From positions 301,001 to 365,000 of the forward strand of contig NZ_CP092831.1 in the NCBI RefSeq assembly GCF_022531965.1: a stretch of DNA of 64,000 bases, in the 5' to 3' direction. The translations under genes were made by a program, and so were the position numbers. Below, in pieces: positions 1 to 64,000 of this stretch; positions within the stretch are counted from its first letter, which is position 1, and every line of letters begins with the position of its first letter. The notes below the pieces were generated by a model that made no database searches, was not told the origin of the DNA, and saw only the letters and a program-made list of their open reading frames with translations. Source of the DNA: Paenibacillus peoriae (lineage in GTDB: Bacteria; Bacillota; Bacilli; Paenibacillales; Paenibacillaceae).

Positions 1-1177
1 TTTGAGAAGTAATTTTATGGTTAATGGCAAACCGGTTCAGGCGAGCAAGGTTGATGATACAACGGTGGATTTCAAACTTCCTCAGCCAGCTCCTGCTTTT
101 GAGGCAGCACTGGTACAGGTATCCCCGATTCCGAAGCACATTTTCGAGAATGAAGCGGATATTGAGAAAAGTACAAAAAACAACTCTCCGGTTGGATCAG
201 GTCCTTTCAAATTTAAAGAGTACAAAACCGGTGAGTACGTTACACTCGAACGGTTCGATAACTATGTTGGCGGAAAGCCGCATCTGGATTCAGTAACATA
301 CCGAATTGTTAAAGATTCAAATGCTGCGAATTTGGCCCTTCAAAATGGTGAGATTAATGTAAACTATCTCGATCCGCAAAATGTGGAGACCATTAAAGCA
401 ACAGATAAGTTTGACATTTTCCCTTACAGCGAAGGTCGCTTGGCTTATCTGATGTTTAATGAAAACAGTGATACGAAGCAGTTGAACAAAAAAGAAGTGC
501 GTCAGGCGCTTTCTTATGCATTAAATCAGGATGAGTTGATTCAAGTTTCCTATGGCTCCAAGGATTATGCAGACACTGCAAAATCTGCTCTGACACAGGA
601 CGTACTGTATCACACGAACGACGTTGCATTTTTTAATAATGATGTGAACAAAGCAAAAGAGCTGCTGAAATCGGCTGGAGCTGAAGGACTGAAACTGCGC
701 ATTATCATTCCGGGCGGTAACAAGGTACAGGAAGCACAAGCACTCTATATCCAGCAGAAGTTAAAGGACATAGGCGTTCAGCTGGACGTGAACAGCATGG
801 ATTCATCGGCATGGTCGCAAAAGTTCGTCGATACGAATGCCAAGGACTTTGATCTGGCGATCAGCGGCTACATCATGGGGTATGACCCTGACGCATATCG
901 TATTTTGTATAGCACCGGATCATCCTCCAACTATTCGCATTATTCGAATAAGGAAGTGGATAAACTGCTGGAAGAGGGCGCGGGTGAGTCGGATACGACT
1001 AAACGTGGAGAAATTTATAAAAAGGTACAAGAGCTGCTGGCTGAGGATGCTGTCATCTATCCGATTGCTTACACCAAGACTATTGTAGCCTTCGACAAGC
1101 AGTATGGCGGTATTGATCAGGCTGTGCTGAAGCCGGTCGTGATTTTCGAGGATTTGTCCAAAATTTATCACAAATAA
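1..1177 (+). CDS. Peptide ABC transporter substrate-binding protein, C-terminal part (cut by window edge)
   Basis: Extracellular solute-binding protein of the SBP_bac_5 (DppA/OppA) family, which captures peptides, or nickel in some members, for the membrane permeases encoded next. About 391 residues are visible; family members usually have 520-600, and no signal peptide or lipobox is present, so the gene starts left of the window. The TTG at position 2 is only an in-frame codon. Family features include the run around GSGPFKFKEYK, the YLMFNEN segment and the region after the conserved RQALSYALN. The gene is followed by a strong hairpin before the permease genes, so it may be transcribed more strongly than the rest of the operon. 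The exact ligand cannot be told from sequence. Confidence 0.9.
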   Translation, partial: LRSNFMVNGKPVQASKVDDTTVDFKLPQPAPAFEAALVQVSPIPKHIFENEADIEKSTKNNSPVGSGPFKFKEYKTGEYVTLERFDNYVGGKPHLDSVTYRIVKDSNAANLALQNGEINVNYLDPQNVETIKATDKFDIFPYSEGRLAYLMFNENSDTKQLNKKEVRQALSYALNQDELIQVSYGSKDYADTAKSALTQDVLYHTNDVAFFNNDVNKAKELLKSAGAEGLKLRIIIPGGNKVQEAQALYIQQKLKDIGVQLDVNSMDSSAWSQKFVDTNAKDFDLAISGYIMGYDPDAYRILYSTGSSSNYSHYSNKEVDKLLEEGAGESDTTKRGEIYKKVQELLAEDAVIYPIAYTKTIVAFDKQYGGIDQAVLKPVVIFEDLSKIYHK

Positions 1178-1190
1178 GACAGGGTTTTCA

Positions 1191-1224
1191 AAAATAAGCT
1201 GGGCTAACCAGCTTATTTTTTTCG
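1191..1224 (+). terminator. Intra-operon terminator/attenuator
   Basis: A perfect 12-bp stem (AAAATAAGCTGG paired with CCAGCTTATTTT) with a 5-nt loop runs into seven T residues. It lies between the binding-protein gene and the first permease gene. It probably lets only part of the transcription continue, giving more binding protein than permease. Confidence 0.85.
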
Positions 1225-1249
1225 AAAACAGCAAGGGGAAGGGAAACGT

Positions 1250-2200
1250 ATGAGACAACTCATCGCCAGAAGGTTGCTGCAAGTTATACCGATGCTATTT
1301 TTTGTGTCCATCGTCTGCTTCGGCTTGATCAAGCTGGCCCCAGGTGATCCGGTTCTCTCTTTTGTTACACCGAATATGCATCTGGAAGACATTGAACGAA
1401 TGAGGCATAGCTTGGGGCTGGACCAGCCCGCTTACGTGCAGTACATATTATGGCTTAAAAAGAGTCTAACGGGTGACCTCGGCTACTCGCTAATTAATCA
1501 CCAGCCCGTGCTGGATCAGATTCTCGACCGTCTCCCGGCTACAGCCGGGTTAATGGGCGCATCCATCATACTTGCTGTGCTGGTTGCCATCCCACTTGGT
1601 TTGACGGCTGCGGCGAATCGGAATCGCTGGATCGACAAGCTCATTAATCTGATGTCGTACATCGGGATTTCTGTTCCGCTGTTTTGGCTCGGTATTTTAC
1701 TTATTTATTTGTTTGCGATTTATCTGCATTGGCTTCCGAGTACTGGGATGCGTACCATCGGTACGGACTCGGTGCTGGATGTGATCAAGCATGGGATTTT
1801 ACCATGTTTTGTACTGGCCTTCGGTTTTCTGTCTGTGTATGTGAGGTACATCCGTTCCAGCACAATTACGCAGCTCAAGGAAGAGTACGTGCAGATTCAA
1901 TACGCGTTCGGGTCTGGAAAAAGACTAGTTTTGTTTCGACATGTGCTCAAGCATGTGCTGCTGCCCATCATTACGCTGCTCGGAATGTCGGTTGCGGACC
2001 TGGTGGCTGGAGCCATTGTGACGGAGACGGTATTTTCCTGGCCGGGCATTGGCTCGCTGGGCATGACGGCGGTAAAAGGGATGGATTATCCTGTCATCAT
2101 GGGGATTACTTTATTTTCCGCTCTGCTGCTGATCCTGGGTAATCTGCTTGCGGATATCTTGTACAGCATTGCGGACCCGAGAATTAAATCAACGAGGTGA
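1250..2200 (+). CDS. Peptide ABC transporter permease, DppB/OppB type
   Basis: Integral membrane permease (316 aa) forming half of the peptide channel. The N-terminus MRQLIARRLLQVIPMLFFVS is typical of DppB/OppB, followed by the family motif around KLAPGDPV, a periplasmic-side loop, and about six hydrophobic segments. The EAA-type loop that contacts the ATPase lies about residues 205-235. The length matches the family (about 310-320). ATG at 1250 follows AAGGGGAAGGG. The next permease gene starts 4 nt after this stop, so the two are co-translated partners. The hairpin just upstream may reduce its expression relative to the binding protein. Confidence 0.93.
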   Translation: MRQLIARRLLQVIPMLFFVSIVCFGLIKLAPGDPVLSFVTPNMHLEDIERMRHSLGLDQPAYVQYILWLKKSLTGDLGYSLINHQPVLDQILDRLPATAGLMGASIILAVLVAIPLGLTAAANRNRWIDKLINLMSYIGISVPLFWLGILLIYLFAIYLHWLPSTGMRTIGTDSVLDVIKHGILPCFVLAFGFLSVYVRYIRSSTITQLKEEYVQIQYAFGSGKRLVLFRHVLKHVLLPIITLLGMSVADLVAGAIVTETVFSWPGIGSLGMTAVKGMDYPVIMGITLFSALLLILGNLLADILYSIADPRIKSTR

Positions 2201-2204
2201 ATTC

Positions 2205-3050
2205 ATGAATCGGAGCAAATGGCGCAACATCGGGATCGAGCTGATGACGAGCAAAATGGGCGCCGTCGCCCTCATACTATTGATCGTATTCTCGCTGGGG
2301 GCGATTTTCGCATTTTTATCGCCGCAGGACCCGAATAAATTGAATGTGCTGGAGCGTCTCCAACCACCGGGAGCGGCACACTGGTTTGGAACGGATGATT
2401 ATGGGCGGGACTATTTTACAAGAGCACTGTACGGCGGACGTGTATCATTGCTGGTAGGCTTCGCGTCCATGATTATTGCGACCAGTATTGGTGCAGTGGT
2501 AGGTATTGTGAGCGGGTATATTGGAGGATGGATCGACAATCTGCTTATGCGGGTTTTGGAGCTGATCATGTCGATTCCGTCTTTCTTGGTTATTTTGCTG
2601 CTAAGTGTGTTTTTGAAGCCGGGCGTCGGCAATATCATTGTCATTATCGCCTTGCTCATGTGGATGAACATTGCCCGGGTGGTGCGGGCAGAGACAATGA
2701 CGTTGCGTGAACGGGAGTATGTACTATACGCCAAAGCCTCGGGACAAAGTACGTTTGGTATTATTATGAAGCACATTGTACCGAATCTGATTCCGGTAAT
2801 TATCGTAGGGGCGACGAACAATATCGCTTCAGCGATTATGATGGAATCGTCACTGAGCTTTCTCGGCTTTGGTGTTCAACTGCCGAACGCTACGTGGGGC
2901 AGTATGCTGAATAATGCCCAAGGATATATTGCACAGGCCCCATATATGGCATTATTCCCGGGTTTGCTTATTTTACTGACTGTGTTGAGCTTTAATGTTT
3001 TGGGAGATGTGCTGCGTGTAGGCTTTGAACCCAAATTAGTAAAACGATGA
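2205..3050 (+). CDS. Peptide ABC transporter permease, DppC/OppC type
   Basis: Second channel subunit (281 aa). It has the DppC/OppC pattern: one N-terminal membrane helix (about residues 20-42), a short OppC_N region with the HWFGTDDYGRD motif (about 60-75), then five further membrane segments with an EAA loop near the end of the third quarter. An open frame extends upstream into the preceding gene, but ATG at 2205 is chosen because GAGGTGA sits at the correct distance and it begins just after the previous stop. It partners with the preceding permease and is driven by the two ATPases that follow. Confidence 0.93.
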   Translation: MNRSKWRNIGIELMTSKMGAVALILLIVFSLGAIFAFLSPQDPNKLNVLERLQPPGAAHWFGTDDYGRDYFTRALYGGRVSLLVGFASMIIATSIGAVVGIVSGYIGGWIDNLLMRVLELIMSIPSFLVILLLSVFLKPGVGNIIVIIALLMWMNIARVVRAETMTLREREYVLYAKASGQSTFGIIMKHIVPNLIPVIIVGATNNIASAIMMESSLSFLGFGVQLPNATWGSMLNNAQGYIAQAPYMALFPGLLILLTVLSFNVLGDVLRVGFEPKLVKR

Positions 3051-3125
3051 TTTATAGTTTCATAGATTCATAGTACAGGCCCATTACAAATGGCTCCAGG
3101 AGCGACAGGAAGGAGCGAAAACACG

Positions 3126-4163
3126 ATGACAGAACATCTACTGTCCGTCGAACAGCTGGAGGTCTCCTTTTTCACTCGTGAAGGGGAAAATCAGGCAGTT
3201 CGAGGGGTTAGTTTTCACATTGATGCTGGAGAAACGGTAGGAATCGTAGGAGAATCCGGCAGCGGCAAAAGTGTTACAGCGAAAGCGATCATGTCGATGA
3301 TTGCCCCGCCGGGCAAGCGGCTGAACGGCGATATTCGTTATCGGGGACAAAGTCTGACCGCTCTGACGGAAAAGCAATGGCGCAAAATACGTGGAAACCA
3401 GATTGCGATGGTCTTTCAGGACCCGATGACCTCGCTGAATCCGGTCAAAAAGGTTGGCTATCACCTGATCGAGGTGATTCGCAGACATCGAGGACTGAGC
3501 AAGGAAGCGGCTACGCAAGCAGCTGTAGAACTGCTGCGACAAGTAGGCATTACCGAGCCGGAGCGCCGAATGAACCAATACCCGCATCAATTCAGCGGCG
3601 GGATGCGCCAGCGGGTGATGATTGCTATGGCGCTCTCGTGCAGCCCGGAGCTGCTGATTGCAGATGAGCCGACTACAGCGCTGGACGTAACGATTCAGGC
3701 GCAAATCTTGGAACTGCTCAAGACGCTGAAGCAGCAATCCGACATGTCGATTGCTCTAATCACCCATGATCTGGGCGTCGTCGCCCAGGTGTGCAGCCGT
3801 GTCATCGTCATGTACGGCGGCATGGTGATGGAGGAGGGACGCGTGGACGATATCTTTTATCGTCCGGGCCACCCGTATACGCAGGGCCTGCTGCGCTCTG
3901 TGCCCCAGCGTACGAACGGCTTCCGTGAGCGGCTAGTGCCGATTGAGGGCACGCCGCCGGACCTGCTGAACCCGCCATCGGGCTGTCCGTTCATGGAACG
4001 GTGCCCGCACGCGTTTGCCCGCTGTGTGGAGCGGCCGCCGATGATAGAGCTGCGCCCGGGTCAGCGAGCAGCCTGCTGGTTGAACGATCCGGAAGCAGGG
4101 CCTGCTGGAGTCTACGAGACGCCCGAAGCGGGCCATACGGAAGGGGGGAATAACGGTGAGTGA
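3126..4163 (+). CDS. Peptide ABC transporter ATP-binding protein, DppD/OppD type
   Basis: Cytoplasmic ATPase (345 aa) powering peptide import. It shows Walker A GESGSGKS (about residues 38-45), a Q-loop at [12 protein letters not shown], the ABC signature FSGGMRQRV, Walker [13 protein letters not shown] and the switch His in ITHDLG. The C-terminal oligopeptide-transporter extension has the Cys cluster (CPFMERC, ending in C and W) typical of DppD/OppD, which in relatives binds an iron-sulfur cluster. ATG at 3126 follows GGAAGGAGCG. An upstream in-frame extension lacks support. It overlaps the next ATPase gene by 8 nt, so the two are translationally coupled. Confidence 0.93.
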
Positions 4164-5118
4164 AGCAAATAATGTATTGAGTGAGCATCAGCCATTGGTA
4201 GAGGTACACCAGCTTAAGAAGCATTTTGTGACCGCAAAGGATTTGTTAGGGCGTAGCTCTGAGGTGCTCAAGGCGGTAGATGGCGTGAGCTTTCAAATCA
4301 AGCGTGGCGAGACGTTCGGACTGGTCGGTGAGTCAGGTAGTGGGAAATCAACGGTTGGACGCTGTCTGACACGGTTATACGATTATACAGAAGGTACGGT
4401 ACGCTTTGACGGCCAGGATATTTCCAAGCTGAACGATAAACAGCTCAAGCCGCTGCGTCGGCGCATTCAGAGCATTTTTCAGGACCCATATTCCTCTCTT
4501 AATCCGGGTATGAACGTGCTTGACCTGATCGGTGAGCCGATGGATATTCACAGATTGCATCAGGGGAGTGAGCGTAAGGATGCCGTAGTGGCTTTACTGG
4601 AGAAGGTAGGGCTGAAGCGAGAGCATCTGTACCGCTACTCGCACGAGTTCAGCGGCGGGCAGCGCCAGCGGATTTCCATCGCTCGTGCTCTGTCCGTGAA
4701 CCCCGAGTTCATCGTCTGTGACGAGCCGATTTCGGCACTCGATGTGTCCATCCAGGCGCAGGTCATTAACACGCTGGAGGATCTCCAGCAGGAGTTCGGG
4801 CTGACGTACCTGTTCATCGCCCATGACTTGTCGATGGTGCGGCATATTTCAGACCGAATCGGTGTGATGTACCATGGGCGACTGGTAGAAGTAGCTGATG
4901 CAGATGAATTGTATGAGCAGCCCGCTCATCCTTATACGCAGGCGCTGTTGTCCTCTATCCCTGTGCCTGATCCGAGAGCAGTCGGAGAGCGCGAGGGACT
5001 GGGGGGAAGCTTGGCCCAACCAGACGGTTCATTAGTATGGGACAAGGATAACAACAGTGCAACCGAGCTGAGAGAAATCAGTCCCGGCCATTATGTAGCA
5101 TACCCGGTTAACCGTTAG
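4156..5118 (+). CDS. Peptide ABC transporter ATP-binding protein, DppF/OppF type
   Basis: Second ATPase of the importer (320 aa), forming a heterodimer with the DppD-like protein. It has Walker [21 protein letters not shown] at the Q-loop, signature FSGGQRQRI, Walker B FIVCDEPISALD and H-loop IAHDLS. The DppF-type C-terminal extension is present but lacks the full Cys cluster seen in the partner; it has a short divergent tail from about residue 270. The start is GTG at 4156 with GGAAGGGGGG upstream, inside the end of the preceding gene. It completes a canonical SBP-B-C-D-F operon. Confidence 0.93.
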   Translation: MSEANNVLSEHQPLVEVHQLKKHFVTAKDLLGRSSEVLKAVDGVSFQIKRGETFGLVGESGSGKSTVGRCLTRLYDYTEGTVRFDGQDISKLNDKQLKPLRRRIQSIFQDPYSSLNPGMNVLDLIGEPMDIHRLHQGSERKDAVVALLEKVGLKREHLYRYSHEFSGGQRQRISIARALSVNPEFIVCDEPISALDVSIQAQVINTLEDLQQEFGLTYLFIAHDLSMVRHISDRIGVMYHGRLVEVADADELYEQPAHPYTQALLSSIPVPDPRAVGEREGLGGSLAQPDGSLVWDKDNNSATELREISPGHYVAYPVNR

Positions 5119-5167
5119 GGTTAAGATCGGTTGTACGATGTGCATGACCCAAAGGAGGCAAAAAACG

Positions 5168-5623
5168 ATGACTGAATCGACGAAAAGAGTACGTATTTCC
5201 CAATGGGACGCGCTCTTGCTGGAATCATTACGCTCTTTAGGCTGGTCCCAAGAGGAATTAATCCGTCGGGTGCAGCAAAATGAGCTGCCAACGGACGGAC
5301 CATCCGATTTTGATTATACAGAGCTTGTCACTGGGCTGGCGTCCCAAGAGCCGGAGGTGTTTGTCAGCGCGGTAACGGATGGATATCAGATCAAGTACAA
5401 TACGATCCGGGGCATTCGTTCGTGGATTGCCGTTGCGTTCGGGCGGGAGCCTGAGCTGTCCCTGGAGGAAGGAAGCGAAGCCGTTACATCCGAACTGACG
5501 AAGGCTGAGTATGATCGGCTAGAACGGGTACTTTCATTAGGCTGGGTCATCCAGGAAGTACGTCCCGCGGAGGGCGAGACTTCAGGATTATACCGAATTG
5601 TACCTGCTTCACAGACGCATTAA
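5168..5623 (+). CDS. Conserved hypothetical protein, last gene of the peptide-transporter operon
   Basis: A small acidic soluble protein of 151 residues with no signal peptide or membrane segment. I do not recognise a named domain. The first 40 residues are Trp/Leu-rich (DALLLESLRSLGWSQEELI) and could be a helical or winged-helix-like bundle, and a similar Leu-Gly-Trp segment recurs near residue 125 (RVLSLGWVIQEV). ATG at 5168 is chosen over an upstream in-frame start because AAAGGAGG precedes it. The gap to the transporter gene is about 50 nt with no terminator, and a strong terminator follows, so it is probably co-transcribed with the importer. Function unknown. Confidence 0.75.
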   Translation: MTESTKRVRISQWDALLLESLRSLGWSQEELIRRVQQNELPTDGPSDFDYTELVTGLASQEPEVFVSAVTDGYQIKYNTIRGIRSWIAVAFGREPELSLEEGSEAVTSELTKAEYDRLERVLSLGWVIQEVRPAEGETSGLYRIVPASQTH

Positions 5624-5660
5624 ATCCTGGGGATGAAGTAATATACTTTACCAGAAATTG

Positions 5661-5695
5661 AAACGAGCTGACGTGGAGGCCAGCTCGTTTTTTTA
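5661..5695. terminator. Bidirectional rho-independent terminator
   Basis: A 10-bp stem (AAACGAGCTG with CAGCTCGTTT) is followed by a T run on the plus strand, with A residues on the other side. It sits between converging genes ending at 5623 (+) and 5693 (-), so it can serve both. Confidence 0.85.
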
Positions 5696-6307
5696 TTGCA
5701 ATTCTTCTTCATCTTTTTTATTCAGCATAACCAGACTATTGTGAAAGATCCGTGTCATGCAGTAAAAGAAGGCCATTCTGGTGGTTTGCATAATAGCTCC
5801 CAACAACATGGACATCGATTCCATTTGGGAAAAATGTAAGATAAGAATCCGGTTAATAATTCCTTCACCAAACCAGACAAAATATAGCGGAACAATCATC
5901 TTTTGAATATAACGAGCTTTACGCCCCAATTCGGGGTGGAGCGCAAAGTACCTATAAATATGGGTGAATGTATTGGAGAATCCCCACAAGTTAATAAAAG
6001 GAATCATGCGAGCAATGGCTCCCACGGTACGAATCGGATAATCGGAATGTTTTTGCCGGATGGCTTTATGTACTTGAACTAGCCAGATCAGATAGGTTAC
6101 AAAACACATGTAGTACAGAACAAAGCTAAAGACTGTAAATTTTTGCTCCAATTCGTATAGATGATCATAATAAAAATCATTTGCGTAAATATACACTAAC
6201 GTAAAAATAAGGATAATAAATTCACCTATAGTGCCCACCGCTAGCAAGGCTTGGTGTACGCTGCCAGCTGTCTTGGATGGAAATGCTTTGGAATCTGATT
6301 CATTCAA
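5693..6307 (-). CDS. Small multi-pass membrane protein, DUF4328-like
   Basis: A 204-residue protein with about five hydrophobic segments (near residues 22-42, 60-80, 95-112, 135-155 and 165-190). The central RMIPFINLWGFSNTF stretch resembles the IPFVNLW-type motif of DUF4328 membrane proteins; that assignment is by eye and moderate. Its start overlaps the end of the upstream protease gene by 8 nt, so the two are translationally coupled. The pairing suggests the membrane protein is a partner or substrate of the protease, but this is inference. Function unknown. Confidence 0.7.
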   Translation of the reverse strand: MNESDSKAFPSKTAGSVHQALLAVGTIGEFIILIFTLVYIYANDFYYDHLYELEQKFTVFSFVLYYMCFVTYLIWLVQVHKAIRQKHSDYPIRTVGAIARMIPFINLWGFSNTFTHIYRYFALHPELGRKARYIQKMIVPLYFVWFGEGIINRILILHFSQMESMSMLLGAIMQTTRMAFFYCMTRIFHNSLVMLNKKDEEELQ

Positions 6308-7223
6308 GATGTACTTCCTCCCAGTCTAGTTGCTTCAAATACACGATAGCATCCTCCAGTGTTTCTACGGGGATAATGCGCAGCTTGAGTCCATGTTCCT
6401 TTTGGACTCGGGCAGCCTCTGCTTCGTTGCCTTCCTCCCCATACCATTCATAATCTGCCGGTACGAAAAATAGATCAACCTTTGCCGCCTCGGCTCCCAG
6501 CAGTTTTTGCTCCAGCCCACCGACCGATCCGACATCCCCGTATTCTTCCATCGTGCCAGTGCCTGCAATTTTGTGACGTCCGCCATCTGAAAAGTCGATG
6601 TTATTGGCTTCCTCATACAGTCCGATGCCTGTCATCAGACCCAAGGAATTCCCCGCAAGATCCTGCAAATGAGTCAATAGCTCCGCATAGCGAGCATCCT
6701 CCAATTTGCTAAGATTCGAGAAAGTTGTTGAATCACCACCTGTTTCGCTGTCTACACTTAATTCCGTCGCTGCATGTACAGCTTGCATAGCAGAATATTT
6801 TAGCGTGTCCGTCTCTGAAAGGTCCTTCAAATAAGAGTCCACTTCATCAGGGGCAATGGGTTCAAACTTAATCGCACCCCCGGATACATTTTCACTGGAA
6901 TATACATTCCAACGCTCCAGGAGATTGTTAGCAATACCCGTTTGAACAGACGCAAAAAACACGCTTCCCTGAACGCCAAGATCTTTGACCGGATGCATTT
7001 CTCCTTGCAAAATATACTGTGCAGGCATAGGCCGTGTTCCAATAAAGGCGGCGATAGCCGGGATCAGCAGCAGCGCGAAAATGAGTATACGTTCTTTGTT
7101 AATGCCAAATATCTTTTTGAGGAGATATGGATTACGGCTTGGCACCTCATTCACAACCTTTCCAACTGTTCTCATACGGATATCATCGGTTGAAAAGATT
7201 AGAAAGGTTACATTTTTCACCAT
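6300..7223 (-). CDS. Membrane-anchored Lon-like (S16/YlbL-type) serine protease
   Basis: A 307-residue protein with one N-terminal membrane helix (about 45-61) and a C-terminal Lon proteolytic domain (about 180-300). The Ser-Lys dyad is visible: Ser193 in GNSLGLMTG (usual motif GPSAG) and Lys240 in GGLEQKLLGA, with the family hallmark KIAGTGTMEEYGDVGSVGG between them. B. subtilis YlbL has the order helix, PDZ, Lon domain at about 340 residues. Here the middle (about 65-175) is shorter and I could not recognise a clear PDZ. The start is uncertain: ATG at 7223 has no good ribosome site, and ATG at 7175 is an alternative. It is first in a two-gene operon with the membrane protein at 5693-6307. 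Confidence 0.8.
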   Translation of the reverse strand: MVKNVTFLIFSTDDIRMRTVGKVVNEVPSRNPYLLKKIFGINKERILIFALLLIPAIAAFIGTRPMPAQYILQGEMHPVKDLGVQGSVFFASVQTGIANNLLERWNVYSSENVSGGAIKFEPIAPDEVDSYLKDLSETDTLKYSAMQAVHAATELSVDSETGGDSTTFSNLSKLEDARYAELLTHLQDLAGNSLGLMTGIGLYEEANNIDFSDGGRHKIAGTGTMEEYGDVGSVGGLEQKLLGAEAAKVDLFFVPADYEWYGEEGNEAEAARVQKEHGLKLRIIPVETLEDAIVYLKQLDWEEVHLE

Positions 7224-7339
7224 AAATGACCGATAAGAGTATAGTAGTATACATATTTTTAACGCTCTGCCAGATCACCGACGCTCTTTTTTTATGCTAT
7301 ATTTTATACATAAGGAAAATTAGAGAGCTGAGGTGCAGC

Positions 7340-7897
7340 ATGACATCAATGACTATTGTCGAATCATCCGTCAAACCAGGATTAATGGCTTTTCAGGCAA
7401 GCACTGAAGATCAGGAGCAGGTTCAGGAGTTAATTTTAAAGACGGCCAGGTGGCTGCACAGCAAAGGCTCTACGCAATGGGGACGCTTACTAAAAGGAAA
7501 AGATGATCACAACCTTGGCGGCGCTATTGCACGTGGAGAAGTGATTATTTTCCGAGCATCAGAGGATCATGGCTTGGCAGGCGCAGTGATCTTGCAGCAG
7601 CAGCCCAGTGCATGGGACCGTAAGTTGTGGGGATTAGACGAAACGGATTCTGAGGGAGGAACCTCAGTATATCTGCATCGTTTGGTTGTGGATCGCGATA
7701 GCACCGGGAAGGGTCTAGGCCTTGAGCTGATGCAATGGATTGAACAAGGTATCCACTTCACAGGCAAGGACCGAATCCGTTTAGACTGTATTGCGGGCAA
7801 TGACAAGCTTAGCGAGTTTTACAGACAATGCGGTTATACGTATATAGGCGAAACGAACGGCTATAATACTTTTGAAAAGATGCTAATAAAGATTTAG
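7340..7897 (+). CDS. GNAT-family N-acetyltransferase
   Basis: Predicted acetyl-CoA-dependent N-acetyltransferase of 185 residues. The acetyl-CoA binding core is in the second half: the VYLHRLVVDRDSTGKGLGLEL segment carries the V-D-x4-G-x-G-L-G pattern of motif A, and the C-terminal strand contains LSEFYRQCGYTYIGE, as in GNAT enzymes acting on small molecules or proteins. ATG at 7340 is preferred over an upstream frame extending to 7226, because GAGGTG lies just upstream and the extension is hydrophobic, Cys-rich and unlike the family. It is monocistronic and ends at its own terminator. Substrate unknown. Confidence 0.85.
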   Translation: MTSMTIVESSVKPGLMAFQASTEDQEQVQELILKTARWLHSKGSTQWGRLLKGKDDHNLGGAIARGEVIIFRASEDHGLAGAVILQQQPSAWDRKLWGLDETDSEGGTSVYLHRLVVDRDSTGKGLGLELMQWIEQGIHFTGKDRIRLDCIAGNDKLSEFYRQCGYTYIGETNGYNTFEKMLIKI

Positions 7898-7917
7898 AAA
7901 ACTGAATTATAGCTCAA

Positions 7918-7963
7918 GGAATACGAAAGAAGGAAGCAGGTGATCTGTATTCTTCTTTTTTTG
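7918..7963 (+). terminator. Rho-independent terminator after the GNAT gene
   Basis: The arms GAATAC and GTATTC with extra pairing between AGAAGG and the following CTTCT region are followed by a run of seven T residues. Confidence 0.7.
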
Positions 7964-8087
7964 TTGTGCAGCCTTTACTTTCCCTTGATCGCTGTCATAT
8001 CAGAGTCCTCCAAAAGAGAAAATTTATATGAAAATGAAAATGGGGATATCGTGTCTCACCCTTCTACATATGATGATAGGGAAGTTT

Positions 8088-8101
8088 TGTAAGCGTTTTA
8101 A
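8088..8101 (+). promoter_or_regulatory. cre-like catabolite control site
   Basis: TGTAAGCGTTTTAA matches the CcpA operator consensus TGWAANCGNTNWCA at 13 of 14 positions, by eye. It lies about 45 bp before the sugar-binding protein gene. It suggests catabolite control of that gene. Confidence 0.5.
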
Positions 8102-8146
8102 AATAGGAAGGCATACAACCAAGTGAAGCTACAGGAGGCGGTTAAA

Positions 8147-9445
8147 GTGGACGATTACATGAGCTGGATAAAGATTGGATTTTTCCTTATCGTTCTGTTT
8201 TTACTTGCAGCGGCATGCAGTACCTCTCCCAAAATAGAGAACACAGACGGGCAAAAAGTGCGGCTTACGATGCAGGTTTGGGGTAATCCTGCGGAGGTAA
8301 AGGTGTATCAGCGGGCACTCGATGCATTTGAAAAGGAAAACCCGAATATCGAGGTTAAGCTGGTGCCTGTACCGGGAGACCAATATGAGCAAAAGCTGTT
8401 GACACAGCTTCAGGGAAGTCGCGGACCGGATGTGTTTTATTCGTATGAACCGACGATTGCGCGTTTGATCGGGGCGAAGCAGGTACAGCCTTTGGGTGAG
8501 TTTTTAAAAAGTGATGCAAGTGATGTGAAGGCTGAGGATTTTCCAGAAGGATTGTGGGGACCGGCAAAGCGTGATGGGGAAATCTATGGGGTCACTCCCG
8601 ACTCAAACCCGATGGTCATGTATTACAACAAAAAGGTATTCAAGGAAGCAGGCGTGAAGACGCCGCAAGAATACTATGACGAAGGCAAATGGAACTGGGA
8701 TGCCTTTGAGGAGGCTACTTCCAAGCTGAAGGCAGCCGGAAAACAGGGTTATATTGCGGAAAACTGGTGGGCTCACTGGTATTCATGGGTGTGGTCGAAT
8801 GGCGGTCAGATTTTTGATGAACAGGGCAAATATGTGCTGGACCACAATGAAAAGGGCAAGGAAGCCTTCAGTTTTATGTACGATATGGTGAAAAGGGGAA
8901 ATGCCGTATATCTCGGATCACTTCCCAAAGGGCAAGGGGCTGACGCGATGTTCATGTCCAATCAAGTCGGTATGCTGGCGGCGGGAAGATGGCTGGAGCC
9001 CTTGTTTAATCAAAATAAAAGCCTCGACTTTGATTATATCTACTGGCCATCCAATAGCGGAAAGAATGAGCCCGTTGCCATTCCGGTTGCCTATGTAGCT
9101 GTAAATAAAAATAGTCCGCATGTGCAAGAGGCCATGAAGCTGGCAGCATTCTACGTCTCTGTGAAGGGGCAGGAGGCGCGGCTGGTTGAAGGTGGGAATG
9201 CCATGGGTACGCTTGCTGCCGCAGATGAGAGCATTATGAAAAAGGCGACCATTGAGCATTCAAGCTATTTGACCGAGGGATGTAACATAGGGCATGCTCA
9301 TGGATCTGCATTGGCCTATGATGCTCAGGTGCCGGGGTTGAACTCGGATATCACGGAGACCATCGACCTGATGTTCTTGGGCAAGCAGGATGCTGCGGCA
9401 ACTATTGAAAAGTTGAATCAGATCATATCCAAGGCGGTCAAGTAG
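8147..9445 (+). CDS. Sugar ABC transporter substrate-binding lipoprotein (orphan)
   Basis: Extracellular sugar-binding protein of the SBP_bac_1 family, 432 residues. It has a lipoprotein signal: a hydrophobic stretch ending in LLAAAC with the lipidated Cys at residue 24. The mature part has family features such as LTMQVWGNPAE near the start, GPDVFYSYEPT, and the trailing helices after VAVNKNSPHVQEA. GTG at 8147 follows AGGAGG; an earlier GTG at 8123 lies upstream of that ribosome site. Unlike normal importers there are no permease genes next to it, only a 49-codon frame and a terminator. It either uses permeases encoded elsewhere or is what remains of a deleted operon. A cre-like site lies upstream. 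Confidence 0.9.
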   Translation: MDDYMSWIKIGFFLIVLFLLAAACSTSPKIENTDGQKVRLTMQVWGNPAEVKVYQRALDAFEKENPNIEVKLVPVPGDQYEQKLLTQLQGSRGPDVFYSYEPTIARLIGAKQVQPLGEFLKSDASDVKAEDFPEGLWGPAKRDGEIYGVTPDSNPMVMYYNKKVFKEAGVKTPQEYYDEGKWNWDAFEEATSKLKAAGKQGYIAENWWAHWYSWVWSNGGQIFDEQGKYVLDHNEKGKEAFSFMYDMVKRGNAVYLGSLPKGQGADAMFMSNQVGMLAAGRWLEPLFNQNKSLDFDYIYWPSNSGKNEPVAIPVAYVAVNKNSPHVQEAMKLAAFYVSVKGQEARLVEGGNAMGTLAAADESIMKKATIEHSSYLTEGCNIGHAHGSALAYDAQVPGLNSDITETIDLMFLGKQDAAATIEKLNQIISKAVK

Positions 9446-9483
9446 GCACGGGATGACCCGTGGCCGGGGAGGAAGGTGACCAG

Positions 9484-9633
9484 ATGCCGAAAAAGCATCA
9501 AGCGCTGTGGGGGCCTTATAAACAAGCAAGGAACGTCGATATTTTTAATGGTCATGAGATTACCAATCTTCCCGTGAGCAGAAATCATATTAATAACCTG
9601 CTTGAGGTATACTCAGATGATGTATTGCCGTGA
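9484..9633 (+). CDS. Short hypothetical ORF or remnant after the binding-protein gene
   Basis: A 49-residue frame starts with ATG at 9484 behind a good GGAGGAAGGTG ribosome site, 38 nt after the binding-protein stop. The product is polar with no membrane helix and no domain I recognise. The strong ribosome site argues that a real gene once began here; the small size argues it is the truncated 5' end of a larger gene lost by deletion. Function unknown. Confidence 0.4.
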   Translation: MPKKHQALWGPYKQARNVDIFNGHEITNLPVSRNHINNLLEVYSDDVLP

Positions 9634-9671
9634 ATATTATGAATCATCAGAGAGGCATGCCCAAATGAATG

Positions 9672-9718
9672 GAGGGTGCAGCGAAACAGCTAATTTACAG
9701 CTGATTTGCGACACCCTC
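9672..9718 (+). terminator. Hairpin ending the orphan binding-protein transcript
   Basis: The arms GAGGGTG and CACCCTC enclose a second inner stem (CAGCT with AGCTG). The following tail has only a few T residues, so termination strength is uncertain. The rest of 9719-9912 holds no convincing gene. Confidence 0.6.
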
Positions 9719-9912
9719 TTTAGTTGTCCGGACGGAAATGTACTCGTATTTCATGCTGTTTACGTCATCAACATACTATCTACGCCATCCATTGAAATTT
9801 CTTCTGTACTATTTGATAATCTAGACACACAAAAGAAACGATTGACTCATATTCAAAACTACGAAAGGAGAATGCGAGTGAAATAGACTTTTACGTTATG
9901 ACGTCTTGGCAA

Positions 9913-11073
9913 TCACTCAGGGCGAGGTGCGGCTGGCCCAAGCCCAATTGAACAGAGCCAATTCAGCGCTACCTCATGCAGCACGTTGATGTTGTCTACC
10001 TGACAGTGTTCTAATCCGCCAAGTCGTCTATCCTCTATCGGGAAGAACGTCTTGTTTTTCGAACCCGCTTGCTCATAATTTTTCAAGGCTTGTGTCAGCG
10101 GATTTGGCTGAACCAATATCTCTTCCGCTCCGTGCATTACAAGAAGCGGACATTCTATCTGGTGGAGCACGCCCTCAAGATCATAGGCAAAACGCGGATT
10201 ACCCGCAAAGTCCTCCAAGCTTTTTGCCCCCAGAATTCTCATGCCATGTGCGGCCAGACTCGGTGGCATCCATTTAAGCATTGCATCCCAATCAAAGGCG
10301 TGCGTACCACCGTCGGAGATGACGGCAGCAATCCTGTGATCGAACGAAGCGAATCGCAAAGAGTCGTAAGCCGCAAAACTCTCACCGTGCACGATAATCT
10401 TATCGGGATCGACTTCCGGCCGCGTTAGAAGAAAGTCGATTGCTCGGGAATGGAAAGCCTCACTGTCCGCTCGTCTTCCTTTTCCCTTTTCGTACAGCGA
10501 GAGGCCGGTGCCAGGCTGGTCATAGACCAGAAAGTTATATCCACACGAAATAAAAGCGGGACCTAGCCAGAAATAGTTTTCAATTGACCACTCGTCGCCA
10601 CCGTTGAGAGCAAAAAGGGTCGGCTTCGGACCTTTTATCCAGGAAGGGGAGAAGAAGTAACCATCCAGCTTGACACCTTCGTAATCGACTTGGATCTTCT
10701 CCGGTTGGACATCGAAGTACTTTCCGGCAGCTTCGAAGAGTTCATTTACTTTCTTAAATACACGGATTTTCTCGGTGTCATCATCCATCACCGCATATTC
10801 CGCAATTCTGTAGTAATTGCAGGCACGAATGTAGCAGTTTCGTGCTGTATACCAGTTTCCAGCCGTTTCGGCCTCCTTGCCGTGTCTTTCCAATGCCTGA
10901 GCCGTTATGAGCCATTCCCTGTGCCACGTATCTTTGTCATCGGGGTCAATTTTTTTGCAGGCCTCGTAGATCTCGGTGACATCCGTAGCACCGAGGCTTG
11001 CCATACCTAAAGCTTTGGTGACTTGGTATGACATCATGTAGTGATTGGGCCAACGGCTGAACTCAATTGACAT
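9913..11073 (-). CDS. Alpha/beta hydrolase with N-terminal helical cap (FrsA / pseudooxynicotine hydrolase-like)
   Basis: A 386-residue cytoplasmic hydrolase. The N-terminal 120 residues are helical and resemble the cap of the FrsA/DUF1100 and 2,6-dihydroxypseudooxynicotine hydrolase group. The alpha/beta core follows, with oxyanion region ALNGGDEW (about 155-162), nucleophile Ser232 in HGESFA, an acid near Glu317/318 in HGAEEILV, and His356 in GLEHCQ. A Glu-like acid in place of Asp is worth noting. ATG at 11073 follows AAAGGAGGATG. It is monocistronic, and the hairpin upstream belongs to the next minus-strand operon. Substrate cannot be predicted: it may be an ester or a C-C bond in an aromatic diketone. 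Confidence 0.82.
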   Translation of the reverse strand: MSIEFSRWPNHYMMSYQVTKALGMASLGATDVTEIYEACKKIDPDDKDTWHREWLITAQALERHGKEAETAGNWYTARNCYIRACNYYRIAEYAVMDDDTEKIRVFKKVNELFEAAGKYFDVQPEKIQVDYEGVKLDGYFFSPSWIKGPKPTLFALNGGDEWSIENYFWLGPAFISCGYNFLVYDQPGTGLSLYEKGKGRRADSEAFHSRAIDFLLTRPEVDPDKIIVHGESFAAYDSLRFASFDHRIAAVISDGGTHAFDWDAMLKWMPPSLAAHGMRILGAKSLEDFAGNPRFAYDLEGVLHQIECPLLVMHGAEEILVQPNPLTQALKNYEQAGSKNKTFFPIEDRRLGGLEHCQVDNINVLHEVALNWLCSIGLGPAAPRPE

Positions 11074-11208
11074 TGTAACATCCTCCTTTTCCAGTTCTAT
11101 TGATTGTAGTTTTTTTACTACAAGTAATTTTTACAACACAAAGATAAAGCTTTTTTAAAAGAAAAATAAATGTTTGTAAAGAGAATATAAAAAATTATAA
11201 AACACTGA

Positions 11209-11258
11209 AAAAATAAAAAAGGCTGCTGCCTGGGTGTTCACACCTGGCAGTAGCCTTT
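11209..11258 (-). terminator. Terminator of the two-component operon
   Basis: On the minus strand AAGGCTACTGCC pairs with GGCAGCAGCCTT (one G-T pair) and is followed by a T run (the A-rich plus strand at 11209-11220). Confidence 0.8.
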
Positions 11259-11294
11259 AACTCCTGTAGTAAAAGAAAATGTGCACAAATAAAA

Positions 11295-12350
11295 TCAGTG
11301 TTGTGCGGCCAAGGGAAGACTGAATCTTATCCCCAAACCGCCATATTCGGAAGGGTAGGCGCAAATTTCGCCCCTATGATGTTCAATAATGGATTTACAG
11401 CTTGCAAGCCCCAGCCCCAGTCCGCCCTTTTGGATTTGCCGCGATTTATCCACAGTGAAAAATTTGAGGAACAGAGAAGATATATCCTTTTCCGGCACTC
11501 CAATTCCATTATCCTCGATTTGAAAAAAGGCATACTGTCCTAGCGGGTATCCAGTCATATACACTTTCAGCTTATTTTTCCCTCCATATCTTACAGCATT
11601 GCTAAAGAGGTTGCCGAAAACCCGACGTATCATCGGTTCATTGACCATCAGCAATATATTTTCCGTAAATGAATGGCGGCAAGTAAGCTCGTTGTCAAGT
11701 CCTGCCAACTCATACTCATATTCAAGGGCAATGTTTTCAAATAATTTTGATGCTTTTACAGGTGTAGCTACCATAGATTCCAACTCCAGTTTTTCTTTGG
11801 TGAAGCTGGAAAAATCATTGATGAGTTCAACCATATATCCTGACTTCTTTTGAATCAAATCATAATATTCCTGCTTTTCAGTTTCTGGTAAATCCTTGTG
11901 CGTAGCCAGCAGTTCAGTAAAACCATTAATAGATGTCAAGGGTGTTTTCAAGTCGTGGGCAATTGCCGCGATCATCTCGATCTGCTCTTTGTGGGCGAGT
12001 TGAAGCCGGTGCTCCATCTTATTGAAGTGTTTATAAAGTTCTCCGATCTCGTCATTACTTCTCAGAGCTAGCGGAGGCAGTGGATGTACAATATTTACTT
12101 CTTCAAGCCTGGTATTCAGAAGCTGAATGGGTTTCTCTATGCAAAAATGAATATAGATAATCAGAATAATAAATATGAAACAGGCAATTGCAAATATGGG
12201 CAGGAGCAATGCTATATATCGCGAGTCCAGCAATGAACTGCGTATAGGGGAATATACTGCAAAGACAAGCTTCAGGTACATTCCAATCGAAAACATGAAT
12301 ATTATAAACATCAGCAGGAACAAAAGAGGAAGCTTTATTTTCAGTTTCAT
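11295..12350 (-). CDS. Sensor histidine kinase
   Basis: Membrane sensor kinase, 351 residues. It has two membrane helices (about 8-30 and 45-69) with only a 15-residue external loop, then a HAMP-like linker, a HisKA domain with phospho-acceptor His132 in IAHDLKTPLTS, and a HATPase domain with N-box NLFSNAVRYGG, DNGIGVPEKDI and GLGLGLASCK. The tiny external loop suggests it senses something in the membrane or relies on a partner, like the VanS/BceS-like kinases of cell-envelope stress. It begins 1 nt after the regulator's stop codon. No transporter gene lies next to it, so its signal is unknown. Confidence 0.92.
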   Translation of the reverse strand: MKLKIKLPLLFLLMFIIFMFSIGMYLKLVFAVYSPIRSSLLDSRYIALLLPIFAIACFIFIILIIYIHFCIEKPIQLLNTRLEEVNIVHPLPPLALRSNDEIGELYKHFNKMEHRLQLAHKEQIEMIAAIAHDLKTPLTSINGFTELLATHKDLPETEKQEYYDLIQKKSGYMVELINDFSSFTKEKLELESMVATPVKASKLFENIALEYEYELAGLDNELTCRHSFTENILLMVNEPMIRRVFGNLFSNAVRYGGKNKLKVYMTGYPLGQYAFFQIEDNGIGVPEKDISSLFLKFFTVDKSRQIQKGGLGLGLASCKSIIEHHRGEICAYPSEYGGLGIRFSLPLAAQH

Positions 12351-12351
12351 A

Positions 12352-13047
12352 CTATTGCTCTCTTTCCGTGTATTTATATCCTATGCCCCATATTGTTTTA
12401 ATAAAGTCATATTCAGGACCAAGTTTCTTACGGATATTTTTTATATGAACCGTTACGGTATTTATTTCTCCGTATTCGTCTCCCCAGACGTTTTCATATA
12501 TCTGTTCACGAGTCAATACATTATTGGGGTGGCGCATGAGGATAGACAGAATCTGAAATTCCTTCGTTGATAAGTCGAGCTTCCTGCTATTCAGGAATGC
12601 TTCAAACGTCTTATCGTTCAAAATGAGCGGAGAATCCGCCTTTTCGTTACTGGGACTAAGTTCATCCCACTCTTTAAAAAGCCTGTCCACTTTTCTGAAG
12701 TGAGCCTTTATCCTGGAGACAAGCTCCTGAATACTGAAAGGTTTGGTCATGTAATCGTCTGCTCCTATTTCGAGCCCGACGATTTTATCAATGTCCTTAT
12801 CACGCGCACTTAAAAACAAAATTGGAACATTATAAGAATTTCGGATACTTCTGCAGACATCAAGTCCATCCATATCAGGCATTACTATATCAAGAATGAT
12901 GAAATCGATGTTATTTTCTTCCAATGCAGATAAGGCTTCTTCCCCAGAATATGCCGAAATTATTGCAAATTGCTCGTATCTTAAACTCTTTGTGATGAGT
13001 TTTACGATTTCTTCATCGTCGTCTACAACTAATATCGTTTTTAGCAT
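12352..13047 (-). CDS. OmpR/PhoB-family response regulator
   Basis: Response regulator of 231 residues that should be phosphorylated by the adjacent kinase. The receiver domain (about 1-118) has the acidic pocket VVDDDEE, phospho-acceptor Asp53 in ILDIVMPDMDG and Lys in MTKPFS. The C-terminal winged-helix DNA-binding domain (about 140-230) has the TVTVHIKNIRKKLG recognition region. ATG at 13047 is chosen because GGGAGG sits just upstream; a longer frame to 13134 has no ribosome site. It is first in a two-gene operon with the kinase. Confidence 0.93.
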   Translation of the reverse strand: MLKTILVVDDDEEIVKLITKSLRYEQFAIISAYSGEEALSALEENNIDFIILDIVMPDMDGLDVCRSIRNSYNVPILFLSARDKDIDKIVGLEIGADDYMTKPFSIQELVSRIKAHFRKVDRLFKEWDELSPSNEKADSPLILNDKTFEAFLNSRKLDLSTKEFQILSILMRHPNNVLTREQIYENVWGDEYGEINTVTVHIKNIRKKLGPEYDFIKTIWGIGYKYTEREQ

Positions 13048-13233
13048 ATTTATACCTCCCAGCCGCTTTAAGTGGACTGAATTTATAAAACAAGAGCCGC
13101 ATGATCCTCTCGCATTGAAAAAAGTAGCGTTCAAAGCGTCTCTGCGGTCGAGCTATGCACATATTCCAGCTTGAAGACCTGCATATAGCTTTTGACGTAA
13201 TGTCCGGGAGTGTGTCTAATCAAAAGACGGTGT

Positions 13234-13277
13234 GAAAAGGCTGAAAACCATCACAAGTTTTGGTTTTCAGCCTTTTC
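13234..13277. repeat. Perfect 17-bp inverted repeat (hairpin)
   Basis: GAAAAGGCTGAAAACCA at 13234-13250 pairs perfectly with the complementary arm at 13261-13277 across a 10-nt loop. It lies between the response-regulator gene and the AraC gene, both read leftward, and could end transcripts from the AraC side. No long T run follows. Confidence 0.75.
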
Positions 13278-13279
13278 CG

Positions 13280-13538
13280 ATAAAGTCCATCCGAGCTACG
13301 CACTCCACGTGACTTTGATAGGACTCAAATGGGAAGATCATGAAACATGGTATACCTCAAATGGGTATTCCGCTCCAAATCCCTTACTGATTGAAATCAG
13401 TAAGGGATCATGGCTCTATAGTAACAGCTATTATCGTAATGTAAAGGGAGATGTAACGCACATTTTGGATTACACCAACCCTTCGGGTTTTAAAACTCCG
13501 AGAACCTTTGGAACAGGAGATGGCGATTTTTCGTATGG
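13280..13538 (+). other. Gene-poor stretch with a possible decayed coding fragment
   Basis: Reading rightward, a frame stays open from about 13210 to beyond the AraC gene end. The part around 13336-13540 has protein-like content rich in Ser, Tyr, Gly and Asn but no ribosome site or plausible start. It could be the tail of a lost secreted protein. It also contains a perfect palindrome (13380-13407). I see no other gene here. Confidence 0.3.
13380..13407. repeat. 28-bp palindrome
   Basis: TCCCTTACTGATT and its exact complement AATCAGTAAGGGA are separated by only two bases. It may be a regulator-binding site or a short transcript hairpin. Confidence 0.7.
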
Positions 13539-14375
13539 CTACTCCTTTTTGTATTTTTTTCGGTACTGTAGCGGGGTGTGCCCGGTAAGATGCTTGAATA
13601 CACGACCAAAGTGAGCGATGCTGTCAAAACCCGTTTTTTCAGCAATGGAAGTCACTTTCCAGTTTGTTTCTCTCAGGTACACACGAGCCTGCTGGACCCG
13701 CACATCTTGAAGATATTCTACTAAGGTAAAACCTGTTGTCTGCTTGAAAATACGGCACAAATACGTGCTGCTAATATAAAAATGATCAGCCAGCTGATCT
13801 AGTGACAGGCTCTCGGCATAATGAGCATGCAGGTATGCGATGACTGAGTACACGCGTTGCTGCTTTTCGCTACGTTCCGGTGCAATGGTATCGGCAGTGG
13901 CCGATTGTATGCGCCGGATGCGGATAAGGAGCTGGAGTAGCAAGCTTTGGAGATATAGTTGGCGGTAGGCATGTTCTTGGTAGTATTCATCCAGCATTTG
14001 CTGGAATAGATGCTCCAGCTCGCATTGTTCTTCCGCGGAGGGGCGAAGCAGAAAGCTTTTTTCTGGCAGAAGAGGCTGGTTCTGATCGCTGGAGGGAGAG
14101 ACAGTCATTGGCGAGGCTGCAAATTCTTCATCAAAGTTAATCAAAATCCGTTCATGGCTACCGCTACCCTTGTTACTTGTACGGTGAAAATCATGTTTGC
14201 TAATCCAAATCAGATCGCCCTTCTGGAGCGCGTATACCCGCTGATTAATGTAGTAGTAACGCTCTCCTGCCAGCAAATAATAGATTTCGTGCGCTTGGTG
14301 GACATGGTCGGCGGACATGCTGAATGGCACCGTCCGTAGCGCTTGCTCAATGGCAAAGCGGGGTGTAGCGATCAT
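13539..14375 (-). CDS. AraC-family transcriptional regulator with cupin sensor domain
   Basis: Regulator of 278 residues. The N-terminal cupin-like half has the HVHQAHEIYYLLAGERYYYIN pattern (its metal- or sugar-sensing barrel). The C-terminal AraC domain (about 178-275) contains two helix-turn-helix units, the second with the signature SIAEKTGFDSIAHFGRVFK. It is divergent from the Gfo/Idh/MocA oxidoreductase gene at 14505 with about 130 bp between the starts, so it very likely controls that gene, probably in response to a sugar or sugar acid. The 3' end lies next to the gene-poor stretch to its left. Confidence 0.9.
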   Translation of the reverse strand: MIATPRFAIEQALRTVPFSMSADHVHQAHEIYYLLAGERYYYINQRVYALQKGDLIWISKHDFHRTSNKGSGSHERILINFDEEFAASPMTVSPSSDQNQPLLPEKSFLLRPSAEEQCELEHLFQQMLDEYYQEHAYRQLYLQSLLLQLLIRIRRIQSATADTIAPERSEKQQRVYSVIAYLHAHYAESLSLDQLADHFYISSTYLCRIFKQTTGFTLVEYLQDVRVQQARVYLRETNWKVTSIAEKTGFDSIAHFGRVFKHLTGHTPLQYRKKYKKE

Positions 14376-14504
14376 ATCGATAGTCTCCTTTAATGAAAGA
14401 ATACATAAGGATAATATATGTATATTTTTTGGGAAAAATCATAATAAAAGCGAAGATTTCGCTCTTTCTTATACTATAAAATAAAAGCAATTCATGTAAA
14501 GGGT

Positions 14505-15800
14505 GTGAGCCAATTGGCTAAAATCAAATATGCGCTTGTGGGTACCGGAGGAAGAGCCGAATTTTTTTACGGTGAAGTTGTTACCGTTTTCAAAGATACC
14601 TCGGAGCTGATCGCGTTCTGTGACGTCAATCAGACGAGAATGGATTATGCCAATCAGCTGTTGCAGGAGAAATACGAGCATGAGCCGATTGCGACCTATA
14701 AAGCACACGAGTTTGATCGGATGATCGCGGAGACGAAGCCGGATATCGTCATTGTCACGACCATTGACCGGGTGCATCACCGGTATATTATCCGGGCGAT
14801 GGAGCTGGGCTGTGATGTCATTTCTGAGAAGCCGATGACGGTGGATGAGGACAAATGCCAAGACATTCTGGATGCCATAGACCGCACGGGACGGAAGCTG
14901 CGCGTCACCTTTAACTACCGCTATGCGCCGCATAATACGAAAATCCGCGAGATTATTATGGACGGAACGCTCGGAGAGGTGCTGTCAGTCAATTTCGAGT
15001 GGTTGCTGAATACACAGCATGGCGCAGATTATTTCCGTCGGTGGCACCGTGACAAGCGCAATAGCGGTGGTCTGCTAGTGCATAAATCGACGCATCATTT
15101 TGATCTGATGAACTTCTGGCTTGGCTCGAAACCGGAGACGGTGTATGCGATGGGAGATCTGAAATTTTACGGCCGGGAAAATGCGGAGCAGCGTGGCGTG
15201 ACGGAGTTTTATCAACGGGCTTACGGCAGCAAGGCAGCGGAGAATGACCCCTTTGCGCTACACCTGGACCGTAATGAGCATCTAAAAAGTATGTATCTGG
15301 ATGCTGAGCATGAGGATGGCTATGTGCGGGATCAAAGCGTATTTGGCGACAATATCAGCATAGAAGACACGCTGAGTGTCATGGTGAAGTATCAGAACAA
15401 GACGGTGATGAACTATTCACTGAATGCTTATATGCCTTGGGAGGGCTTTATCATCGTATTTAATGGCACGAAGGGACGGATGGAGGTTCGGGTATCCGAG
15501 CAATCCTATGTTAATTCCGGTGGCAGCAAGGCAGATGAGGGTGCGCTCAAAGAGAAGACTATCACCATCTATCCCCACTTTGCAGCACCTTATGAGGTCG
15601 AGGTAGAAGAAGGCGTAGGTGGTCATGGCGGAGGAGATCCAGTTATGCTGCGGGATATTTTTGATAAGCCGGCAGAGGATCGGTTTCATCGTGCGGCCTC
15701 ACATATCGACGGTGCATGGTCCATTTTAACTGGCATCGCCGCCAACCGCTCTATGCGTACAGGTCAGCCAGTGAAGGTGGAGGAACTGGTGCGCTTGTAA
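14505..15800 (+). CDS. Gfo/Idh/MocA-family NAD(P)-dependent oxidoreductase
   Basis: Predicted sugar or inositol-type dehydrogenase of 431 residues. The Rossmann N-terminus has KYALVGTGGRAEFF (GxGxxG type), followed by the IVTTIDRVHHRYI and EKPMTVDEDKC segments; the EKP Lys and the downstream HKSTHHFDLMNFW region with catalytic-type His residues are family hallmarks. It is longer than the usual 330-390, with an extended C-terminal domain. The start is GTG at 14505 (a TTG three codons on is also possible). It lies divergent from an AraC regulator and ends at its own terminator. The substrate is probably a glycoside or sugar derivative, but is not determinable here. Confidence 0.88.
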   Translation: MSQLAKIKYALVGTGGRAEFFYGEVVTVFKDTSELIAFCDVNQTRMDYANQLLQEKYEHEPIATYKAHEFDRMIAETKPDIVIVTTIDRVHHRYIIRAMELGCDVISEKPMTVDEDKCQDILDAIDRTGRKLRVTFNYRYAPHNTKIREIIMDGTLGEVLSVNFEWLLNTQHGADYFRRWHRDKRNSGGLLVHKSTHHFDLMNFWLGSKPETVYAMGDLKFYGRENAEQRGVTEFYQRAYGSKAAENDPFALHLDRNEHLKSMYLDAEHEDGYVRDQSVFGDNISIEDTLSVMVKYQNKTVMNYSLNAYMPWEGFIIVFNGTKGRMEVRVSEQSYVNSGGSKADEGALKEKTITIYPHFAAPYEVEVEEGVGGHGGGDPVMLRDIFDKPAEDRFHRAASHIDGAWSILTGIAANRSMRTGQPVKVEELVRL

Positions 15801-15821
15801 TGAGTAGTAAATTTAATACCG

Positions 15822-15864
15822 AAAAGACCCCTCTAACTAGATTGAACAGAGGGGTCTTATTTTG
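15822..15864 (+). terminator. Rho-independent terminator
   Basis: AAGACCCCTCT pairs with AGAGGGGTCTT and is followed by a T-rich tail. Confidence 0.85.
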
Positions 15865-15911
15865 GTATTCAAATATAGAATGCACCTTACATCTTACGGC
15901 ACTTTATTTTA

Positions 15912-16745
15912 TTATTTATCAGCAGTCAGTTCCCGGGTTCCCAGTTGTTGTACAGGACGATGGTTATCGGGGAAAATGGCAGCAAACTGGTTGATTTGGT
16001 CTGCGGACAATTCAATAGGCTGCTCCAGCACTGTCCAATTTACATGTTCTGTGCATGGCGGGGTAGTCAGCGATCCGTTGTAGCGAACGGAGTGCAGGTC
16101 TTTTGGCAGCAGCGCAGCGAGATTTATTTCTTCATCCAGAGCCGCTTCTTGGGAAATATCCTTCGGCAGTTTGGACCAAATGCGGTTGAAAGCCTTGTTT
16201 TCTTTGCCACTTTGGATAAGGACCCCTAAGACAGCTGTGCTTCCGTTGTCGCTTTGATGGACAAAATGAAGCTCCATTTCAGCATTTTTACCATCAATTT
16301 GATGTTCGCTCGGGTGGTGAAAGTGAAACTGCTTTAAAGTGAATTTAGTACCGTCCAGCATGATGTTATTGCTGGCATCGGCAACATTGATTTGCACAGT
16401 GTGCCCATTATTCAAAATGGATGCTTTCGTTTTAGTGTAATGAACTTGCAGCGGTTGCTGTGTTTGCGATGCTTCCAGATGGGTATGCTCTATATTGACA
16501 GGAGATTGTTCGTGGCCGTTACCACAAGCAACAAAATCTTTTTCCAGCTCTCCCCAATGTTCCGGTCCCTGATCTCCTTCATAGGACCAGTGTGGGCCTT
16601 TCTGAACAACTGCATGAGCGTTGTTAACTGATGAGGATGAAGTGCTAGTGGTACTAGAAATGGCGGGCTGTGAATTGCATCCTGTTACCGATACAGCCAA
16701 GATAATGGCAAATATGCTGAACAGGCAACCTTTCCAATTTTTCAT
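15912..16745 (-). CDS. Alpha-class carbonic anhydrase, lipoprotein
   Basis: Zinc enzyme that interconverts CO2 and bicarbonate, anchored outside the membrane. The 277-residue protein has a lipoprotein signal with lipobox VTGC (Cys23), a Ser-rich linker, and a complete alpha-CA domain from about residue 52 (HWSYEGDQGPEHWGEL). Zinc ligands His141, His143 and His160 are visible in FHFHHPSEH and ELHFVHQ, and the SLTTPPCTEHVNW motif closes the domain. It is monocistronic and convergent with the oxidoreductase gene. ATG is at 16745. Related enzymes occur in several Paenibacillus and Bacillus. Confidence 0.93.
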   Translation of the reverse strand: MKNWKGCLFSIFAIILAVSVTGCNSQPAISSTTSTSSSSVNNAHAVVQKGPHWSYEGDQGPEHWGELEKDFVACGNGHEQSPVNIEHTHLEASQTQQPLQVHYTKTKASILNNGHTVQINVADASNNIMLDGTKFTLKQFHFHHPSEHQIDGKNAEMELHFVHQSDNGSTAVLGVLIQSGKENKAFNRIWSKLPKDISQEAALDEEINLAALLPKDLHSVRYNGSLTTPPCTEHVNWTVLEQPIELSADQINQFAAIFPDNHRPVQQLGTRELTADK

Positions 16746-16962
16746 GTTTCTTTATCCTTCTTCCAAAATAGAATATGTGAAACTTTTTACATTGTAAATT
16801 ATTGTACAAAGTTCCTACAAGGGTCCAAGGACTTAGAAAGAAGCGTTTTTGGATTAAATAGTTTTAAGTTAGATTTATATTTGTCCTTTTTGGGCAAAAA
16901 TTACTATAATAATGAGTGTACATTACAAAATAATTCCATATCTATTTAAAGGAGAGATCTAC

Positions 16963-17979
16963 ATGAAAGCAGCAATTGTTACAAAAGACAAGAAAGTCAG
17001 TATAGAAGAGAGACCTTTGCGTTCCTTGAAGCATGGAGAAGCGTTAGTCCAAGTTGAATACTGCGGAGTTTGCCACACAGATTTACATGTGAAAAATGCA
17101 GATTTCGGTGATGTCACAGGCAGAGTTCTAGGGCATGAAGGTATTGGAAAAGTCATTGAATTAGGTGAAGGAGTAACCAGTCTTAAAATTGGTGATCGCG
17201 TAAGTATTGCCTGGATGTTCGAAAGCTGCGGTCATTGTGAATATTGCCTAACTGGGCGGGAAACGCTGTGTCGTGAAGTTAAAAATGCCGGATATACGGT
17301 AGACGGTGCAATGGCAGAGCAATGTATTGTCACAGCTGACTACGCGGTCAAGGTACCAGATAGTCTTGATCCTGCCGCTGCAAGTAGTGTAACTTGTGCA
17401 GGGGTTACAACATATAAAGCAGTTAAAGTAAGTGAAATCAAACCAGGCCAATGGATCGGTATCTTCGGCATTGGCGGCTTGGGTAACCTGGCGGTGCAAT
17501 ATGCCAAAAATGTATTCAATGCTAAAGTTGTAGCCTTTGACATCAGTGATGAAAAACTAGAACTGGCCAAACAAATTGGTGCTGACTATATCGTTAACAG
17601 CATGAAAGAAGATCCGGTCGCTCGTGCCAAGGAATTAACAAACGGTGCTGGTCTGGATGCAACCGTGGTTACTGCTGTTGCCAAAACACCTTTCAACCAG
17701 GCCATCGACGTTGTAAAAGCTGGCGCGCGTGTTGTAGCTGTAGGTCTTCCAACCGATAAGATGGATCTGGACATTCCTCGTCTGGTTCTGGACGGCATTC
17801 AAGTTATTGGCTCCTTGGTCGGCACTCGTGAAGACCTTAAAGAAGCGTTCCAGTTCGCTGCAGAAGGTAAAGTCGTCCCTCTTGTACAAAAACGTCCGCT
17901 CGAAGACATTAATGAGATCTTCGAGGAAATGGAGCAGGGCAAAATCCAAGGACGTATGGTTATTGATTTCACAAAATAA
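16963..17979 (+). CDS. adhP: Zinc-dependent alcohol dehydrogenase, AdhP/AdhT type
   Basis: Medium-chain NAD-dependent alcohol dehydrogenase (338 aa) converting ethanol and acetaldehyde. Catalytic zinc ligands are in CGVCHTDLH and GHEGIG; the structural zinc Cys set is in [15 protein letters not shown]. The NAD fold has [20 protein letters not shown] at 16963 follows AAAGGAGAG; an upstream frame to 16912 has no ribosome site. A candidate promoter precedes it (TTGTCC, 18 nt, TATAAT near 16906). It is monocistronic, with a terminator at 18021-18055. Codon use is smoother than that of its neighbours, in keeping with high expression. Confidence 0.93.
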
Positions 17980-18020
17980 AATGAAATCGAATTGGTAACC
18001 CTTGGAATTTAGAGAGAGGA

Positions 18021-18055
18021 AGCGCCTGCTGATGTATTGCAGGCGCTCTTTTTGG
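18021..18055. terminator. Terminator between converging adhP and HxlR genes
   Basis: AGCGCCTGC pairs with GCAGGCGCT and is followed by TCTTTTT. It can end adhP and, weakly, the opposite gene ending at 18058. Confidence 0.85.
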
Positions 18056-18057
18056 CT

Positions 18058-18462
18058 TTACAGCTTATTCAGAATGTTATCTTCCAAAACCGCAGATTTA
18101 TCCCCATATTCTTTGATGATATGTCTTTCTCCCCAGGCACAAAGAGAATCTAAAATGCTTTTCAGACTACATCCATATTCACTAAGCTCGTACTCCACTT
18201 TGGGTGGAACCTGATTATAGCTAATCCGATTGACAATGCCGTCTTCCTCTAATTCACGAAGCTGCTGAGTCAGCATTTTTTGTGTTATGGAAGGCATCAT
18301 CCGTTTTAATTCGCTTGTCCGCATCTTTCCATGTGTCAAATGACACAAAATCACGCATTTCCACTTCCCCCCGATCACCTCTAACGTCGCCTCAACAGAG
18401 ATATTGTATTTTTTCTTCCCCAATGCCGATCCCTCCATGTGTATCGCTTTTCTGTTATACAT
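18058..18462 (-). CDS. HxlR-family transcriptional regulator
   Basis: Small winged-helix regulator, 134 residues from ATG at 18462. The family motif IGGKWKCVILCHL and the recognition region RTSELKRMMPSITQKMLTQQLRELEEDGIV are clear. HxlR proteins often sense aldehydes, quinones or oxidants through a Cys; a Cys in the first helix region is present here. ATG at 18438 or a TTG shortly after, preceded by GGAGG, are alternative starts. It is divergent from the MFS exporter at 18613 with about 150 bp between them, and the exporter is followed by an aldo/keto reductase; the set looks like an electrophile or drug defence unit under HxlR control. Confidence 0.9.
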   Translation of the reverse strand: MYNRKAIHMEGSALGKKKYNISVEATLEVIGGKWKCVILCHLTHGKMRTSELKRMMPSITQKMLTQQLRELEEDGIVNRISYNQVPPKVEYELSEYGCSLKSILDSLCAWGERHIIKEYGDKSAVLEDNILNKL

Positions 18463-18612
18463 ACCTTAACATCCTGTTTTAATCAAAAAGGACTTTATTT
18501 AGGGTACTTTTTGGTACCTATATCACTAAAAAGTACGTACTGTTCATAATTGCTTGAATAACTCATAATAACATCTGTTGGTTGAAGATTTCTATAGATA
18601 GGAGGGAAAAAC

Positions 18613-19809
18613 ATGTCGCCAGAATCAAAAGGAAGTATATGGCCATTACTGGCTCTAGCCGTAAGCGCCTTTGCGATTGGGACAACTGAGTTCATCAGCG
18701 TGGGACTGCTTCCCCTCATTGCTGAAGACTTGCACATATCTGTAACGATGTCCGCACTAACTGTAACGCTGTATGCATTAGGAGTTACCATCGGGGCACC
18801 TGTCTTGACCTCATTAACATCAAGTGTTCCCCGTAAAACGTTGCTGCTGTGGATCATGATTATATTTATTGCAGGTAACAGCCTTGCTGCGGTCTCTAGT
18901 GGAATTGCCTTGCTGCTGATTGCACGTGTGATCTCGGCGTTCGCCCATGGGGTGTTCATGTCCATCGGTTCCACCATCGCGGCCGATCTTGTGCCGGATG
19001 ATCGTCGAGCGAGTGCGATTTCCATTATGTTCTCCGGGTTGACCGTAGCCACAGTCACAGGTGTACCTTTGGGTACCTATATTGGGCAGCAATGGGGTTG
19101 GCGGGCTGCATTTATGGCGATTGTGGTCGTCGGTGTAGTGGCACTCATCGCCAATCTGATTCTGCTGCCATCTACACTGCGCAAAGGGAACAAGACTCCT
19201 TTCCGCGAGCAGGTCAAACTGGTTACCAATGGTCGCTTGCTACTTGCATTTATCATTACAGCTTTGGGGTATGGAGGCACATTTGTGGTGTTTACTTATT
19301 TATCTCCATTACTCCACGACATAACCGGATTTCAGCAAAGTACGGTAACGTTTATTCTTTTGCTGTATGGAATTGCGATTGCCATCGGGAATGTCATTGG
19401 CGGAAAAGCAGCAAACCGTAAGCCGCTTTCAGCTTTGTTTTACATGTTTCTGATTCAAGCAGTGATCCTTTTTCTCCTGTTGTTCACGGCACCTTTTAAA
19501 ACGGCAGGACTGATTACGATCTTCTTTATGGGATTGCTTGCGTTTATGAACGTGCCCGGGTTACAGGTATATGTAGTCATGTTAGCCGAACGGTTTGCAC
19601 CCAAAGCTGTCGATGTTGCCTCTGCTGTTAATATTGCTGCTTTCAACGCAGGGATAGCCATCGGAGCTTATGTAGGCGGAATTGTAACGGATTCACTCGG
19701 TCTCATTCATACAGCCTGGATCGGGAGCATTATGGTTTTCGTTGCGGTCCTGCTCACAGGCTGGAGTCGTATGCTCGAAAAAAGGGATACAACTACCATT
19801 ACAGGTTAA
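18613..19809 (+). CDS. MFS efflux transporter (DHA1/AraJ-type)
   Basis: Twelve-helix proton-coupled exporter of 398 residues. The N-terminus AFAIGTTEFISVGLLP is characteristic of the AraJ/YdhP/purine-efflux branch, and motif A-like and antiporter motif C-like segments (GLTVATVTGVPLGTYIG) follow. ATG at 18613 follows AGGAGGG. It probably expels small toxic or waste molecules such as purine ribonucleosides, arabinose or drugs; the substrate cannot be fixed by eye. It is likely co-transcribed with the aldo/keto reductase 31 bp downstream and regulated by the divergent HxlR protein. Confidence 0.9.
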   Translation: MSPESKGSIWPLLALAVSAFAIGTTEFISVGLLPLIAEDLHISVTMSALTVTLYALGVTIGAPVLTSLTSSVPRKTLLLWIMIIFIAGNSLAAVSSGIALLLIARVISAFAHGVFMSIGSTIAADLVPDDRRASAISIMFSGLTVATVTGVPLGTYIGQQWGWRAAFMAIVVVGVVALIANLILLPSTLRKGNKTPFREQVKLVTNGRLLLAFIITALGYGGTFVVFTYLSPLLHDITGFQQSTVTFILLLYGIAIAIGNVIGGKAANRKPLSALFYMFLIQAVILFLLLFTAPFKTAGLITIFFMGLLAFMNVPGLQVYVVMLAERFAPKAVDVASAVNIAAFNAGIAIGAYVGGIVTDSLGLIHTAWIGSIMVFVAVLLTGWSRMLEKRDTTTITG

Positions 19810-19840
19810 AGCTTTTAAAAAATAGAGAGGAAGATACAAA

Positions 19841-20683
19841 ATGACACAAAACTTACAAAGCACAACATTGTTAAACAACGGAGTTCGTATGCCTTGGTTT
19901 GGCATCGGGGTATTTAAAGTGGAGGAAGGTTCGGAGCTGGTCGATGCTATAAAGGCTGCTGTAAAGCATGGCTACCGCAGTATAGATACAGCTGCAATCT
20001 ATGCGAATGAAAGCAGTGTAGGGCAGGCTATTCAGGAAGCCCTTCAGGAAAATAATCTGTCCAGAGAAGAACTGTTCGTCACGTCCAAAGTGTGGAATGC
20101 AGATTTAGGCTATGAAGAGACAAGAGCAGCTTATGAAGCCAGTCTGGATAAGCTGGGTCTGGAATACCTGGATCTATATCTGATTCATTGGCCAGTTCAG
20201 GGAAAGTATAAAGAAGCTTGGAGAGCGTTGGAATCCTTGTATAAAGAAGGACGGATTAAGGCAATTGGAGTCAGCAACTTCCAGATTCATCATTTGGAAG
20301 ATCTCATGAAAGATGCTGAAATCAAGCCAATGATCAATCAGGTGGAGTTCCATCCACAATTAACCCAAACCGAGCTGTTGCAATTCTGTCAAAGGAACGA
20401 CATTCAAATGGAAGCCTGGTCCCCGTTAATGCAAGGCCAATTGCTGGATCATCCGGTACTGCAAGACATAGCGACCAAGTACGGTAAATCGGTGGCGCAA
20501 GTGATTTTACGCTGGGATGTGCAGCAGGGAGTTGTCACCATTCCCAAGTCTACCAAGGCGCATCGGATCGTCGAAAATGCCGATATTTTTGACTTCGAAC
20601 TGACGCGCGAGGATATGGATCGAATTCAGGCGTTAAATGCCGATCTTCGGGTAGGTCCAGATCCGGATAACTTTGATTTTTAA
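19841..20683 (+). CDS. Aldo/keto reductase
   Basis: NADPH-dependent carbonyl reductase of 280 residues, AKR5-like. The catalytic tetrad is visible: Asp49, Tyr54, Lys83 and His116 (in LIHWP). The NADPH-binding end has the IPKSTKAHRI motif. Family members reduce methylglyoxal, glyoxal and other aldehydes, which suits the neighbouring HxlR regulator and exporter. ATG is at 19841 after AGAGAGGAAG. A terminator follows at 20701. Confidence 0.92.
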   Translation: MTQNLQSTTLLNNGVRMPWFGIGVFKVEEGSELVDAIKAAVKHGYRSIDTAAIYANESSVGQAIQEALQENNLSREELFVTSKVWNADLGYEETRAAYEASLDKLGLEYLDLYLIHWPVQGKYKEAWRALESLYKEGRIKAIGVSNFQIHHLEDLMKDAEIKPMINQVEFHPQLTQTELLQFCQRNDIQMEAWSPLMQGQLLDHPVLQDIATKYGKSVAQVILRWDVQQGVVTIPKSTKAHRIVENADIFDFELTREDMDRIQALNADLRVGPDPDNFDF

Positions 20684-20700
20684 AATTACGTTCATCATGA

Positions 20701-20739
20701 GACGCCGTTTCCTTCTTCACTGAAGGGACGGCGTTTTGT
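20701..20739 (+). terminator. Rho-independent terminator
   Basis: ACGCCGT pairs with ACGGCGT, extended by CCTTC with GAAGG, then TTTT. Confidence 0.8.
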
Positions 20740-20851
20740 GCATGATGGGTCTGGAGCCACAGCAATCCAATCCCGCCATATGGTATTATAGGGTTATGTG
20801 AAAAGAGACGTTTTGGAAGCTTGTGAATACGAAAAATCTCCGGGGGACTTC

Positions 20852-21874
20852 ATGAATAAGACGATTGCAGATATAGCCCAAATGGCTGGTGTATCCAAGA
20901 GCACGGTATCCCGTTTTTTGAACGGCGGGTCTGTCAGCGTGGATACGAAACGAAAAATTGAAAAAGTGGTTAAAGCCACGGGCTATGTGCCCAATGCCTT
21001 TGCCCAGAGTCTTAAGGCGAAGCGGACCAACATCATCGGCACCGTTGTGCCGCGTCTGGATTCTTTTGCGACATCTCATACGCTGATGGGGATTGATGAG
21101 GAACTGCGTTCTCAGCATTATCAGATGCTGATCTCCAATACGAGCCAGGATGTACAGCGTGAAATCGAAGCCATTTATGAGCTGGGCCGACAAAAGATTT
21201 CGGGTATCATTTTGCTGGCTGCTCAAATTACAGACGACCATCTGACCGCGATTCGTGACATCGGTATTCCAGTGTTGCTGGTGGGCCAGCAGCACGAGCA
21301 GCTTCATAGCCTTATCCATGATGACTATCGTGCAGGATATGATATTGGCACGTACGTTTTGTCTCAGGGACACCGCGAAATTGCCTACGTTGGTGTTACT
21401 GAAAAGGATGTTGCCGTCGGTGTGCAGCGCAAGGAGGGCTTTAGGCAGGCTGTACGCGATGCATTGCCTACTGAGTCTTGTACGGACGATGCGATGCAAG
21501 CAGCAGGGTATGATATCAGATACTATGAGACCGGATTTAAAATGTCCGATGCACGAATTGCTGCATCCGCTATTTTGGACAATTTCAAGCCAACGTTAAT
21601 GGTGTGTGCTACGGATAATATTGCGCTGGGCGTAATCAATGCTGCTTATTCCAGAGGGATTGTCATTCCGTCGGATTTGTCGGTAACTGGCTTTGGGGGA
21701 TACGATATTACGGAGGTCATTCACCCTGCGCTGACAACCGTTCAATATCCGTATATGGATGCTGGACGTGTAGCAGCGCAAAATATTATGCGGCTGGTAG
21801 AACATAAATCGGTAGAAAAAGTGACGGTCATGAATTATTCCCTTATCGAAAGAGAAAGCGTTGACAAACGCTGA
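20852..21874 (+). CDS. scrR: LacI-family repressor of the sucrose locus
   Basis: DNA-binding repressor of 340 residues from ATG at 20852 (GGGGGA upstream; an upstream extension to 20798 is unlikely). The helix-turn-helix TIADIAQMAGVSKSTVSRFLNG begins almost at the start, followed by the hinge YVPNAFAQSLKA and the sugar-binding periplasmic-like domain. It lies directly upstream of a GH32 sucrose-6-phosphate hydrolase and a sucrose PTS transporter, and the gap between holds GGAACCGGTTCC operators. So it should repress the hydrolase and PTS genes until sucrose or sucrose-6-phosphate is present. The promoter of those genes starts inside its last codons. Confidence 0.88.
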   Translation: MNKTIADIAQMAGVSKSTVSRFLNGGSVSVDTKRKIEKVVKATGYVPNAFAQSLKAKRTNIIGTVVPRLDSFATSHTLMGIDEELRSQHYQMLISNTSQDVQREIEAIYELGRQKISGIILLAAQITDDHLTAIRDIGIPVLLVGQQHEQLHSLIHDDYRAGYDIGTYVLSQGHREIAYVGVTEKDVAVGVQRKEGFRQAVRDALPTESCTDDAMQAAGYDIRYYETGFKMSDARIAASAILDNFKPTLMVCATDNIALGVINAAYSRGIVIPSDLSVTGFGGYDITEVIHPALTTVQYPYMDAGRVAAQNIMRLVEHKSVEKVTVMNYSLIERESVDKR

Positions 21875-21890
21875 ACAAGTGGATTATAAT
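21861..21890 (+). promoter_or_regulatory. Promoter of the scr hydrolase-PTS operon
   Basis: TTGACA at 21861-21866 and TATAAT at 21885-21890 are both perfect consensus hexamers at 18-bp spacing. The -35 lies inside the last codons of the repressor gene and the -10 is just before the first operator. Confidence 0.75.
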
Positions 21891-21896
21891 TTCTTC

Positions 21897-21908
21897 GAAA
21901 CCGGTTCC
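21897..21908. promoter_or_regulatory. LacI-type operator 1
   Basis: GAAACCGGTTCC, one mismatch from the perfect palindrome. It is placed at the expected transcription start, so bound repressor would block RNA polymerase. Confidence 0.75.
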
Positions 21909-21927
21909 ATAGTATACGGACATAAGT

Positions 21928-21939
21928 GGAATCGGTTGC
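21928..21939. promoter_or_regulatory. Degenerate LacI-type operator
   Basis: GGAATCGGTTGC differs from the palindrome at two positions; weak or vestigial. Confidence 0.4.
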
Positions 21940-21972
21940 AAATCCATGGATGAGCATTTTTTTAATCGTATG

Positions 21973-21984
21973 GGAACCGGTTCC
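21973..21984. promoter_or_regulatory. LacI-type operator 2
   Basis: Perfect palindrome GGAACCGGTTCC about 70 bp after the first site. Confidence 0.75.
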
Positions 21985-22009
21985 GAAAGAATATTTTTTT
22001 CACTAATTT

Positions 22010-22021
22010 GGAACCGGTTCC
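22010..22021. promoter_or_regulatory. LacI-type operator 3
   Basis: Perfect palindrome GGAACCGGTTCC, 35 bp upstream of the GH32 start codon and 37 bp after operator 2. Confidence 0.75.
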
Positions 22022-22055
22022 TGAGGCGAAGTTTTAATAAAAATGAGGTACAACT

Positions 22056-23531
22056 ATGAAAATGACAAGAGAACAAAAGTATCGAGTGATCGAGCAGGCA
22101 GAGCCCGGTGAAATAGCCAGCTTGGAGGAGAAAGTGGAGCAATGTCACTGGCGGCAGGGGTTTCATATCCAGCCACCGACAGGTTTGCTCAATGACCCTA
22201 ATGGCTTTTCGTATTACCAAGGTGAATACCACTTATTTTATCAGTGGTTTCCACTCGGAACGGATCATGGGATGAAATACTGGTATCATTTGAAATCCAG
22301 AGATTTGGCCACATGGAATAGTGCGGGTATTGGCATTGCACCTGGGGATTATTTTGATTCACATGGGGCTTACTCAGGCAGCGCACTGGAGCATGAGGGC
22401 AAATTATATATGCTGTATACGGGAAATGCACGAGATGAAGATTGGATCAGACATCCTTATCAATGCATGGCTGTTATGGACGAGAACGGTCGCATTACTA
22501 AATGGGAGCACCCCGTTATTTCCAATGTGCCAGAAGGGTATACAGACCATTTTCGTGATCCCAAGCTATGGAAAGACGGCGATAGCTTTTACTGTGTGAT
22601 TGGTGCCCAAAGAACGAATTTAACAGGCTGCGCCGTCCTCTACCGATCAACCGACCTTCATTCATGGGAGTTTGAGGGAGAATTGTGCACAGGGCTGGAG
22701 TCGTTTGGCTACATGTGGGAATGTCCGGATTATTTTGAACTGAACGAAGCAGGTGTCTTGATCTTTTCTCCTCAGGGCTTGGAGCCTTCCGGGGATGAAA
22801 ATCACAATATTTATCAATCGGGCTACGTAATCGGCAAGCCGTTAGATACCGGTACAAAAATACTGGAGCACGGCGCATTCCACGAGCTCGACAGAGGCTT
22901 TGACTTCTATGCGCCACAGACGATGATTGACCCGCAGGGGCGGCGTATTATGGTGGCATGGATGGGTCTGCCGGATATCGACTATCCCACAGATCCGAAC
23001 GGATGGGCTCATTGTCTGACATTACCAAGGGAGCTTACGCTTCATGAGGGCAAACTCTTGCAGCGGCCAATTCCTGAGCTGACTACGCTACGCAGAAATC
23101 GTGAGGATCGGGTAGCTGACACGTTATTCTCAGAGAGCAAAACCTATGAAGGATTTACAGGTACGGCCTATGAGCTGATCTGTGAGGTAGATCTTTTAAG
23201 CGCTAAGATGTTTGGTATTGAATTCCGTGCGAGTGAGACTGAGAAAACGGTAATTAAATATGATGCCATCAGTCGCAAACTTGTATTGGATCGTTCGCAA
23301 TCAGGTGAGCCTGTAGCCACTTCGTATGGTGAGATACGGCAGTGTTCATGGGATAAAGATCATATCAAACTTCATTTGTTTGTAGATGCGTCTTCAGTTG
23401 AGATTTTCGTCAATGATGGGGAAGAGGTGTTCACCAGTCGTATTTTTCCGCATCCAGAGAGTGACGAAATACGCTTTTTTGCCGACAAGGGAGAGGCTCT
23501 CTTCCAGGCGGTGAAATGGGATTTTACATGA
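22056..23531 (+). CDS. scrB: Sucrose-6-phosphate hydrolase (GH32)
   Basis: Cytoplasmic GH32 beta-fructosidase (491 aa) that splits sucrose-6-phosphate, delivered by the PTS, into glucose-6-phosphate and fructose. The nucleophile Asp47 is in LLNDPNGF, the transition-state Asp in HFRDPKLW, and the acid/base Glu in WECPDYF. There is no signal peptide. The C-terminal beta-sandwich (about 340-490) is intact with SVEIFVNDGE. ATG at 22056 follows a GAGG site. It sits between the operator array and the PTS gene, 67 nt upstream of the latter. Confidence 0.95.
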   Translation: MKMTREQKYRVIEQAEPGEIASLEEKVEQCHWRQGFHIQPPTGLLNDPNGFSYYQGEYHLFYQWFPLGTDHGMKYWYHLKSRDLATWNSAGIGIAPGDYFDSHGAYSGSALEHEGKLYMLYTGNARDEDWIRHPYQCMAVMDENGRITKWEHPVISNVPEGYTDHFRDPKLWKDGDSFYCVIGAQRTNLTGCAVLYRSTDLHSWEFEGELCTGLESFGYMWECPDYFELNEAGVLIFSPQGLEPSGDENHNIYQSGYVIGKPLDTGTKILEHGAFHELDRGFDFYAPQTMIDPQGRRIMVAWMGLPDIDYPTDPNGWAHCLTLPRELTLHEGKLLQRPIPELTTLRRNREDRVADTLFSESKTYEGFTGTAYELICEVDLLSAKMFGIEFRASETEKTVIKYDAISRKLVLDRSQSGEPVATSYGEIRQCSWDKDHIKLHLFVDASSVEIFVNDGEEVFTSRIFPHPESDEIRFFADKGEALFQAVKWDFT

Positions 23532-23598
23532 GTAGGCTAAAACATCAAGTGGATCGTTAATCATCAAACATAACGGAATCAACGAGAGGATGAACATC

Positions 23599-25017
23599 AT
23601 GGCGGAGAACAGAGAAATAGCTAAAGAAGTGATCCAGGCAATCGGTGGGCAAGAAAATATTGCATCTTTTGCTCATTGCGCGACGCGCTTGCGGATTATG
23701 GTGCATGACAAGGAGAAAATTGATCAGAAAAAAGTTGAGGAGATCGACAAGGTCAAGGGTGCTTTCTTCAATTCCGGGCAATATCAGATTATTTTTGGTA
23801 CAGGTACGGTAAATCGAATTTTCGAAGAGGTTGAAAAGCTTGGCGTGACTGGTTCATCTAAAGAAGAGGTGAAGAGTCAGGCGAAAAAGGAAGGGAACGT
23901 CTTCCAGCGCTCCATCCGTACCTTTGGTGATGTGTTTGTACCGATTATTCCTGTGCTGGTCGCTACAGGGCTGTTCATGGGGCTACGTGGCTTGCTCACT
24001 CAGCCGCAAATTCTCGCTCTACTTGGCATGACGCCACAGGACATTTCACCCAATTTTCTATTGTACACACAAGTATTAACAGATACGGCCTTTGCTTTTC
24101 TGCCAGCGTTAGTCGCATGGTCAGCCTTTAGAGTATTCGGTGGTAGTCCAGTGCTGGGTATCGTTCTCGGTCTGATGCTGGTAAATCCAGCCTTGCCCAA
24201 CGCTTATAGTGTTGCGGACGGTTCAGCCCACCCGTTGACGATGTTCGGATTCATTCCTGTGGTGGGCTATCAAGGCTCGGTATTGCCAGCTTTCTTCGTG
24301 GGCTTGATCGGAGCCAAGCTGGAGCGGGCGCTGCGCAAACGGGTGCCTGAAGCGCTAGATTTGATTCTCACACCGTTTTTAACACTGTTGATCATGATCA
24401 CTTTGGGATTGTTTGCCATCGGTCCGATTTTCCATTCACTCGAAGAATGGGTGCTGCACGGAACAACGTTTGTGCTGGATTTGCCTTTCGGTATTGCAGG
24501 GATTGTCATCGGTTTCTTGCATCAGATTATCGTTGTTACAGGTGTGCATCATATCTTTAATTTCTTGGAGATTCAACTGCTTGAAAAGAACGGCGCGAAC
24601 GCCTTTAACGCCATCATTACCTGCGCTATGGCTGCTCAAGGTGCTGCCTGTCTGGCGGTTGGACTGAAAACGAAGAATAGCAAGCTAAAAGCGTTAGCAC
24701 TTCCTTCCTCGTTGTCTGCTTTTCTGGGGATTACGGAACCGGCTATTTTCGGGGTCAACCTGAGATACATGAAGCCTTTTGTCATGGGGCTTATCGGTGG
24801 TGCGGTTGGCGGTTTTATCGCTTCACTCTTCCATTTGGCGGCTACAGGTATGGCAGTTACAGTCATTCCAGGCACGTTGCTCTACATGAACCATCAGCTT
24901 CCGCTTTACATTTTGGCGAACTTGGCTGCTATGGTTGTAGCCTTTGTCCTGACCTGGATGTTTGGCTATAACGATAAAATGCTGGAAGAGGTCAAAACAG
25001 CGGGTTCTTCAACTTAA
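23599..25017 (+). CDS. scrA: Sucrose-specific PTS transporter EIIBC
   Basis: Membrane permease (472 aa) that takes up sucrose with phosphorylation. The EIIB domain is N-terminal with phospho-Cys27 in FAHCATRLRIMV; the EIIC domain (about 105-465) has about ten hydrophobic segments and the HHIFNFLEIQLL and GITEPAIFGVNLRYMKPF regions typical of the glucose/sucrose family. No EIIA domain is present, so it must use EIIA from another system. ATG at 23599 has AGAGG at 9 nt; the ATG three codons earlier has the ribosome site touching it. It is the last gene of the operon, followed by a large hairpin terminator. Confidence 0.93.
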   Translation: MAENREIAKEVIQAIGGQENIASFAHCATRLRIMVHDKEKIDQKKVEEIDKVKGAFFNSGQYQIIFGTGTVNRIFEEVEKLGVTGSSKEEVKSQAKKEGNVFQRSIRTFGDVFVPIIPVLVATGLFMGLRGLLTQPQILALLGMTPQDISPNFLLYTQVLTDTAFAFLPALVAWSAFRVFGGSPVLGIVLGLMLVNPALPNAYSVADGSAHPLTMFGFIPVVGYQGSVLPAFFVGLIGAKLERALRKRVPEALDLILTPFLTLLIMITLGLFAIGPIFHSLEEWVLHGTTFVLDLPFGIAGIVIGFLHQIIVVTGVHHIFNFLEIQLLEKNGANAFNAIITCAMAAQGAACLAVGLKTKNSKLKALALPSSLSAFLGITEPAIFGVNLRYMKPFVMGLIGGAVGGFIASLFHLAATGMAVTVIPGTLLYMNHQLPLYILANLAAMVVAFVLTWMFGYNDKMLEEVKTAGSST

Positions 25018-25060
25018 TATGATTTCGGAATAAGCACAGATTCGCATATAAATGAACTAT

Positions 25061-25145
25061 AACGGTCGCCCTACTTTGGAGCGCTCTAGGCCCTTGTTGA
25101 AAAGGGATGCTAGAGAAGCTTCCAGGTGGGGAGACCGTTTTTTAT
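25061..25145 (+). terminator. Large structured terminator (about 80 nt)
   Basis: The outer stem AACGGTC/GACCGTT ends in a T run. Further pairing continues inward (CCC with GGG) to an inner hairpin CTCTAG/CTAGAG capped by CCCTT/AAGGG. It is much larger than a usual terminator and may be processed or regulatory. Confidence 0.7.
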
Positions 25146-25209
25146 AGACTTTATCATTACGTATCCGGATACGTAATTTGGCTTTGGCCAACAATCGGCT
25201 CATAACGCA

Positions 25210-25545
25210 ATGGTTTCAGAGCATCTCAATGAAATGGACTTCCCACCATATTCTTCAATTGCTAATTCGAATTCATTATTGAGCGGTTTGACGCCTGAAG
25301 AATATAACGTAGTTATCAAAAATGCGAAACCCATAGAATCAATTGCTGTTGAAAAAGAAGTTTTTGCCGTTTACGGAAGATATACAGATGAAAATAGGAA
25401 TTTTCAAATTAAAGCTTCAGGTTTTGGAGAATATCAGGTAATGGTACTTAACCACGATTATTATGTTTTTTATGAACTCGTTATAATACCAATATTTTCT
25501 AAAATACGTAATACATCTTTTGAGAAGGGAGGTGTGTGCGTGTGA
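25210..25545 (+). CDS. Hypothetical protein, possibly truncated
   Basis: A 111-residue frame with protein-like composition but no ribosome site before its ATG at 25210. It ends overlapping the next gene start (GTGA), which has a good ribosome site inside this frame (GGGAGGTG), suggesting the two were an operon. It may be the C-terminal part of a gene whose 5' end was lost. No domain recognised. Confidence 0.45.
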   Translation: MVSEHLNEMDFPPYSSIANSNSLLSGLTPEEYNVVIKNAKPIESIAVEKEVFAVYGRYTDENRNFQIKASGFGEYQVMVLNHDYYVFYELVIIPIFSKIRNTSFEKGGVCV

Positions 25546-25772
25546 ACAAGCGATTAAGAACAAGTGTTGTTGTCTTAGGTCTAACTGTTCTTATCGGAGG
25601 GGTTATAACCGTCATTCAATACGACAAGGATACGTATAAAGAACGGCATTTAATCGAAATCTTTTTTAATCGAGTGAAACAGTATCGGCGCTGGGCAACT
25701 CGCTATGACAAGACAGCGAGCATGTTCAAGGCTTTTTTGGCGTTGATTTCGATAAGGATGTGGCTCAAATAG
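25542..25772 (+). pseudogene. Chimeric ORF: 5' end of a small membrane protein fused to an IS5-type transposase tail
   Basis: From GTG at 25542 about 32 codons encode a membrane-anchored N-terminus (a hydrophobic stretch after MNKRLRTS). At about 25638 the frame passes into RHLIEIFFNRVKQYRRWATRY-type sequence, the conserved C-terminus of IS5-family transposases, ending at 25772. The host gene was evidently interrupted and the rest of both lost. The IS5 portion lacks its catalytic DDE core. Confidence 0.7.
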
Positions 25773-25811
25773 GTTTGCGTATAGGCTCTAATCAATCTAA
25801 TTAGGTCGATA

Positions 25812-26084
25812 TTGTGGATGATCCTGGATAACGGCCGCATTCATCATGCAGCCCAAGTGCAAGATTTCTTGAAGCAGCATCACCGATTACAATTTGTTTT
25901 TCTGCCGAAGTACTCGCCTGACCTTAACCTGATTGAAGGTTTATGGAAGTGGCTAAAGAGCGATGTCGTTCACAACGTATTTTACAAGAAGTTTTATCAT
26001 ATCCGAATCAATGTCGCAGCCTTCATGAAACGCGTCAATGACAAATCGTTGGAGGTCATTGATCGCTTGGGAATACGAATGTAA
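25812..26084 (+). pseudogene. IS630-family transposase, C-terminal remnant
   Basis: About 90 residues encoding the last third of an IS630/Tc1-type DDE transposase: DNGRIHHA (second Asp) and LPKYSPDLNLIEGLWKWLK (final Glu). The N-terminal DNA-binding domain and the first catalytic Asp are absent, and the start has no ribosome site. It belongs to a different family from the remnant 40 bp upstream, so this spot received at least two insertions. Confidence 0.8.
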
Positions 26085-26185
26085 TTCAAAAATTCAGTCT
26101 ATGTAGAATTTATATAAACGATCAATTTTACAAATATCAATAAACATATTATTGTAAAAATAAAGAAATTGGAGGTGGCTTGACA

Positions 26186-27133
26186 ATGAAAATTCTTATA
26201 GTAGGCTATTTTACACAAATTTCAAAATCAAATATTAAAAAATATTTTCCTAATGACTGGGACATTGTAATTGTGCCGCCGGGAAAAGAAATGCTGCATC
26301 ATATTGGAGACTGCCAGGTAATCATACCTGAACATATCAAAGTGGATCGCGACTTACTTTCCATGGCAAAAAAATTGAAGCTGGTACAGACGGGTGCAGG
26401 GTATGATAATGTAGATATTGATGCCTGCACGCAACTAGGTATTTGGGTAGCTAATGCTGCAGGAGTGAATGCGCAGGCAGTGGCCGAGCATGTAATGGCG
26501 CTGATGTTGTCTTATTATAAAAACATACCCTACCTTGATAGATTCATGAAAACCAGAACAGATGAAAAACAGTTGGATTATACAGGAAGTGAATTAAAAG
26601 GTAAAACGATAGGAATTATCGGCTTTGGTGCTGTCGGTAAAAAAGTAGCTGAGTTTTGCAGGGTTTTTGATATGGATGTGCTGGTTAATGCTAGACATGC
26701 CGTTGTACAACCTGACAGCTTTGTAAAAATGACGGATTTCGATAATCTTTTAAGCGTATCAGATATAGTCACTGTACATACGTCACTGAATCCGCAAACC
26801 AAACAACTGATTGATAAAGGAGTATTCAAAAAGATGAAGAATACCGCACTTTTTATCAATACGGCTCGCGGTGGGATTGTCAATGAAAATGACTTAATAG
26901 CTGCTTTAAAAGATAAAGAAATTTCAGGAGCATGCTTGGATGTGTTTGAATCTGAACCGCTTTCAATTGACAGTGAACTAAGGAATCTGAGTAATGTCAT
27001 ACTTACTCCCCATACTGCCGGCATGCCAGATGGCGTCAAGTTGCATAAAAAAAGATATGATTTCTTTGTGAATAATATAAAACATGTAAAAAACGGTGAA
27101 GAACCCGAAAGCAAGCTTAATCAGGTGTTATAG
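26186..27133 (+). CDS. D-isomer-specific 2-hydroxyacid dehydrogenase
   Basis: NAD(P)-dependent dehydrogenase (315 aa) of the D-lactate/phosphoglycerate/glyoxylate reductase family. The Rossmann motif is GIIGFGAVGKKVAEF, catalytic Arg in NTARGG, Glu in FESEPLS and His in LTPHTAG are all present. ATG at 26186 follows GGAGGTGG; a TTG two codons earlier is less likely. The gene is intact although it lies between IS remnants, and is visibly AT-rich, which could indicate acquisition with the mobile DNA. Precise substrate unknown. Confidence 0.88.
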   Translation: MKILIVGYFTQISKSNIKKYFPNDWDIVIVPPGKEMLHHIGDCQVIIPEHIKVDRDLLSMAKKLKLVQTGAGYDNVDIDACTQLGIWVANAAGVNAQAVAEHVMALMLSYYKNIPYLDRFMKTRTDEKQLDYTGSELKGKTIGIIGFGAVGKKVAEFCRVFDMDVLVNARHAVVQPDSFVKMTDFDNLLSVSDIVTVHTSLNPQTKQLIDKGVFKKMKNTALFINTARGGIVNENDLIAALKDKEISGACLDVFESEPLSIDSELRNLSNVILTPHTAGMPDGVKLHKKRYDFFVNNIKHVKNGEEPESKLNQVL

Positions 27134-27199
27134 TTCTGATAATTTTTCTTTTTATAAAAAAGCAGTCGATCAATTGGCCGTTCTTTATACGTATCCTGG

Positions 27200-27420
27200 T
27201 CATACGCCCGCTTTCTCCTCCGGTCTTGCTTGCTCGGAATCCATTACCGAATCATCTGCCTGTCCCGGTGTCAACTCAAAGCGGAGCCGATTCCCCAGTG
27301 CATCAACCACGAACGCCAGAAAAAGCTGTAGGCTGAAGACCATGGGCCATTATAATCGGGTAAATAATGCCATGAAGCACCGGTACGGGCAACCCAGAGG
27401 ACGGCTTCACAGTTTGCGTA
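27200..27420 (-). pseudogene. IS5-family transposase fragment with internal deletion
   Basis: Translated leftward, about 27320-27420 gives LWVARTGASWHYLPDYNGPW, the N-terminal motif of IS5/IS427 transposases. Immediately after, in another frame, about 27200-27325 gives VVDALGNRLRFELTPGQADD, the catalytic middle region, which is normally about 100 residues further on. So a large internal deletion has joined the two parts out of frame. The rest of 27134-27484 holds nothing I recognise. Confidence 0.7.
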
Positions 27421-27484
27421 CACACCCTAGCTTCAAATTCAAAATTGCTTCGTATCATCTTCCCATAATCCTATTTCTGTAGTT

Positions 27485-28282
27485 CTAAACGATGGAGGAA
27501 CGTTCATCCAGAAATTCGGACGGTGAGCAGCCTGTTAACCGTTTGAAGATTCGATGGAAATAGGACACATCACTATATCCCACATACTCCGAAATTTCAC
27601 GAATCGTTAGCCGGGACTCGGTCAGCATGTAGATGGCGGTTTTAATACGTTGCGTATGTACATGCTCGCTGATCGTTTGGCGTGTTACCTCACGCAGCAG
27701 CGTCGCGGCATAATTGGGGGTTTTACGGATGGCGTCGCCAAGCTCCTCCTTGGTTACCTTTTCCCGGTAATGGTTCTGGATATACTGTTTCATATGTTCC
27801 ACATGTCGCTCTCGATCGCAAGAAATGGCGCCTTTGTCCCATTCCTGATTCATATATATCATGGCCTCGGTCAGCAGACAGTCAGCCATCATGGTGTAGT
27901 AGCTTGGGTGTTCAGTCCATTGATAGTACATCGATTTGATCCGTTCATGCAGCATGTCGTAGCATCCGGGCTTGATCAACAACGGCTTGTCAGTATTCAG
28001 GATGGGAAGTGTGCTGTTCGTACATGTTTTGCGGCAATGTATCACATACTTGGTATGAAAAAGCGTAGGAATGCTCTTGCCATAGTAATCCAGATGACTG
28101 GGTAAAAGCAGTGTTTCACCTTTACCGAGAATGAATTTGCAATCGTTCACCCAATATACACATTTGCCAAAGGTGACCAAAATGAACAGTAAGTCATCGT
28201 TGTCGCTATTTGCACTAGCCTTTTCATACCAGTCCACTCCGTTGTCCTGCCGTATATCTACCAATGTAATCACGAAACTCAC
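27485..28282 (-). CDS. AraC-family transcriptional regulator
   Basis: Regulator of 265 residues with a cupin-like sensor half (about 1-130, with the segment GKGETLLLPSHLDYYG) and a C-terminal AraC double helix-turn-helix (about 165-262) ending in the signature EYVGYSDVSYFHRIFKRLTGCSPSEF. The start is GTG at 28282, or a second GTG three codons on with GGAGA better spaced. It is divergent from the pyruvate kinase gene, about 170 bp apart. Whether it controls that gene or a lost neighbour is unclear, since IS debris lies on its other side. Confidence 0.88.
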   Translation of the reverse strand: MSFVITLVDIRQDNGVDWYEKASANSDNDDLLFILVTFGKCVYWVNDCKFILGKGETLLLPSHLDYYGKSIPTLFHTKYVIHCRKTCTNSTLPILNTDKPLLIKPGCYDMLHERIKSMYYQWTEHPSYYTMMADCLLTEAMIYMNQEWDKGAISCDRERHVEHMKQYIQNHYREKVTKEELGDAIRKTPNYAATLLREVTRQTISEHVHTQRIKTAIYMLTESRLTIREISEYVGYSDVSYFHRIFKRLTGCSPSEFLDERSSIV

Positions 28283-28452
28283 TCTCCGATGTCTTCAACA
28301 TTCATTATACTGTAGTACATTCATCATACTATAGTTCATAGTCTTGGTGCACGGGTACAGGTAGAATAGAGCCATATAAGTTTAATGTAGATAGAGAAGC
28401 AAAGTGGAATAGAAAACCATACAGTAAAGACATTCAGGAGGATGACATTACT

Positions 28453-29868
28453 ATGCTTAAAACGAAAATTATTTGTACTATGGGACCTGCCTGTGACTCC
28501 ATTCATTTGTTAAAAGAAATGATCCAGGCTGGTATGACTGTAGCCCGCTTGAATATGGCTCACGGTGAGCTGGAAGATCACGTTAAACGTATCGAAAATG
28601 TGCGTCAGGCTGCGAAGGAAATGAATACCTTTATCCCTGTCATGATGGATATTAAAGGACCGGAAATACGGATTGGCAAGCTGAGAGAGGCATCTTGTCT
28701 GCTGAAGCCAGGTAGCCAGCTCATTCTGACCACAGAAGAGATTCTAGGGGACGAGCATCGTATTTCAGTGAATTACCCGGATATGCCGAAGGACATCAAA
28801 CCAGGCGACCGCATTCTCATTGACGACGGTTTGGTTGATCTGACTGTAACCTCCATCGAAGGTACGGAAATGATTTGTAATATTGTAAGCGGCGGTATTT
28901 TGAAGCCGAGAAAAGGTGTAAACCTGCCAGGGATTCATACAACCCTTCCAGGCGTAACGGAGCGAGATGTGAGACACATCCAATTTGGGGTGGAGCAGCG
29001 CGTTGAGCTTATTGCGGCTTCTTTTGTGCGTAAAGGCGACGATATCCGCGAAATCCGTGAGATTTTGAAGGGCCATCATGCGGAGCATGTCCAAATTTAT
29101 TCCAAAATTGAAAATGCTGAAGGCATGGAAAACCTGGATGATATTATCGAAGCTTCCGATGGCATTATGGTAGCCCGTGGCGATCTGGGCGTCGAGGTGC
29201 CGATTCAAGATGTGCCTGTGATGCAAAAAGAAATGATCGACAAGTGTAATCTGGTCGGCAAGCCCGTTATCGTAGCTACCCACATGCTGGAATCCATGCA
29301 GGTGAACCCGCGTCCGACGAGAGCTGAAGTTAGTGACGTGTTTAATGCCGTTATGCAAGGAGCCGATGTTGTTATGCTGTCAGGTGAATCTGCTGCAGGT
29401 AAATATCCTGTCGAGTCTGTACGGACCATGGCTGCGGTAGCTGCCAGTGCAGAATCACAATTGGATTATCAGGAGCAGTTCGATAAGCGCAGAGCACGTC
29501 AGAGCACCAACATTACCGAAGTGATTAGTCAGGGTGCGGTAAGTTCGTCTCTGGAGCTGGATGCCAAAGCGATTATTACCTCGACTGCCAGTGGATTCAC
29601 GGCACGTATGGTATCCAAATATCGTCCGAAGGCGCCTATTATTGCGGTTACTCCGAATAATACGGTATTCGCTAAAATTTGCCTGTTATCCGGTGTGTTC
29701 CCGATCAAAGGGGATAAAGTAGCTACAACGGATGAAATGTTCGAATCCTCCATCCGTAACGCTCTGAATGCAGGATATATCCATAAAGGTGACACTGTAG
29801 TCCTGTCGGCGGGTGTTCCAGTCGCTGAGGCGGGCACCACTAACTTGATCCGAGTATACCAAGTGTAA
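28453..29868 (+). CDS. pyk: Pyruvate kinase (short form)
   Basis: Cytoplasmic glycolytic enzyme (471 aa) converting phosphoenolpyruvate and ADP to pyruvate and ATP. The N-terminus KTKIICTMGPA, the active-site region KIENAEGMENLDDII, GIMVARGDLGVE and PVIVATHMLESM are all present, with the C-domain intact to the end. The Bacillus housekeeping enzyme has an extra PEP-utiliser-like domain (about 585 residues); this one lacks it, so it is probably a second isozyme. ATG at 28453 follows CAGGAGGATG. It is monocistronic, with a terminator at 29891. Confidence 0.94.
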   Translation: MLKTKIICTMGPACDSIHLLKEMIQAGMTVARLNMAHGELEDHVKRIENVRQAAKEMNTFIPVMMDIKGPEIRIGKLREASCLLKPGSQLILTTEEILGDEHRISVNYPDMPKDIKPGDRILIDDGLVDLTVTSIEGTEMICNIVSGGILKPRKGVNLPGIHTTLPGVTERDVRHIQFGVEQRVELIAASFVRKGDDIREIREILKGHHAEHVQIYSKIENAEGMENLDDIIEASDGIMVARGDLGVEVPIQDVPVMQKEMIDKCNLVGKPVIVATHMLESMQVNPRPTRAEVSDVFNAVMQGADVVMLSGESAAGKYPVESVRTMAAVAASAESQLDYQEQFDKRRARQSTNITEVISQGAVSSSLELDAKAIITSTASGFTARMVSKYRPKAPIIAVTPNNTVFAKICLLSGVFPIKGDKVATTDEMFESSIRNALNAGYIHKGDTVVLSAGVPVAEAGTTNLIRVYQV

Positions 29869-29890
29869 TTTACAACAAAATATAGACAGC

Positions 29891-29926
29891 AAAAAGGCGC
29901 CATCCCGTCGGGGGAGCGCCTTTTTG
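29891..29926 (+). terminator. Terminator of pyk
   Basis: AAAAAGGCGC pairs with GCGCCTTTTT. Confidence 0.9.
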
Positions 29927-29996
29927 ACATGAATTAAGAAGCACCTCTGAGGGTGTCATGAACTACGGCGTATAGCTGGCCACGTACGTCACTGAC

Positions 29997-30395
29997 TTAC
30001 AGCCCGAACACACTTTTAGCAACGACCTGTGTCAATTCTGCTTTATGGGCTTGATATTGCTCAGGCGTAATGCTCTTATTAGCCAGTCGTTGATCCAACT
30101 GCTCCGTTAACTGAGCTACTTGTAAATCAACGACAGCCTGTGCATCCTGATTATTGGTGTGTGCAATATCTGCCAAGGTTTGACCGTTATACAACGCTTC
30201 ATATAATTGCTCATCCGAGGATGCGCCCAATGTTTTCAACAGTTCATCATCCTTGGAAGCTTCATTATCCTGTACCTGAGGGGCTCTCTCTGGAGCCAGT
30301 GTAGCAGCATTAGCCCGACTTCCCCAAGTAGAAGATTGCCCAATAGACAACGCCAGCAACAGTGTACAGATGACCAACATTCGTTTTCGATTCAT
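29997..30395 (-). CDS. Small secreted protein, paralogue of the one at 37105-37680
   Basis: A 132-residue exported protein: signal peptide (about 1-30, ending ANAA), short acidic linker, then a helical domain of about 75 residues containing LLKTLGASSDEQLYEALYNG, LADIAHTNNQDAQAV and a final SITPEQYQAHKAEL. The same domain pattern (L-x-LSS-x-QL, G-x-SLA-x-IA, G-x-IT-x-x-x-Y) occurs in the secreted protein at 37105. The start ATG at 30395 has AAAGGAG; an upstream extension is unlikely. Function unknown; common in Paenibacillus as cell-surface or matrix-associated proteins, by my recollection. Confidence 0.8.
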   Translation of the reverse strand: MNRKRMLVICTLLLALSIGQSSTWGSRANAATLAPERAPQVQDNEASKDDELLKTLGASSDEQLYEALYNGQTLADIAHTNNQDAQAVVDLQVAQLTEQLDQRLANKSITPEQYQAHKAELTQVVAKSVFGL

Positions 30396-30661
30396 AAGTG
30401 TAAAATCTCCTTTGTGTTTCATTCAATTTCTGACAGAGTGGAGCCTTATATGGATATCCAACGGGAGTAATGTTTATGCCTTTAGCCGATCCGGCTTATG
30501 TAGTTACCAGATTCTAATATACATCATACACACCCAATCTTAGTGCCAGCTTAATACTCGTTTAAAATAAACTAAAAGAGGAGAATGTAAACAGGTAAAG
30601 CTAAAAAAATTCATGGATGTGAATAATGGAAGTAATTTACCCTTTGGATTCTGCCGGATAT
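30396..30661. other. Gene-free stretch
   Basis: Upstream region of the small secreted protein; AT-rich, with no gene or clear element seen beyond its ribosome site. Confidence 0.5.
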
Positions 30662-30698
30662 GAAAAAAACCTCCTTCACAAAAGTGAAAGAGGTTTTA
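30662..30698. terminator. Terminator of the DUF805 gene
   Basis: AAAACCTCCTTCAC pairs with GTGAAAGAGGTTTT (one mismatch) with A/T runs on both sides; it lies just past the stop of the minus-strand gene. Confidence 0.75.
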
Positions 30699-30712
30699 GA
30701 CATCTGCAACCA

Positions 30713-31057
30713 TTACAATTTAGGGTTTTTTCCATACTTATTGTCGCTAGGCTGACTGTCTTGGCAGAAGAATACAATCAAAATAATTGACCCTACGAGA
30801 GGGATCAGACTGATTAGAATCCACCATCCGCTTCTACCTGTGTCATGCAGTCTACGGGCCATAACGGCCAAGGATGGCAACAGGACAGCAAGAGAATAAA
30901 TCAAAGTCAATACCGGTGATAAGCCTACAAGACTATCGATCAGGCTGACTACAAAGCTAGCGATTGCACTAAATAGTACAAACATCCAATACTCTGTACG
31001 TCTTGCTCTACCTTGGAATCCTACATAGTTTTTTAATCCATTTAAATACCATTGCAT
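30713..31057 (-). CDS. DUF805 family membrane protein
   Basis: A 114-residue protein with four hydrophobic helices. The family hallmark is the N-terminal WYLNGLKNYVGFQGRARRTEYW segment, followed by VMARRLHDTGRSGWWILI and a polar C-terminus. DUF805 proteins are widespread inner-membrane proteins of unknown role. ATG at 31057 follows GAGGAGGTGA. It is monocistronic with its own terminator. Confidence 0.92.
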   Translation of the reverse strand: MQWYLNGLKNYVGFQGRARRTEYWMFVLFSAIASFVVSLIDSLVGLSPVLTLIYSLAVLLPSLAVMARRLHDTGRSGWWILISLIPLVGSIILIVFFCQDSQPSDNKYGKNPKL

Positions 31058-31347
31058 ATATTTTCACCTCCTCATAAAATGTAAATATTTGTATTATAAT
31101 CATCATAAAACAGTTGTTTTTAAATATATCGGCAGGTAACATATAGAATTTTACTTGTCAAATTATAACTTTAAACTAGGAATTAAAGCAATACATTTAT
31201 TATAATTAATAATACAGTGAATAATTTATAAAAATATAAAATTACATATTGAATTTTCCATATCCATTGAATAATATAGAGGTACGGTTAACCGTCAGGT
31301 TTGAATAGGCCTTCTTAACAGAAGGTGCTTTTATTTTTCAAATCTAT
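31058..31347. other. AT-rich intergenic region upstream of the arabinanase gene
   Basis: Very AT-rich, with no gene. A short hairpin-like CTTCTTAACAGAAG lies near 31312-31325. The catabolite control site follows. Confidence 0.4.
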
Positions 31348-31361
31348 TGAAAGCGCTTTAA
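31348..31361 (+). promoter_or_regulatory. cre-like catabolite control site
   Basis: TGAAAGCGCTTTAA matches the CcpA consensus TGWAANCGNTNWCA at 13 of 14 positions, by eye, and is almost a perfect palindrome. It lies 127 bp upstream of the arabinanase start. Confidence 0.6.
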
Positions 31362-31487
31362 ATTGGACAGGAGGGATAAGTAACTTTAAATTCGAGGGCG
31401 AAGAAGTTAATACAAACATAATCCTGACCGCTTTCCCAAAATTGTTTTATGTTATCAGGGATGTTCAAAACGAGAGGAGATTAATTT

Positions 31488-33923
31488 ATGAAGCATTTAT
31501 TTGTTCGTAAAGTAACGGCAGCTTCACTCGCAGGTGCGCTGTTGTTGCCTGCTTCTTTGGTAGGCGCCGAGCAAACACTCAATTTAGATACAGTTGAGGC
31601 TCAAAGTGTGGGTCAAACTTCCCTTCAGGCTCAAGATATGGGGAACCTTTCAATCCAAAGTAAAAAGGCCGTTTCCTTCAAGGAGACTTCCGTACATGAT
31701 CCATCCATCCTGAAAGTGAAAGACACATTTTACATTTTTGGCTCCCATCTTGCGGCTGCCAAGTCCAAAGACCTCATGAATTGGGATACGATTGCTACAG
31801 GAGTGGCGAATGGTAATGCATTAATTCCCAACGTTAAAGAAGAATTAAAGGAAGCACTGGATTGGGCGCAGACAGACACGCTGTGGGCAGCTGATGTCAT
31901 TCAACTGGCAGATGGCAAGTTCTATATGTATTATAACGCTTGTAAAGGTGATTCCCCGCGTTCAGCAATGGGCCTAGCAGTTGCTGATAAAATTGAAGGG
32001 CCGTATAAGAATAAAGGGATTTTTCTAAAATCCGGTATGTGGGACCAACCGAGTGAGGATGGGGCGATCTATGACGCAACCAAGCATCCGAACGCCGTGG
32101 ACCCGGACACCTTTTACGATAAGAACGGCAAGCTGTGGATGGTATATGGCTCCTACTCAGGAGGCATCTTCATTATGCAGATGGATGAAAAAACAGGGAA
32201 GCCGCTCCCAGGTCAAGGCTACGGGAAAAAGCTGACAGGCGGCAACCATGCTCGTATGGAAGGGCCGTACATACAATACAGTCCGCAAACGGACTACTAT
32301 TACTTGTTCCTATCGTATGGTGGATTGTCAGCGGATGGCGGATACAACCTACGGGTGGCTCGGTCCAAAACACCGGATGGTCCTTTCTACGATGCTGAAG
32401 GCAACGATATGATCAAGGTCAAGGCGAATCCGGACAAACCACTTTTTGATGACGCTTCCATTGAACCATACGGTGTCAAACTGATAGGTAATTACCTGAT
32501 TCCAAGAGAAATTGGTGATCCGGGTACAGGACTGGGTGCAGGCTATGTGTCGCCCGGACACAACTCGGCTTATTATGATCCCAAGACGAAAAAGCATTTT
32601 GTCATTTTTCATTCACGTTTCCCTGGGAGAGGCGAACAGTTTGAAGTGCGGGTACATGAAATGTTCATGAACGCTGACGGTTGGCCTGTGGTTGCTCCTT
32701 ATCGTTATTCGGGAGATGAGGATTCACTGAAAAGGCTGTCAGATAAGGATGTCCTCGGTCAATACTCGTATGTAAATCATGGGAAGGATATTTCGGCAAA
32801 TATTAAGCAAGCTGTTATCGTCAATCTGGATCGCGGTGGCAAACTGTCTGGTGGAATGAACGGTACATGGAAGTTGGGGGCAGACAATCAGTTGGAAATT
32901 ACAGCAGAGGGCACGAAGTACAAAGGTGTATTCCTGCGGCACCGTGATCCAGACACAGGTGCCAAGACGCTTGCTTTTACCGCATTATCCTCCAAGGGTG
33001 TTGCGGTATGGGGTTCGCTAAAGCCTGACCTGAAGGCCAGCAAGATTGTAACTGCTGTGCAGAAGGACCTTAGTCTGGGCGATACGAGCAATGTTCTTTA
33101 TAATCTGACGCTACCTACTCAAGCAGCACAAGATACCACTATTTCATGGGAGTCCACCCACCCGGAGAATATTTCTGTGACAGGTGATGTATACCGTCCA
33201 GAAGCCGGTTCTCAGCCTGTAACAGTTACATTGACGGCGACCATTAAAAAGGACAAAGCCACCGCTAAGAAAAGCTTTACAGCCATTGTTCCCGGGCAGG
33301 CCCAAGGTCCTCAGCTCGCACGCTATTCGTGGAGTGAAGATCAAGGAACTACGGTTGTCGACAGCACATACAATCAATTTGATGGTAAGACCTATGGTGG
33401 TGCTGCATGGGATAAAGACGGGAAGCTTGGCGGTGCGCTTGTCCTAAACGGTAAGGATGGTTACGTGCAACTACCAAATACAGTAACAGATGCGAAGGAT
33501 TTTACCTTTTCCGCTTGGGTGAACTGGAAGGGCGGTGCAGCTTGGCAACGGATTTTTGACTTCGGCAACGGCCAAGCCCGGCATATGTTTCTTACCCCTT
33601 CCCAAGGTAGCGGTGTACTCCAGTTTACAATCCATGAAGGTACGGATCAAAGCTTGCTTTCCAAATCATCATTACCGCTAAACCAGTGGACACATGTAGC
33701 GGTTACACTGGAAGGGAATACAGGGAAATTGTATGTAAATGGTGAGGAAGTAGCTGTTAATGACGGTATTACCTTTAATCCCAATGAGTTGCTGACGAGC
33801 GAGGCTTATCTCGGCAAAAGCCGCTTTGCCGCCGATGCTTACTTCAATGGCAGCCTGGATGAAGTTCAATTGTATAACAAAGCGCTGACAGCAGAGGAAA
33901 TTAAAGCACTGGCAGAATTGTAG
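31488..33923 (+). CDS. Secreted arabinan endo-1,5-alpha-L-arabinosidase (GH43) with LamG-type domain
   Basis: Extracellular arabinan-degrading enzyme of 811 residues. Signal peptide about 1-27 (AxA-type cleavage near VGA). GH43 five-blade propeller from about 65 to 400: catalytic base Asp71 in SVHDPSI, the NAVDPDTFYDKNGKLWMVYG segment with the pKa-modulating Asp, and the acid Glu in ARMEGPYI. A module from about 400 to 510 resembles the C-terminal domain of Bacillus Abn2/YxiA. A bacterial Ig-like stretch (about 525-605) and a LamG/concanavalin-like domain (about 615-805), probably sugar- or surface-binding, complete the protein. ATG at 31488 follows GAGAGGAG. The GH51 gene at 61408 could finish the released oligosaccharides. 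Confidence 0.92.
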   Translation: MKHLFVRKVTAASLAGALLLPASLVGAEQTLNLDTVEAQSVGQTSLQAQDMGNLSIQSKKAVSFKETSVHDPSILKVKDTFYIFGSHLAAAKSKDLMNWDTIATGVANGNALIPNVKEELKEALDWAQTDTLWAADVIQLADGKFYMYYNACKGDSPRSAMGLAVADKIEGPYKNKGIFLKSGMWDQPSEDGAIYDATKHPNAVDPDTFYDKNGKLWMVYGSYSGGIFIMQMDEKTGKPLPGQGYGKKLTGGNHARMEGPYIQYSPQTDYYYLFLSYGGLSADGGYNLRVARSKTPDGPFYDAEGNDMIKVKANPDKPLFDDASIEPYGVKLIGNYLIPREIGDPGTGLGAGYVSPGHNSAYYDPKTKKHFVIFHSRFPGRGEQFEVRVHEMFMNADGWPVVAPYRYSGDEDSLKRLSDKDVLGQYSYVNHGKDISANIKQAVIVNLDRGGKLSGGMNGTWKLGADNQLEITAEGTKYKGVFLRHRDPDTGAKTLAFTALSSKGVAVWGSLKPDLKASKIVTAVQKDLSLGDTSNVLYNLTLPTQAAQDTTISWESTHPENISVTGDVYRPEAGSQPVTVTLTATIKKDKATAKKSFTAIVPGQAQGPQLARYSWSEDQGTTVVDSTYNQFDGKTYGGAAWDKDGKLGGALVLNGKDGYVQLPNTVTDAKDFTFSAWVNWKGGAAWQRIFDFGNGQARHMFLTPSQGSGVLQFTIHEGTDQSLLSKSSLPLNQWTHVAVTLEGNTGKLYVNGEEVAVNDGITFNPNELLTSEAYLGKSRFAADAYFNGSLDEVQLYNKALTAEEIKALAEL

Positions 33924-33942
33924 TTCAAAATAAGCAAATAAA

Positions 33943-33982
33943 CGCAGGAGATGGGCTTTTATTAAGAAGTTCGTCTCCTGCG
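33943..33982 (+). terminator. Terminator-like hairpin after the arabinanase gene
   Basis: CGCAGGAGA pairs with TCTCCTGCG across a 22-nt loop; the T tail is weak. Confidence 0.6.
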
Positions 33983-34199
33983 CAATGTTTTGTATATTTA
34001 TTTCTTGATTGCTGGTATAATAGGTAGCAACTGCGGATATAATGTTTTAAGTAGGCGTTAATGACTCGCTCCCGCCGAATGAACACAGCTTTGAAGCAGC
34101 AATAGAGAACATAAGCACTCTGCATAAATTAAATTCACCAGTGCTTGCGTTTTCAATACACTTATGGTAATATGAGTATATTGAGATTGTGACCTGAGA

Positions 34200-34257
34200 T
34201 TCGCATATTGTAGAGGGCTATTGTTTTAGGTTGAAATAACCTTGTGCAATATGTGAA
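34200..34257 (+). promoter_or_regulatory. Structured leader region of the cold-shock gene
   Basis: TTCGCATATTG pairs with CAATATGTGAA (one mismatch), enclosing a smaller hairpin AGGTT/AACCT. It lies about 50 bp before the csp start. It may be part of the cold-responsive 5' leader usual for csp genes, or the first arm may overlap a promoter (TTGAGA, 17 nt, CATATT). Confidence 0.4.
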
Positions 34258-34309
34258 TTTTTATTTGTAAAAAATAAAGGTCATATAAATACATTTTGGA
34301 GGTAATTCC

Positions 34310-34510
34310 ATGCAAACAGGTACAGTTAAATGGTTTAACGCAGAAAAAGGTTTCGGTTTCATCGAGGTTGAAGGTGGAAGCGACGTATTCGTACATTTCT
34401 CCGCAATCCAAGGCGAAGGTTTCAAATCTTTGGACGAAGGCCAACGCGTAGAATTCAACGTAGTTGAAGGAAACCGTGGACCACAAGCTGAGAACGTTGT
34501 AAAACTGTAA
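34310..34510 (+). CDS. Cold-shock protein, CspA family
   Basis: A 66-residue single-stranded nucleic acid chaperone. It has RNP1 KGFGFIEV and RNP2 VFVHFSAI with the usual aromatic residues, and the length is typical. ATG at 34310 follows GGAGGTAATTCC. The long leader suggests post-transcriptional control by temperature. A YdjO-like gene lies 131 bp downstream after a terminator. Confidence 0.97.
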
Positions 34511-34532
34511 TTTTAAATTACAGCCTACTTCA

Positions 34533-34570
34533 GATGCCCCGAACATAGCGTTTGGGGCATTTGTTTTTAT
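34533..34570 (+). terminator. Terminator of the csp gene
   Basis: ATGCCCC pairs with GGGGCAT, followed by a T-rich tail. Confidence 0.85.
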
Positions 34571-34641
34571 CTGTTCATAAGACCGTTTTTGAACTGATTA
34601 CATCTTATCGCTTTATAAATCATGAAGAAAGAGGGATGTTT

Positions 34642-34857
34642 ATGTACAATTCACGGAAAAAGCCAATGGATGAGATTCCTGAGGAAATTACAACTGTCTG
34701 GAATTGCGCCAGCGATACATGTAACGGCTGGATGCGAGATAACTTCGCTTTTTCTGTCGAGCCGACATGCCCCATTTGCGGTTCTGCCATGGTGAAGGGC
34801 GAGAAAAAGCTGGCTGTTTTAAATAATACGAGCTTCAACCATACCAAACAATCCTAA
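34642..34857 (+). CDS. YdjO-like cold-inducible zinc-ribbon protein
   Basis: A 71-residue cytoplasmic protein with four Cys in two pairs (WNCASDTCNGWM and CPICGSAM), matching the YdjO family of B. subtilis, described as cold-inducible. The Cys pairs probably bind zinc. ATG at 34642 has AAAGAGGG at 6 nt; an ATG two codons earlier and a longer frame to 34552 are less likely. Its position right after a cold-shock gene supports a role in cold adaptation, although the molecular function is unknown. Confidence 0.88.
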   Translation: MYNSRKKPMDEIPEEITTVWNCASDTCNGWMRDNFAFSVEPTCPICGSAMVKGEKKLAVLNNTSFNHTKQS

Positions 34858-34877
34858 GCGGATAAATGTTTGTAGTG

Positions 34878-34922
34878 AAAGATGCCCCATAGCCATTAAC
34901 GGCGCTGAGGCGTCTTTTTTGT
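34878..34922 (+). terminator. Terminator of the YdjO-like gene
   Basis: AAAGATGCC pairs with GGCGTCTTT (one G-T pair), then a T run. Confidence 0.7.
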
Positions 34923-34962
34923 TTTTTATAAATATAAATTATACATAAGGATGAACAGGTTT

Positions 34963-35784
34963 TCAATTATGTGCGGAGGATGGGGCTAGTATGCTCAGTA
35001 AGATAGAGTTAAATTCGGGTAGCGCTTCGTAAAACACACCGTGGCCGCTTCGTTCGAAAGGAATAAGTCTTGATCCGGCAATTCCTTTTTGAGTTTGGAC
35101 AGCCAGGGGGAAAGGACAGACCCGATCCAGCTTGCCGTGTAGAATCCAGGTGGGCACGTGTATACATGGCAAATCAGGGCGCAAATCAGAGTCACGTAGT
35201 GAGTACAAAGTACAAGCCATGCTATGAACTGTTGCCGCAAAGCCCTGGTCACGTAACCAGTCGCGTAAGCTCTGGCTGACGGGATTAGCAAACAACATTT
35301 CGCCAAAAGAAGTTACCAGTTGTGGACGATCTGTATAGGCTTGTTTGATGAGTTTATCTACCTCTGTGACAGGAGTACCATAAGGAAAGTCGCTGGTTGG
35401 GGTGAATCGAGGCGTAGCTGCTCCGATCAGGATCAACTGATTGACACCAAATCCCCGGTGTCTGCTCATGTAGCGTGTAACCACAGCTCCCCCCATGGAA
35501 AACCCGATCAGCCGTACCTGATTTAACTGAAGTGCCTGCATCACAGCCAGCAGATCGTCTGCCAATCGATCATAATTGTATCCATGCCATGGTCGATCAG
35601 ACTTGCCGAACCCCCTAAGGTCGATCTGAATACAGCGATACCCGTAAGCAGGCAGCAAGGCGGCCTGGTATTCGTACATTCGGTGATCCAGCGGCCAGCC
35701 GTGCACCATCAGAACAGGGATGCCTTCTCCAATATCCTCGACATACAGCTTCACGCCGCGTTCCACCTCAATATAATATCCCAT
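34963..35784 (-). CDS. Alpha/beta hydrolase
   Basis: A 273-residue hydrolase of the haloperoxidase/esterase-type branch. Oxyanion region MVHGWPLDHR, nucleophile Ser96 in GFSMGG, acid Asp in GKLDRVCPF and His in RSGHGVFYE. The LRGFGKSD segment is also family-typical. ATG at 35784 follows AAAGGGGTG. It is monocistronic and convergent with the YdjO-like gene. Substrate unknown; similar proteins are annotated as non-haem peroxidases or esterases. Confidence 0.9.
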   Translation of the reverse strand: MGYYIEVERGVKLYVEDIGEGIPVLMVHGWPLDHRMYEYQAALLPAYGYRCIQIDLRGFGKSDRPWHGYNYDRLADDLLAVMQALQLNQVRLIGFSMGGAVVTRYMSRHRGFGVNQLILIGAATPRFTPTSDFPYGTPVTEVDKLIKQAYTDRPQLVTSFGEMLFANPVSQSLRDWLRDQGFAATVHSMACTLYSLRDSDLRPDLPCIHVPTWILHGKLDRVCPFPLAVQTQKGIAGSRLIPFERSGHGVFYEALPEFNSILLSILAPSSAHN

Positions 35785-35970
35785 CGTGTTCACCCCTTTA
35801 GAAATCACGGAATTTCGTCTCTCTCACATATATGTAGCCAGGGCTTAGCTCATTCGAGAAAGGGATGGGACTGTCACGATATAAGCATATAGTATGTTAA
35901 AAAATGTATGTCATCCTGTATAGGGATAGGATATAATTATGGAATGAAACAGCATCGGGAGAGTGGAACA

Positions 35971-36303
35971 ATGACACCATCAAAAACATTAAAATGGATT
36001 ACAGGCGGATTGGAGCTATTTTTAGCTATTCCCGTTTTGGGCGGGCTACTCGTCGTAAATTCCGCGTATACTATATTGTTCTTTATGCTGATTTTCCACA
36101 TTGTTACGTTGGTACTATCGGTGACGAATAGAGAGTCTTATTATGGATCTATTTTAGGGATCGTGACCTCGGTTATTGGATGGATTCCGATTGTGGGCTG
36201 GTTGATGCATTTGCTCTCAGGCATATTTTTGATGATTACCGCAGCTCAGCAGCCGCGTGATCAGTATCGTAATCGCAATCCTTATGATGATTATCGCTAC
36301 TAG
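35971..36303 (+). CDS. Small membrane protein, function unknown
   Basis: A 110-residue protein with three hydrophobic segments (about 10-30, 33-52 and 60-92) and a polar, Arg/Tyr/Asn-rich tail ending NPYDDYRY. ATG at 35971 follows GGGAGAGTGG; an ATG nine codons earlier is possible. It is monocistronic with its own terminator. No domain recognised; it resembles small conserved membrane proteins of Paenibacillaceae. Confidence 0.75.
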   Translation: MTPSKTLKWITGGLELFLAIPVLGGLLVVNSAYTILFFMLIFHIVTLVLSVTNRESYYGSILGIVTSVIGWIPIVGWLMHLLSGIFLMITAAQQPRDQYRNRNPYDDYRY

Positions 36304-36326
36304 GGTAAGTGATTGATACGAAGATG

Positions 36327-36357
36327 AAAGATCCTGTTGAACAGGGTCTTTTTTTAT
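36327..36357. terminator. Terminator between converging genes
   Basis: AAAGATCCTGT pairs with ACAGGGTCTTT (one G-T pair), then T residues. Confidence 0.8.
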
Positions 36358-36899
36358 TTATGAAATCTCCCCATGATAATGGTGTTGTAGTATTTGCCAT
36401 CTGAAAGAACCTTATCGTTTTTTAATAACCCTTCGATTTCAAAACCATGTTTTTTATAAAGCTCAATGGCTTTATCATTCGTTTCCAAAACTTGTAGAGT
36501 CATTTTCTTGATGCCATTGGATTCAGCCCAGGAAATAGATTTTTTTAAAAGATTCGTCCCGATCCCGTAACTCCAAAAATCCTTTAGTACACATACGCCG
36601 AATTCAACTTTATGAGAGAATCTGCTCAGAACATGGCCCTCACATCTTGAAAATCCGACGATTTTATCATGAACTACTGCAACTAAAAATAGGTTTCTGT
36701 TATTCTCTGTATCCGTTTCGATGAGCTGTTCAAAACCGGATGTACTTATAAATGCTTCTCCCTTCTCTCTATCTAAATTTTCAGTTTCTCCATCAATCAG
36801 CAAGCGGATTTCAGACAAATTCTTCGCATCTTGAATCATGGCAGATCTGACCGTATAGCGCATTCCTTGCACATCAAATTCCTGTTGACTTATTTTCAT
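36354..36899 (-). CDS. GNAT-family N-acetyltransferase
   Basis: A 181-residue acetyltransferase of the RimI/YhhY-like group. The CoA-binding motif is in VEFGVCVLKDFWSYGIGTNLLK, and LQVLETNDKAIELYKKHGFEIEG is the hallmark C-terminal segment. ATG at 36899 follows AAAAGGAGAACG; an upstream frame is not supported. Substrate unknown. It converges on the membrane-protein gene and shares its terminator region. Confidence 0.9.
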   Translation of the reverse strand: MKISQQEFDVQGMRYTVRSAMIQDAKNLSEIRLLIDGETENLDREKGEAFISTSGFEQLIETDTENNRNLFLVAVVHDKIVGFSRCEGHVLSRFSHKVEFGVCVLKDFWSYGIGTNLLKKSISWAESNGIKKMTLQVLETNDKAIELYKKHGFEIEGLLKNDKVLSDGKYYNTIIMGRFHK

Positions 36900-36980
36900 T
36901 ACGTTCTCCTTTTTATGGATTAGAGTGAAAAATGAATTCTGGATCATGTTAGTCTACCATATTATCTTATTTACATGATA

Positions 36981-37028
36981 AATAAGCCTGTCTTCTTCTG
37001 TTGTATCGCAGCAGGGGACAGGCTTATT
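36981..37028. terminator. Long hairpin downstream of the secreted-protein gene
   Basis: AATAAGCCTGTC and its exact complement form a 12-bp stem with a 24-nt loop. On the minus strand it lies about 75 nt past the stop at 37105. Confidence 0.7.
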
Positions 37029-37104
37029 GTCGTCTCTATCCGTACAGGGAAGCCGGACGGAGATTTATTATACATGAGTGGATGTGCCCAAACGGGAGCT
37101 GTAG

Positions 37105-37680
37105 CTATTTCTGCTTAGTAGAGGCTTTAGCTGCATTGGTTTTAGCAGGAGCCTTGGCATCTCCTTGAGCAGGAGTTTTACCTGCATCCGCTTTACCGCC
37201 ATCTACTGGTGGCTTGGATGGTTTCACGCCATTCACCATATCTGTCATCATTTGTTTTAGATTAGAAACGCGTTGGTTATATTCGGTTGCTGTAATTTTA
37301 CCGTTTTGTTTTTCCGTAGCCAGTTTCGCTTTCATATCCGAAACCATCACATCAATAACAGAATTTACACTTACGCCTTGTGCTTTGGCGATTGTAGCAA
37401 GGGATTTACCTGCTTTCAGCTGTGTATCCAATTGACTGGAGGATAATTTTAATAATTTCAGGAGAGCTTTGTTCTCAGCATAGTTTCCTCCTGCGATTTT
37501 AGGGCCGTTAGCATCGCCTGGGTTACCCTTAGGTGCCTGTGCTTTGTCTGCAAGGGGAGCCTTCTCAGGTGTAGTGGAAGCAGCATGAGCTGCGCTTGTG
37601 GAGTACAGTGCTCCGCCTCCTAAAAATGCTAACGCCATCGTTCCAGCTAAAATTGCTTTTTTGGTGCTCTTCATCTTCAT
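37105..37680 (-). CDS. Secreted protein with Ala/Lys/Pro-rich tail, paralogue of the one at 29997-30395
   Basis: A 191-residue exported protein. Signal peptide (about 1-34, ending AAHAAS), a low-complexity Pro/Gly/Asn linker, a helical domain (about 72-145: LLKLLKLSSSQLDTQLKAG, SLATIAKAQGVSVNSVI, GKITATEYNQRVSNLKQM), then a tail rich in Lys, Ala, Pro and Asp. The helical domain matches the smaller paralogue in this window. The start ATG at 37680 or one two codons later follow AAAGGTGG. Function unknown; a surface or matrix role is only a guess. Confidence 0.8.
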   Translation of the reverse strand: MKMKSTKKAILAGTMALAFLGGGALYSTSAAHAASTTPEKAPLADKAQAPKGNPGDANGPKIAGGNYAENKALLKLLKLSSSQLDTQLKAGKSLATIAKAQGVSVNSVIDVMVSDMKAKLATEKQNGKITATEYNQRVSNLKQMMTDMVNGVKPSKPPVDGGKADAGKTPAQGDAKAPAKTNAAKASTKQK

Positions 37681-37891
37681 TTTCCACCTTTCAGTAATGG
37701 GGTGTTTGGTACGTGGTACATCATAAGGGATCAACTTGAATGCTATCTGAGTGTAAGCTGAGCATTTACTGAATGAATTTGGAGAACGTGACTAACTGAC
37801 ATTTTGGCTAATAGAGTACTTGTATTATGTGTATTAAGTGATATAATACACTACAGGCACGATAGATGCAGCCGATTAGGGGGAAACACCC

Positions 37892-38305
37892 ATGGAAGAG
37901 CAACGGGTTGGCTCGTTCCGATTTTTAATTGATTTTAGCCAGCCATTATATGAACAAATATTAAATCAAGTACGAAGCTCCATTGCTAAAGGGGAGATCG
38001 AAATGGGAAGCAAAATGCCGTCTGTTCGTGATCTGGCGCAGGAATTACGCATGAATCCGAATACCGTGATGCGAGCGTATCAGGAGCTGGAGCGGGACGG
38101 ATTGACTGAGAAACGGCGTGGTCTAGGCACTTATGTTACGTCATCCAGTGAGCGGATTGCCAGCTTTCGGGAACAACTGGCTATGACGTATATAGATCAG
38201 TTTCTCGGACAGATGAGCAGCCTGGGACTATCCTGGGGAGATGTTCAGCAGTATATACGAAGCAAACAGGACGGAAATGAGAAGGAAGGAGGCGATAAGG
38301 CATGA
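37892..38305 (+). CDS. GntR-family regulator, YtrA subfamily
   Basis: A 137-residue repressor: an N-terminal winged helix (about 10-75, SVRDLAQELRMNPNTVMRAYQELERDGL) plus a short C-terminal dimerisation part, the layout of YtrA. YtrA regulators are usually sited with ABC transporters they repress, in response to cell-envelope antibiotics or peptides. It overlaps the ATPase gene by 4 nt (ATGA). ATG at 37892 follows TTAGGGGGAAA. Confidence 0.92.
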   Translation: MEEQRVGSFRFLIDFSQPLYEQILNQVRSSIAKGEIEMGSKMPSVRDLAQELRMNPNTVMRAYQELERDGLTEKRRGLGTYVTSSSERIASFREQLAMTYIDQFLGQMSSLGLSWGDVQQYIRSKQDGNEKEGGDKA

Positions 38306-39015
38306 CGGAGTCTGTTGTGGTTGCGAATCATCTGGTGAAGCAATATGGCAGTAAAAAAGCGTTGGATCAATTGGATGTTGTCATTCCGGCAGGACGCATA
38401 GTAGGCGTGCTTGGACCCAATGGCTGTGGGAAGTCCAGCTTCTTTCGAGCGATCACTGGATTGATTCAGCCAGATGGGGGCGAGCTTCAGGTGTTGGGCC
38501 GACAGCCTGGTTGGGAAACCAACCGGGATATATCCTATCTTCCTGACCGGGCACGCTGGTACCCTAATCATACAGTTCAGCAGACGCTGGAATGGGGGAA
38601 GTCCTTTTTGCCTGGCTTCAATATAAAAGATGCCTATAAACTTGCTGATCATATGGGCGTGGAGTTGGAGTTGAAAATGGCCGGGTTGAGTCGCGGACAG
38701 GAGGCGCGTGTGCTACTGATTTTATGTTTGGCACGTGAGGTTCCACTCATGATTCTGGATGAACCGTTCGCAGGTATTGATGTCCTCTCCAGAGAGGCGA
38801 TTGTGGCCGGGATTATTGATTATTTGGAGGGTCGGCAGCAATCTATACTCATTAGCACGCATGATATTCAGGAAGTGGAAGGCTTGTTTGACTACACGGT
38901 CATGATGGGCCGCGGACGGATCCTATGGTCTGGTGATTCGGATGATCTGCGTGCAGAGCATGGCTCGCTGAATCAGGTGTTCCGCAATTTGTACAAAAAG
39001 GAGTGGAAGGCGTGA
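38302..39015 (+). CDS. ABC transporter ATP-binding protein (YtrB-like)
   Basis: ATPase subunit of 237 residues. Walker A GPNGCGKSS, signature LSRGQEARV (the usual SGG is SRG), Walker B MILDEPFAG and H-loop STHDIQ. It partners with the two membrane proteins encoded next and is controlled by the YtrA-like regulator. The overlap with flanking genes indicates one operon. Function: probably export or defence related to envelope-active compounds. Confidence 0.92.
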   Translation: MTESVVVANHLVKQYGSKKALDQLDVVIPAGRIVGVLGPNGCGKSSFFRAITGLIQPDGGELQVLGRQPGWETNRDISYLPDRARWYPNHTVQQTLEWGKSFLPGFNIKDAYKLADHMGVELELKMAGLSRGQEARVLLILCLAREVPLMILDEPFAGIDVLSREAIVAGIIDYLEGRQQSILISTHDIQEVEGLFDYTVMMGRGRILWSGDSDDLRAEHGSLNQVFRNLYKKEWKA

Positions 39016-39779
39016 ATTCATCAGGGCTGTTCAAAGATTTAATACGCCATGAATTTCGAAATAAAGGAAGCTGGAGAAAACAGAGCCGCAATCGACTACC
39101 GAGATCGTGGAGACTTGTGTATTTCTCACTATTTCTCATTGCGGCGTTCGCTATTTCCTTGTACTTCGCGCTTCACAACCAACTCGAATTGACAAGGCTG
39201 TGGTATGTGACCCTGGGCTTGCCGTACATGATCATTTTCATGGGTGTGGGAAGTTTGAGACGAGAATGGGAAAATGACACCTACGGATGGTGGCTGACCC
39301 TTCCCTATCCGCGCATGTGGCTGATTAGCGCCAAATGGATTGCGGCAATTCTACAAACCATTGTCGTGATATTGTTCCTGTTTGTGGTGGGTTCTCTGTA
39401 CGCATTGTTCATCTCATCAACGATACAGCCTTATACGCTCGCGGATGCAGCGTGCTTTATTGTAGCTGGATTGAACTGGTTTGTGATGATTATCGCTTTC
39501 ACACCTTTTGTTATTGCGCTGGGCCTTCTGACTGCCAGTACCAAATACAGTACCTTGCGGCCGCTTAGCCCGATACTGTGGATTCTTTTGATGGGTGGCG
39601 GGAGTGTCTTTTATTGGTCGGGCGATCATGGGCTTTATGAGCAGTTTGATCATGCTCAGACAGGACAGTGGTTTTCTTTTACCTGGCATTTCCCGGTTGC
39701 GGTGTTGATCAGTTGGATTGCTGCGTATATATTAATCCGCTTGAACGCTTATTTGTTGGACAAAAAGCTGTCGATTTAG
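39012..39779 (+). CDS. ABC transporter membrane protein
   Basis: A 255-residue protein with six hydrophobic segments from about residue 35 on. It is the permease partner of the upstream ATPase. GTG at 39012 overlaps the previous stop (GTGA) and has AAGGAG at 8 nt; an earlier GTG at 39003 is too close to the ribosome site. No substrate-binding domain. Part of the YtrA-regulated operon. Confidence 0.85.
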   Translation: MNSSGLFKDLIRHEFRNKGSWRKQSRNRLPRSWRLVYFSLFLIAAFAISLYFALHNQLELTRLWYVTLGLPYMIIFMGVGSLRREWENDTYGWWLTLPYPRMWLISAKWIAAILQTIVVILFLFVVGSLYALFISSTIQPYTLADAACFIVAGLNWFVMIIAFTPFVIALGLLTASTKYSTLRPLSPILWILLMGGGSVFYWSGDHGLYEQFDHAQTGQWFSFTWHFPVAVLISWIAAYILIRLNAYLLDKKLSI

Positions 39780-39819
39780 ACTAGCGTATCCATATGATCT
39801 ATGAGGAAGGAGTTACACC

Positions 39820-40305
39820 ATGACGACGATATTCATATATGCATTGGTAGCTGTTCTGGTGGGCCTGATGATCTGGTTAAGAACCAAGAGACGAAGGGGG
39901 CCGATAAAGGGAAACGGAACCCGGATTCTCCTCCCCTTGTTTATCGCATTCCCGCTTATGATGATGTCTGTGTACCAATTAATGCATATTCCCGGTCAAA
40001 CGTACGCGCCCCCCGCCTTTTGGGAACTGCTGGCTGCCGGGCTATTAGGGGCTCTGTTTGGCTATGTTATTTTGCTGCATACAGCGTATGAAAGACGGTC
40101 TGACGGTCTGATTTATCCCAAGCCGAACCAATATTTTAAATATATTATTATCGCTATTATCCTGATTCGCGTTGTTTTGACCCAGTACCTTAGTAGTTTG
40201 GGTACGTCCGAAATTAGCATGCTGGCAATTACGATGGCGTTGGTGTATATCTCGATCTGGCGAATCGGCAGCTTTATCAAGTTTCGGAGAACGTTATCCG
40301 TATAA
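39820..40305 (+). CDS. CcdC-like membrane protein
   Basis: A 161-residue membrane protein with about five hydrophobic segments and the RTKRRRGPIKGNGTRILLP motif that fits the CcdC/DUF1453 family. In B. subtilis CcdC lies with cytochrome c maturation genes; here it is the last gene of the YtrA-type operon, 40 nt after the permease gene. ATG at 39820 follows GGAAGGAG. Function here unknown. Confidence 0.75.
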   Translation: MTTIFIYALVAVLVGLMIWLRTKRRRGPIKGNGTRILLPLFIAFPLMMMSVYQLMHIPGQTYAPPAFWELLAAGLLGALFGYVILLHTAYERRSDGLIYPKPNQYFKYIIIAIILIRVVLTQYLSSLGTSEISMLAITMALVYISIWRIGSFIKFRRTLSV

Positions 40306-40324
40306 CAATAGCAGTGGGGTTAAC

Positions 40325-40380
40325 AGCGGCTTACTATTCAAAAAGCGTTCATTCGCTTGCCGATAGGAGCCGCTTTTTTG
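40325..40380 (+). terminator. Branched terminator-like hairpin
   Basis: AGCGGC pairs with GCCGCT and is followed by six T residues; an inner AAGCG/CGCTT stem is present. The remaining 40381-40637 is AT-rich leader with no gene seen. Confidence 0.65.
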
Positions 40381-40637
40381 AGTTTCGGCATTAGCAAGTT
40401 ATCACACATTGTTATTGCTCCCCATATCCTTTATTCTAAGGCTTGTGGCTTGCATTGTAGCAGTACAAATATAAATTTTGAAAGGGGGGGTATTGAGGTT
40501 TCAAAAGATTTAAATGGGGTTTAAAGTTAGGTATGCGGGGAAAAATTGCTTTTTCGTGATTAGGTGTAACTTTATTAGTTACATAAAAAGGAATTGTATT
40601 CATATTCTATTTTACAGGTTGAGAGGGGCTTACATTC

Positions 40638-41858
40638 ATGAAAAAACATACGGTTACTGCTGCACTCGCTGGTTTGCTTGTTCTGTCTTCTGCTGTACCG
40701 GCTTTAGCGGCCGAGGTAAAACCTGATACGGGTATTCAGGTTTGGGTAGATGGCAAGAAGGAGGCTTACAAAATTGCACCTATCGTGAGAAATAAGCAGG
40801 TCTTAATTCCCCTGAGACAATTGGCCTCCAGTTTGGGAATTCCGTTGGATGCCAAGCATATTACATTCAATACGGCGCGACAAAGCACGACCATCCGATA
40901 TGATCAGGCGACGGTTGTACTGGTGTCTGGCAGTCCGGAAGCGCAAATCAACGGGATTAAAGTGCCACTGTCCACCTCGACCATCTTGACCAAGCAAGGG
41001 GTAACCTATGTACCGGTTGATGTCGTCAAAGAAGCCTGGGGCAAGCAAGTGATTTGGGACCCGGCCAGTCAGACCTTGCAAATCGGGGTGAACAATAAGG
41101 ATAAGGTTGTAGAGATTCTGAAGAGCTTTGAAACGGGCGATACGAAAGCAGCTGAAGCTTGGATCAGCAAGGATCAGTACATTCAGCATAATCCGAGCTT
41201 TGCTAGCGGGAGAGATGCCTTTTTGCAAGGGATTAGCCAATCAAAGGGAGCCAATGTGCTTGTTGAAATCCAGCGGGTTATTCAGGATGGCAATGTTGTA
41301 GCAGTACATTATAAAAAGTCCATCGCAGGGAAAACAAGCATTGCTTTTGATATTTTCCGCTTCGATAGCAATGGTAAAATTGTTGAGCATTGGGACAACG
41401 TGCAAGACTCGGCTCCAGCCAATCCAAGCGGACACACCATGATTGATGGAGCAACACAAATCGCGGATTTCAACCAAACGGAGACCAACAAAGCGCTAAT
41501 CCGCAAGTTTGTGGATGATGTCCTAGTTGGCAAAAATCGTGCTGCATTGGAAAGTTATTATAATGGTGATCAGTACATTCAGCATAACCCTCTTTTTGGT
41601 GACGGTGTATCCAAATTGAAGCAAGCATTTTCCGCAGCGGGAAGCCAAGGAGCTTCTTTTGGATATGATCAGGTTCACATGGTCATCGGAGAAGGCAACT
41701 TCGTGCTGGTTGTGAGTGAGTTGACATCGCCTAAGGGAACTTCAGCCGCTGTCTATGATCTGTTCCGGGTAGAGAACGGCAAGGTAGCGGAACATTGGGA
41801 CGTAGTTCAGGAGGTTCCAGCTAAAACAGAGTGGAAAAATACAAACGGCAAGTTTTAA
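40638..41858 (+). CDS. Secreted protein: stalk-type domain plus two SnoaL-like repeats
   Basis: A 406-residue exported protein. Signal peptide about 1-25 (VPALA). A copper amine oxidase N-terminal (stalk-type) domain about 30-150, with IPLRQLASSLG and VTYVPVDVVKEAWG. Then two SnoaL/NTF2-like repeats, about 153-260 and 283-398, each containing DQYIQHNP and ending in EHWD-V-Q. SnoaL-like proteins form a small-molecule pocket. The second has been through a duplication, as the two repeats are similar in length and motif order. ATG at 40638 follows GAGAGGGG. Function unknown; combination of a wall-type domain with SnoaL repeats is unusual. Confidence 0.85.
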   Translation: MKKHTVTAALAGLLVLSSAVPALAAEVKPDTGIQVWVDGKKEAYKIAPIVRNKQVLIPLRQLASSLGIPLDAKHITFNTARQSTTIRYDQATVVLVSGSPEAQINGIKVPLSTSTILTKQGVTYVPVDVVKEAWGKQVIWDPASQTLQIGVNNKDKVVEILKSFETGDTKAAEAWISKDQYIQHNPSFASGRDAFLQGISQSKGANVLVEIQRVIQDGNVVAVHYKKSIAGKTSIAFDIFRFDSNGKIVEHWDNVQDSAPANPSGHTMIDGATQIADFNQTETNKALIRKFVDDVLVGKNRAALESYYNGDQYIQHNPLFGDGVSKLKQAFSAAGSQGASFGYDQVHMVIGEGNFVLVVSELTSPKGTSAAVYDLFRVENGKVAEHWDVVQEVPAKTEWKNTNGKF

Positions 41859-41951
41859 AAAAGTGCGTTTGGAGTAAGGCCTGATTGGCATGCTTTCCTA
41901 ATCGTCCTCTTCCTGTTAAAATGATGCAAACTTATAACAGGAGGTTGGACG

Positions 41952-42629
41952 ATGGAAGGCTTGAAGCAACGTGTGGGCTGCCTGCATGCACATCACTCGA
42001 ACATAGCCTATGTGGAACGAGCTTTGGCTTCTTATGAGGTGGAGCTGATACATTTTGTGGACCCTGGGCTTATGCGCCGGATCTCGTCAGACCCGCATTT
42101 TTCTGCGGACGATGCCAGTCGCAAGGTAGAAGAGCAACTGAGATGGATTGCTCAAAGCGACATAGACGTTATTTTGATAACGTGCACGAATTATATTGTT
42201 TTGGCAGAAAAGGCTCAATTGCCCCTGTCTACACCAGTAATTGCGCTGGATGAGCCCTTTTTTCATGAGATATGCGATGATTTGCTGCCACGGACCTTGG
42301 TATTCACGAATCCGGCTACTGTAGAGGGAACGATGAAGCGTCTTTATCATACGGCTGCTCTGTTAGGCAAACCGGATATCTCTTCTTGGATAGAGGTCAA
42401 GGTGGTGGAGGACGCTTTTGAATTGATTATGCAGGGACGTGAAGACGAGTATAAGGAACTGCTGGTTCGTTCGCTGTATGAGCTAAGGGAGGCTGATCCA
42501 AGCAGAGGGCTGGCTGTAGCACAGTTGTCTATGGTTGATGCTGCGTTACAAGTGGAGCTGGAGACGGGGCAAACGGTTGGTAATCCCTTACGGTCGTTGT
42601 CGAATTCAATTGAGGACTTGTTAGGTTAA
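41952..42629 (+). CDS. Aspartate/glutamate racemase superfamily protein
   Basis: A 225-residue soluble protein. It has the fold pattern of the Asp/Glu racemase superfamily: a candidate catalytic Cys78 in LITCTNYIV and the GLAVAQLSMVDAA segment at the position of the second catalytic Cys, where no Cys is present. It may therefore have a related rather than canonical racemase activity. ATG at 41952 follows AGGAGG. It is monocistronic, with a terminator at 42641. Substrate unknown. Confidence 0.7.
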   Translation: MEGLKQRVGCLHAHHSNIAYVERALASYEVELIHFVDPGLMRRISSDPHFSADDASRKVEEQLRWIAQSDIDVILITCTNYIVLAEKAQLPLSTPVIALDEPFFHEICDDLLPRTLVFTNPATVEGTMKRLYHTAALLGKPDISSWIEVKVVEDAFELIMQGREDEYKELLVRSLYELREADPSRGLAVAQLSMVDAALQVELETGQTVGNPLRSLSNSIEDLLG

Positions 42630-42640
42630 AAAGTATAACC

Positions 42641-42688
42641 AAAAGAACTTCCAACCCGTGTACTGGGACTGTGGAAGTTCTTTTTTTG
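42641..42688 (+). terminator. Rho-independent terminator
   Basis: AAAGAACTTCCA pairs with TGGAAGTTCTTT, then a T run. Confidence 0.9.
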
Positions 42689-42722
42689 GAGGTCGGCGAG
42701 CAGGTTACTTCTGCGTTGCTCA

Positions 42723-43727
42723 TCACAGATTCTGTTGATCTTGGGTGATGAATACTGCGCCTGCTGATTCTCTTTGGACAAGCGTAACGTATAAACGTTC
42801 ATGCTCCACGTCTTCCCCGGCGATGATTTTGAGAACTTGTTCGGCAGCTACAGCGCCCCATTTACGTTTGGAGTAGTCAATCGTTGTCAGACGGGGCTGA
42901 ATATATTGCGCCAGCTCGATATTATCAAAGCCGACGATATGAATATCCTTGCCAATCGTCAGCTCTGACTGAGCCATTCGATTGTAAAAGCCCACTGCCA
43001 TTTCATCATTGAGACAAAATACGGCTACAGGTTCTAAACCCGGGCCAACTTGTTGCTGCAAAATGATTTCCGCCGCCTGTTCGCCGCCCGATTTCTCAAA
43101 ATCGCCGTAAATTTCAATCATTTCAGCGACGCCGCTACGCTCAATGGTCTGCTTGACCGCCTGCATCCGTTGCCATGAATCGTAAGAACCTTCTGGTCCG
43201 GTAACCACATAAAGCTTACGGTGTCCCAATTCCAATAGATGTTCTATGGCGAGAGCGGCGCCTGCTTTGTTATCCAGCAGCACCTGGTTAATGTTAGGAT
43301 GATTCAGTTCACGGTCCAACACGACAACTTTATGTCCTCGCTCGGCGTAGTTCAGTAGCTCCTGACTTTCAAACGTCTGATCCAGCACAATGGCGCCGTC
43401 AATCATGCGTTCCGGCAGCATTCGGTGAGACTGCTTACCGCTACATACGATGAGATCATAGCCCTTGCGGTTCAAAATTTCCTTGATGCCGTACAGTAAA
43501 TCTCCATAAACGTCTCCACGAAAATCAGTTAGGAAAACGCCAATAATTTTGGTCTGCCTTTTCTTGAGATTACGTGCGGCGGCATTGGGCACATAGTTAA
43601 GCTCTTTGGCAATGGCTAAAATACGTGCGCAAGTTTCTTCTGTTACCTTATCGCTACCATTCAAGGCATATGAAACGGTAGATATGGAAACGCCCGCCTG
43701 TTTGGCGATATCTTTAATGCTGACCAC
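42723..43727 (-). CDS. LacI-family regulator of the sophorooligosaccharide locus
   Basis: Repressor of 334 residues. The helix-turn-helix SIKDIAKQAGVSISTVSYALNG begins at residue 3, with hinge YVPNAAARNLKKRQ and a sugar-binding domain. The start is GTG at 43727 with AAGGAGGTGA. It is downstream of the GH94 gene on the same strand, separated by a hairpin. The divergent region at 49518-50118 has two GAAACGTTTC sites it likely binds. In the Listeria innocua locus for the same sugars a LacI-type regulator is also present, as I recall. Confidence 0.88.
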   Translation of the reverse strand: MVSIKDIAKQAGVSISTVSYALNGSDKVTEETCARILAIAKELNYVPNAAARNLKKRQTKIIGVFLTDFRGDVYGDLLYGIKEILNRKGYDLIVCSGKQSHRMLPERMIDGAIVLDQTFESQELLNYAERGHKVVVLDRELNHPNINQVLLDNKAGAALAIEHLLELGHRKLYVVTGPEGSYDSWQRMQAVKQTIERSGVAEMIEIYGDFEKSGGEQAAEIILQQQVGPGLEPVAVFCLNDEMAVGFYNRMAQSELTIGKDIHIVGFDNIELAQYIQPRLTTIDYSKRKWGAVAAEQVLKIIAGEDVEHERLYVTLVQRESAGAVFITQDQQNL

Positions 43728-43819
43728 ATCGTCACCTCCTTGTCGTCCGTCTTATCATTGCTATTGTATATTCATTATTAACCACATATCTATTCCAAAT
43801 GTCGTAGTCCTACACCTAA

Positions 43820-43862
43820 GCAGCAAAGGGCGATCCCGCAAGATCGCCATCCCTTTGTTGCC
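43820..43862 (-). terminator. Hairpin between GH94 and LacI genes
   Basis: AAAGGGCGATC and GATCGCC-AT-CCCTTT form a stem. No strong T tail follows on the minus strand, so it may only reduce read-through. Confidence 0.55.
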
Positions 43863-43888
43863 TATACCAGATTAGCATCAAAAACTCT

Positions 43889-46800
43889 TTATAAAATAAT
43901 CTCCAGACGATGTACACCATCATGCTCTGCTAACGTCTGCTCGAAAACCTCGCGTTTGATGCGTAAGGCACCGGAGCGGTAGCGATTATCGCCGGCTGGC
44001 TCGCTTTCCAGTGGTGTTCCATTCAATACTACACGGCCCTGCTCACCGCCAGTATGCTCTTGCAACATACGGTAGACGAAGGTGATCGGTTTCCCTGCAA
44101 AGGAAAACTTAAATTCCAATCCGTCGAGATGATCCGGCAGCACAGGGTCCAGGATCAGGTCTTCGCCTGACTGACGAACACCAAGGACATTCGATATCAG
44201 CTGATTCATATAGATTCCCGGACCGCTGGAATAGATTCTCCAACCGCCTTTGACGGGTACGGCTCCTTCACGCAGTTCACCAAACCGTTCCTGTGCTTCA
44301 TAGCGGGAATTAAATTTACCGTCCGAGCTACTGAAATAGGCGTTGCTTTGGCGCCATTCGGCATTCGGTACGGACGCACGGATGCCGACCGGATTGATGA
44401 GCTTCAAGCTATGCCAAGCGTCATCCTTGCGTCCCAACTTGGCCATCGCTTCCGCAAAGCGGATATGGGCATGCACATATTGCAGCCCGACTTCACGTCC
44501 AAAGTTGGCCGCTTGCTCTGCGCGCTTGAAGTGCGAGCTCACACCGCCATCATACTGTGCAGGACGGTTCATCAGACGCACACCATCCGGGCAGAGGAAC
44601 TGCTCACGGATGAGTTGCTCATGAGCCAATGCTTGCTCAGGCGTGAGCAGCTGGCTGATCATGCTGCGCGTCATCGGCAGCAAGCGGTAATGGATTCCCG
44701 TCTCAGTGTCAGACGGATGGAGCATCAGCTTAGGTTGACCGGGCTCTTCCATATACACGAAGCCCGGAATAATTCCGCTCTCCAGCATGTAGCGGTTGAA
44801 GTCTTTACGGATGCCATTGGCCATCTGATGTAGATCTTGTGCAATCTTGTCGGCTTCGCTTACTACACCCGCGGGGGCCTGCTCCAAAGCTGCAGCAAAG
44901 TTACTAATAACTTGGTAGGTGAGTGCAACCGTCCAGCTGCTCGCCATGTATTGCTTCAGCTGTGCATTGGCTGGCTGGAGGGTATCGTCCCAATCGCCGT
45001 CGCCATAGGCCGACAAATACGTATCATGCAGGAAATTATCTCGAATGTATTCGATTTCCTTCAGGGCATGTTCCATGAGAGTCGCGGTCTGCTTGGTATA
45101 ATCGAAAGTATGTCGATGGGTGTAAGGTACATTTTCTTCCAGAATACTGTAATCACGGGTAGCGGTCAAATAATCGCCCAGTACCTTGAGCGGCCAGACG
45201 ATAATATCCCCATGGCTTTCTTCTTGCTGCACGTGAGTATAGTTGTCAAACATAAACCATTGCGGCCAGTTTCCGCTGTCCTCGTACTGATGGCTGAAGA
45301 CAGTCAGCAGAATGGAACGAACCTCATCGAACTTTTGCACAGCTGAGAAATATTCCACAGGCCCCTGACACACATCGCGTGTTCCCCAGGCTGCACCGCC
45401 GTATTGCTCCAGACCGTGAGGTACAGAATAGTGAACGAGCATATTATGGGTGTACCACCAAGCCACTGCGTTCACACGGAACAGCTCGCTTGTTTCATGT
45501 TGACCCAGCGATAGATGGAAACCGTTCATAAGCTCAGCAAAATATGCCCGATAGTGCTCGCGCTCATCTTCAAAGGAAGCGTGACGCTCTTTGTGTGCTG
45601 ATTCTTGCCCGGCTGAAAGTCCATTCAGCCAACCCTGCACGGTGCAGGTCCATTCGCTGCTGTCACCCAGCTCTAGCACAACCAGAGATGCATCAGGGGA
45701 AGCATTACCCTGTAGCAGTGCGTGAGCATCGCTCACATGCTGTAATGGAGCGCCTTCTATGTGCATTCGGTACAGCAGGTCGGGATAGGCTTCGGCACTC
45801 AGGGAAGCAGAGTCTGCCCGGAAGAGTAGGGCGTCGCCTTCACGTTCCATATGAAACGGAAGCTCATATTCGTTCACATGCATAGACATTTGCTGAGTGA
45901 TGAGGAACGGATAGGTTTTGCCACTTGCCGCACGCATGTGAAGCCGTACTTCTGGGCTATCGGCATTCGTATAGTTTGTAATAATGAATGTATCGTCAGC
46001 CGTTTTGTAGTACCAGCGCACATAATTAAAGCCAATCTCGAACAGGGAAGGCATCGTGAGCAGGCGGTATTTCCCTTGGATTCCGACATAAATGCGCTGA
46101 CCGGATGTCTTGGGAATATTGAGCGCATTACGCGCGTTGGTAATCATTTTGTTGAAATTCGTATTGCCGATTACGAGCTGGGAATTGAACACCCCGTACA
46201 TATAGGAGGTGGTTGTAATGGTTTCTTCCTTACCTCCTGAGTAATGCCCGCCCATTAAAATGTGCCCGTGGGGACGCTCTACACGAAGCTCTTTGGATTT
46301 GAGTACAACATGCTCATAGCTGTCCGTGAAAAAGGAAAGGAGTTTATTGCCATCCCGTTCTTCTTCCTGCCGTTTGGGGAAAAGTTGATTCACTTCGGCA
46401 TCGGTGAAGTCCAGCGTACGCAGCGGCTCACCGATGGTTTGAGCTGGAGCCACACGCCCTGCCTGAAGATCACTTGCCGCGTGTGTCGGTATGCTGGTCT
46501 CAGAGGCGTCTGCTAGAACGGAAGTTACTTCGTCGCGTGCCTTTGTCACCAGTTCCTGATACTCCAGCTTTGTCACTGCGGCTGGATGATTGGGCTGGAA
46601 CAGACCGTAAAAAGTAAAGCGAGCTTCCCCGGCAAGTTCCACTCGCTCGGACTGCAATGCGGTATAGGCGAATTCGTATTGGTATACTTCATTGGCGAGC
46701 GAGTCGCGACGGAGTGCTTCCGGCTCATTCGTTTCCTTGTACGATAGTCCAAAGAACTGAAATCCGTCTGTTGAGTACCCAACAGTGCGGGTTAACGAGC

Positions 46801-47329
46801 CTTGTTGAATGTATGGGAATGCCTGACTTTGAGGCTGGTTTTGACGTGAGCAAACGGTATAGCCTCTTTGTTCATCATAGTAGATGGTGTGGTCAATATA
46901 TTGAGACAAATAAGCTTCATTACTGCGTACAGCAGCGGTATCGGCAATGCCGATATCCTGACCGTACACGACATCTGCTTCCACGTCATCGCCCTGTAGG
47001 GTTACATCCCAGAACCATACTCCCAGGCGGCTTAGCGTGAAGGTCACCTGATAGCCTACACCAGCGGTGAAACCTTCCCAAATAATCTGCTGATCTGTTT
47101 GTCGAATTACTCCCGGTGAGCGAACTCCAAGCAGGGGAGTGATACTTACACCGGATGGACGGTACAATCTCAAGTACAGATTGTTCAGGGAACCATCGAC
47201 TGAATTGGTCAACAGCTGGTTGATCATCGTTGAGCCATGGGCGATCTTATACACATCACCGCTGCTCAAGAAGGTAAAAGACAGGTCGCCGGCCCGCAGC
47301 AAAATATTTTGATCCAGACTTGTATTCAT
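43889..47329 (-). CDS. GH94 1,2-beta-oligoglucan phosphorylase (sophorooligosaccharide phosphorylase)
   Basis: Large cytoplasmic phosphorylase of 1146 residues. The catalytic-domain motif AYGDGDWDDTLQP places the general acid at about Asp782 (the second Asp after Trp). The length (about 1100) and the N-terminal beta-sandwich match 1,2-beta-oligoglucan phosphorylase (EC 2.4.1.333) rather than the shorter cellobiose phosphorylases (about 800). It would release alpha-glucose-1-phosphate from beta-1,2-glucan oligosaccharides. The neighbouring GH3, SBP and permeases repeat the gene content of the Listeria innocua sophorooligosaccharide locus. ATG at 47329 is preferred to a TTG one codon earlier; the ribosome site is weak. 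It starts 25 nt after the GH3 stop. Confidence 0.82.
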   Translation of the reverse strand: MNTSLDQNILLRAGDLSFTFLSSGDVYKIAHGSTMINQLLTNSVDGSLNNLYLRLYRPSGVSITPLLGVRSPGVIRQTDQQIIWEGFTAGVGYQVTFTLSRLGVWFWDVTLQGDDVEADVVYGQDIGIADTAAVRSNEAYLSQYIDHTIYYDEQRGYTVCSRQNQPQSQAFPYIQQGSLTRTVGYSTDGFQFFGLSYKETNEPEALRRDSLANEVYQYEFAYTALQSERVELAGEARFTFYGLFQPNHPAAVTKLEYQELVTKARDEVTSVLADASETSIPTHAASDLQAGRVAPAQTIGEPLRTLDFTDAEVNQLFPKRQEEERDGNKLLSFFTDSYEHVVLKSKELRVERPHGHILMGGHYSGGKEETITTTSYMYGVFNSQLVIGNTNFNKMITNARNALNIPKTSGQRIYVGIQGKYRLLTMPSLFEIGFNYVRWYYKTADDTFIITNYTNADSPEVRLHMRAASGKTYPFLITQQMSMHVNEYELPFHMEREGDALLFRADSASLSAEAYPDLLYRMHIEGAPLQHVSDAHALLQGNASPDASLVVLELGDSSEWTCTVQGWLNGLSAGQESAHKERHASFEDEREHYRAYFAELMNGFHLSLGQHETSELFRVNAVAWWYTHNMLVHYSVPHGLEQYGGAAWGTRDVCQGPVEYFSAVQKFDEVRSILLTVFSHQYEDSGNWPQWFMFDNYTHVQQEESHGDIIVWPLKVLGDYLTATRDYSILEENVPYTHRHTFDYTKQTATLMEHALKEIEYIRDNFLHDTYLSAYGDGDWDDTLQPANAQLKQYMASSWTVALTYQVISNFAAALEQAPAGVVSEADKIAQDLHQMANGIRKDFNRYMLESGIIPGFVYMEEPGQPKLMLHPSDTETGIHYRLLPMTRSMISQLLTPEQALAHEQLIREQFLCPDGVRLMNRPAQYDGGVSSHFKRAEQAANFGREVGLQYVHAHIRFAEAMAKLGRKDDAWHSLKLINPVGIRASVPNAEWRQSNAYFSSSDGKFNSRYEAQERFGELREGAVPVKGGWRIYSSGPGIYMNQLISNVLGVRQSGEDLILDPVLPDHLDGLEFKFSFAGKPITFVYRMLQEHTGGEQGRVVLNGTPLESEPAGDNRYRSGALRIKREVFEQTLAEHDGVHRLEIIL

Positions 47330-47354
47330 CAAAGGGAACGCCTCACTTTCTTGT

Positions 47355-49517
47355 TTATTTCACTAACCGAAAACGGCTTTCGCTGGTATCTCGGCTGTTA
47401 GGTCCTGTAAAGACGGCAAATTCACCGCTGTCACTGCTGAAGCTCAAATCTGCATGATGATAGCGCAGCTGAGGCTCGGTCAATGCAAATTCCACTTCCC
47501 GGCTTTCGCCTGGGGCAAGAAGGACTTTGCAGAAATCTTTCAGTTCTTTCATTGGGCGAACCGTATCACCGCTGATATCACGAACATAGAACTGGACGGT
47601 TTCTTCGACTGGACGTGTTCCTGTGTTCGTTACCTGCACTTTCACGGTCAGTTCCTGACCAGGTATAAGGGTATCGCCGGAAAGCTGTACGCTATCATAA
47701 GCGACATCGGTATAACTCAGTCCATAGCCAAACGGGAATAAAGGTTCGTTCGGTACGTCTAGATATTGAGACACATAACGTTCTTTTGTATTCGGATCTA
47801 ACTGCGGGCGTCCTGTATTAAAATGATTGTAGTACACGGGCACCTGTCCGACCGATTGCGGGAATGACATGGTCAGGCGACCCGTAGGTTCGGCATCACC
47901 GTACAACAAGTCGGCAATCGCCGCGCCGCCTTCGCCACCAGGGAACCAGGCTTCCAGTACAGCGTCTGCTTCTTCAATAACACCGTGCAGATCCAACGGA
48001 CGACCATTAAATAATACGGCTACCATAGGCTTGTTCAGCGTCTTCAGGCGCTTCACCAGTTCCAACTGGGCTTGTGGCAGGCGAATATTGGAACGGCTGC
48101 CTGCTTCACCACTCATATCCGAGCGCTCTCCAAGCGCCAACACGATAACCTCTGCTTTGCTGGCAACTTGCAGAGCTTCTGCATATTGCTCCTCAGTTAT
48201 ATCGTCGATAGAGCAACCTGTCGCAACCGTGAGCAGCGAGGAGGATATTTTCGATTGGAACCCGTCAATAACGCGAATAGCTTCCTCTTGCGAACCGCTC
48301 CACGACCAAGAGCCCAAGATATCACCACTCTCTACAAAAGGCCCGATCAACGCAATATGTTGATTGCGATTCAATGGAAGAACGGAATCATTTTTGAGCA
48401 ACACGCAAGATTTAATAGCTAATTCTTTGGCAACCGTACGGTGAGCTTCACAGAACACAACTTCACGTTCACGCTCAGGGTCTGCGCCGCGTAGCGGATT
48501 TTCGAACAAGCCCAGCTTTTGCTTGAGCTTCAATATACGCATTACTGCTTCATCAATGAGTGCTTCATCCAGCTGTCCGCTGCGAACCAGCTCAGGCAGA
48601 TACCCGTTATAGCAAGAGGTCATCATTTCAATATCTACGCCAGCCAGCAGTGCTTTCTTCGCTGCCTCGCGCTCATCCTCGGCGATGCCGTGAGGGATAA
48701 GCTCCTTGATGGCGGCCCAATCCGAGATGAGTACACCATCAAAGCCCCATTCATCACGAAGCAAATCACGCATCAGGCGCTTATTGCCCGTTGCGGCTAC
48801 GCCTTCTACGGTATTGAAGGACGTCATCACCATTTCGCAGCCTTCATCTAAGGCAGCTTTATAGGAGGGAAGATAATACTCTCGCAGCTGCCATGCGGAT
48901 ACATCTACAGTGTTGTAATCCCGTCCGCCTTCACCAGCTCCATATGCGGCAAAATGCTTCACGCATGCGGCCACCCGGTCGGTATCGTTCGTCAGATCTT
49001 TACCCTGAAATCCGCGCACAAACGCACGGGCAAATTGACTGTTGAGATGAGGGTCTTCCCCAGTAGATTCCATCACACGGCCCCAGCGCGGGTCACGCAC
49101 CAGATCGACCATAGGGGCGAATGTGACGTGAACACCGGATACAGCCGCCTCGCGGGCAGCAATGGTAGCGCTCTCTTCTGCCAGCTGCATATCCCATGAG
49201 CAACCAATAGCCAGCGGTATAGGGAAAATCGTTTTGAAGCCATGTACAATATCTGCCATAATTAAAAGCGGAATACCCAGACGGTTTTTACTCAAATGAG
49301 CCTGCTGAACACGAATTGCTTCCTTGGCCCCTGCGATGCCAAGCACGGAACCGACGTTATGGACATTTTTCTCTGTGATGCCAAGAGAAGCCATAGGGCC
49401 GGTAATTTGACTATCTGTTCCCGCTTCTTCAAAGAAGGCACCTACAAGCTGTAGCAGTTGATCAACTTTTTCTTCAAGCGTCATGCTTTCTAAATAGGAA
49501 TTCAGGTGTTGTTCCAT
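47355..49517 (-). CDS. GH3 beta-glucosidase (sophorose-type)
   Basis: Glycoside hydrolase family 3 enzyme of 720 residues without signal peptide, so cytoplasmic. Nucleophile Asp266 in GVLISDWAA; the KHFAAYGAGEGGRDYN loop and PRWGRVMESTGEDP are family-typical; the second alpha/beta domain (about 370-570) and the C-terminal fibronectin-III-like domain (about 630-720) are present. Next to the GH94 phosphorylase it most likely cleaves sophorose and short beta-1,2-glucooligosaccharides to glucose. ATG at 49517 follows GGAGGATT; the frame continues to 49598 without support. Confidence 0.92.
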   Translation of the reverse strand: MEQHLNSYLESMTLEEKVDQLLQLVGAFFEEAGTDSQITGPMASLGITEKNVHNVGSVLGIAGAKEAIRVQQAHLSKNRLGIPLLIMADIVHGFKTIFPIPLAIGCSWDMQLAEESATIAAREAAVSGVHVTFAPMVDLVRDPRWGRVMESTGEDPHLNSQFARAFVRGFQGKDLTNDTDRVAACVKHFAAYGAGEGGRDYNTVDVSAWQLREYYLPSYKAALDEGCEMVMTSFNTVEGVAATGNKRLMRDLLRDEWGFDGVLISDWAAIKELIPHGIAEDEREAAKKALLAGVDIEMMTSCYNGYLPELVRSGQLDEALIDEAVMRILKLKQKLGLFENPLRGADPEREREVVFCEAHRTVAKELAIKSCVLLKNDSVLPLNRNQHIALIGPFVESGDILGSWSWSGSQEEAIRVIDGFQSKISSSLLTVATGCSIDDITEEQYAEALQVASKAEVIVLALGERSDMSGEAGSRSNIRLPQAQLELVKRLKTLNKPMVAVLFNGRPLDLHGVIEEADAVLEAWFPGGEGGAAIADLLYGDAEPTGRLTMSFPQSVGQVPVYYNHFNTGRPQLDPNTKERYVSQYLDVPNEPLFPFGYGLSYTDVAYDSVQLSGDTLIPGQELTVKVQVTNTGTRPVEETVQFYVRDISGDTVRPMKELKDFCKVLLAPGESREVEFALTEPQLRYHHADLSFSSDSGEFAVFTGPNSRDTSESRFRLVK

Positions 49518-49659
49518 CATAATCCTCCATAAGCTGTATTGTTGGTGGACAGCTCTCTTTTTCAGATTCATGAGATTTTTTGGATAAAGATGATTCAAAA
49601 AAGTGCTAAAAAGGCTAATAGCTAGTATAGAAGCATAATGTTCTGTCGTATTATTAATC

Positions 49660-49669
49660 GAAACGTTTC
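49660..49669. promoter_or_regulatory. LacI-type operator, copy 1
   Basis: Palindrome GAAACGTTTC, embedded in the 17-base run ATCGAAACGTTTCTATT that recurs at copy 2. Confidence 0.75.
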
Positions 49670-49851
49670 TATTATTGAACTCAGTTGGATTATATACGCT
49701 TTCAAATACAGAGTCAAATCCAATTCAGGGTCTTTTCATAGGTTAAATAACGTAATAAAGATGATATATATGAAAAAAAGTTGGTATTCTGAGCAAATAA
49801 AAAATAATATTCCTATTGAATACGGTTTCAATTTGTTCTATAATGACTATC

Positions 49852-49861
49852 GAAACGTTTC
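49852..49861. promoter_or_regulatory. LacI-type operator, copy 2
   Basis: Palindrome GAAACGTTTC with the same flanks as copy 1, 192 bp away. Two matching sites at this distance suit DNA looping by a tetrameric or paired repressor. Confidence 0.75.
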
Positions 49862-50118
49862 TATTGAGGGGTATGGTCCTTGTGCTTTGAACATAAGTGT
49901 TATAGCGGTATGCTTTAATCGCTAGGTATTTACATGCATCAGGATTTTACAAAATTCGATTCTTGTCGTTTCAAAGTGCAATATATGGACGAATTAAACC
50001 ATTTCGTTCTATATAATGTTCATTGGAAGTTGCTTATTGAATTTTTGCAAAGTCCTCGTATTTGAATCCGTTATCATATTGCATGATCGGTAAACCGGTC
50101 ATCTCGGGAGGAATTCGT

Positions 50119-51372
50119 ATGATGAAAAGAACGTTAGGGATCATTTTGGCAAGTACCTTATTACTGGGGGGCGCGCTGGTGGGCTGCTCGTCCAAGGATG
50201 ATTCGTCTGGCAAAGATGCGAGTGGCAAGACGACCATCACCTTATGGGGTATGGGAGCGGAAGGAAAGCTGCTGCCTGAAATTGTGAAAGGTTTTGAAAA
50301 GGAAAATCCGGATATTCATGTTGAGGTACAGGCGTTGCCTTGGGATAACGCTCACGATAAGCTGCTGACAGCAGTTGCTTCAAAATCCGGTCCGGACGTG
50401 GTTCAGTTAGGTACATCATGGGTTCCAGAACTTGCGTCTGCGGGTGCATTGACGGATATTACCCCTTATATCAGCAAGTATCCTGAGCTGGAATCGAAGA
50501 ATTTCTTCGAGGGTGCTGTAGGTACGACAAAATTTGAAGGAAAACCGGTCGGTGTGCCTTGGTACACTGAAACGAGAGTTTTGTTCTACCGTTCTGACCT
50601 GCTGAAACAAGTCGGATATAATGAAGCACCTAAAACGTGGGAAGAGCTTTCCGATGCTGCCCAAAAGCTGGCGGCTCGGGGCAAAGGCAAATATGGTATC
50701 TCCTTTAGTGCAAAGGAGCAGTCTATGGGCTTTATGTTTGCTCTCCAGAACGGTTCCAAACTGGTTGACGAGCAGGGCAATCCGCTGTTCAACCAACCAC
50801 CGTTTGTAGATGCTGTGAAGTATGTAAATACCTTTTTCCAAAATGGCTCTAACGCAGTGGATATTGGAATTGACTCCGTTCAAGGTTTGCAAGGCGAGGG
50901 GATCGTTCCAATGTTTATCAGCGGCCCTTTCATGATTAAAGAAATCAAGAGCAAGGCACCAGAACTGGAAGGTAAGTGGAATATAGCGGAGCTTCCTGGA
51001 AAAGTAAACAACCTGTCCGTTTTGGGTGGTGCCAACCTTTCAATTATGAAATTCAGCAAGCATCCAGAGGAGTCAGCCAAATTCCTGGCTTACATGAGCA
51101 AACCAGAAACGCAGCTGAAATGGATGGATCTGTCCAGTAACTTGCCTGCGACTACTAAATCGTGGGAAGATGCCAAACTGAAGAGTGATCCGATGCTTCG
51201 GACGATTCGCAAACAGCTAGATCATTCCGCAGCATTGCCGCAACTGGCTGCATGGGAAGAGGTTTCTCAACAATTTATCAAGAGCTTCGAGCGTATTTAC
51301 CGCGGTCATGCCGATGTACAAAAGGAAATGGATGACTTTAATCAGCAGGCTGCAAGTATTATGAAAAAATAA
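50119..51372 (+). CDS. Sugar ABC transporter substrate-binding lipoprotein (sophorooligosaccharide-type)
   Basis: Extracellular sugar-binding protein of 417 residues, SBP_bac_1 family. Lipoprotein signal with lipidated Cys23 in ALVGCSS; mature part begins LWGMGAEGKLL. ATG at 50119 follows CGGGAGGA (a second ATG is next codon). It is followed by two permease genes. Its place opposite the GH3/GH94 genes, as in the Listeria innocua locus, suggests it binds beta-1,2-glucooligosaccharides. No ATPase gene is present, so it probably shares an MsmX-type ATPase encoded elsewhere. Confidence 0.9.
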   Translation: MMKRTLGIILASTLLLGGALVGCSSKDDSSGKDASGKTTITLWGMGAEGKLLPEIVKGFEKENPDIHVEVQALPWDNAHDKLLTAVASKSGPDVVQLGTSWVPELASAGALTDITPYISKYPELESKNFFEGAVGTTKFEGKPVGVPWYTETRVLFYRSDLLKQVGYNEAPKTWEELSDAAQKLAARGKGKYGISFSAKEQSMGFMFALQNGSKLVDEQGNPLFNQPPFVDAVKYVNTFFQNGSNAVDIGIDSVQGLQGEGIVPMFISGPFMIKEIKSKAPELEGKWNIAELPGKVNNLSVLGGANLSIMKFSKHPEESAKFLAYMSKPETQLKWMDLSSNLPATTKSWEDAKLKSDPMLRTIRKQLDHSAALPQLAAWEEVSQQFIKSFERIYRGHADVQKEMDDFNQQAASIMKK

Positions 51373-51408
51373 TGATCCATATCCGCCATTGTCAAAGGGA
51401 GTGAAGGC

Positions 51409-52293
51409 ATGAAAGGAAGCTCGCAGAAGCTTGCGCCATACTTGTTTATCGGTCCCTCCATCATCCTGTTAACGCTGTTTTCGCTGTTGCCGATACTACT
51501 GGCGCTCGTGATCAGCTTCACGGATATGGATCTGTCCGGACTCGTTAATTATGATAGTATTCGCTTTATAGGTCTCGAAAATTATACAAACGTACTATTG
51601 GACCCTTCCTTTATAAAGTCCCTTGGTAATACCCTGTTCTTCGTCATCATCGGTGTTCCGTTGGTGCTGATATTTTCGCTTAGCATCGCGATTCTGATTA
51701 ACATGGGTAAATCACGTGCTTTCAAAATATTCCGCGTCGTGTTCTATCTACCATCCGTAACGAATGTGGTTGCGGTCGCGGTCGTTTGGAGCTATCTGTA
51801 TAATCCGACGCTGGGATTATTCAACTATGTACTTGGTCTGATGAATTTAGGTCCCGTCCCATGGCTGACTGATCCAACAGTAGCGAAAGTTTCGTTGATT
51901 GTGTTAGCAGTTTGGCGGGGCATCGGTTTAAACATGATTATTTTTATTGCGGCTATTAAAGGGATTCCGGGTTCTTATTATGAAGCGGCTCAGCTTGACG
52001 GGGCCAATACATGGCAGCAAATTCGTTATATTACGCTACCGCAGCTTCGTTACGCTATTTTCTTCGTGTCCATTACGACGATGATCGGCTGGCTGCAATT
52101 TTTCGAGGAACCGTTTGTCATGACCAAAGGGAAACCGCTCGACGGCACGCTGACGGCATCCCTGTTCATTTACAATAACGGCTTCCAATTTAGTAAATTC
52201 GGGTATGCCGCGGCGGGATCGTTCATTCTGTTCTTCGCGATCATCGCGGTAACGCTGATTCAGTTCCGTTTGCAAAATAAAGCGGAGTCCTGA
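51409..52293 (+). CDS. Sugar ABC transporter permease (MalF-type)
   Basis: A 294-residue permease with six hydrophobic segments. The EAA-type loop GSYYEAAQLDGANTWQQIRYIT is clear. ATG at 51409 follows AAAGGGAG, 36 nt after the SBP stop. It pairs with the next permease gene. Confidence 0.92.
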   Translation: MKGSSQKLAPYLFIGPSIILLTLFSLLPILLALVISFTDMDLSGLVNYDSIRFIGLENYTNVLLDPSFIKSLGNTLFFVIIGVPLVLIFSLSIAILINMGKSRAFKIFRVVFYLPSVTNVVAVAVVWSYLYNPTLGLFNYVLGLMNLGPVPWLTDPTVAKVSLIVLAVWRGIGLNMIIFIAAIKGIPGSYYEAAQLDGANTWQQIRYITLPQLRYAIFFVSITTMIGWLQFFEEPFVMTKGKPLDGTLTASLFIYNNGFQFSKFGYAAAGSFILFFAIIAVTLIQFRLQNKAES

Positions 52294-52311
52294 TAGAGAG
52301 AGGTGATGAAC

Positions 52312-53166
52312 GTGAGAACAGCTGTTCAGCAAGCCCGCGCCAATACGCGCAGTGGTGAAAAAACATTTCAATGGTTCGTGGCGACTCTCCTGACCGTGGG
52401 AGGTCTGTTGATGGTGCTGCCTTTTGCGTGGATGATTTTATCCTCCTTTAAGACTGAGGGCGAGGTAACCCAAATTCCCCCGACCATCTGGCCGCAGCAT
52501 TTTACACTGGATAATTTTAAATTACTATTCGATAGCATGGCTTTTGGAACCTATCTGACGAATACGCTGATCATTGTTTTAGCTTCTTTCTTCGGATTAT
52601 TCCTGAATGCCATGGCGGGTTATGGCTTTGCCAAATTCCAATTTAAAGGCAAAGGGTTTCTGTTCTATCTGGTACTAGCAACGATGATGATTCCAGGTCA
52701 AGTGACGATGATTCCCGTCTATTTGATTCTGAACCAGATGGGATTGACCAATTCCATGCTGGGGATTGTCCTGCCTGGATTGGTAGGCGCGTTCGCGATC
52801 TTCCTGTTCCGGCAGTTCATGTCCGATATCCCGGAAGAACTGCTGGAGGCGACACGTCTGGATGGAGCAGGGGAATTCCGCACTTTTTTACAAATTGTGC
52901 TGCCCATTTCGACGCCAATTATCGCAGTACAGGCCATCCTGACCTTCATCGGTGGATGGAACAGCTTCTTGTGGCCACTCATTATTGCGAACGATGAGAA
53001 GCTGTACACCTTGTCCGTCGGACTGTCACTGCTCAAGGGACAGAACGAAAGCCAATTTGCCCTGCAAATGGCAGGTTCGACCTTCATGGTCGTTCCGATC
53101 ATGATTATCTTCATTGTTTTCCAAAAGTATATTATTGAGAACTATACGATTTCGGGGATTAAGTAA
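52312..53166 (+). CDS. Sugar ABC transporter permease (MalG-type)
   Basis: A 284-residue permease with six hydrophobic segments and EAA-type loop EELLEATRLDGAGEFRTFLQI. The start GTG at 52312 has AGAGAGG at 8 nt; ATG at 52306 and GTG at 52303 are alternatives too close to the ribosome site. It completes the importer; a terminator follows. Confidence 0.9.
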   Translation: MRTAVQQARANTRSGEKTFQWFVATLLTVGGLLMVLPFAWMILSSFKTEGEVTQIPPTIWPQHFTLDNFKLLFDSMAFGTYLTNTLIIVLASFFGLFLNAMAGYGFAKFQFKGKGFLFYLVLATMMIPGQVTMIPVYLILNQMGLTNSMLGIVLPGLVGAFAIFLFRQFMSDIPEELLEATRLDGAGEFRTFLQIVLPISTPIIAVQAILTFIGGWNSFLWPLIIANDEKLYTLSVGLSLLKGQNESQFALQMAGSTFMVVPIMIIFIVFQKYIIENYTISGIK

Positions 53167-53195
53167 TAGTTTAATACGTAAATTGATAAACAAAA

Positions 53196-53245
53196 AAAAC
53201 GGAGGACTTCAAAGTTTAATCCAAAGAAGCCCTCCGTTTTTTGTG
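53196..53245 (+). terminator. Terminator of the sugar-importer operon
   Basis: AAAACGGAGG pairs with CCTCCGTTTT, with an inner CTTC/GAAG stem and a T-rich tail. Confidence 0.85.
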
Positions 53246-53507
53246 TTTTTGTTTTATAGAAAAATTAGAAAATCCCGGCCCGCTCACATTCATTCTAAAA
53301 AGTTGCGGCCTCCAGAATCATTAGGGTATGCATTACATTAACAACGACCGGCTTTTTTCGGCAAAGAAAACTATGCTTTTATTATATTTAATTGAAAATA
53401 TTTCAAAATAGTAGGTTAACAAATTTTACACAATTACCTCAAAAAAAGTATGGAGTGTAACGAAAAAAATGATTATATTGGAAAAGAAATAAAAAAATAT
53501 AAAAAAT
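53246..53507. other. AT-rich upstream region of the ranthipeptide cluster
   Basis: No gene seen. It holds the palindrome TTGAAAATATTTCAA at 53393-53407, a candidate regulator site. The promoter of the cluster is probably in 53400-53500 but no consensus -35/-10 pair is clear. Confidence 0.5.
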
Positions 53508-53520
53508 GAGGTGAATCAAA

Positions 53521-53676
53521 TTGTTCGATCCTGTTAACCAAGCAGCTGAAGGCAGTGTTTCTCCTATGACGTGTGTTTTTTGTGATACACGTGATCGTTG
53601 TGTAGGTTGTGATGCTACCGATTGGTTTTGTAGCAAAGAAAGTGGTCATTGGTGTACTAATAATGATAGCGATTAA
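53521..53676 (+). CDS. papA: Six-cysteine ranthipeptide (freyrasin-type) precursor peptide
   Basis: A 51-residue precursor starting at TTG (53521) with GAGGTGA at 6 nt; an upstream ATG is followed at once by a stop. The N-terminal 17 residues (FDPVNQAAEGSVSPM) are a leader, and the C-terminal part has six Cys (residues 18, 21, 27, 30, 37 and 45). Cys-x3-Asp pairs occur for Cys18/Asp22, Cys21/Asp25, Cys27/Asp31, Cys30/Asp34 and Cys45/Asp49, the freyrasin arrangement of Cys to Asp beta-carbon thioethers. Cys37 has Ser at that position and Glu40 at +3. The maturase gene lies 115 bp downstream. Confidence 0.85.
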   Translation: MFDPVNQAAEGSVSPMTCVFCDTRDRCVGCDATDWFCSKESGHWCTNNDSD

Positions 53677-53725
53677 TTAAAGTAAAACTTGCAACGATAG
53701 GGCTTTCAAACACAGATAGTCAATT

Positions 53726-53767
53726 AGGAGGTCTGGGAACTAATCTTCTTGGACTTCCTCCTATTTT
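53726..53767 (+). terminator. Hairpin between precursor and maturase genes
   Basis: AGGAGG at 53726-53731 pairs with CCTCCT at 53757-53762, followed by ATTTTG. It probably stops or pauses many transcripts, giving far more precursor peptide than enzyme. Confidence 0.6.
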
Positions 53768-53791
53768 GTAACTTTGAGAGGATGATTAATA

Positions 53792-55210
53792 GTGATTAGT
53801 GCTCCATTTGAAAAAAATCCCGTCAAAATCATAGAACAAAATGAAAAGTTATACTTATACAATATAGAAACAAATGGGCTTTTTCAGATTGATGATGTCG
53901 TAGTAGACATATGTAATAGTGAAGGTAAGGAAATTGAAGAAATATATGAATTACTTAAGCATCGTTCTAGTAGAGAAGAGGTAGATAGGTTATTAGCTAG
54001 TCTGAAGGAAGCATCGGTTATATATAATAAAGATTTGTCTATTCAAAAGGAATGTAAAAGTTGCAATGATGAGCAAGTAAGTCTATCATCTATAATCCTT
54101 ATGCTGGTTCAAGAGTGTAATCTAAGATGCTCTTATTGTTATGGAGGAGACGGAGAATATAATGATCGAGGACGCATGGACACAGAGACCGCTTTAAAAG
54201 CAGTTGATTATCTGTTTAATCATTCTGGCGAAGAAGAACTGAATATTTGTTTTTTTGGAGGGGAGCCACTTCTGAACATTGAAGTTATTAAAGAAGTTGT
54301 AGCCTACACTAAGCTAAAACAAGAAAAATCAAATAAACGTGTTACATATAGTATGACAACGAACGGCACCTTGATTTCCAAAGAAATTGAAAACTTCTTA
54401 TTAGATCATCATGTTTCTATTCAGATAAGTCTAGATGGTGATCAAATGACGCACGATTTCAATCGATATTATCAGAACAGAAAAGGTACCTATGAAATCA
54501 TTTTAAATAGAACGGAAAGTTTAAGAAAAAAAGGTGTCATAACAGCAAGAGCTACGATTTCACCAGTACAATTGGATATAACACATACACTTACACATTT
54601 AATGGAGATTGGTATCCGCCATGTTGCGATGTATCCTGCAGTCGAGATGCTTAGTGAGGAAGACTTTGAGAAGTATGCACAGGAATTCACCAAATTGGTT
54701 GTTCATTTTGAATCTTTGCTTCAGGCTAAAAAGTATGGGGAAGCACGTCAGATATCGAACATTCTAAAATACTTGAAGATGATTCATTCTTCTTCTAAGC
54801 GAAATTATTTTTGTGGGGCGGTCTCGCATATGCTTGCCGTTGATGTGCATGGTAATCTTTATCCTTGTCAACGATTTGTTAATGAAAAGGATTACTCTTT
54901 AGGAAATGTAAGGGAAGGGATGGATGTGAGAAAGAAGAGTAGCTTGCTTAGTGAGATGCGTTTAGAGAAGAGAACTGTATGTGGAGAATGTTGGGCTAAG
55001 AATCTATGTGGTGGAGGTTGTCCTCAAGAAAATATGGTGCTTAGTGGTTCGATTAATGAGCCAGTGGATAGATACTGTAACTTTACTCGTAGTGCAATAA
55101 TGGATTGTATGAAATTGTATTTGCGATTAACTAAAGAAGACAAGAAAAACCTGTTCTCTGCTAAGCGGCAGCGAGAGCAATTATTGGAGGATGTCTCATT
55201 TGACAATTGA
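53792..55210 (+). CDS. papB: Radical SAM/SPASM thioether synthase for the precursor peptide (PapB-like)
   Basis: Maturase of 472 residues. The N-terminal 80 residues resemble a PqqD-like peptide-recognition domain. The radical SAM Cys set is Cys109, Cys113 and Cys116 in QECNLRCSYCYG. The C-terminal SPASM domain binds auxiliary iron-sulfur clusters: Cys in FCGAVSHM, YPCQRF, VCGECWAKNLCGGGCPQ and YCNF. This domain order is that of SCIFF/ranthipeptide maturases, which join Cys sulfur to carbons of acceptor residues. The start is GTG at 53792. The gene overlaps the ATPase gene. It would act in the cytoplasm on the 51-residue precursor. Confidence 0.88.
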   Translation: MISAPFEKNPVKIIEQNEKLYLYNIETNGLFQIDDVVVDICNSEGKEIEEIYELLKHRSSREEVDRLLASLKEASVIYNKDLSIQKECKSCNDEQVSLSSIILMLVQECNLRCSYCYGGDGEYNDRGRMDTETALKAVDYLFNHSGEEELNICFFGGEPLLNIEVIKEVVAYTKLKQEKSNKRVTYSMTTNGTLISKEIENFLLDHHVSIQISLDGDQMTHDFNRYYQNRKGTYEIILNRTESLRKKGVITARATISPVQLDITHTLTHLMEIGIRHVAMYPAVEMLSEEDFEKYAQEFTKLVVHFESLLQAKKYGEARQISNILKYLKMIHSSSKRNYFCGAVSHMLAVDVHGNLYPCQRFVNEKDYSLGNVREGMDVRKKSSLLSEMRLEKRTVCGECWAKNLCGGGCPQENMVLSGSINEPVDRYCNFTRSAIMDCMKLYLRLTKEDKKNLFSAKRQREQLLEDVSFDN

Positions 55211-56078
55211 TATTCAAGCTTTAAGTAAGTCATATGGTTCTCACCAAGTACTTAACGAGCTTCATTTCCACATTGATAATGGTATATTCGGACTGCTCGG
55301 AGACAATGGGGCGGGTAAGACCACTTTAATGAAAATTCTTGCCACTTTACTTAGATTCGACCGAGGGGAAGTTGAAATATTCGGATATTCTTTGAAAAAA
55401 GAACCGGATGCTATTCGTTCTTTACTGGGTTACTTGCCGCAGCATTTTGATTTTTTTCCAAATGTAACGATTTTGGAATCTATGAACTATTTTGCGGCTT
55501 TAAAAGGTATTCAAGGTAAACGTCATATTCAAGAGGAGACATCACAGCGATTAATTGAGGTGGGGCTTATCGATCAAGTTCATAAAAAAATAAAACAGCT
55601 GTCTGGGGGAATGAAGCAGCGCTTAGGAATTGCCCAAGCTATGTTAGGACAGCCTAAGTTGTTAATTGTTGATGAGCCTACGGTTGGACTGGACCCCAAA
55701 GAGCGAATTGCTTTTCGAAACTTGCTTCAGAATTATGGAGAAGGTCGGATTATATTGTTATCTACTCATATTGTTCCTGACGTTTCAAGCACATGTGACA
55801 AACTACTCGTTTTAAAAGAAGGCCGTAATCTGTATCAAGGGGCAATAGACGATATGATTCGAACTGTCGAGGGTAAAGTATGGTTGGTTGATGTTGGTAA
55901 ACATCAATTAGAACAATTAAGCCAACAAGCTCGAATCACCTCCATTGTACGGAAGGAAGGAAGAATTCAGGCTCGATTATTGTGTAACCATCCTCCAGAT
56001 TGTTGTACGGAAGTCACACCTGAAACGGCTAATCTTGAGGATGCGTATCTGTACATTTCCGATCCAGAGGAGAGTTAG
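55200..56078 (+). CDS. ABC transporter ATP-binding protein of the ranthipeptide cluster
   Basis: ATPase of 292 residues. Walker A LLGDNGAGKTTLM, signature LSGGMKQRLG, Walker B LLIVDEPTVGLDP, H-loop STHIVPD, as in CcmA/NatA-type ATPases. The C-terminal 70 residues are divergent. The start is TTG at 55200 with GGAGG at 9 nt; ATG at 55191 would touch the ribosome site. It partners with the two membrane proteins next to it, forming an exporter or an immunity pump. Confidence 0.9.
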   Translation: MTIDIQALSKSYGSHQVLNELHFHIDNGIFGLLGDNGAGKTTLMKILATLLRFDRGEVEIFGYSLKKEPDAIRSLLGYLPQHFDFFPNVTILESMNYFAALKGIQGKRHIQEETSQRLIEVGLIDQVHKKIKQLSGGMKQRLGIAQAMLGQPKLLIVDEPTVGLDPKERIAFRNLLQNYGEGRIILLSTHIVPDVSSTCDKLLVLKEGRNLYQGAIDDMIRTVEGKVWLVDVGKHQLEQLSQQARITSIVRKEGRIQARLLCNHPPDCCTEVTPETANLEDAYLYISDPEES

Positions 56079-56082
56079 CAGA

Positions 56083-56772
56083 ATGGGACAAGTAATCAGA
56101 GCCCTAGTTCAATTTGAAATTTTACTTTTGAAGAAAAGTATAGTGTTTTTTATAGCACTAACGTTTTCTTGTTTTTTAATTCCTTTATTTTTATATCTAG
56201 GAGCAGGGAATAAGAATAACGAGTTATGGATATTTTTGCATCATGGACAAATGTTCTTTACCATATTATTAATGCCGTTGATGTATTCTGTTCTTTATGA
56301 TGGCGAGAAGCAAAAAATGATCTCTTCTGTTATTATGCCTAAATTGCATAAAGGAGCCCAATATTTTTATTGTAAGAGTTGTGTATTATGGGGAGTGGTT
56401 TGCTTATTTCAGTTTGTCGCTTTAGCTATGATTTGTGTAGTTCAATGGACGACTCATGGTAAGGCTCCATTCTTGACACTGCTTCATCTAACAGTAGCGG
56501 GTGTAGCAACTATGGGATATTCTGTTCAAGTTACCGTCATATTGAACTTGCTCTTACGTAAACAACTGTATGTGAACATTGTAATGCTCGTCTACCTTTT
56601 AACCAGTATTACTATCAACTTGCCCTACATTTCAATCTGGTTTAATCCAGATTGGATTATTTCCAACTTCTTTACACGTTCGTTTGCTTTCGGGCGAATA
56701 TCCCTATTTTTGCTTATGTGGGTATTGATGAAAGTCAGTAATCATCTATGGATGGCGAGGGTACAAGAATGA
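56083..56772 (+). CDS. ABC-2-type membrane protein of the ranthipeptide cluster
   Basis: A 229-residue protein with six hydrophobic segments. ATG at 56083 follows GAGGAGAG, 4 nt after the ATPase stop; the frame extends upstream within the ATPase gene but is not used. It overlaps the next gene (ATGA). It is one half of the ABC-2-type export channel. AT-rich codon use matches the rest of the cluster. Confidence 0.85.
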   Translation: MGQVIRALVQFEILLLKKSIVFFIALTFSCFLIPLFLYLGAGNKNNELWIFLHHGQMFFTILLMPLMYSVLYDGEKQKMISSVIMPKLHKGAQYFYCKSCVLWGVVCLFQFVALAMICVVQWTTHGKAPFLTLLHLTVAGVATMGYSVQVTVILNLLLRKQLYVNIVMLVYLLTSITINLPYISIWFNPDWIISNFFTRSFAFGRISLFLLMWVLMKVSNHLWMARVQE

Positions 56773-57920
56773 ATGGAATTATAGTTCGTTTCTGGCTGCA
56801 GCTTTTGCTCCGAAGAGAACAAGCAGTAACCTTGCTCGTTTCCTTTAGTGTGGTTGTTTTATTCAATTTAATAATGAATGAAGGTATTGCAATAACTTAT
56901 AGTGTTAACTTGCTATTTGTAGCTTTTTTTTCTTTGCAGATTGCGAGTATACATAATCGTAATCATACAGAGCCGTATATATATATTTCTGTCTTTCCTA
57001 ATTACCGTCTAATCACTTATCAGCTTTATGTTTCTTTAATTCTTTCGTTTCCTCTCTTGCTCATGATGGTAGGACTTTTATGGAAATCATTCGCTGATGT
57101 ATCATTATGGAATTTGGTTATCATTGTGTTTTTTACTAGTTTTTTTTCGTCGATGTTGGGTCTCTTGTTGGGGCAGGTAGTAAGGCATTATGGGTTGGCC
57201 TTCACTTTTCTCATTGCTTTTTACCTTCCCATAGGTTTAGTTTCCTGGTCTTTTAATGAAAAATTTCGTTACATATCTCCTGTAGTAAATATATTCAACC
57301 CCTATTTGATCAACTGGCGAAATCTCTTTGGACTCTTAGGCTGTAGTTTATTATTTTACGGATTAGGCACATTGTTATCCAGTCGGCGCGGAGGTGGCAA
57401 AAAGTCTATAATCCCTTGGATCAGTATGGTCCTTGCTTGTAGTATACTGATTGGCGTATGGGGATATGAGAGGCTATTTAATGAGAATGTACAGACATCG
57501 TCGTTTCAAAAAATAACTGTGGGACAAACACAAGTAGAGTATAAGGGCATTAGTTCGTATCAGGCGAAGCAATTTGCCGCCCTCTTTGAAACGCTGTATC
57601 AAGTGGCTAAGAAAAAGGAGACACACCCGGTTCGCTATACCTTGCAAATCACCAGAATGCATTCCATGTCATCGTTCGAGCCGAAAATAATAGTACACCA
57701 TAATAATAAACTTCAAATTAATATTTATTCAAATAAGCTCTTAGAATTCAATCGTGGGATGGATTGGGCGAGTAAGTGGATTGATTACATTTTGCCGCAA
57801 ACGCCCCACTTGTCCAATGAGCAAGTTAACGCTTTTAAACGACTAAAAAATGACATTATTATGGAGGTTAGAGAAAAAAATCCTGGAAATGTCTATACAC
57901 TTCAGGAGAGTGAAAGCTAA
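56769..57920 (+). CDS. Membrane protein with a C-terminal extracytoplasmic domain, ranthipeptide cluster
   Basis: A 383-residue protein with about six to seven hydrophobic segments in the first 240 residues, then a soluble domain of about 140 residues that should lie outside the membrane, containing QKITVGQTQVEYKGISSYQ and a mixed beta-alpha pattern. I recognise no family for this domain. ATG at 56769 follows GGCGAGGG and overlaps the previous stop. It is the second channel protein of the ABC set; the external domain could bind or process the mature peptide (inference). Confidence 0.8.
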   Translation: MNGIIVRFWLQLLLRREQAVTLLVSFSVVVLFNLIMNEGIAITYSVNLLFVAFFSLQIASIHNRNHTEPYIYISVFPNYRLITYQLYVSLILSFPLLLMMVGLLWKSFADVSLWNLVIIVFFTSFFSSMLGLLLGQVVRHYGLAFTFLIAFYLPIGLVSWSFNEKFRYISPVVNIFNPYLINWRNLFGLLGCSLLFYGLGTLLSSRRGGGKKSIIPWISMVLACSILIGVWGYERLFNENVQTSSFQKITVGQTQVEYKGISSYQAKQFAALFETLYQVAKKKETHPVRYTLQITRMHSMSSFEPKIIVHHNNKLQINIYSNKLLEFNRGMDWASKWIDYILPQTPHLSNEQVNAFKRLKNDIIMEVREKNPGNVYTLQESES

Positions 57921-57978
57921 ATAGCGAGATTTCGTGAAGAACCGATAATAATAGATATAAAAGAAAGGGATGGAATGC

Positions 57979-59826
57979 ATGGAACGTGAGGCAGACCATG
58001 TGAATATAAGAGCTATATTTCATTCATTCCAATATTGGCCGAAGTTAACTAAGTTATTATGGAGTACAGAACCTATCTACTTTATTATCATTATTTTTGG
58101 CTATCTACTAAAAGGAATACTCCCGATTGCTAACCTTCTCTCCATACAGTATTTGGTTTCTGAATTAGAGACTAGCACGGTATGGCATAAGCTTCAAATA
58201 AGCGCAGTTTTCCCTGTAATTATCGTGATGTTTTCTAGTTTGCTTATTTCAAGTTTAATTGAATATTCTGATAAATTGTTCCAAATTTCACTGATAAATA
58301 AATTACAAACATTAATAGTATCACAAACATCGACATTTAATCTTGCGGATTTTGAAAGTCCGCAAGTACATAATCAACTCAAAAGAGTACAAAACGACTC
58401 AATAGATAGACCTATTCAGATCTATAAAGAACTCATTAATTTGCTAAGTTCCATGGTTACGTTATGCTCTAGTATCGCCATTTTAATAGCATTCAGATGG
58501 TGGGTCTTACTCATTCTTGTTGTTTCTCCACTAGCATCTTTTTATTCTTTATTAAGGTTCACACAAATTCAATATGTGGCCAAGAAAAAACGGGCTCCTT
58601 TACAACGTAAATCCAGGTATATTAATTACTTATTGACTAATGAGAAGTCTTTTAAAGAAGTCGTATTGTATCAACTTAGTGACTACTTTACAGCAAAATA
58701 TAAGGGCATTTTTGATGTTTTCTACAAAGAGGATAAGTATTTAGCCAAAAAACGTATTACGTTATATTTGTCTTTTCAAGTAATAAGTACATTATTTATA
58801 TCCATTGCTTTGATTATGATTATACAAATAGCATGGAAAGAAGAATTTCTCGTTGGCAGTATTTATGCATTAGTTCAAGCAGTATTATTAGCTAATCAAA
58901 ATATTAACACAGTATCTCAAGGATTGATTTCATTATGTGATCATAATCTGTATTTAGATGAATTATTCGCTTTTTTTAACATAAAACATAAACAAGACAG
59001 TTCTAGTATGTTGCTAAGAGAATCAGGTATACAAGCTGATTCAACGATAGAAAGCATAGAATTTAAAAATGTTTCATTTGCCTACCCAGATCAAAAAGAA
59101 TGGGCTCTCAAAGATATAAGTTTTAAAATGAGGCGTGGTGAATCTCTTGCTCTAGTGGGCAGGAATGGATCAGGGAAAACAACTGTGATAAAACTTTTAA
59201 CGGGATTATATGATGACTTTAAAGGAGATATTTTAATCAATTCAATCTCGATTCGAAATTATAATAAAGAAATGCTTTACAAGAAAGTAGGCGTTATATT
59301 TCAGGATTTTGTTCAATTCGACTTTTCAGTAAGAGAAAATATAGGTTTTGGCAGCATAGAACATCTTGAATTTGATACTAGGATATGGGAATCGGCACAA
59401 TATACAGGAGTAGATAAGGTAATACGACATTTTCCTAATCAATTAGAACAACAGCTAGGAAGAAACTTTGAAGGGGGTATACAGCTTTCAGGAGGGCAGT
59501 GGCAAAAGATAGCTATATCCAGAGCGCTCTTCAAAGATGCTGACGTTTACGTATTGGATGAGCCTAGTTCATTTCTTGATCCAGAGTCAGAAAAACAAGT
59601 ATTTCGCCAATTTCAAAATTTTGTTATTCATAGGCTTTGCCTCTACATTTCTCATCGTTATACCTCTGTTCTATATGCAGGTAAAATTTTAGTTTTGGAT
59701 AAGGGTCAGATTATAGAAGAAGGAACTCACCAAGAACTAATTGAAAGTCGAGGGCTTTACTATGATTTATTTTCTGATGAAATTAATACATTCCAGAAAG
59801 CGTTAGTTACTAATGATACACGCTAA
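57979..59826 (+). CDS. Full-size ABC exporter, ranthipeptide cluster
   Basis: A 615-residue exporter: membrane domain of six helices (about 30-330) then an ATPase domain (about 345-600) with Walker A LVGRNGSGKTTV, signature QLSGGQWQKIA, Walker B VYVLDEPSSFLDP and H-loop YISHRY. It has no N-terminal C39 peptidase domain, so it does not trim the leader itself. The start is ATG at 57979, with the ATG at 57970 too close to the ribosome site. The organisation suggests it exports the mature or leader-bearing peptide. Followed by a terminator at 59930. Confidence 0.9.
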   Translation: MEREADHVNIRAIFHSFQYWPKLTKLLWSTEPIYFIIIIFGYLLKGILPIANLLSIQYLVSELETSTVWHKLQISAVFPVIIVMFSSLLISSLIEYSDKLFQISLINKLQTLIVSQTSTFNLADFESPQVHNQLKRVQNDSIDRPIQIYKELINLLSSMVTLCSSIAILIAFRWWVLLILVVSPLASFYSLLRFTQIQYVAKKKRAPLQRKSRYINYLLTNEKSFKEVVLYQLSDYFTAKYKGIFDVFYKEDKYLAKKRITLYLSFQVISTLFISIALIMIIQIAWKEEFLVGSIYALVQAVLLANQNINTVSQGLISLCDHNLYLDELFAFFNIKHKQDSSSMLLRESGIQADSTIESIEFKNVSFAYPDQKEWALKDISFKMRRGESLALVGRNGSGKTTVIKLLTGLYDDFKGDILINSISIRNYNKEMLYKKVGVIFQDFVQFDFSVRENIGFGSIEHLEFDTRIWESAQYTGVDKVIRHFPNQLEQQLGRNFEGGIQLSGGQWQKIAISRALFKDADVYVLDEPSSFLDPESEKQVFRQFQNFVIHRLCLYISHRYTSVLYAGKILVLDKGQIIEEGTHQELIESRGLYYDLFSDEINTFQKALVTNDTR

Positions 59827-59929
59827 CTGTGTATAGGGATTCTGGCATATATTTGGGCTGGGAACAGTATTATTTTTTACCTAGAGAAGTAGACTATGTA
59901 GAATATACGAGTCATAGTCACATACGAAC

Positions 59930-59967
59930 AGCGGAGCTTCTCTTAGGAAGAGGGGCTCCGCTTTTTT
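59930..59967 (+). terminator. Terminator of the ranthipeptide cluster
   Basis: AGCGGAGC pairs with GCTCCGCT, followed by six T residues. The rest of 59827-60275 has no gene I support. Confidence 0.85.
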
Positions 59968-60275
59968 GCTTTCATGGATAAATTTATATATGAGTTAGAC
60001 AATATTGATGAGACAATGTACGAAGTTTTCTTTTCAGTCTATAGATTCGAGTCGTTGTAGCCGTAACCGAAATATTATATTTGATAGCAAGGAAGACACA
60101 GGCAGCGTATATTGGGAGAGGTTGCTTTATATATGACAGCTTATACGAAACGATAAGGTACTGCTTAGCAGTGGAACAAGAAAGAATAAAGATTTGTGAA
60201 AATAATGAAAAAACATACAGAATAAACCGATATATTTCTAGAATCACTTATCAGAAAAGAATTGGAGGTTTTAGG

Positions 60276-61058
60276 ATGAATGTATCATTTACATCATCTC
60301 AGCAATCGCCGTTCCGCATCGCAGATAACAACCCACTTGAATCACGGCATCCCCTTTCCAGTCAGACAGAAAGGAAGAGTATAGGTAAACCGCAAAATAA
60401 GGTTATTCAACAATTGACAGAGCAAAAGCAAAATTTGATGGAGAGGCGTTCGGACTATATAAGTAATGCTCTAAAACGTGGCCTCGGTCTGGAGGCTGTA
60501 AAAGCTGAAATGGAAAAGATAGATATGCAGATTCAACAAATTGACGAGAACATTCAGAAACAGTTAATGGAAGAACAAAAAAAAGCTTTTAGCATGGATG
60601 AGGAAAGTCAAAGAGAAGCTCAGGAAGGTAAAAAGGAACAATATACGCACAAGACTGCAGAGGAGCAAAAGCAAAGTCTAATCACATATACGATGCATAG
60701 TATTGTGTCAGCAAACAACGAGTTAAAGAATTCGAAAATCAATAAAATGGCACAAATTACGTTGAAAAGCGAAGCTAAAGGTTGGGAAAATACTAATCCT
60801 GCAAGATCAGCTACTTTACGTGAGAAGGCAGAAGGCCTTGATGGTAAAATTATGGAGATTGCCTTGAACATCAACGAGCGCATTAGTGAAGCAGTGAATA
60901 AGGAACCTACGATAACAGATCGAGATGAACCAAAGGATGAGAAGGAAGCAAGTATAGAGGTTGGTAGGAGGTGGACTGAACAAGAGCTCCATGCCTATAT
61001 GGACTCAGCTAAAGACAAAGCTAAGACTGCAGGTGTGAAGGTGAACATTGCTGTCTGA
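60276..61058 (+). CDS. Hypothetical coiled-coil protein
   Basis: A 260-residue, charged, soluble protein with no signal peptide or membrane helix. Residues about 40-110 are Gln/Glu/Lys-rich (LTEQKQNLMERRSDYISNALKR and QIQQIDENIQKQL) and predicted to be helical coiled coil; a second helical stretch runs about 115-200. ATG at 60276 follows TTGGAGG; an upstream frame to 60081 is unlikely. Not recognised; it resembles FlxA-like or phage/secretion-related helical proteins only loosely. It may be separate from the ranthipeptide cluster, since a terminator lies between. Confidence 0.75.
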   Translation: MNVSFTSSQQSPFRIADNNPLESRHPLSSQTERKSIGKPQNKVIQQLTEQKQNLMERRSDYISNALKRGLGLEAVKAEMEKIDMQIQQIDENIQKQLMEEQKKAFSMDEESQREAQEGKKEQYTHKTAEEQKQSLITYTMHSIVSANNELKNSKINKMAQITLKSEAKGWENTNPARSATLREKAEGLDGKIMEIALNINERISEAVNKEPTITDRDEPKDEKEASIEVGRRWTEQELHAYMDSAKDKAKTAGVKVNIAV

Positions 61059-61089
61059 TCGGGATATTATGTGTATAGTACGGAAATTA

Positions 61090-61138
61090 GGAGGGTGCTT
61101 TCAGACGAACGCTATCGTTCAAAGAAGCACCTCCGTTT
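61090..61138 (+). terminator. Terminator-like hairpin
   Basis: GGAGGGTGCTT pairs with AAGCACCTCC (one bulge), with an inner GAACG/CGTTC stem. The following 61139-61407 is AT-rich, with no gene seen; it holds the leader of the GH51 gene. Confidence 0.7.
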
Positions 61139-61407
61139 ACTCTAATGGAAATATGAACAGCAGGACAACTATTATTATTTGGTAAAGTGGTTATTCACTC
61201 AATAAGTTTGTTTATAAAACAAAATATTTAGAAATACGTAACCAATTGCTTATCGTTTATTATAAATATTAATAAATATATTAAGTATTTAATGATAATA
61301 TTGACTATGATAAATAGGGTGTGTTATATTAAAACCGTAAATAAAACGGCTTCTTAATCTTGGTGGTAGAACGGATTTTATTTTCGCATTCAGAGAGGAT
61401 GGTTTAG

Positions 61408-62922
<1,515 letters not shown>

Positions 62923-62935
62923 TTCTCTTCTGTAA

Positions 62936-63020
62936 AAGGGTACAGCTTCGACTGTACCTAAATAAGCTCGCATTCTCTCTTGTAAGAGTATTACAAGAGC
63001 GGCAATGCGAGCTTTTTGCG
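62936..63020 (+). terminator. Tandem hairpins after the GH51 gene
   Basis: A first hairpin GGTACAG/CTGTACC at about 62939-62958 is followed by a second with outer arms AAGCTCGCATT/AATGCGAGCTT at 62964-63014, inner CTCTTGTAA/TTACAAGAG, and a T tail. The second is a convincing terminator. No gene in 63021-63342 is seen. Confidence 0.8.
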
Positions 63021-63342
63021 TAAAATGAGCCATTTGTCCCTCCATAGATATAGGGTTCTGAGAGAAGGGTGGATTTTAAATAAATATTATGTTTATTACT
63101 AAATTTAACTAGACAAAGATGACCTTTATTCACTAAGTGCTCGTACTCCGTACATTTTTATGAAGTTAATTAGACCCAGTGCCAGACTTCCTAGGTGAAA
63201 AAAGACCCTATTATGTCGTTGTCAACGTACTGATATCTGAAATGCAGGGTGTGCAATCCGACTTAAATCCACGTTATACTTTAAAAGACAGTCTATTTAA
63301 ATCAGATGATGGCAGTAGCATTTCGAGAAAGGAATGATCTCT

Positions 63343-64000
63343 ATGAGTCAAACAGACCAATATCGTTTTCAAGTGAACTTGGGCGGTATGATTGATATTT
63401 TGGCCAATCATTTATATAGCAGTCCACGAGTGTTTATACGTGAGGTTCTGCAAAATGCAACAGATGCGATCACGGCTCGCAAGGAGCTGCGGAAGGTTGC
63501 TGCTGAAAGTAAAGTATTGAAAGAAGACAAGACCCTTGAAGCTACAGCTTCTGAGAGTAACAACTATGAAGGCAAAGTCATCGTAGAGTTATCTGGTGCC
63601 GGGGAGCAACAGGTATTGATGATTCAGGATAACGGCATTGGGTTGTCAGAAGAAGACATTCACCGTTTTTTATCGATTATCGGTCAGTCTTCCAAGAAGG
63701 GAGCCGATTTGCTGGCTTCTGAGACTTCGTTTATCGGACGATTTGGGATTGGGTTGCTATCCTGCTTTATGGTGAGCGATGAAATTGTGGTGCTGACCCG
63801 CTCGGTGAAGGAAGGCGTCTCCATGGAATGGAGAGGGAAGCCGGATGGGACGTATACGATTCGTCGATTGGAGACCGAACTGCCTGTAGGAACGCAAATT
63901 TATTTGCGCTGCAAGCCGGGAAGTGAGTTTTATTATGAGCCGGCGCATGTAGAGGAGTCTTTATTCTATTATGGTGCGTTGCTGCCGTATCCGGTCATAC
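63343..64000 (+). CDS. htpG: Hsp90-family chaperone, N-terminal part (cut by window edge)
   Basis: First 219 codons of an Hsp90-family ATPase chaperone. N-terminus QVNLGGMIDILANHLYSSPR and EVLQNATDAI (N-box, usually NASDA), then LMIQDNGIGLSEEDI and GRFGIGLLSCFMV (ATP lid region). An insertion of about 25 residues, Lys/Glu/Ser-rich, separates the first helix pair from the next strand. ATG at 63343 is preceded by AAAGGA somewhat far off. The gene continues beyond 64000. Confidence 0.88.
   Translation, partial: MSQTDQYRFQVNLGGMIDILANHLYSSPRVFIREVLQNATDAITARKELRKVAAESKVLKEDKTLEATASESNNYEGKVIVELSGAGEQQVLMIQDNGIGLSEEDIHRFLSIIGQSSKKGADLLASETSFIGRFGIGLLSCFMVSDEIVVLTRSVKEGVSMEWRGKPDGTYTIRRLETELPVGTQIYLRCKPGSEFYYEPAHVEESLFYYGALLPYPVI

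What the first reader, a model, noticed from the sequence alone, without database searches (positions are those of the whole stretch)
53521..59826. Freyrasin-type ranthipeptide cluster with an easily missed TTG-started precursor
A 51-residue, six-cysteine precursor precedes a radical SAM/SPASM thioether synthase and five transport genes, all read rightward. The precursor starts at TTG and is under 60 codons, so simple gene calls would miss it. Cys-x3-Asp repeats match the pattern I recall for freyrasin from Paenibacillus polymyxa, made by PapB, in which Cys sulfur is joined to Asp beta-carbons.
Basis: partly seen in the sequence, partly recalled or inferred. Interest (0 to 1): 0.85.

Follow-up and report, generated by a model that had tools for sequence, protein, structure and literature searches.

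The report
Variant freyrasin-type thioether peptide gene cluster
A Paenibacillus bacterium carries a small gene cluster that should make a cysteine-stapled peptide related to freyrasin, but with one staple moved and probably built on glutamate with a changed ring size, so it is a variant of a known natural-product class rather than a new one.

Summary
The 51-residue, six-Cys, TTG-started precursor (53521-53676) is real: three close relatives keep the frame and the TTG, others have ATG at the same place. The maturase (53792-55210) passes NCBI's PapB equivalog cut-off (430.9 vs 340 bits) and fails the SCIFF one. But there are four transport genes, not five, and only five of six Cys have Asp at +4.

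The precursor scores below the freyrasin family cut-off (23.3 vs 30). Aligned with freyrasin, it keeps freyrasin rings 2-6, lacks ring 1, and has an extra Cys (Cys37) before the last ring. In 13 of 13 distinct precursors of this type the fifth Cys has exactly one acidic residue within seven positions, always Glu, at +3 (here), +4 or +5. Freyrasin PapB is reported to accept Glu and 1-5 spacer residues. I therefore predict six thioethers: five Cys-Asp (S-Cβ) and, less surely, one Cys37-Glu40 (S-Cγ).

The cluster sits at a site that is empty in P. polymyxa G026 and holds another radical-SAM peptide cassette in several kin. New variant of a known kind; the chemistry is inferred, not shown.

The parts
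53508..53514 (+). ribosome-binding-like GAGGTGA, 6 nt before the TTG
   Evidence: read from sequence; same in two of three close relatives, one base different in the third
53521..53676 (+). precursor peptide gene, 51 aa, TTG start, six Cys
   Evidence: relatives; NF037957 23.3 bits, cut-off 30
53521..53571 (+). probable leader, residues 1-17, with Asn6 invariant in the 11 aligned precursors; true cleavage site unknown
   Evidence: alignment A2; proposed role of a leader Asn from a PMC9413430 passage
53572..53673 (+). probable core, residues 18-51: Cys18-Asp22, Cys21-Asp25, Cys27-Asp31, Cys30-Asp34, Cys45-Asp49, and Cys37-Glu40 (least sure)
   Evidence: motifs; links inferred from PapB chemistry
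53726..53759 (+). hairpin between precursor and maturase genes, then T-rich; possible attenuator (inferred)
   Evidence: weak (z -1.80, 12 of 200 shuffles fold as well); largely kept in four genomes
53792..55210 (+). PapB-family radical SAM/SPASM maturase, 472 aa, GTG start
   Evidence: NF047865 430.9/340; PF04055, PF13186; model and PDB match to CteB
55191..56078 (+). ABC transporter ATP-binding protein
   Evidence: PF00005; conserved beside the maturase in relatives
56083..56772 (+). probable permease partner of the ATPase
   Evidence: no Pfam or NCBIfam match; conserved gene order
56748..57920 (+). probable second permease with a conserved C-terminal part
   Evidence: no Pfam match; conserved in relatives; model poor, pLDDT 64.6
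57970..59826 (+). fused ABC exporter; no peptidase family among its matches
   Evidence: PF00005 is the only Pfam family above its cut-off with AAA_21; MsbA-type NCBIfam scores below cut-off
59930..59962 (+). terminator-like hairpin after the exporter
   Evidence: 4 such sites found, 3.8 expected in shuffles, so weak alone

Best explanation
A complete PapB-family ranthipeptide operon. The precursor's leader (Asn6 conserved) docks on the N-terminal domain of the maturase. The enzyme cleaves S-adenosylmethionine, takes a hydrogen from the acceptor side chain next to its carboxylate (near Arg361, the counterpart of PapB Arg372), and joins that carbon to the Cys sulfur. It makes five Cys-Asp S-Cβ links, including two crossing pairs (18-22 with 21-25, 27-31 with 30-34), and more likely than not (about 0.55) a sixth, Cys37-Glu40, S-Cγ, with two residues inside the ring. 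The fused ABC exporter secretes the peptide; the separate ATPase and two membrane proteins export it or protect the producer. Shown here: genes, family, conserved residues, conservation of the Glu. Inferred from studied PapB: the chemistry. Not known: leader protease, final product, activity.
For: PapB equivalog cut-off passed. All 3 radical-SAM Cys and 7 SPASM Cys invariant in 16 of 16 aligned maturases, chosen by me. Window R361 aligns with the R372 that PapB needs. Five Cys and five Asp of the core invariant in 11 of 11 aligned precursors, four of them freyrasin-type. Cys5 has one acid within +7, always Glu, in 13 of 13 distinct window-type precursors. PapB joins Cys to Glu, makes nested links and completes CX1D-CX5D substrates in vitro (PMC9413430: passages, section 7). 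Same order maturase-ATPase-membrane-membrane-exporter in six other genomes: G019, G061, G045, G240, G222 and Lysinibacillus boronitolerans.
Against: No product or activity is shown. Glu together with a two-residue spacer was not tested in what I read; a review says PapB is strict for C-x3-D (PMC8172795 passages), against the 2022 data. The 13 precursors are related, so the count is not 13 independent events. The precursor is under the freyrasin family cut-off. No leader peptidase was recognised in the operon.
Confidence: 0.85

Rival explanations
1. Only five thioethers form; Cys37 stays a free thiol, pairs in a disulfide, or is used in some other way.
For: Cys37 has no acid at +4, the spacing of every Cys in the 8 freyrasin-type precursors examined. 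The review text reports that C-x2-D mostly fails.
Against: Glu is kept after this Cys in 13 of 13 sequences while spacing varies; CX2D lies in the CX1-5D range that PapB completes in vitro.
Confidence: 0.35
2. The maturase makes another link type, for example alpha-carbon (sactipeptide) or Cys-Ser/His links.
For: The nearest solved structure is CteB, a SCIFF maturase, and the acceptor carbon cannot be read from sequence.
Against: Score above the PapB cut-off and below those of SCIFF, RumMC and StsB; acceptors are Asp/Glu as in PapB.
Confidence: 0.05
3. The cluster is a decaying remnant and makes nothing.
For: Copies at the same site are decayed in G018 and G027, and in G008 no maturase match is left beside the precursor.
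Against: All six genes are open here; the five larger ones are matched at 80-97% identity in G019, G061 and G045 (the G045 maturase frame is 462 aa, ending about 13 residues early). Precursor changes in three relatives spare every Cys, Asp and Glu.
Confidence: 0.06

Closest known systems
Freyrasin cluster (PapA/PapB), Paenibacillus polymyxa
   Same: PapB-family maturase (43% identity to P0008), M-[FL]-x-x-[VI]-N leader start, five-ring core C-x2-C-D-x2-D-x-C-x2-C-D-x2-D...C-x3-D, an ABC exporter next to the maturase
   Different: No first ring; extra Cys37 with Glu at +3; TTG start; below the freyrasin precursor cut-off; different ABC ATPase and membrane proteins
Uncharacterised PapB-family clusters of Lysinibacillus boronitolerans (L009), Paenibacillus sp. 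JJ-223 (L028), G041, G055
   Same: Moved sixth Cys with Glu; maturase with ATPase, two membrane proteins and an exporter
   Different: Glu at +5, not +3; 42-44% maturase identity; in JJ-223, G041 and G055 the exporter stands before the ATPase; not recovered as one clade with the window, though one clade is not rejected (p-AU 0.152)
SCIFF maturase CteB (PDB 5wgg)
   Different: TIGR03974 235.6 bits against cut-off 425

Membership tests
PapB family maturase (NF047865) | score above curated cut-off 340 | tested here: met
   430.9 bits
PapB family maturase (NF047865) | radical SAM CxxxCxxC and seven SPASM Cys | tested here: met
   invariant in 16 of 16 rows; which Cys are SPASM ligands is from recall of the motif
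PapB family maturase (NF047865) | essential Arg372 of PapB | tested here: met
   P0008 residue 372 is Arg in the same motif as window Arg361; essentiality from a PMC9413430 passage. That P0008 is the studied PapB was not checked
PapB family maturase (NF047865) | N-terminal leader-binding domain | tested here: inconclusive
   strands then helices at residues 6-79 in the model, CteB match from residue 9; not tested by its own profile
Freyrasin precursor family (NF037957) | score above curated cut-off 30 | tested here: not met
   23.3 bits; three freyrasin-type sequences 50.3-65.6
Freyrasin precursor family (NF037957) | six C-x3-D motifs | tested here: not met
   five of six
Ranthipeptide | thioether from Cys sulfur to a non-alpha carbon | not testable with these tools
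   needs mass spectrometry and NMR of the product
SCIFF maturase (TIGR03974) | score above cut-off 425 | tested here: not met
   235.6 bits

The most novel reading that the evidence does not exclude
A naturally occurring branch of PapB-type ranthipeptides uses Glu as acceptor for one ring (S-Cγ) and lets that ring's size change between lineages (C-x2-E, C-x3-E, C-x4-E), so that the spacing tolerance seen with PapB in vitro is used in nature; the window's peptide would carry the smallest of these rings.
Probability: 0.5. Interest if true: 0.55.

Novelty: new variant of a known kind. Interest (0 to 1): 0.42.

Why it matters
PapB is used as a peptide-stapling tool (PMC8566587, PMC9413430). A natural set of substrates in which one ring keeps its Glu but varies in size would show that acceptor and ring size can change in this family, gives a maturase to test for Glu preference, and shows that the current freyrasin precursor model misses part of the family.

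Tried and rejected
Rfam over 52500-61500: nothing at the gathering score. Promoter scan: 24 sites, 25.9 expected in shuffles, so no promoter is claimed. Intergenic hairpin: z -1.80, 12 of 200 shuffles fold as well; kept as weak. Model of the second membrane protein is poor (pLDDT 64.6) and was not searched. A joint clade of all Glu-ring maturases was not recovered; holding them together is not rejected (p-AU 0.152), so shared ancestry and convergence stay open. Second precursor copy in this genome: none at E 1. In the genome-contig scan 80 of 137 relatives were kept.

Rows left out of the count: P0124 (its core repeats the P. ottowii one); the second, five-Cys precursor of L008 (five C-x3-D, no ring 1); and the four- to six-Cys precursors of other PapB-family loci (L011, L012, L013, L015-L018, L021, L024, L026, L071, L117 and others), which fit neither type. 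Precursors were sought beside 34 loci and 22, some of them twice, by a filter on Cys and C-x3-[DE] or C-x2-C-D; several loci gave none.

The two founding freyrasin papers (Hudson 2019, Precord 2019) are not held. What I say of freyrasin comes from passages of PMC9413430 (plus its section 7), PMC8172795, PMC10470005 and PMC8326336.

On print: searches for freyrasin (16 papers), PapB with radical SAM, thioether and RiPP, ranthipeptide with Cys-Glu terms (20 of 28 listed), ranthipeptide with Paenibacillus, and two of PapB, ranthipeptide, Lysinibacillus listed no title or abstract start about this subgroup. I looked into seven papers, by passages or one section; supplements were not open to me.

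Full report
What is there. The window lies at 301001-365000 of a single-contig 5.84 Mb genome, a Paenibacillus by its nearest maturase (98% to Paenibacillus sp. LX16, P0001) and by kin (P. ottowii L006). At 53521-53676 a TTG-started ORF encodes a 51-residue peptide with six Cys; an in-frame TGA starts 9 nt before the TTG and GAGGTGA ends 6 nt before it. A maturase gene (53792-55210, GTG start), an ABC ATPase (55191-56078), two membrane proteins (56083-56772, 56748-57920) and a fused ABC exporter (57970-59826) follow on the same strand. That is four transport genes, not five. A hairpin lies between precursor and maturase and a terminator-like hairpin after the exporter; neither is strong statistically.

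The precursor is real. It is the only one of 494 ORFs of 30-100 aa in the window with at least three C-x3-D, and 5 of 200,000 residue shuffles reach its five. Three close relatives keep it: L006 (P. ottowii) has 4 synonymous and 5 non-synonymous codon changes, L143 (G061) 2 and 2, L007 (BJ-4) 1 and 0, none of the non-synonymous ones at a Cys, Asp or Glu. So selection shows in the spared residues, not in a low ratio. TTG is kept in those three. G018 reads Met there, and G222, G240 and the Lysinibacillus type start with ATG at the aligned place; the JJ-223 type has a Met there inside a longer frame.

What differs from freyrasin. The minimal PapA substrate in PMC9413430 carries CSANDA, as do G025 (L086) and P0127, so these served as freyrasin references (the paper numbers this Cys 19, my frame 20). 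In the alignment the window's Cys18, 21, 27, 30 and 45 with their Asp match freyrasin rings 2-6; freyrasin ring 1 is missing and Cys37 is inserted before the last ring. Across 13 distinct window-type precursors (two from decayed clusters, one cut short at residue 44), Cys5 has exactly one acid within +7, always Glu: +3 in 5, +4 in 2, +5 in 6. In 8 of 8 freyrasin-type precursors all six Cys have Asp at +4 (rows left out are named under Tried and rejected). One exception elsewhere: the decayed G008 peptide has Glu at +4 of its first Cys. NCBIfam freyrasin_like scores are 22.4-26.5 for four window-type sequences, 30.3 for Lysinibacillus and 50.3-65.6 for three freyrasin types, cut-off 30.

Mechanism. 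From PMC10470005 (passages): the 5'-deoxyadenosyl radical takes H from C3 of Asp, an auxiliary cluster binds the Cys thiol, and thioether formation returns one electron. From PMC9413430: Glu is accepted at its γ carbon and nested links form (passages), and CX1D to CX5D react to completion (section 7). PMC8172795 reports a strict C-x3-D need (passage); the two disagree, and the 2022 authors stress that their enzyme is highly active. On this basis five Cys-Asp links are likely and Cys37-Glu40 somewhat more likely than not; Glu with a two-residue spacer was not tested in what I read.

Distribution. PapB above cut-off: 15 of 394 Paenibacillaceae genomes. Precursor profile: 14 places in 13 of 394 genomes, 11 of window type and 3 of freyrasin type; G045 (BJ-4) has both. 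The profile did not find the four-Cys precursors of G205, G232 and G127, which also have PapB. In 398 genomes of the class, 8 (this one included) have a maturase match at E 1e-60 or better. The tree puts the window with L006, L007, L143, P0002, L140 and L141 (100/100), the Lysinibacillus/JJ-223 group apart (100/100), and freyrasin apart (92/100, 100/100 with fewer rows); long branches and open forks limit deeper reading.

Site. The upstream sugar permease was found in 13 of 14 genomes searched, not in G008. Next to it: this cluster in G000, G019, G061 and G045; decayed copies in G018 and G027; another radical-SAM peptide cassette in G007, G025, G062, G063 and G013, and in G018 beside its decayed copy; some 7.6 kb without a radical SAM match in G060; and in G026 nothing but the arabinofuranosidase 346 bases on. 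The other cassette is of CLI_3235/CcpM type in the two loci tested (L178, L177); its small precursor was not looked for in G062. Cluster G+C is 0.357, against 0.481 for some 10 kb to the left and 0.424 to the right. So the site appears to take interchangeable peptide cassettes. A pangenome paper lists freyrasin in 0 of 3 strains of its P. ottowii group, which includes type strain MS2379 (PMC11577871, passages), while an MS2379 contig holds this cluster (L006).

Limits. Everything about chemistry is by analogy. No leader protease was recognised in the operon; product and activity are unknown. Novelty in print was checked only in the open library (see Tried and rejected).

Noticed in passing
window 53167-61407 and L151, L171-L178: The gap between the sugar permease and the arabinofuranosidase looks like a hot spot for peptide cassettes: of 14 genomes, empty in one, this cluster in four, decayed in two, a CLI_3235/CcpM-like cassette in six (one of them beside a decayed copy), other DNA in one, permease not found in one.
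   Followed up: partly
L152 5427-6114 (G008): Freyrasin-like precursor with no maturase match beside it; a short frame looks like a maturase start fused to an exporter end (by eye).
   Followed up: partly
L022 / L154 (P. brasilensis, G007): PapB reading frame only 351 aa, lacking the N-terminal part, and no precursor found by my filter.
   Followed up: no
L011, L013, L117: PapB-family maturases next to short precursors with a four-Cys core (MFKQ[VI]NV...CIFCDYPKDNDCA[IV]CDGGK type), a further subgroup; the L011 one scores 10.8 on the freyrasin model.
   Followed up: no
L008, 5' of the maturase: Two tandem precursors in P. caseinilyticus, one with six C-x3-D and one with five and a Gly-rich stretch where ring 1 would be.
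   Followed up: no
window 56748-57920, C-terminal part: Conserved stretch with YSNK and EFN in a part with no Pfam family.
   Followed up: partly
window 60081-61058: Protein with no Pfam match (261-aa part tested) found by the site in G007, G018, G025, G027, G062 and G063, but not in the stretches taken from G013, G026 and G060.
   Followed up: no
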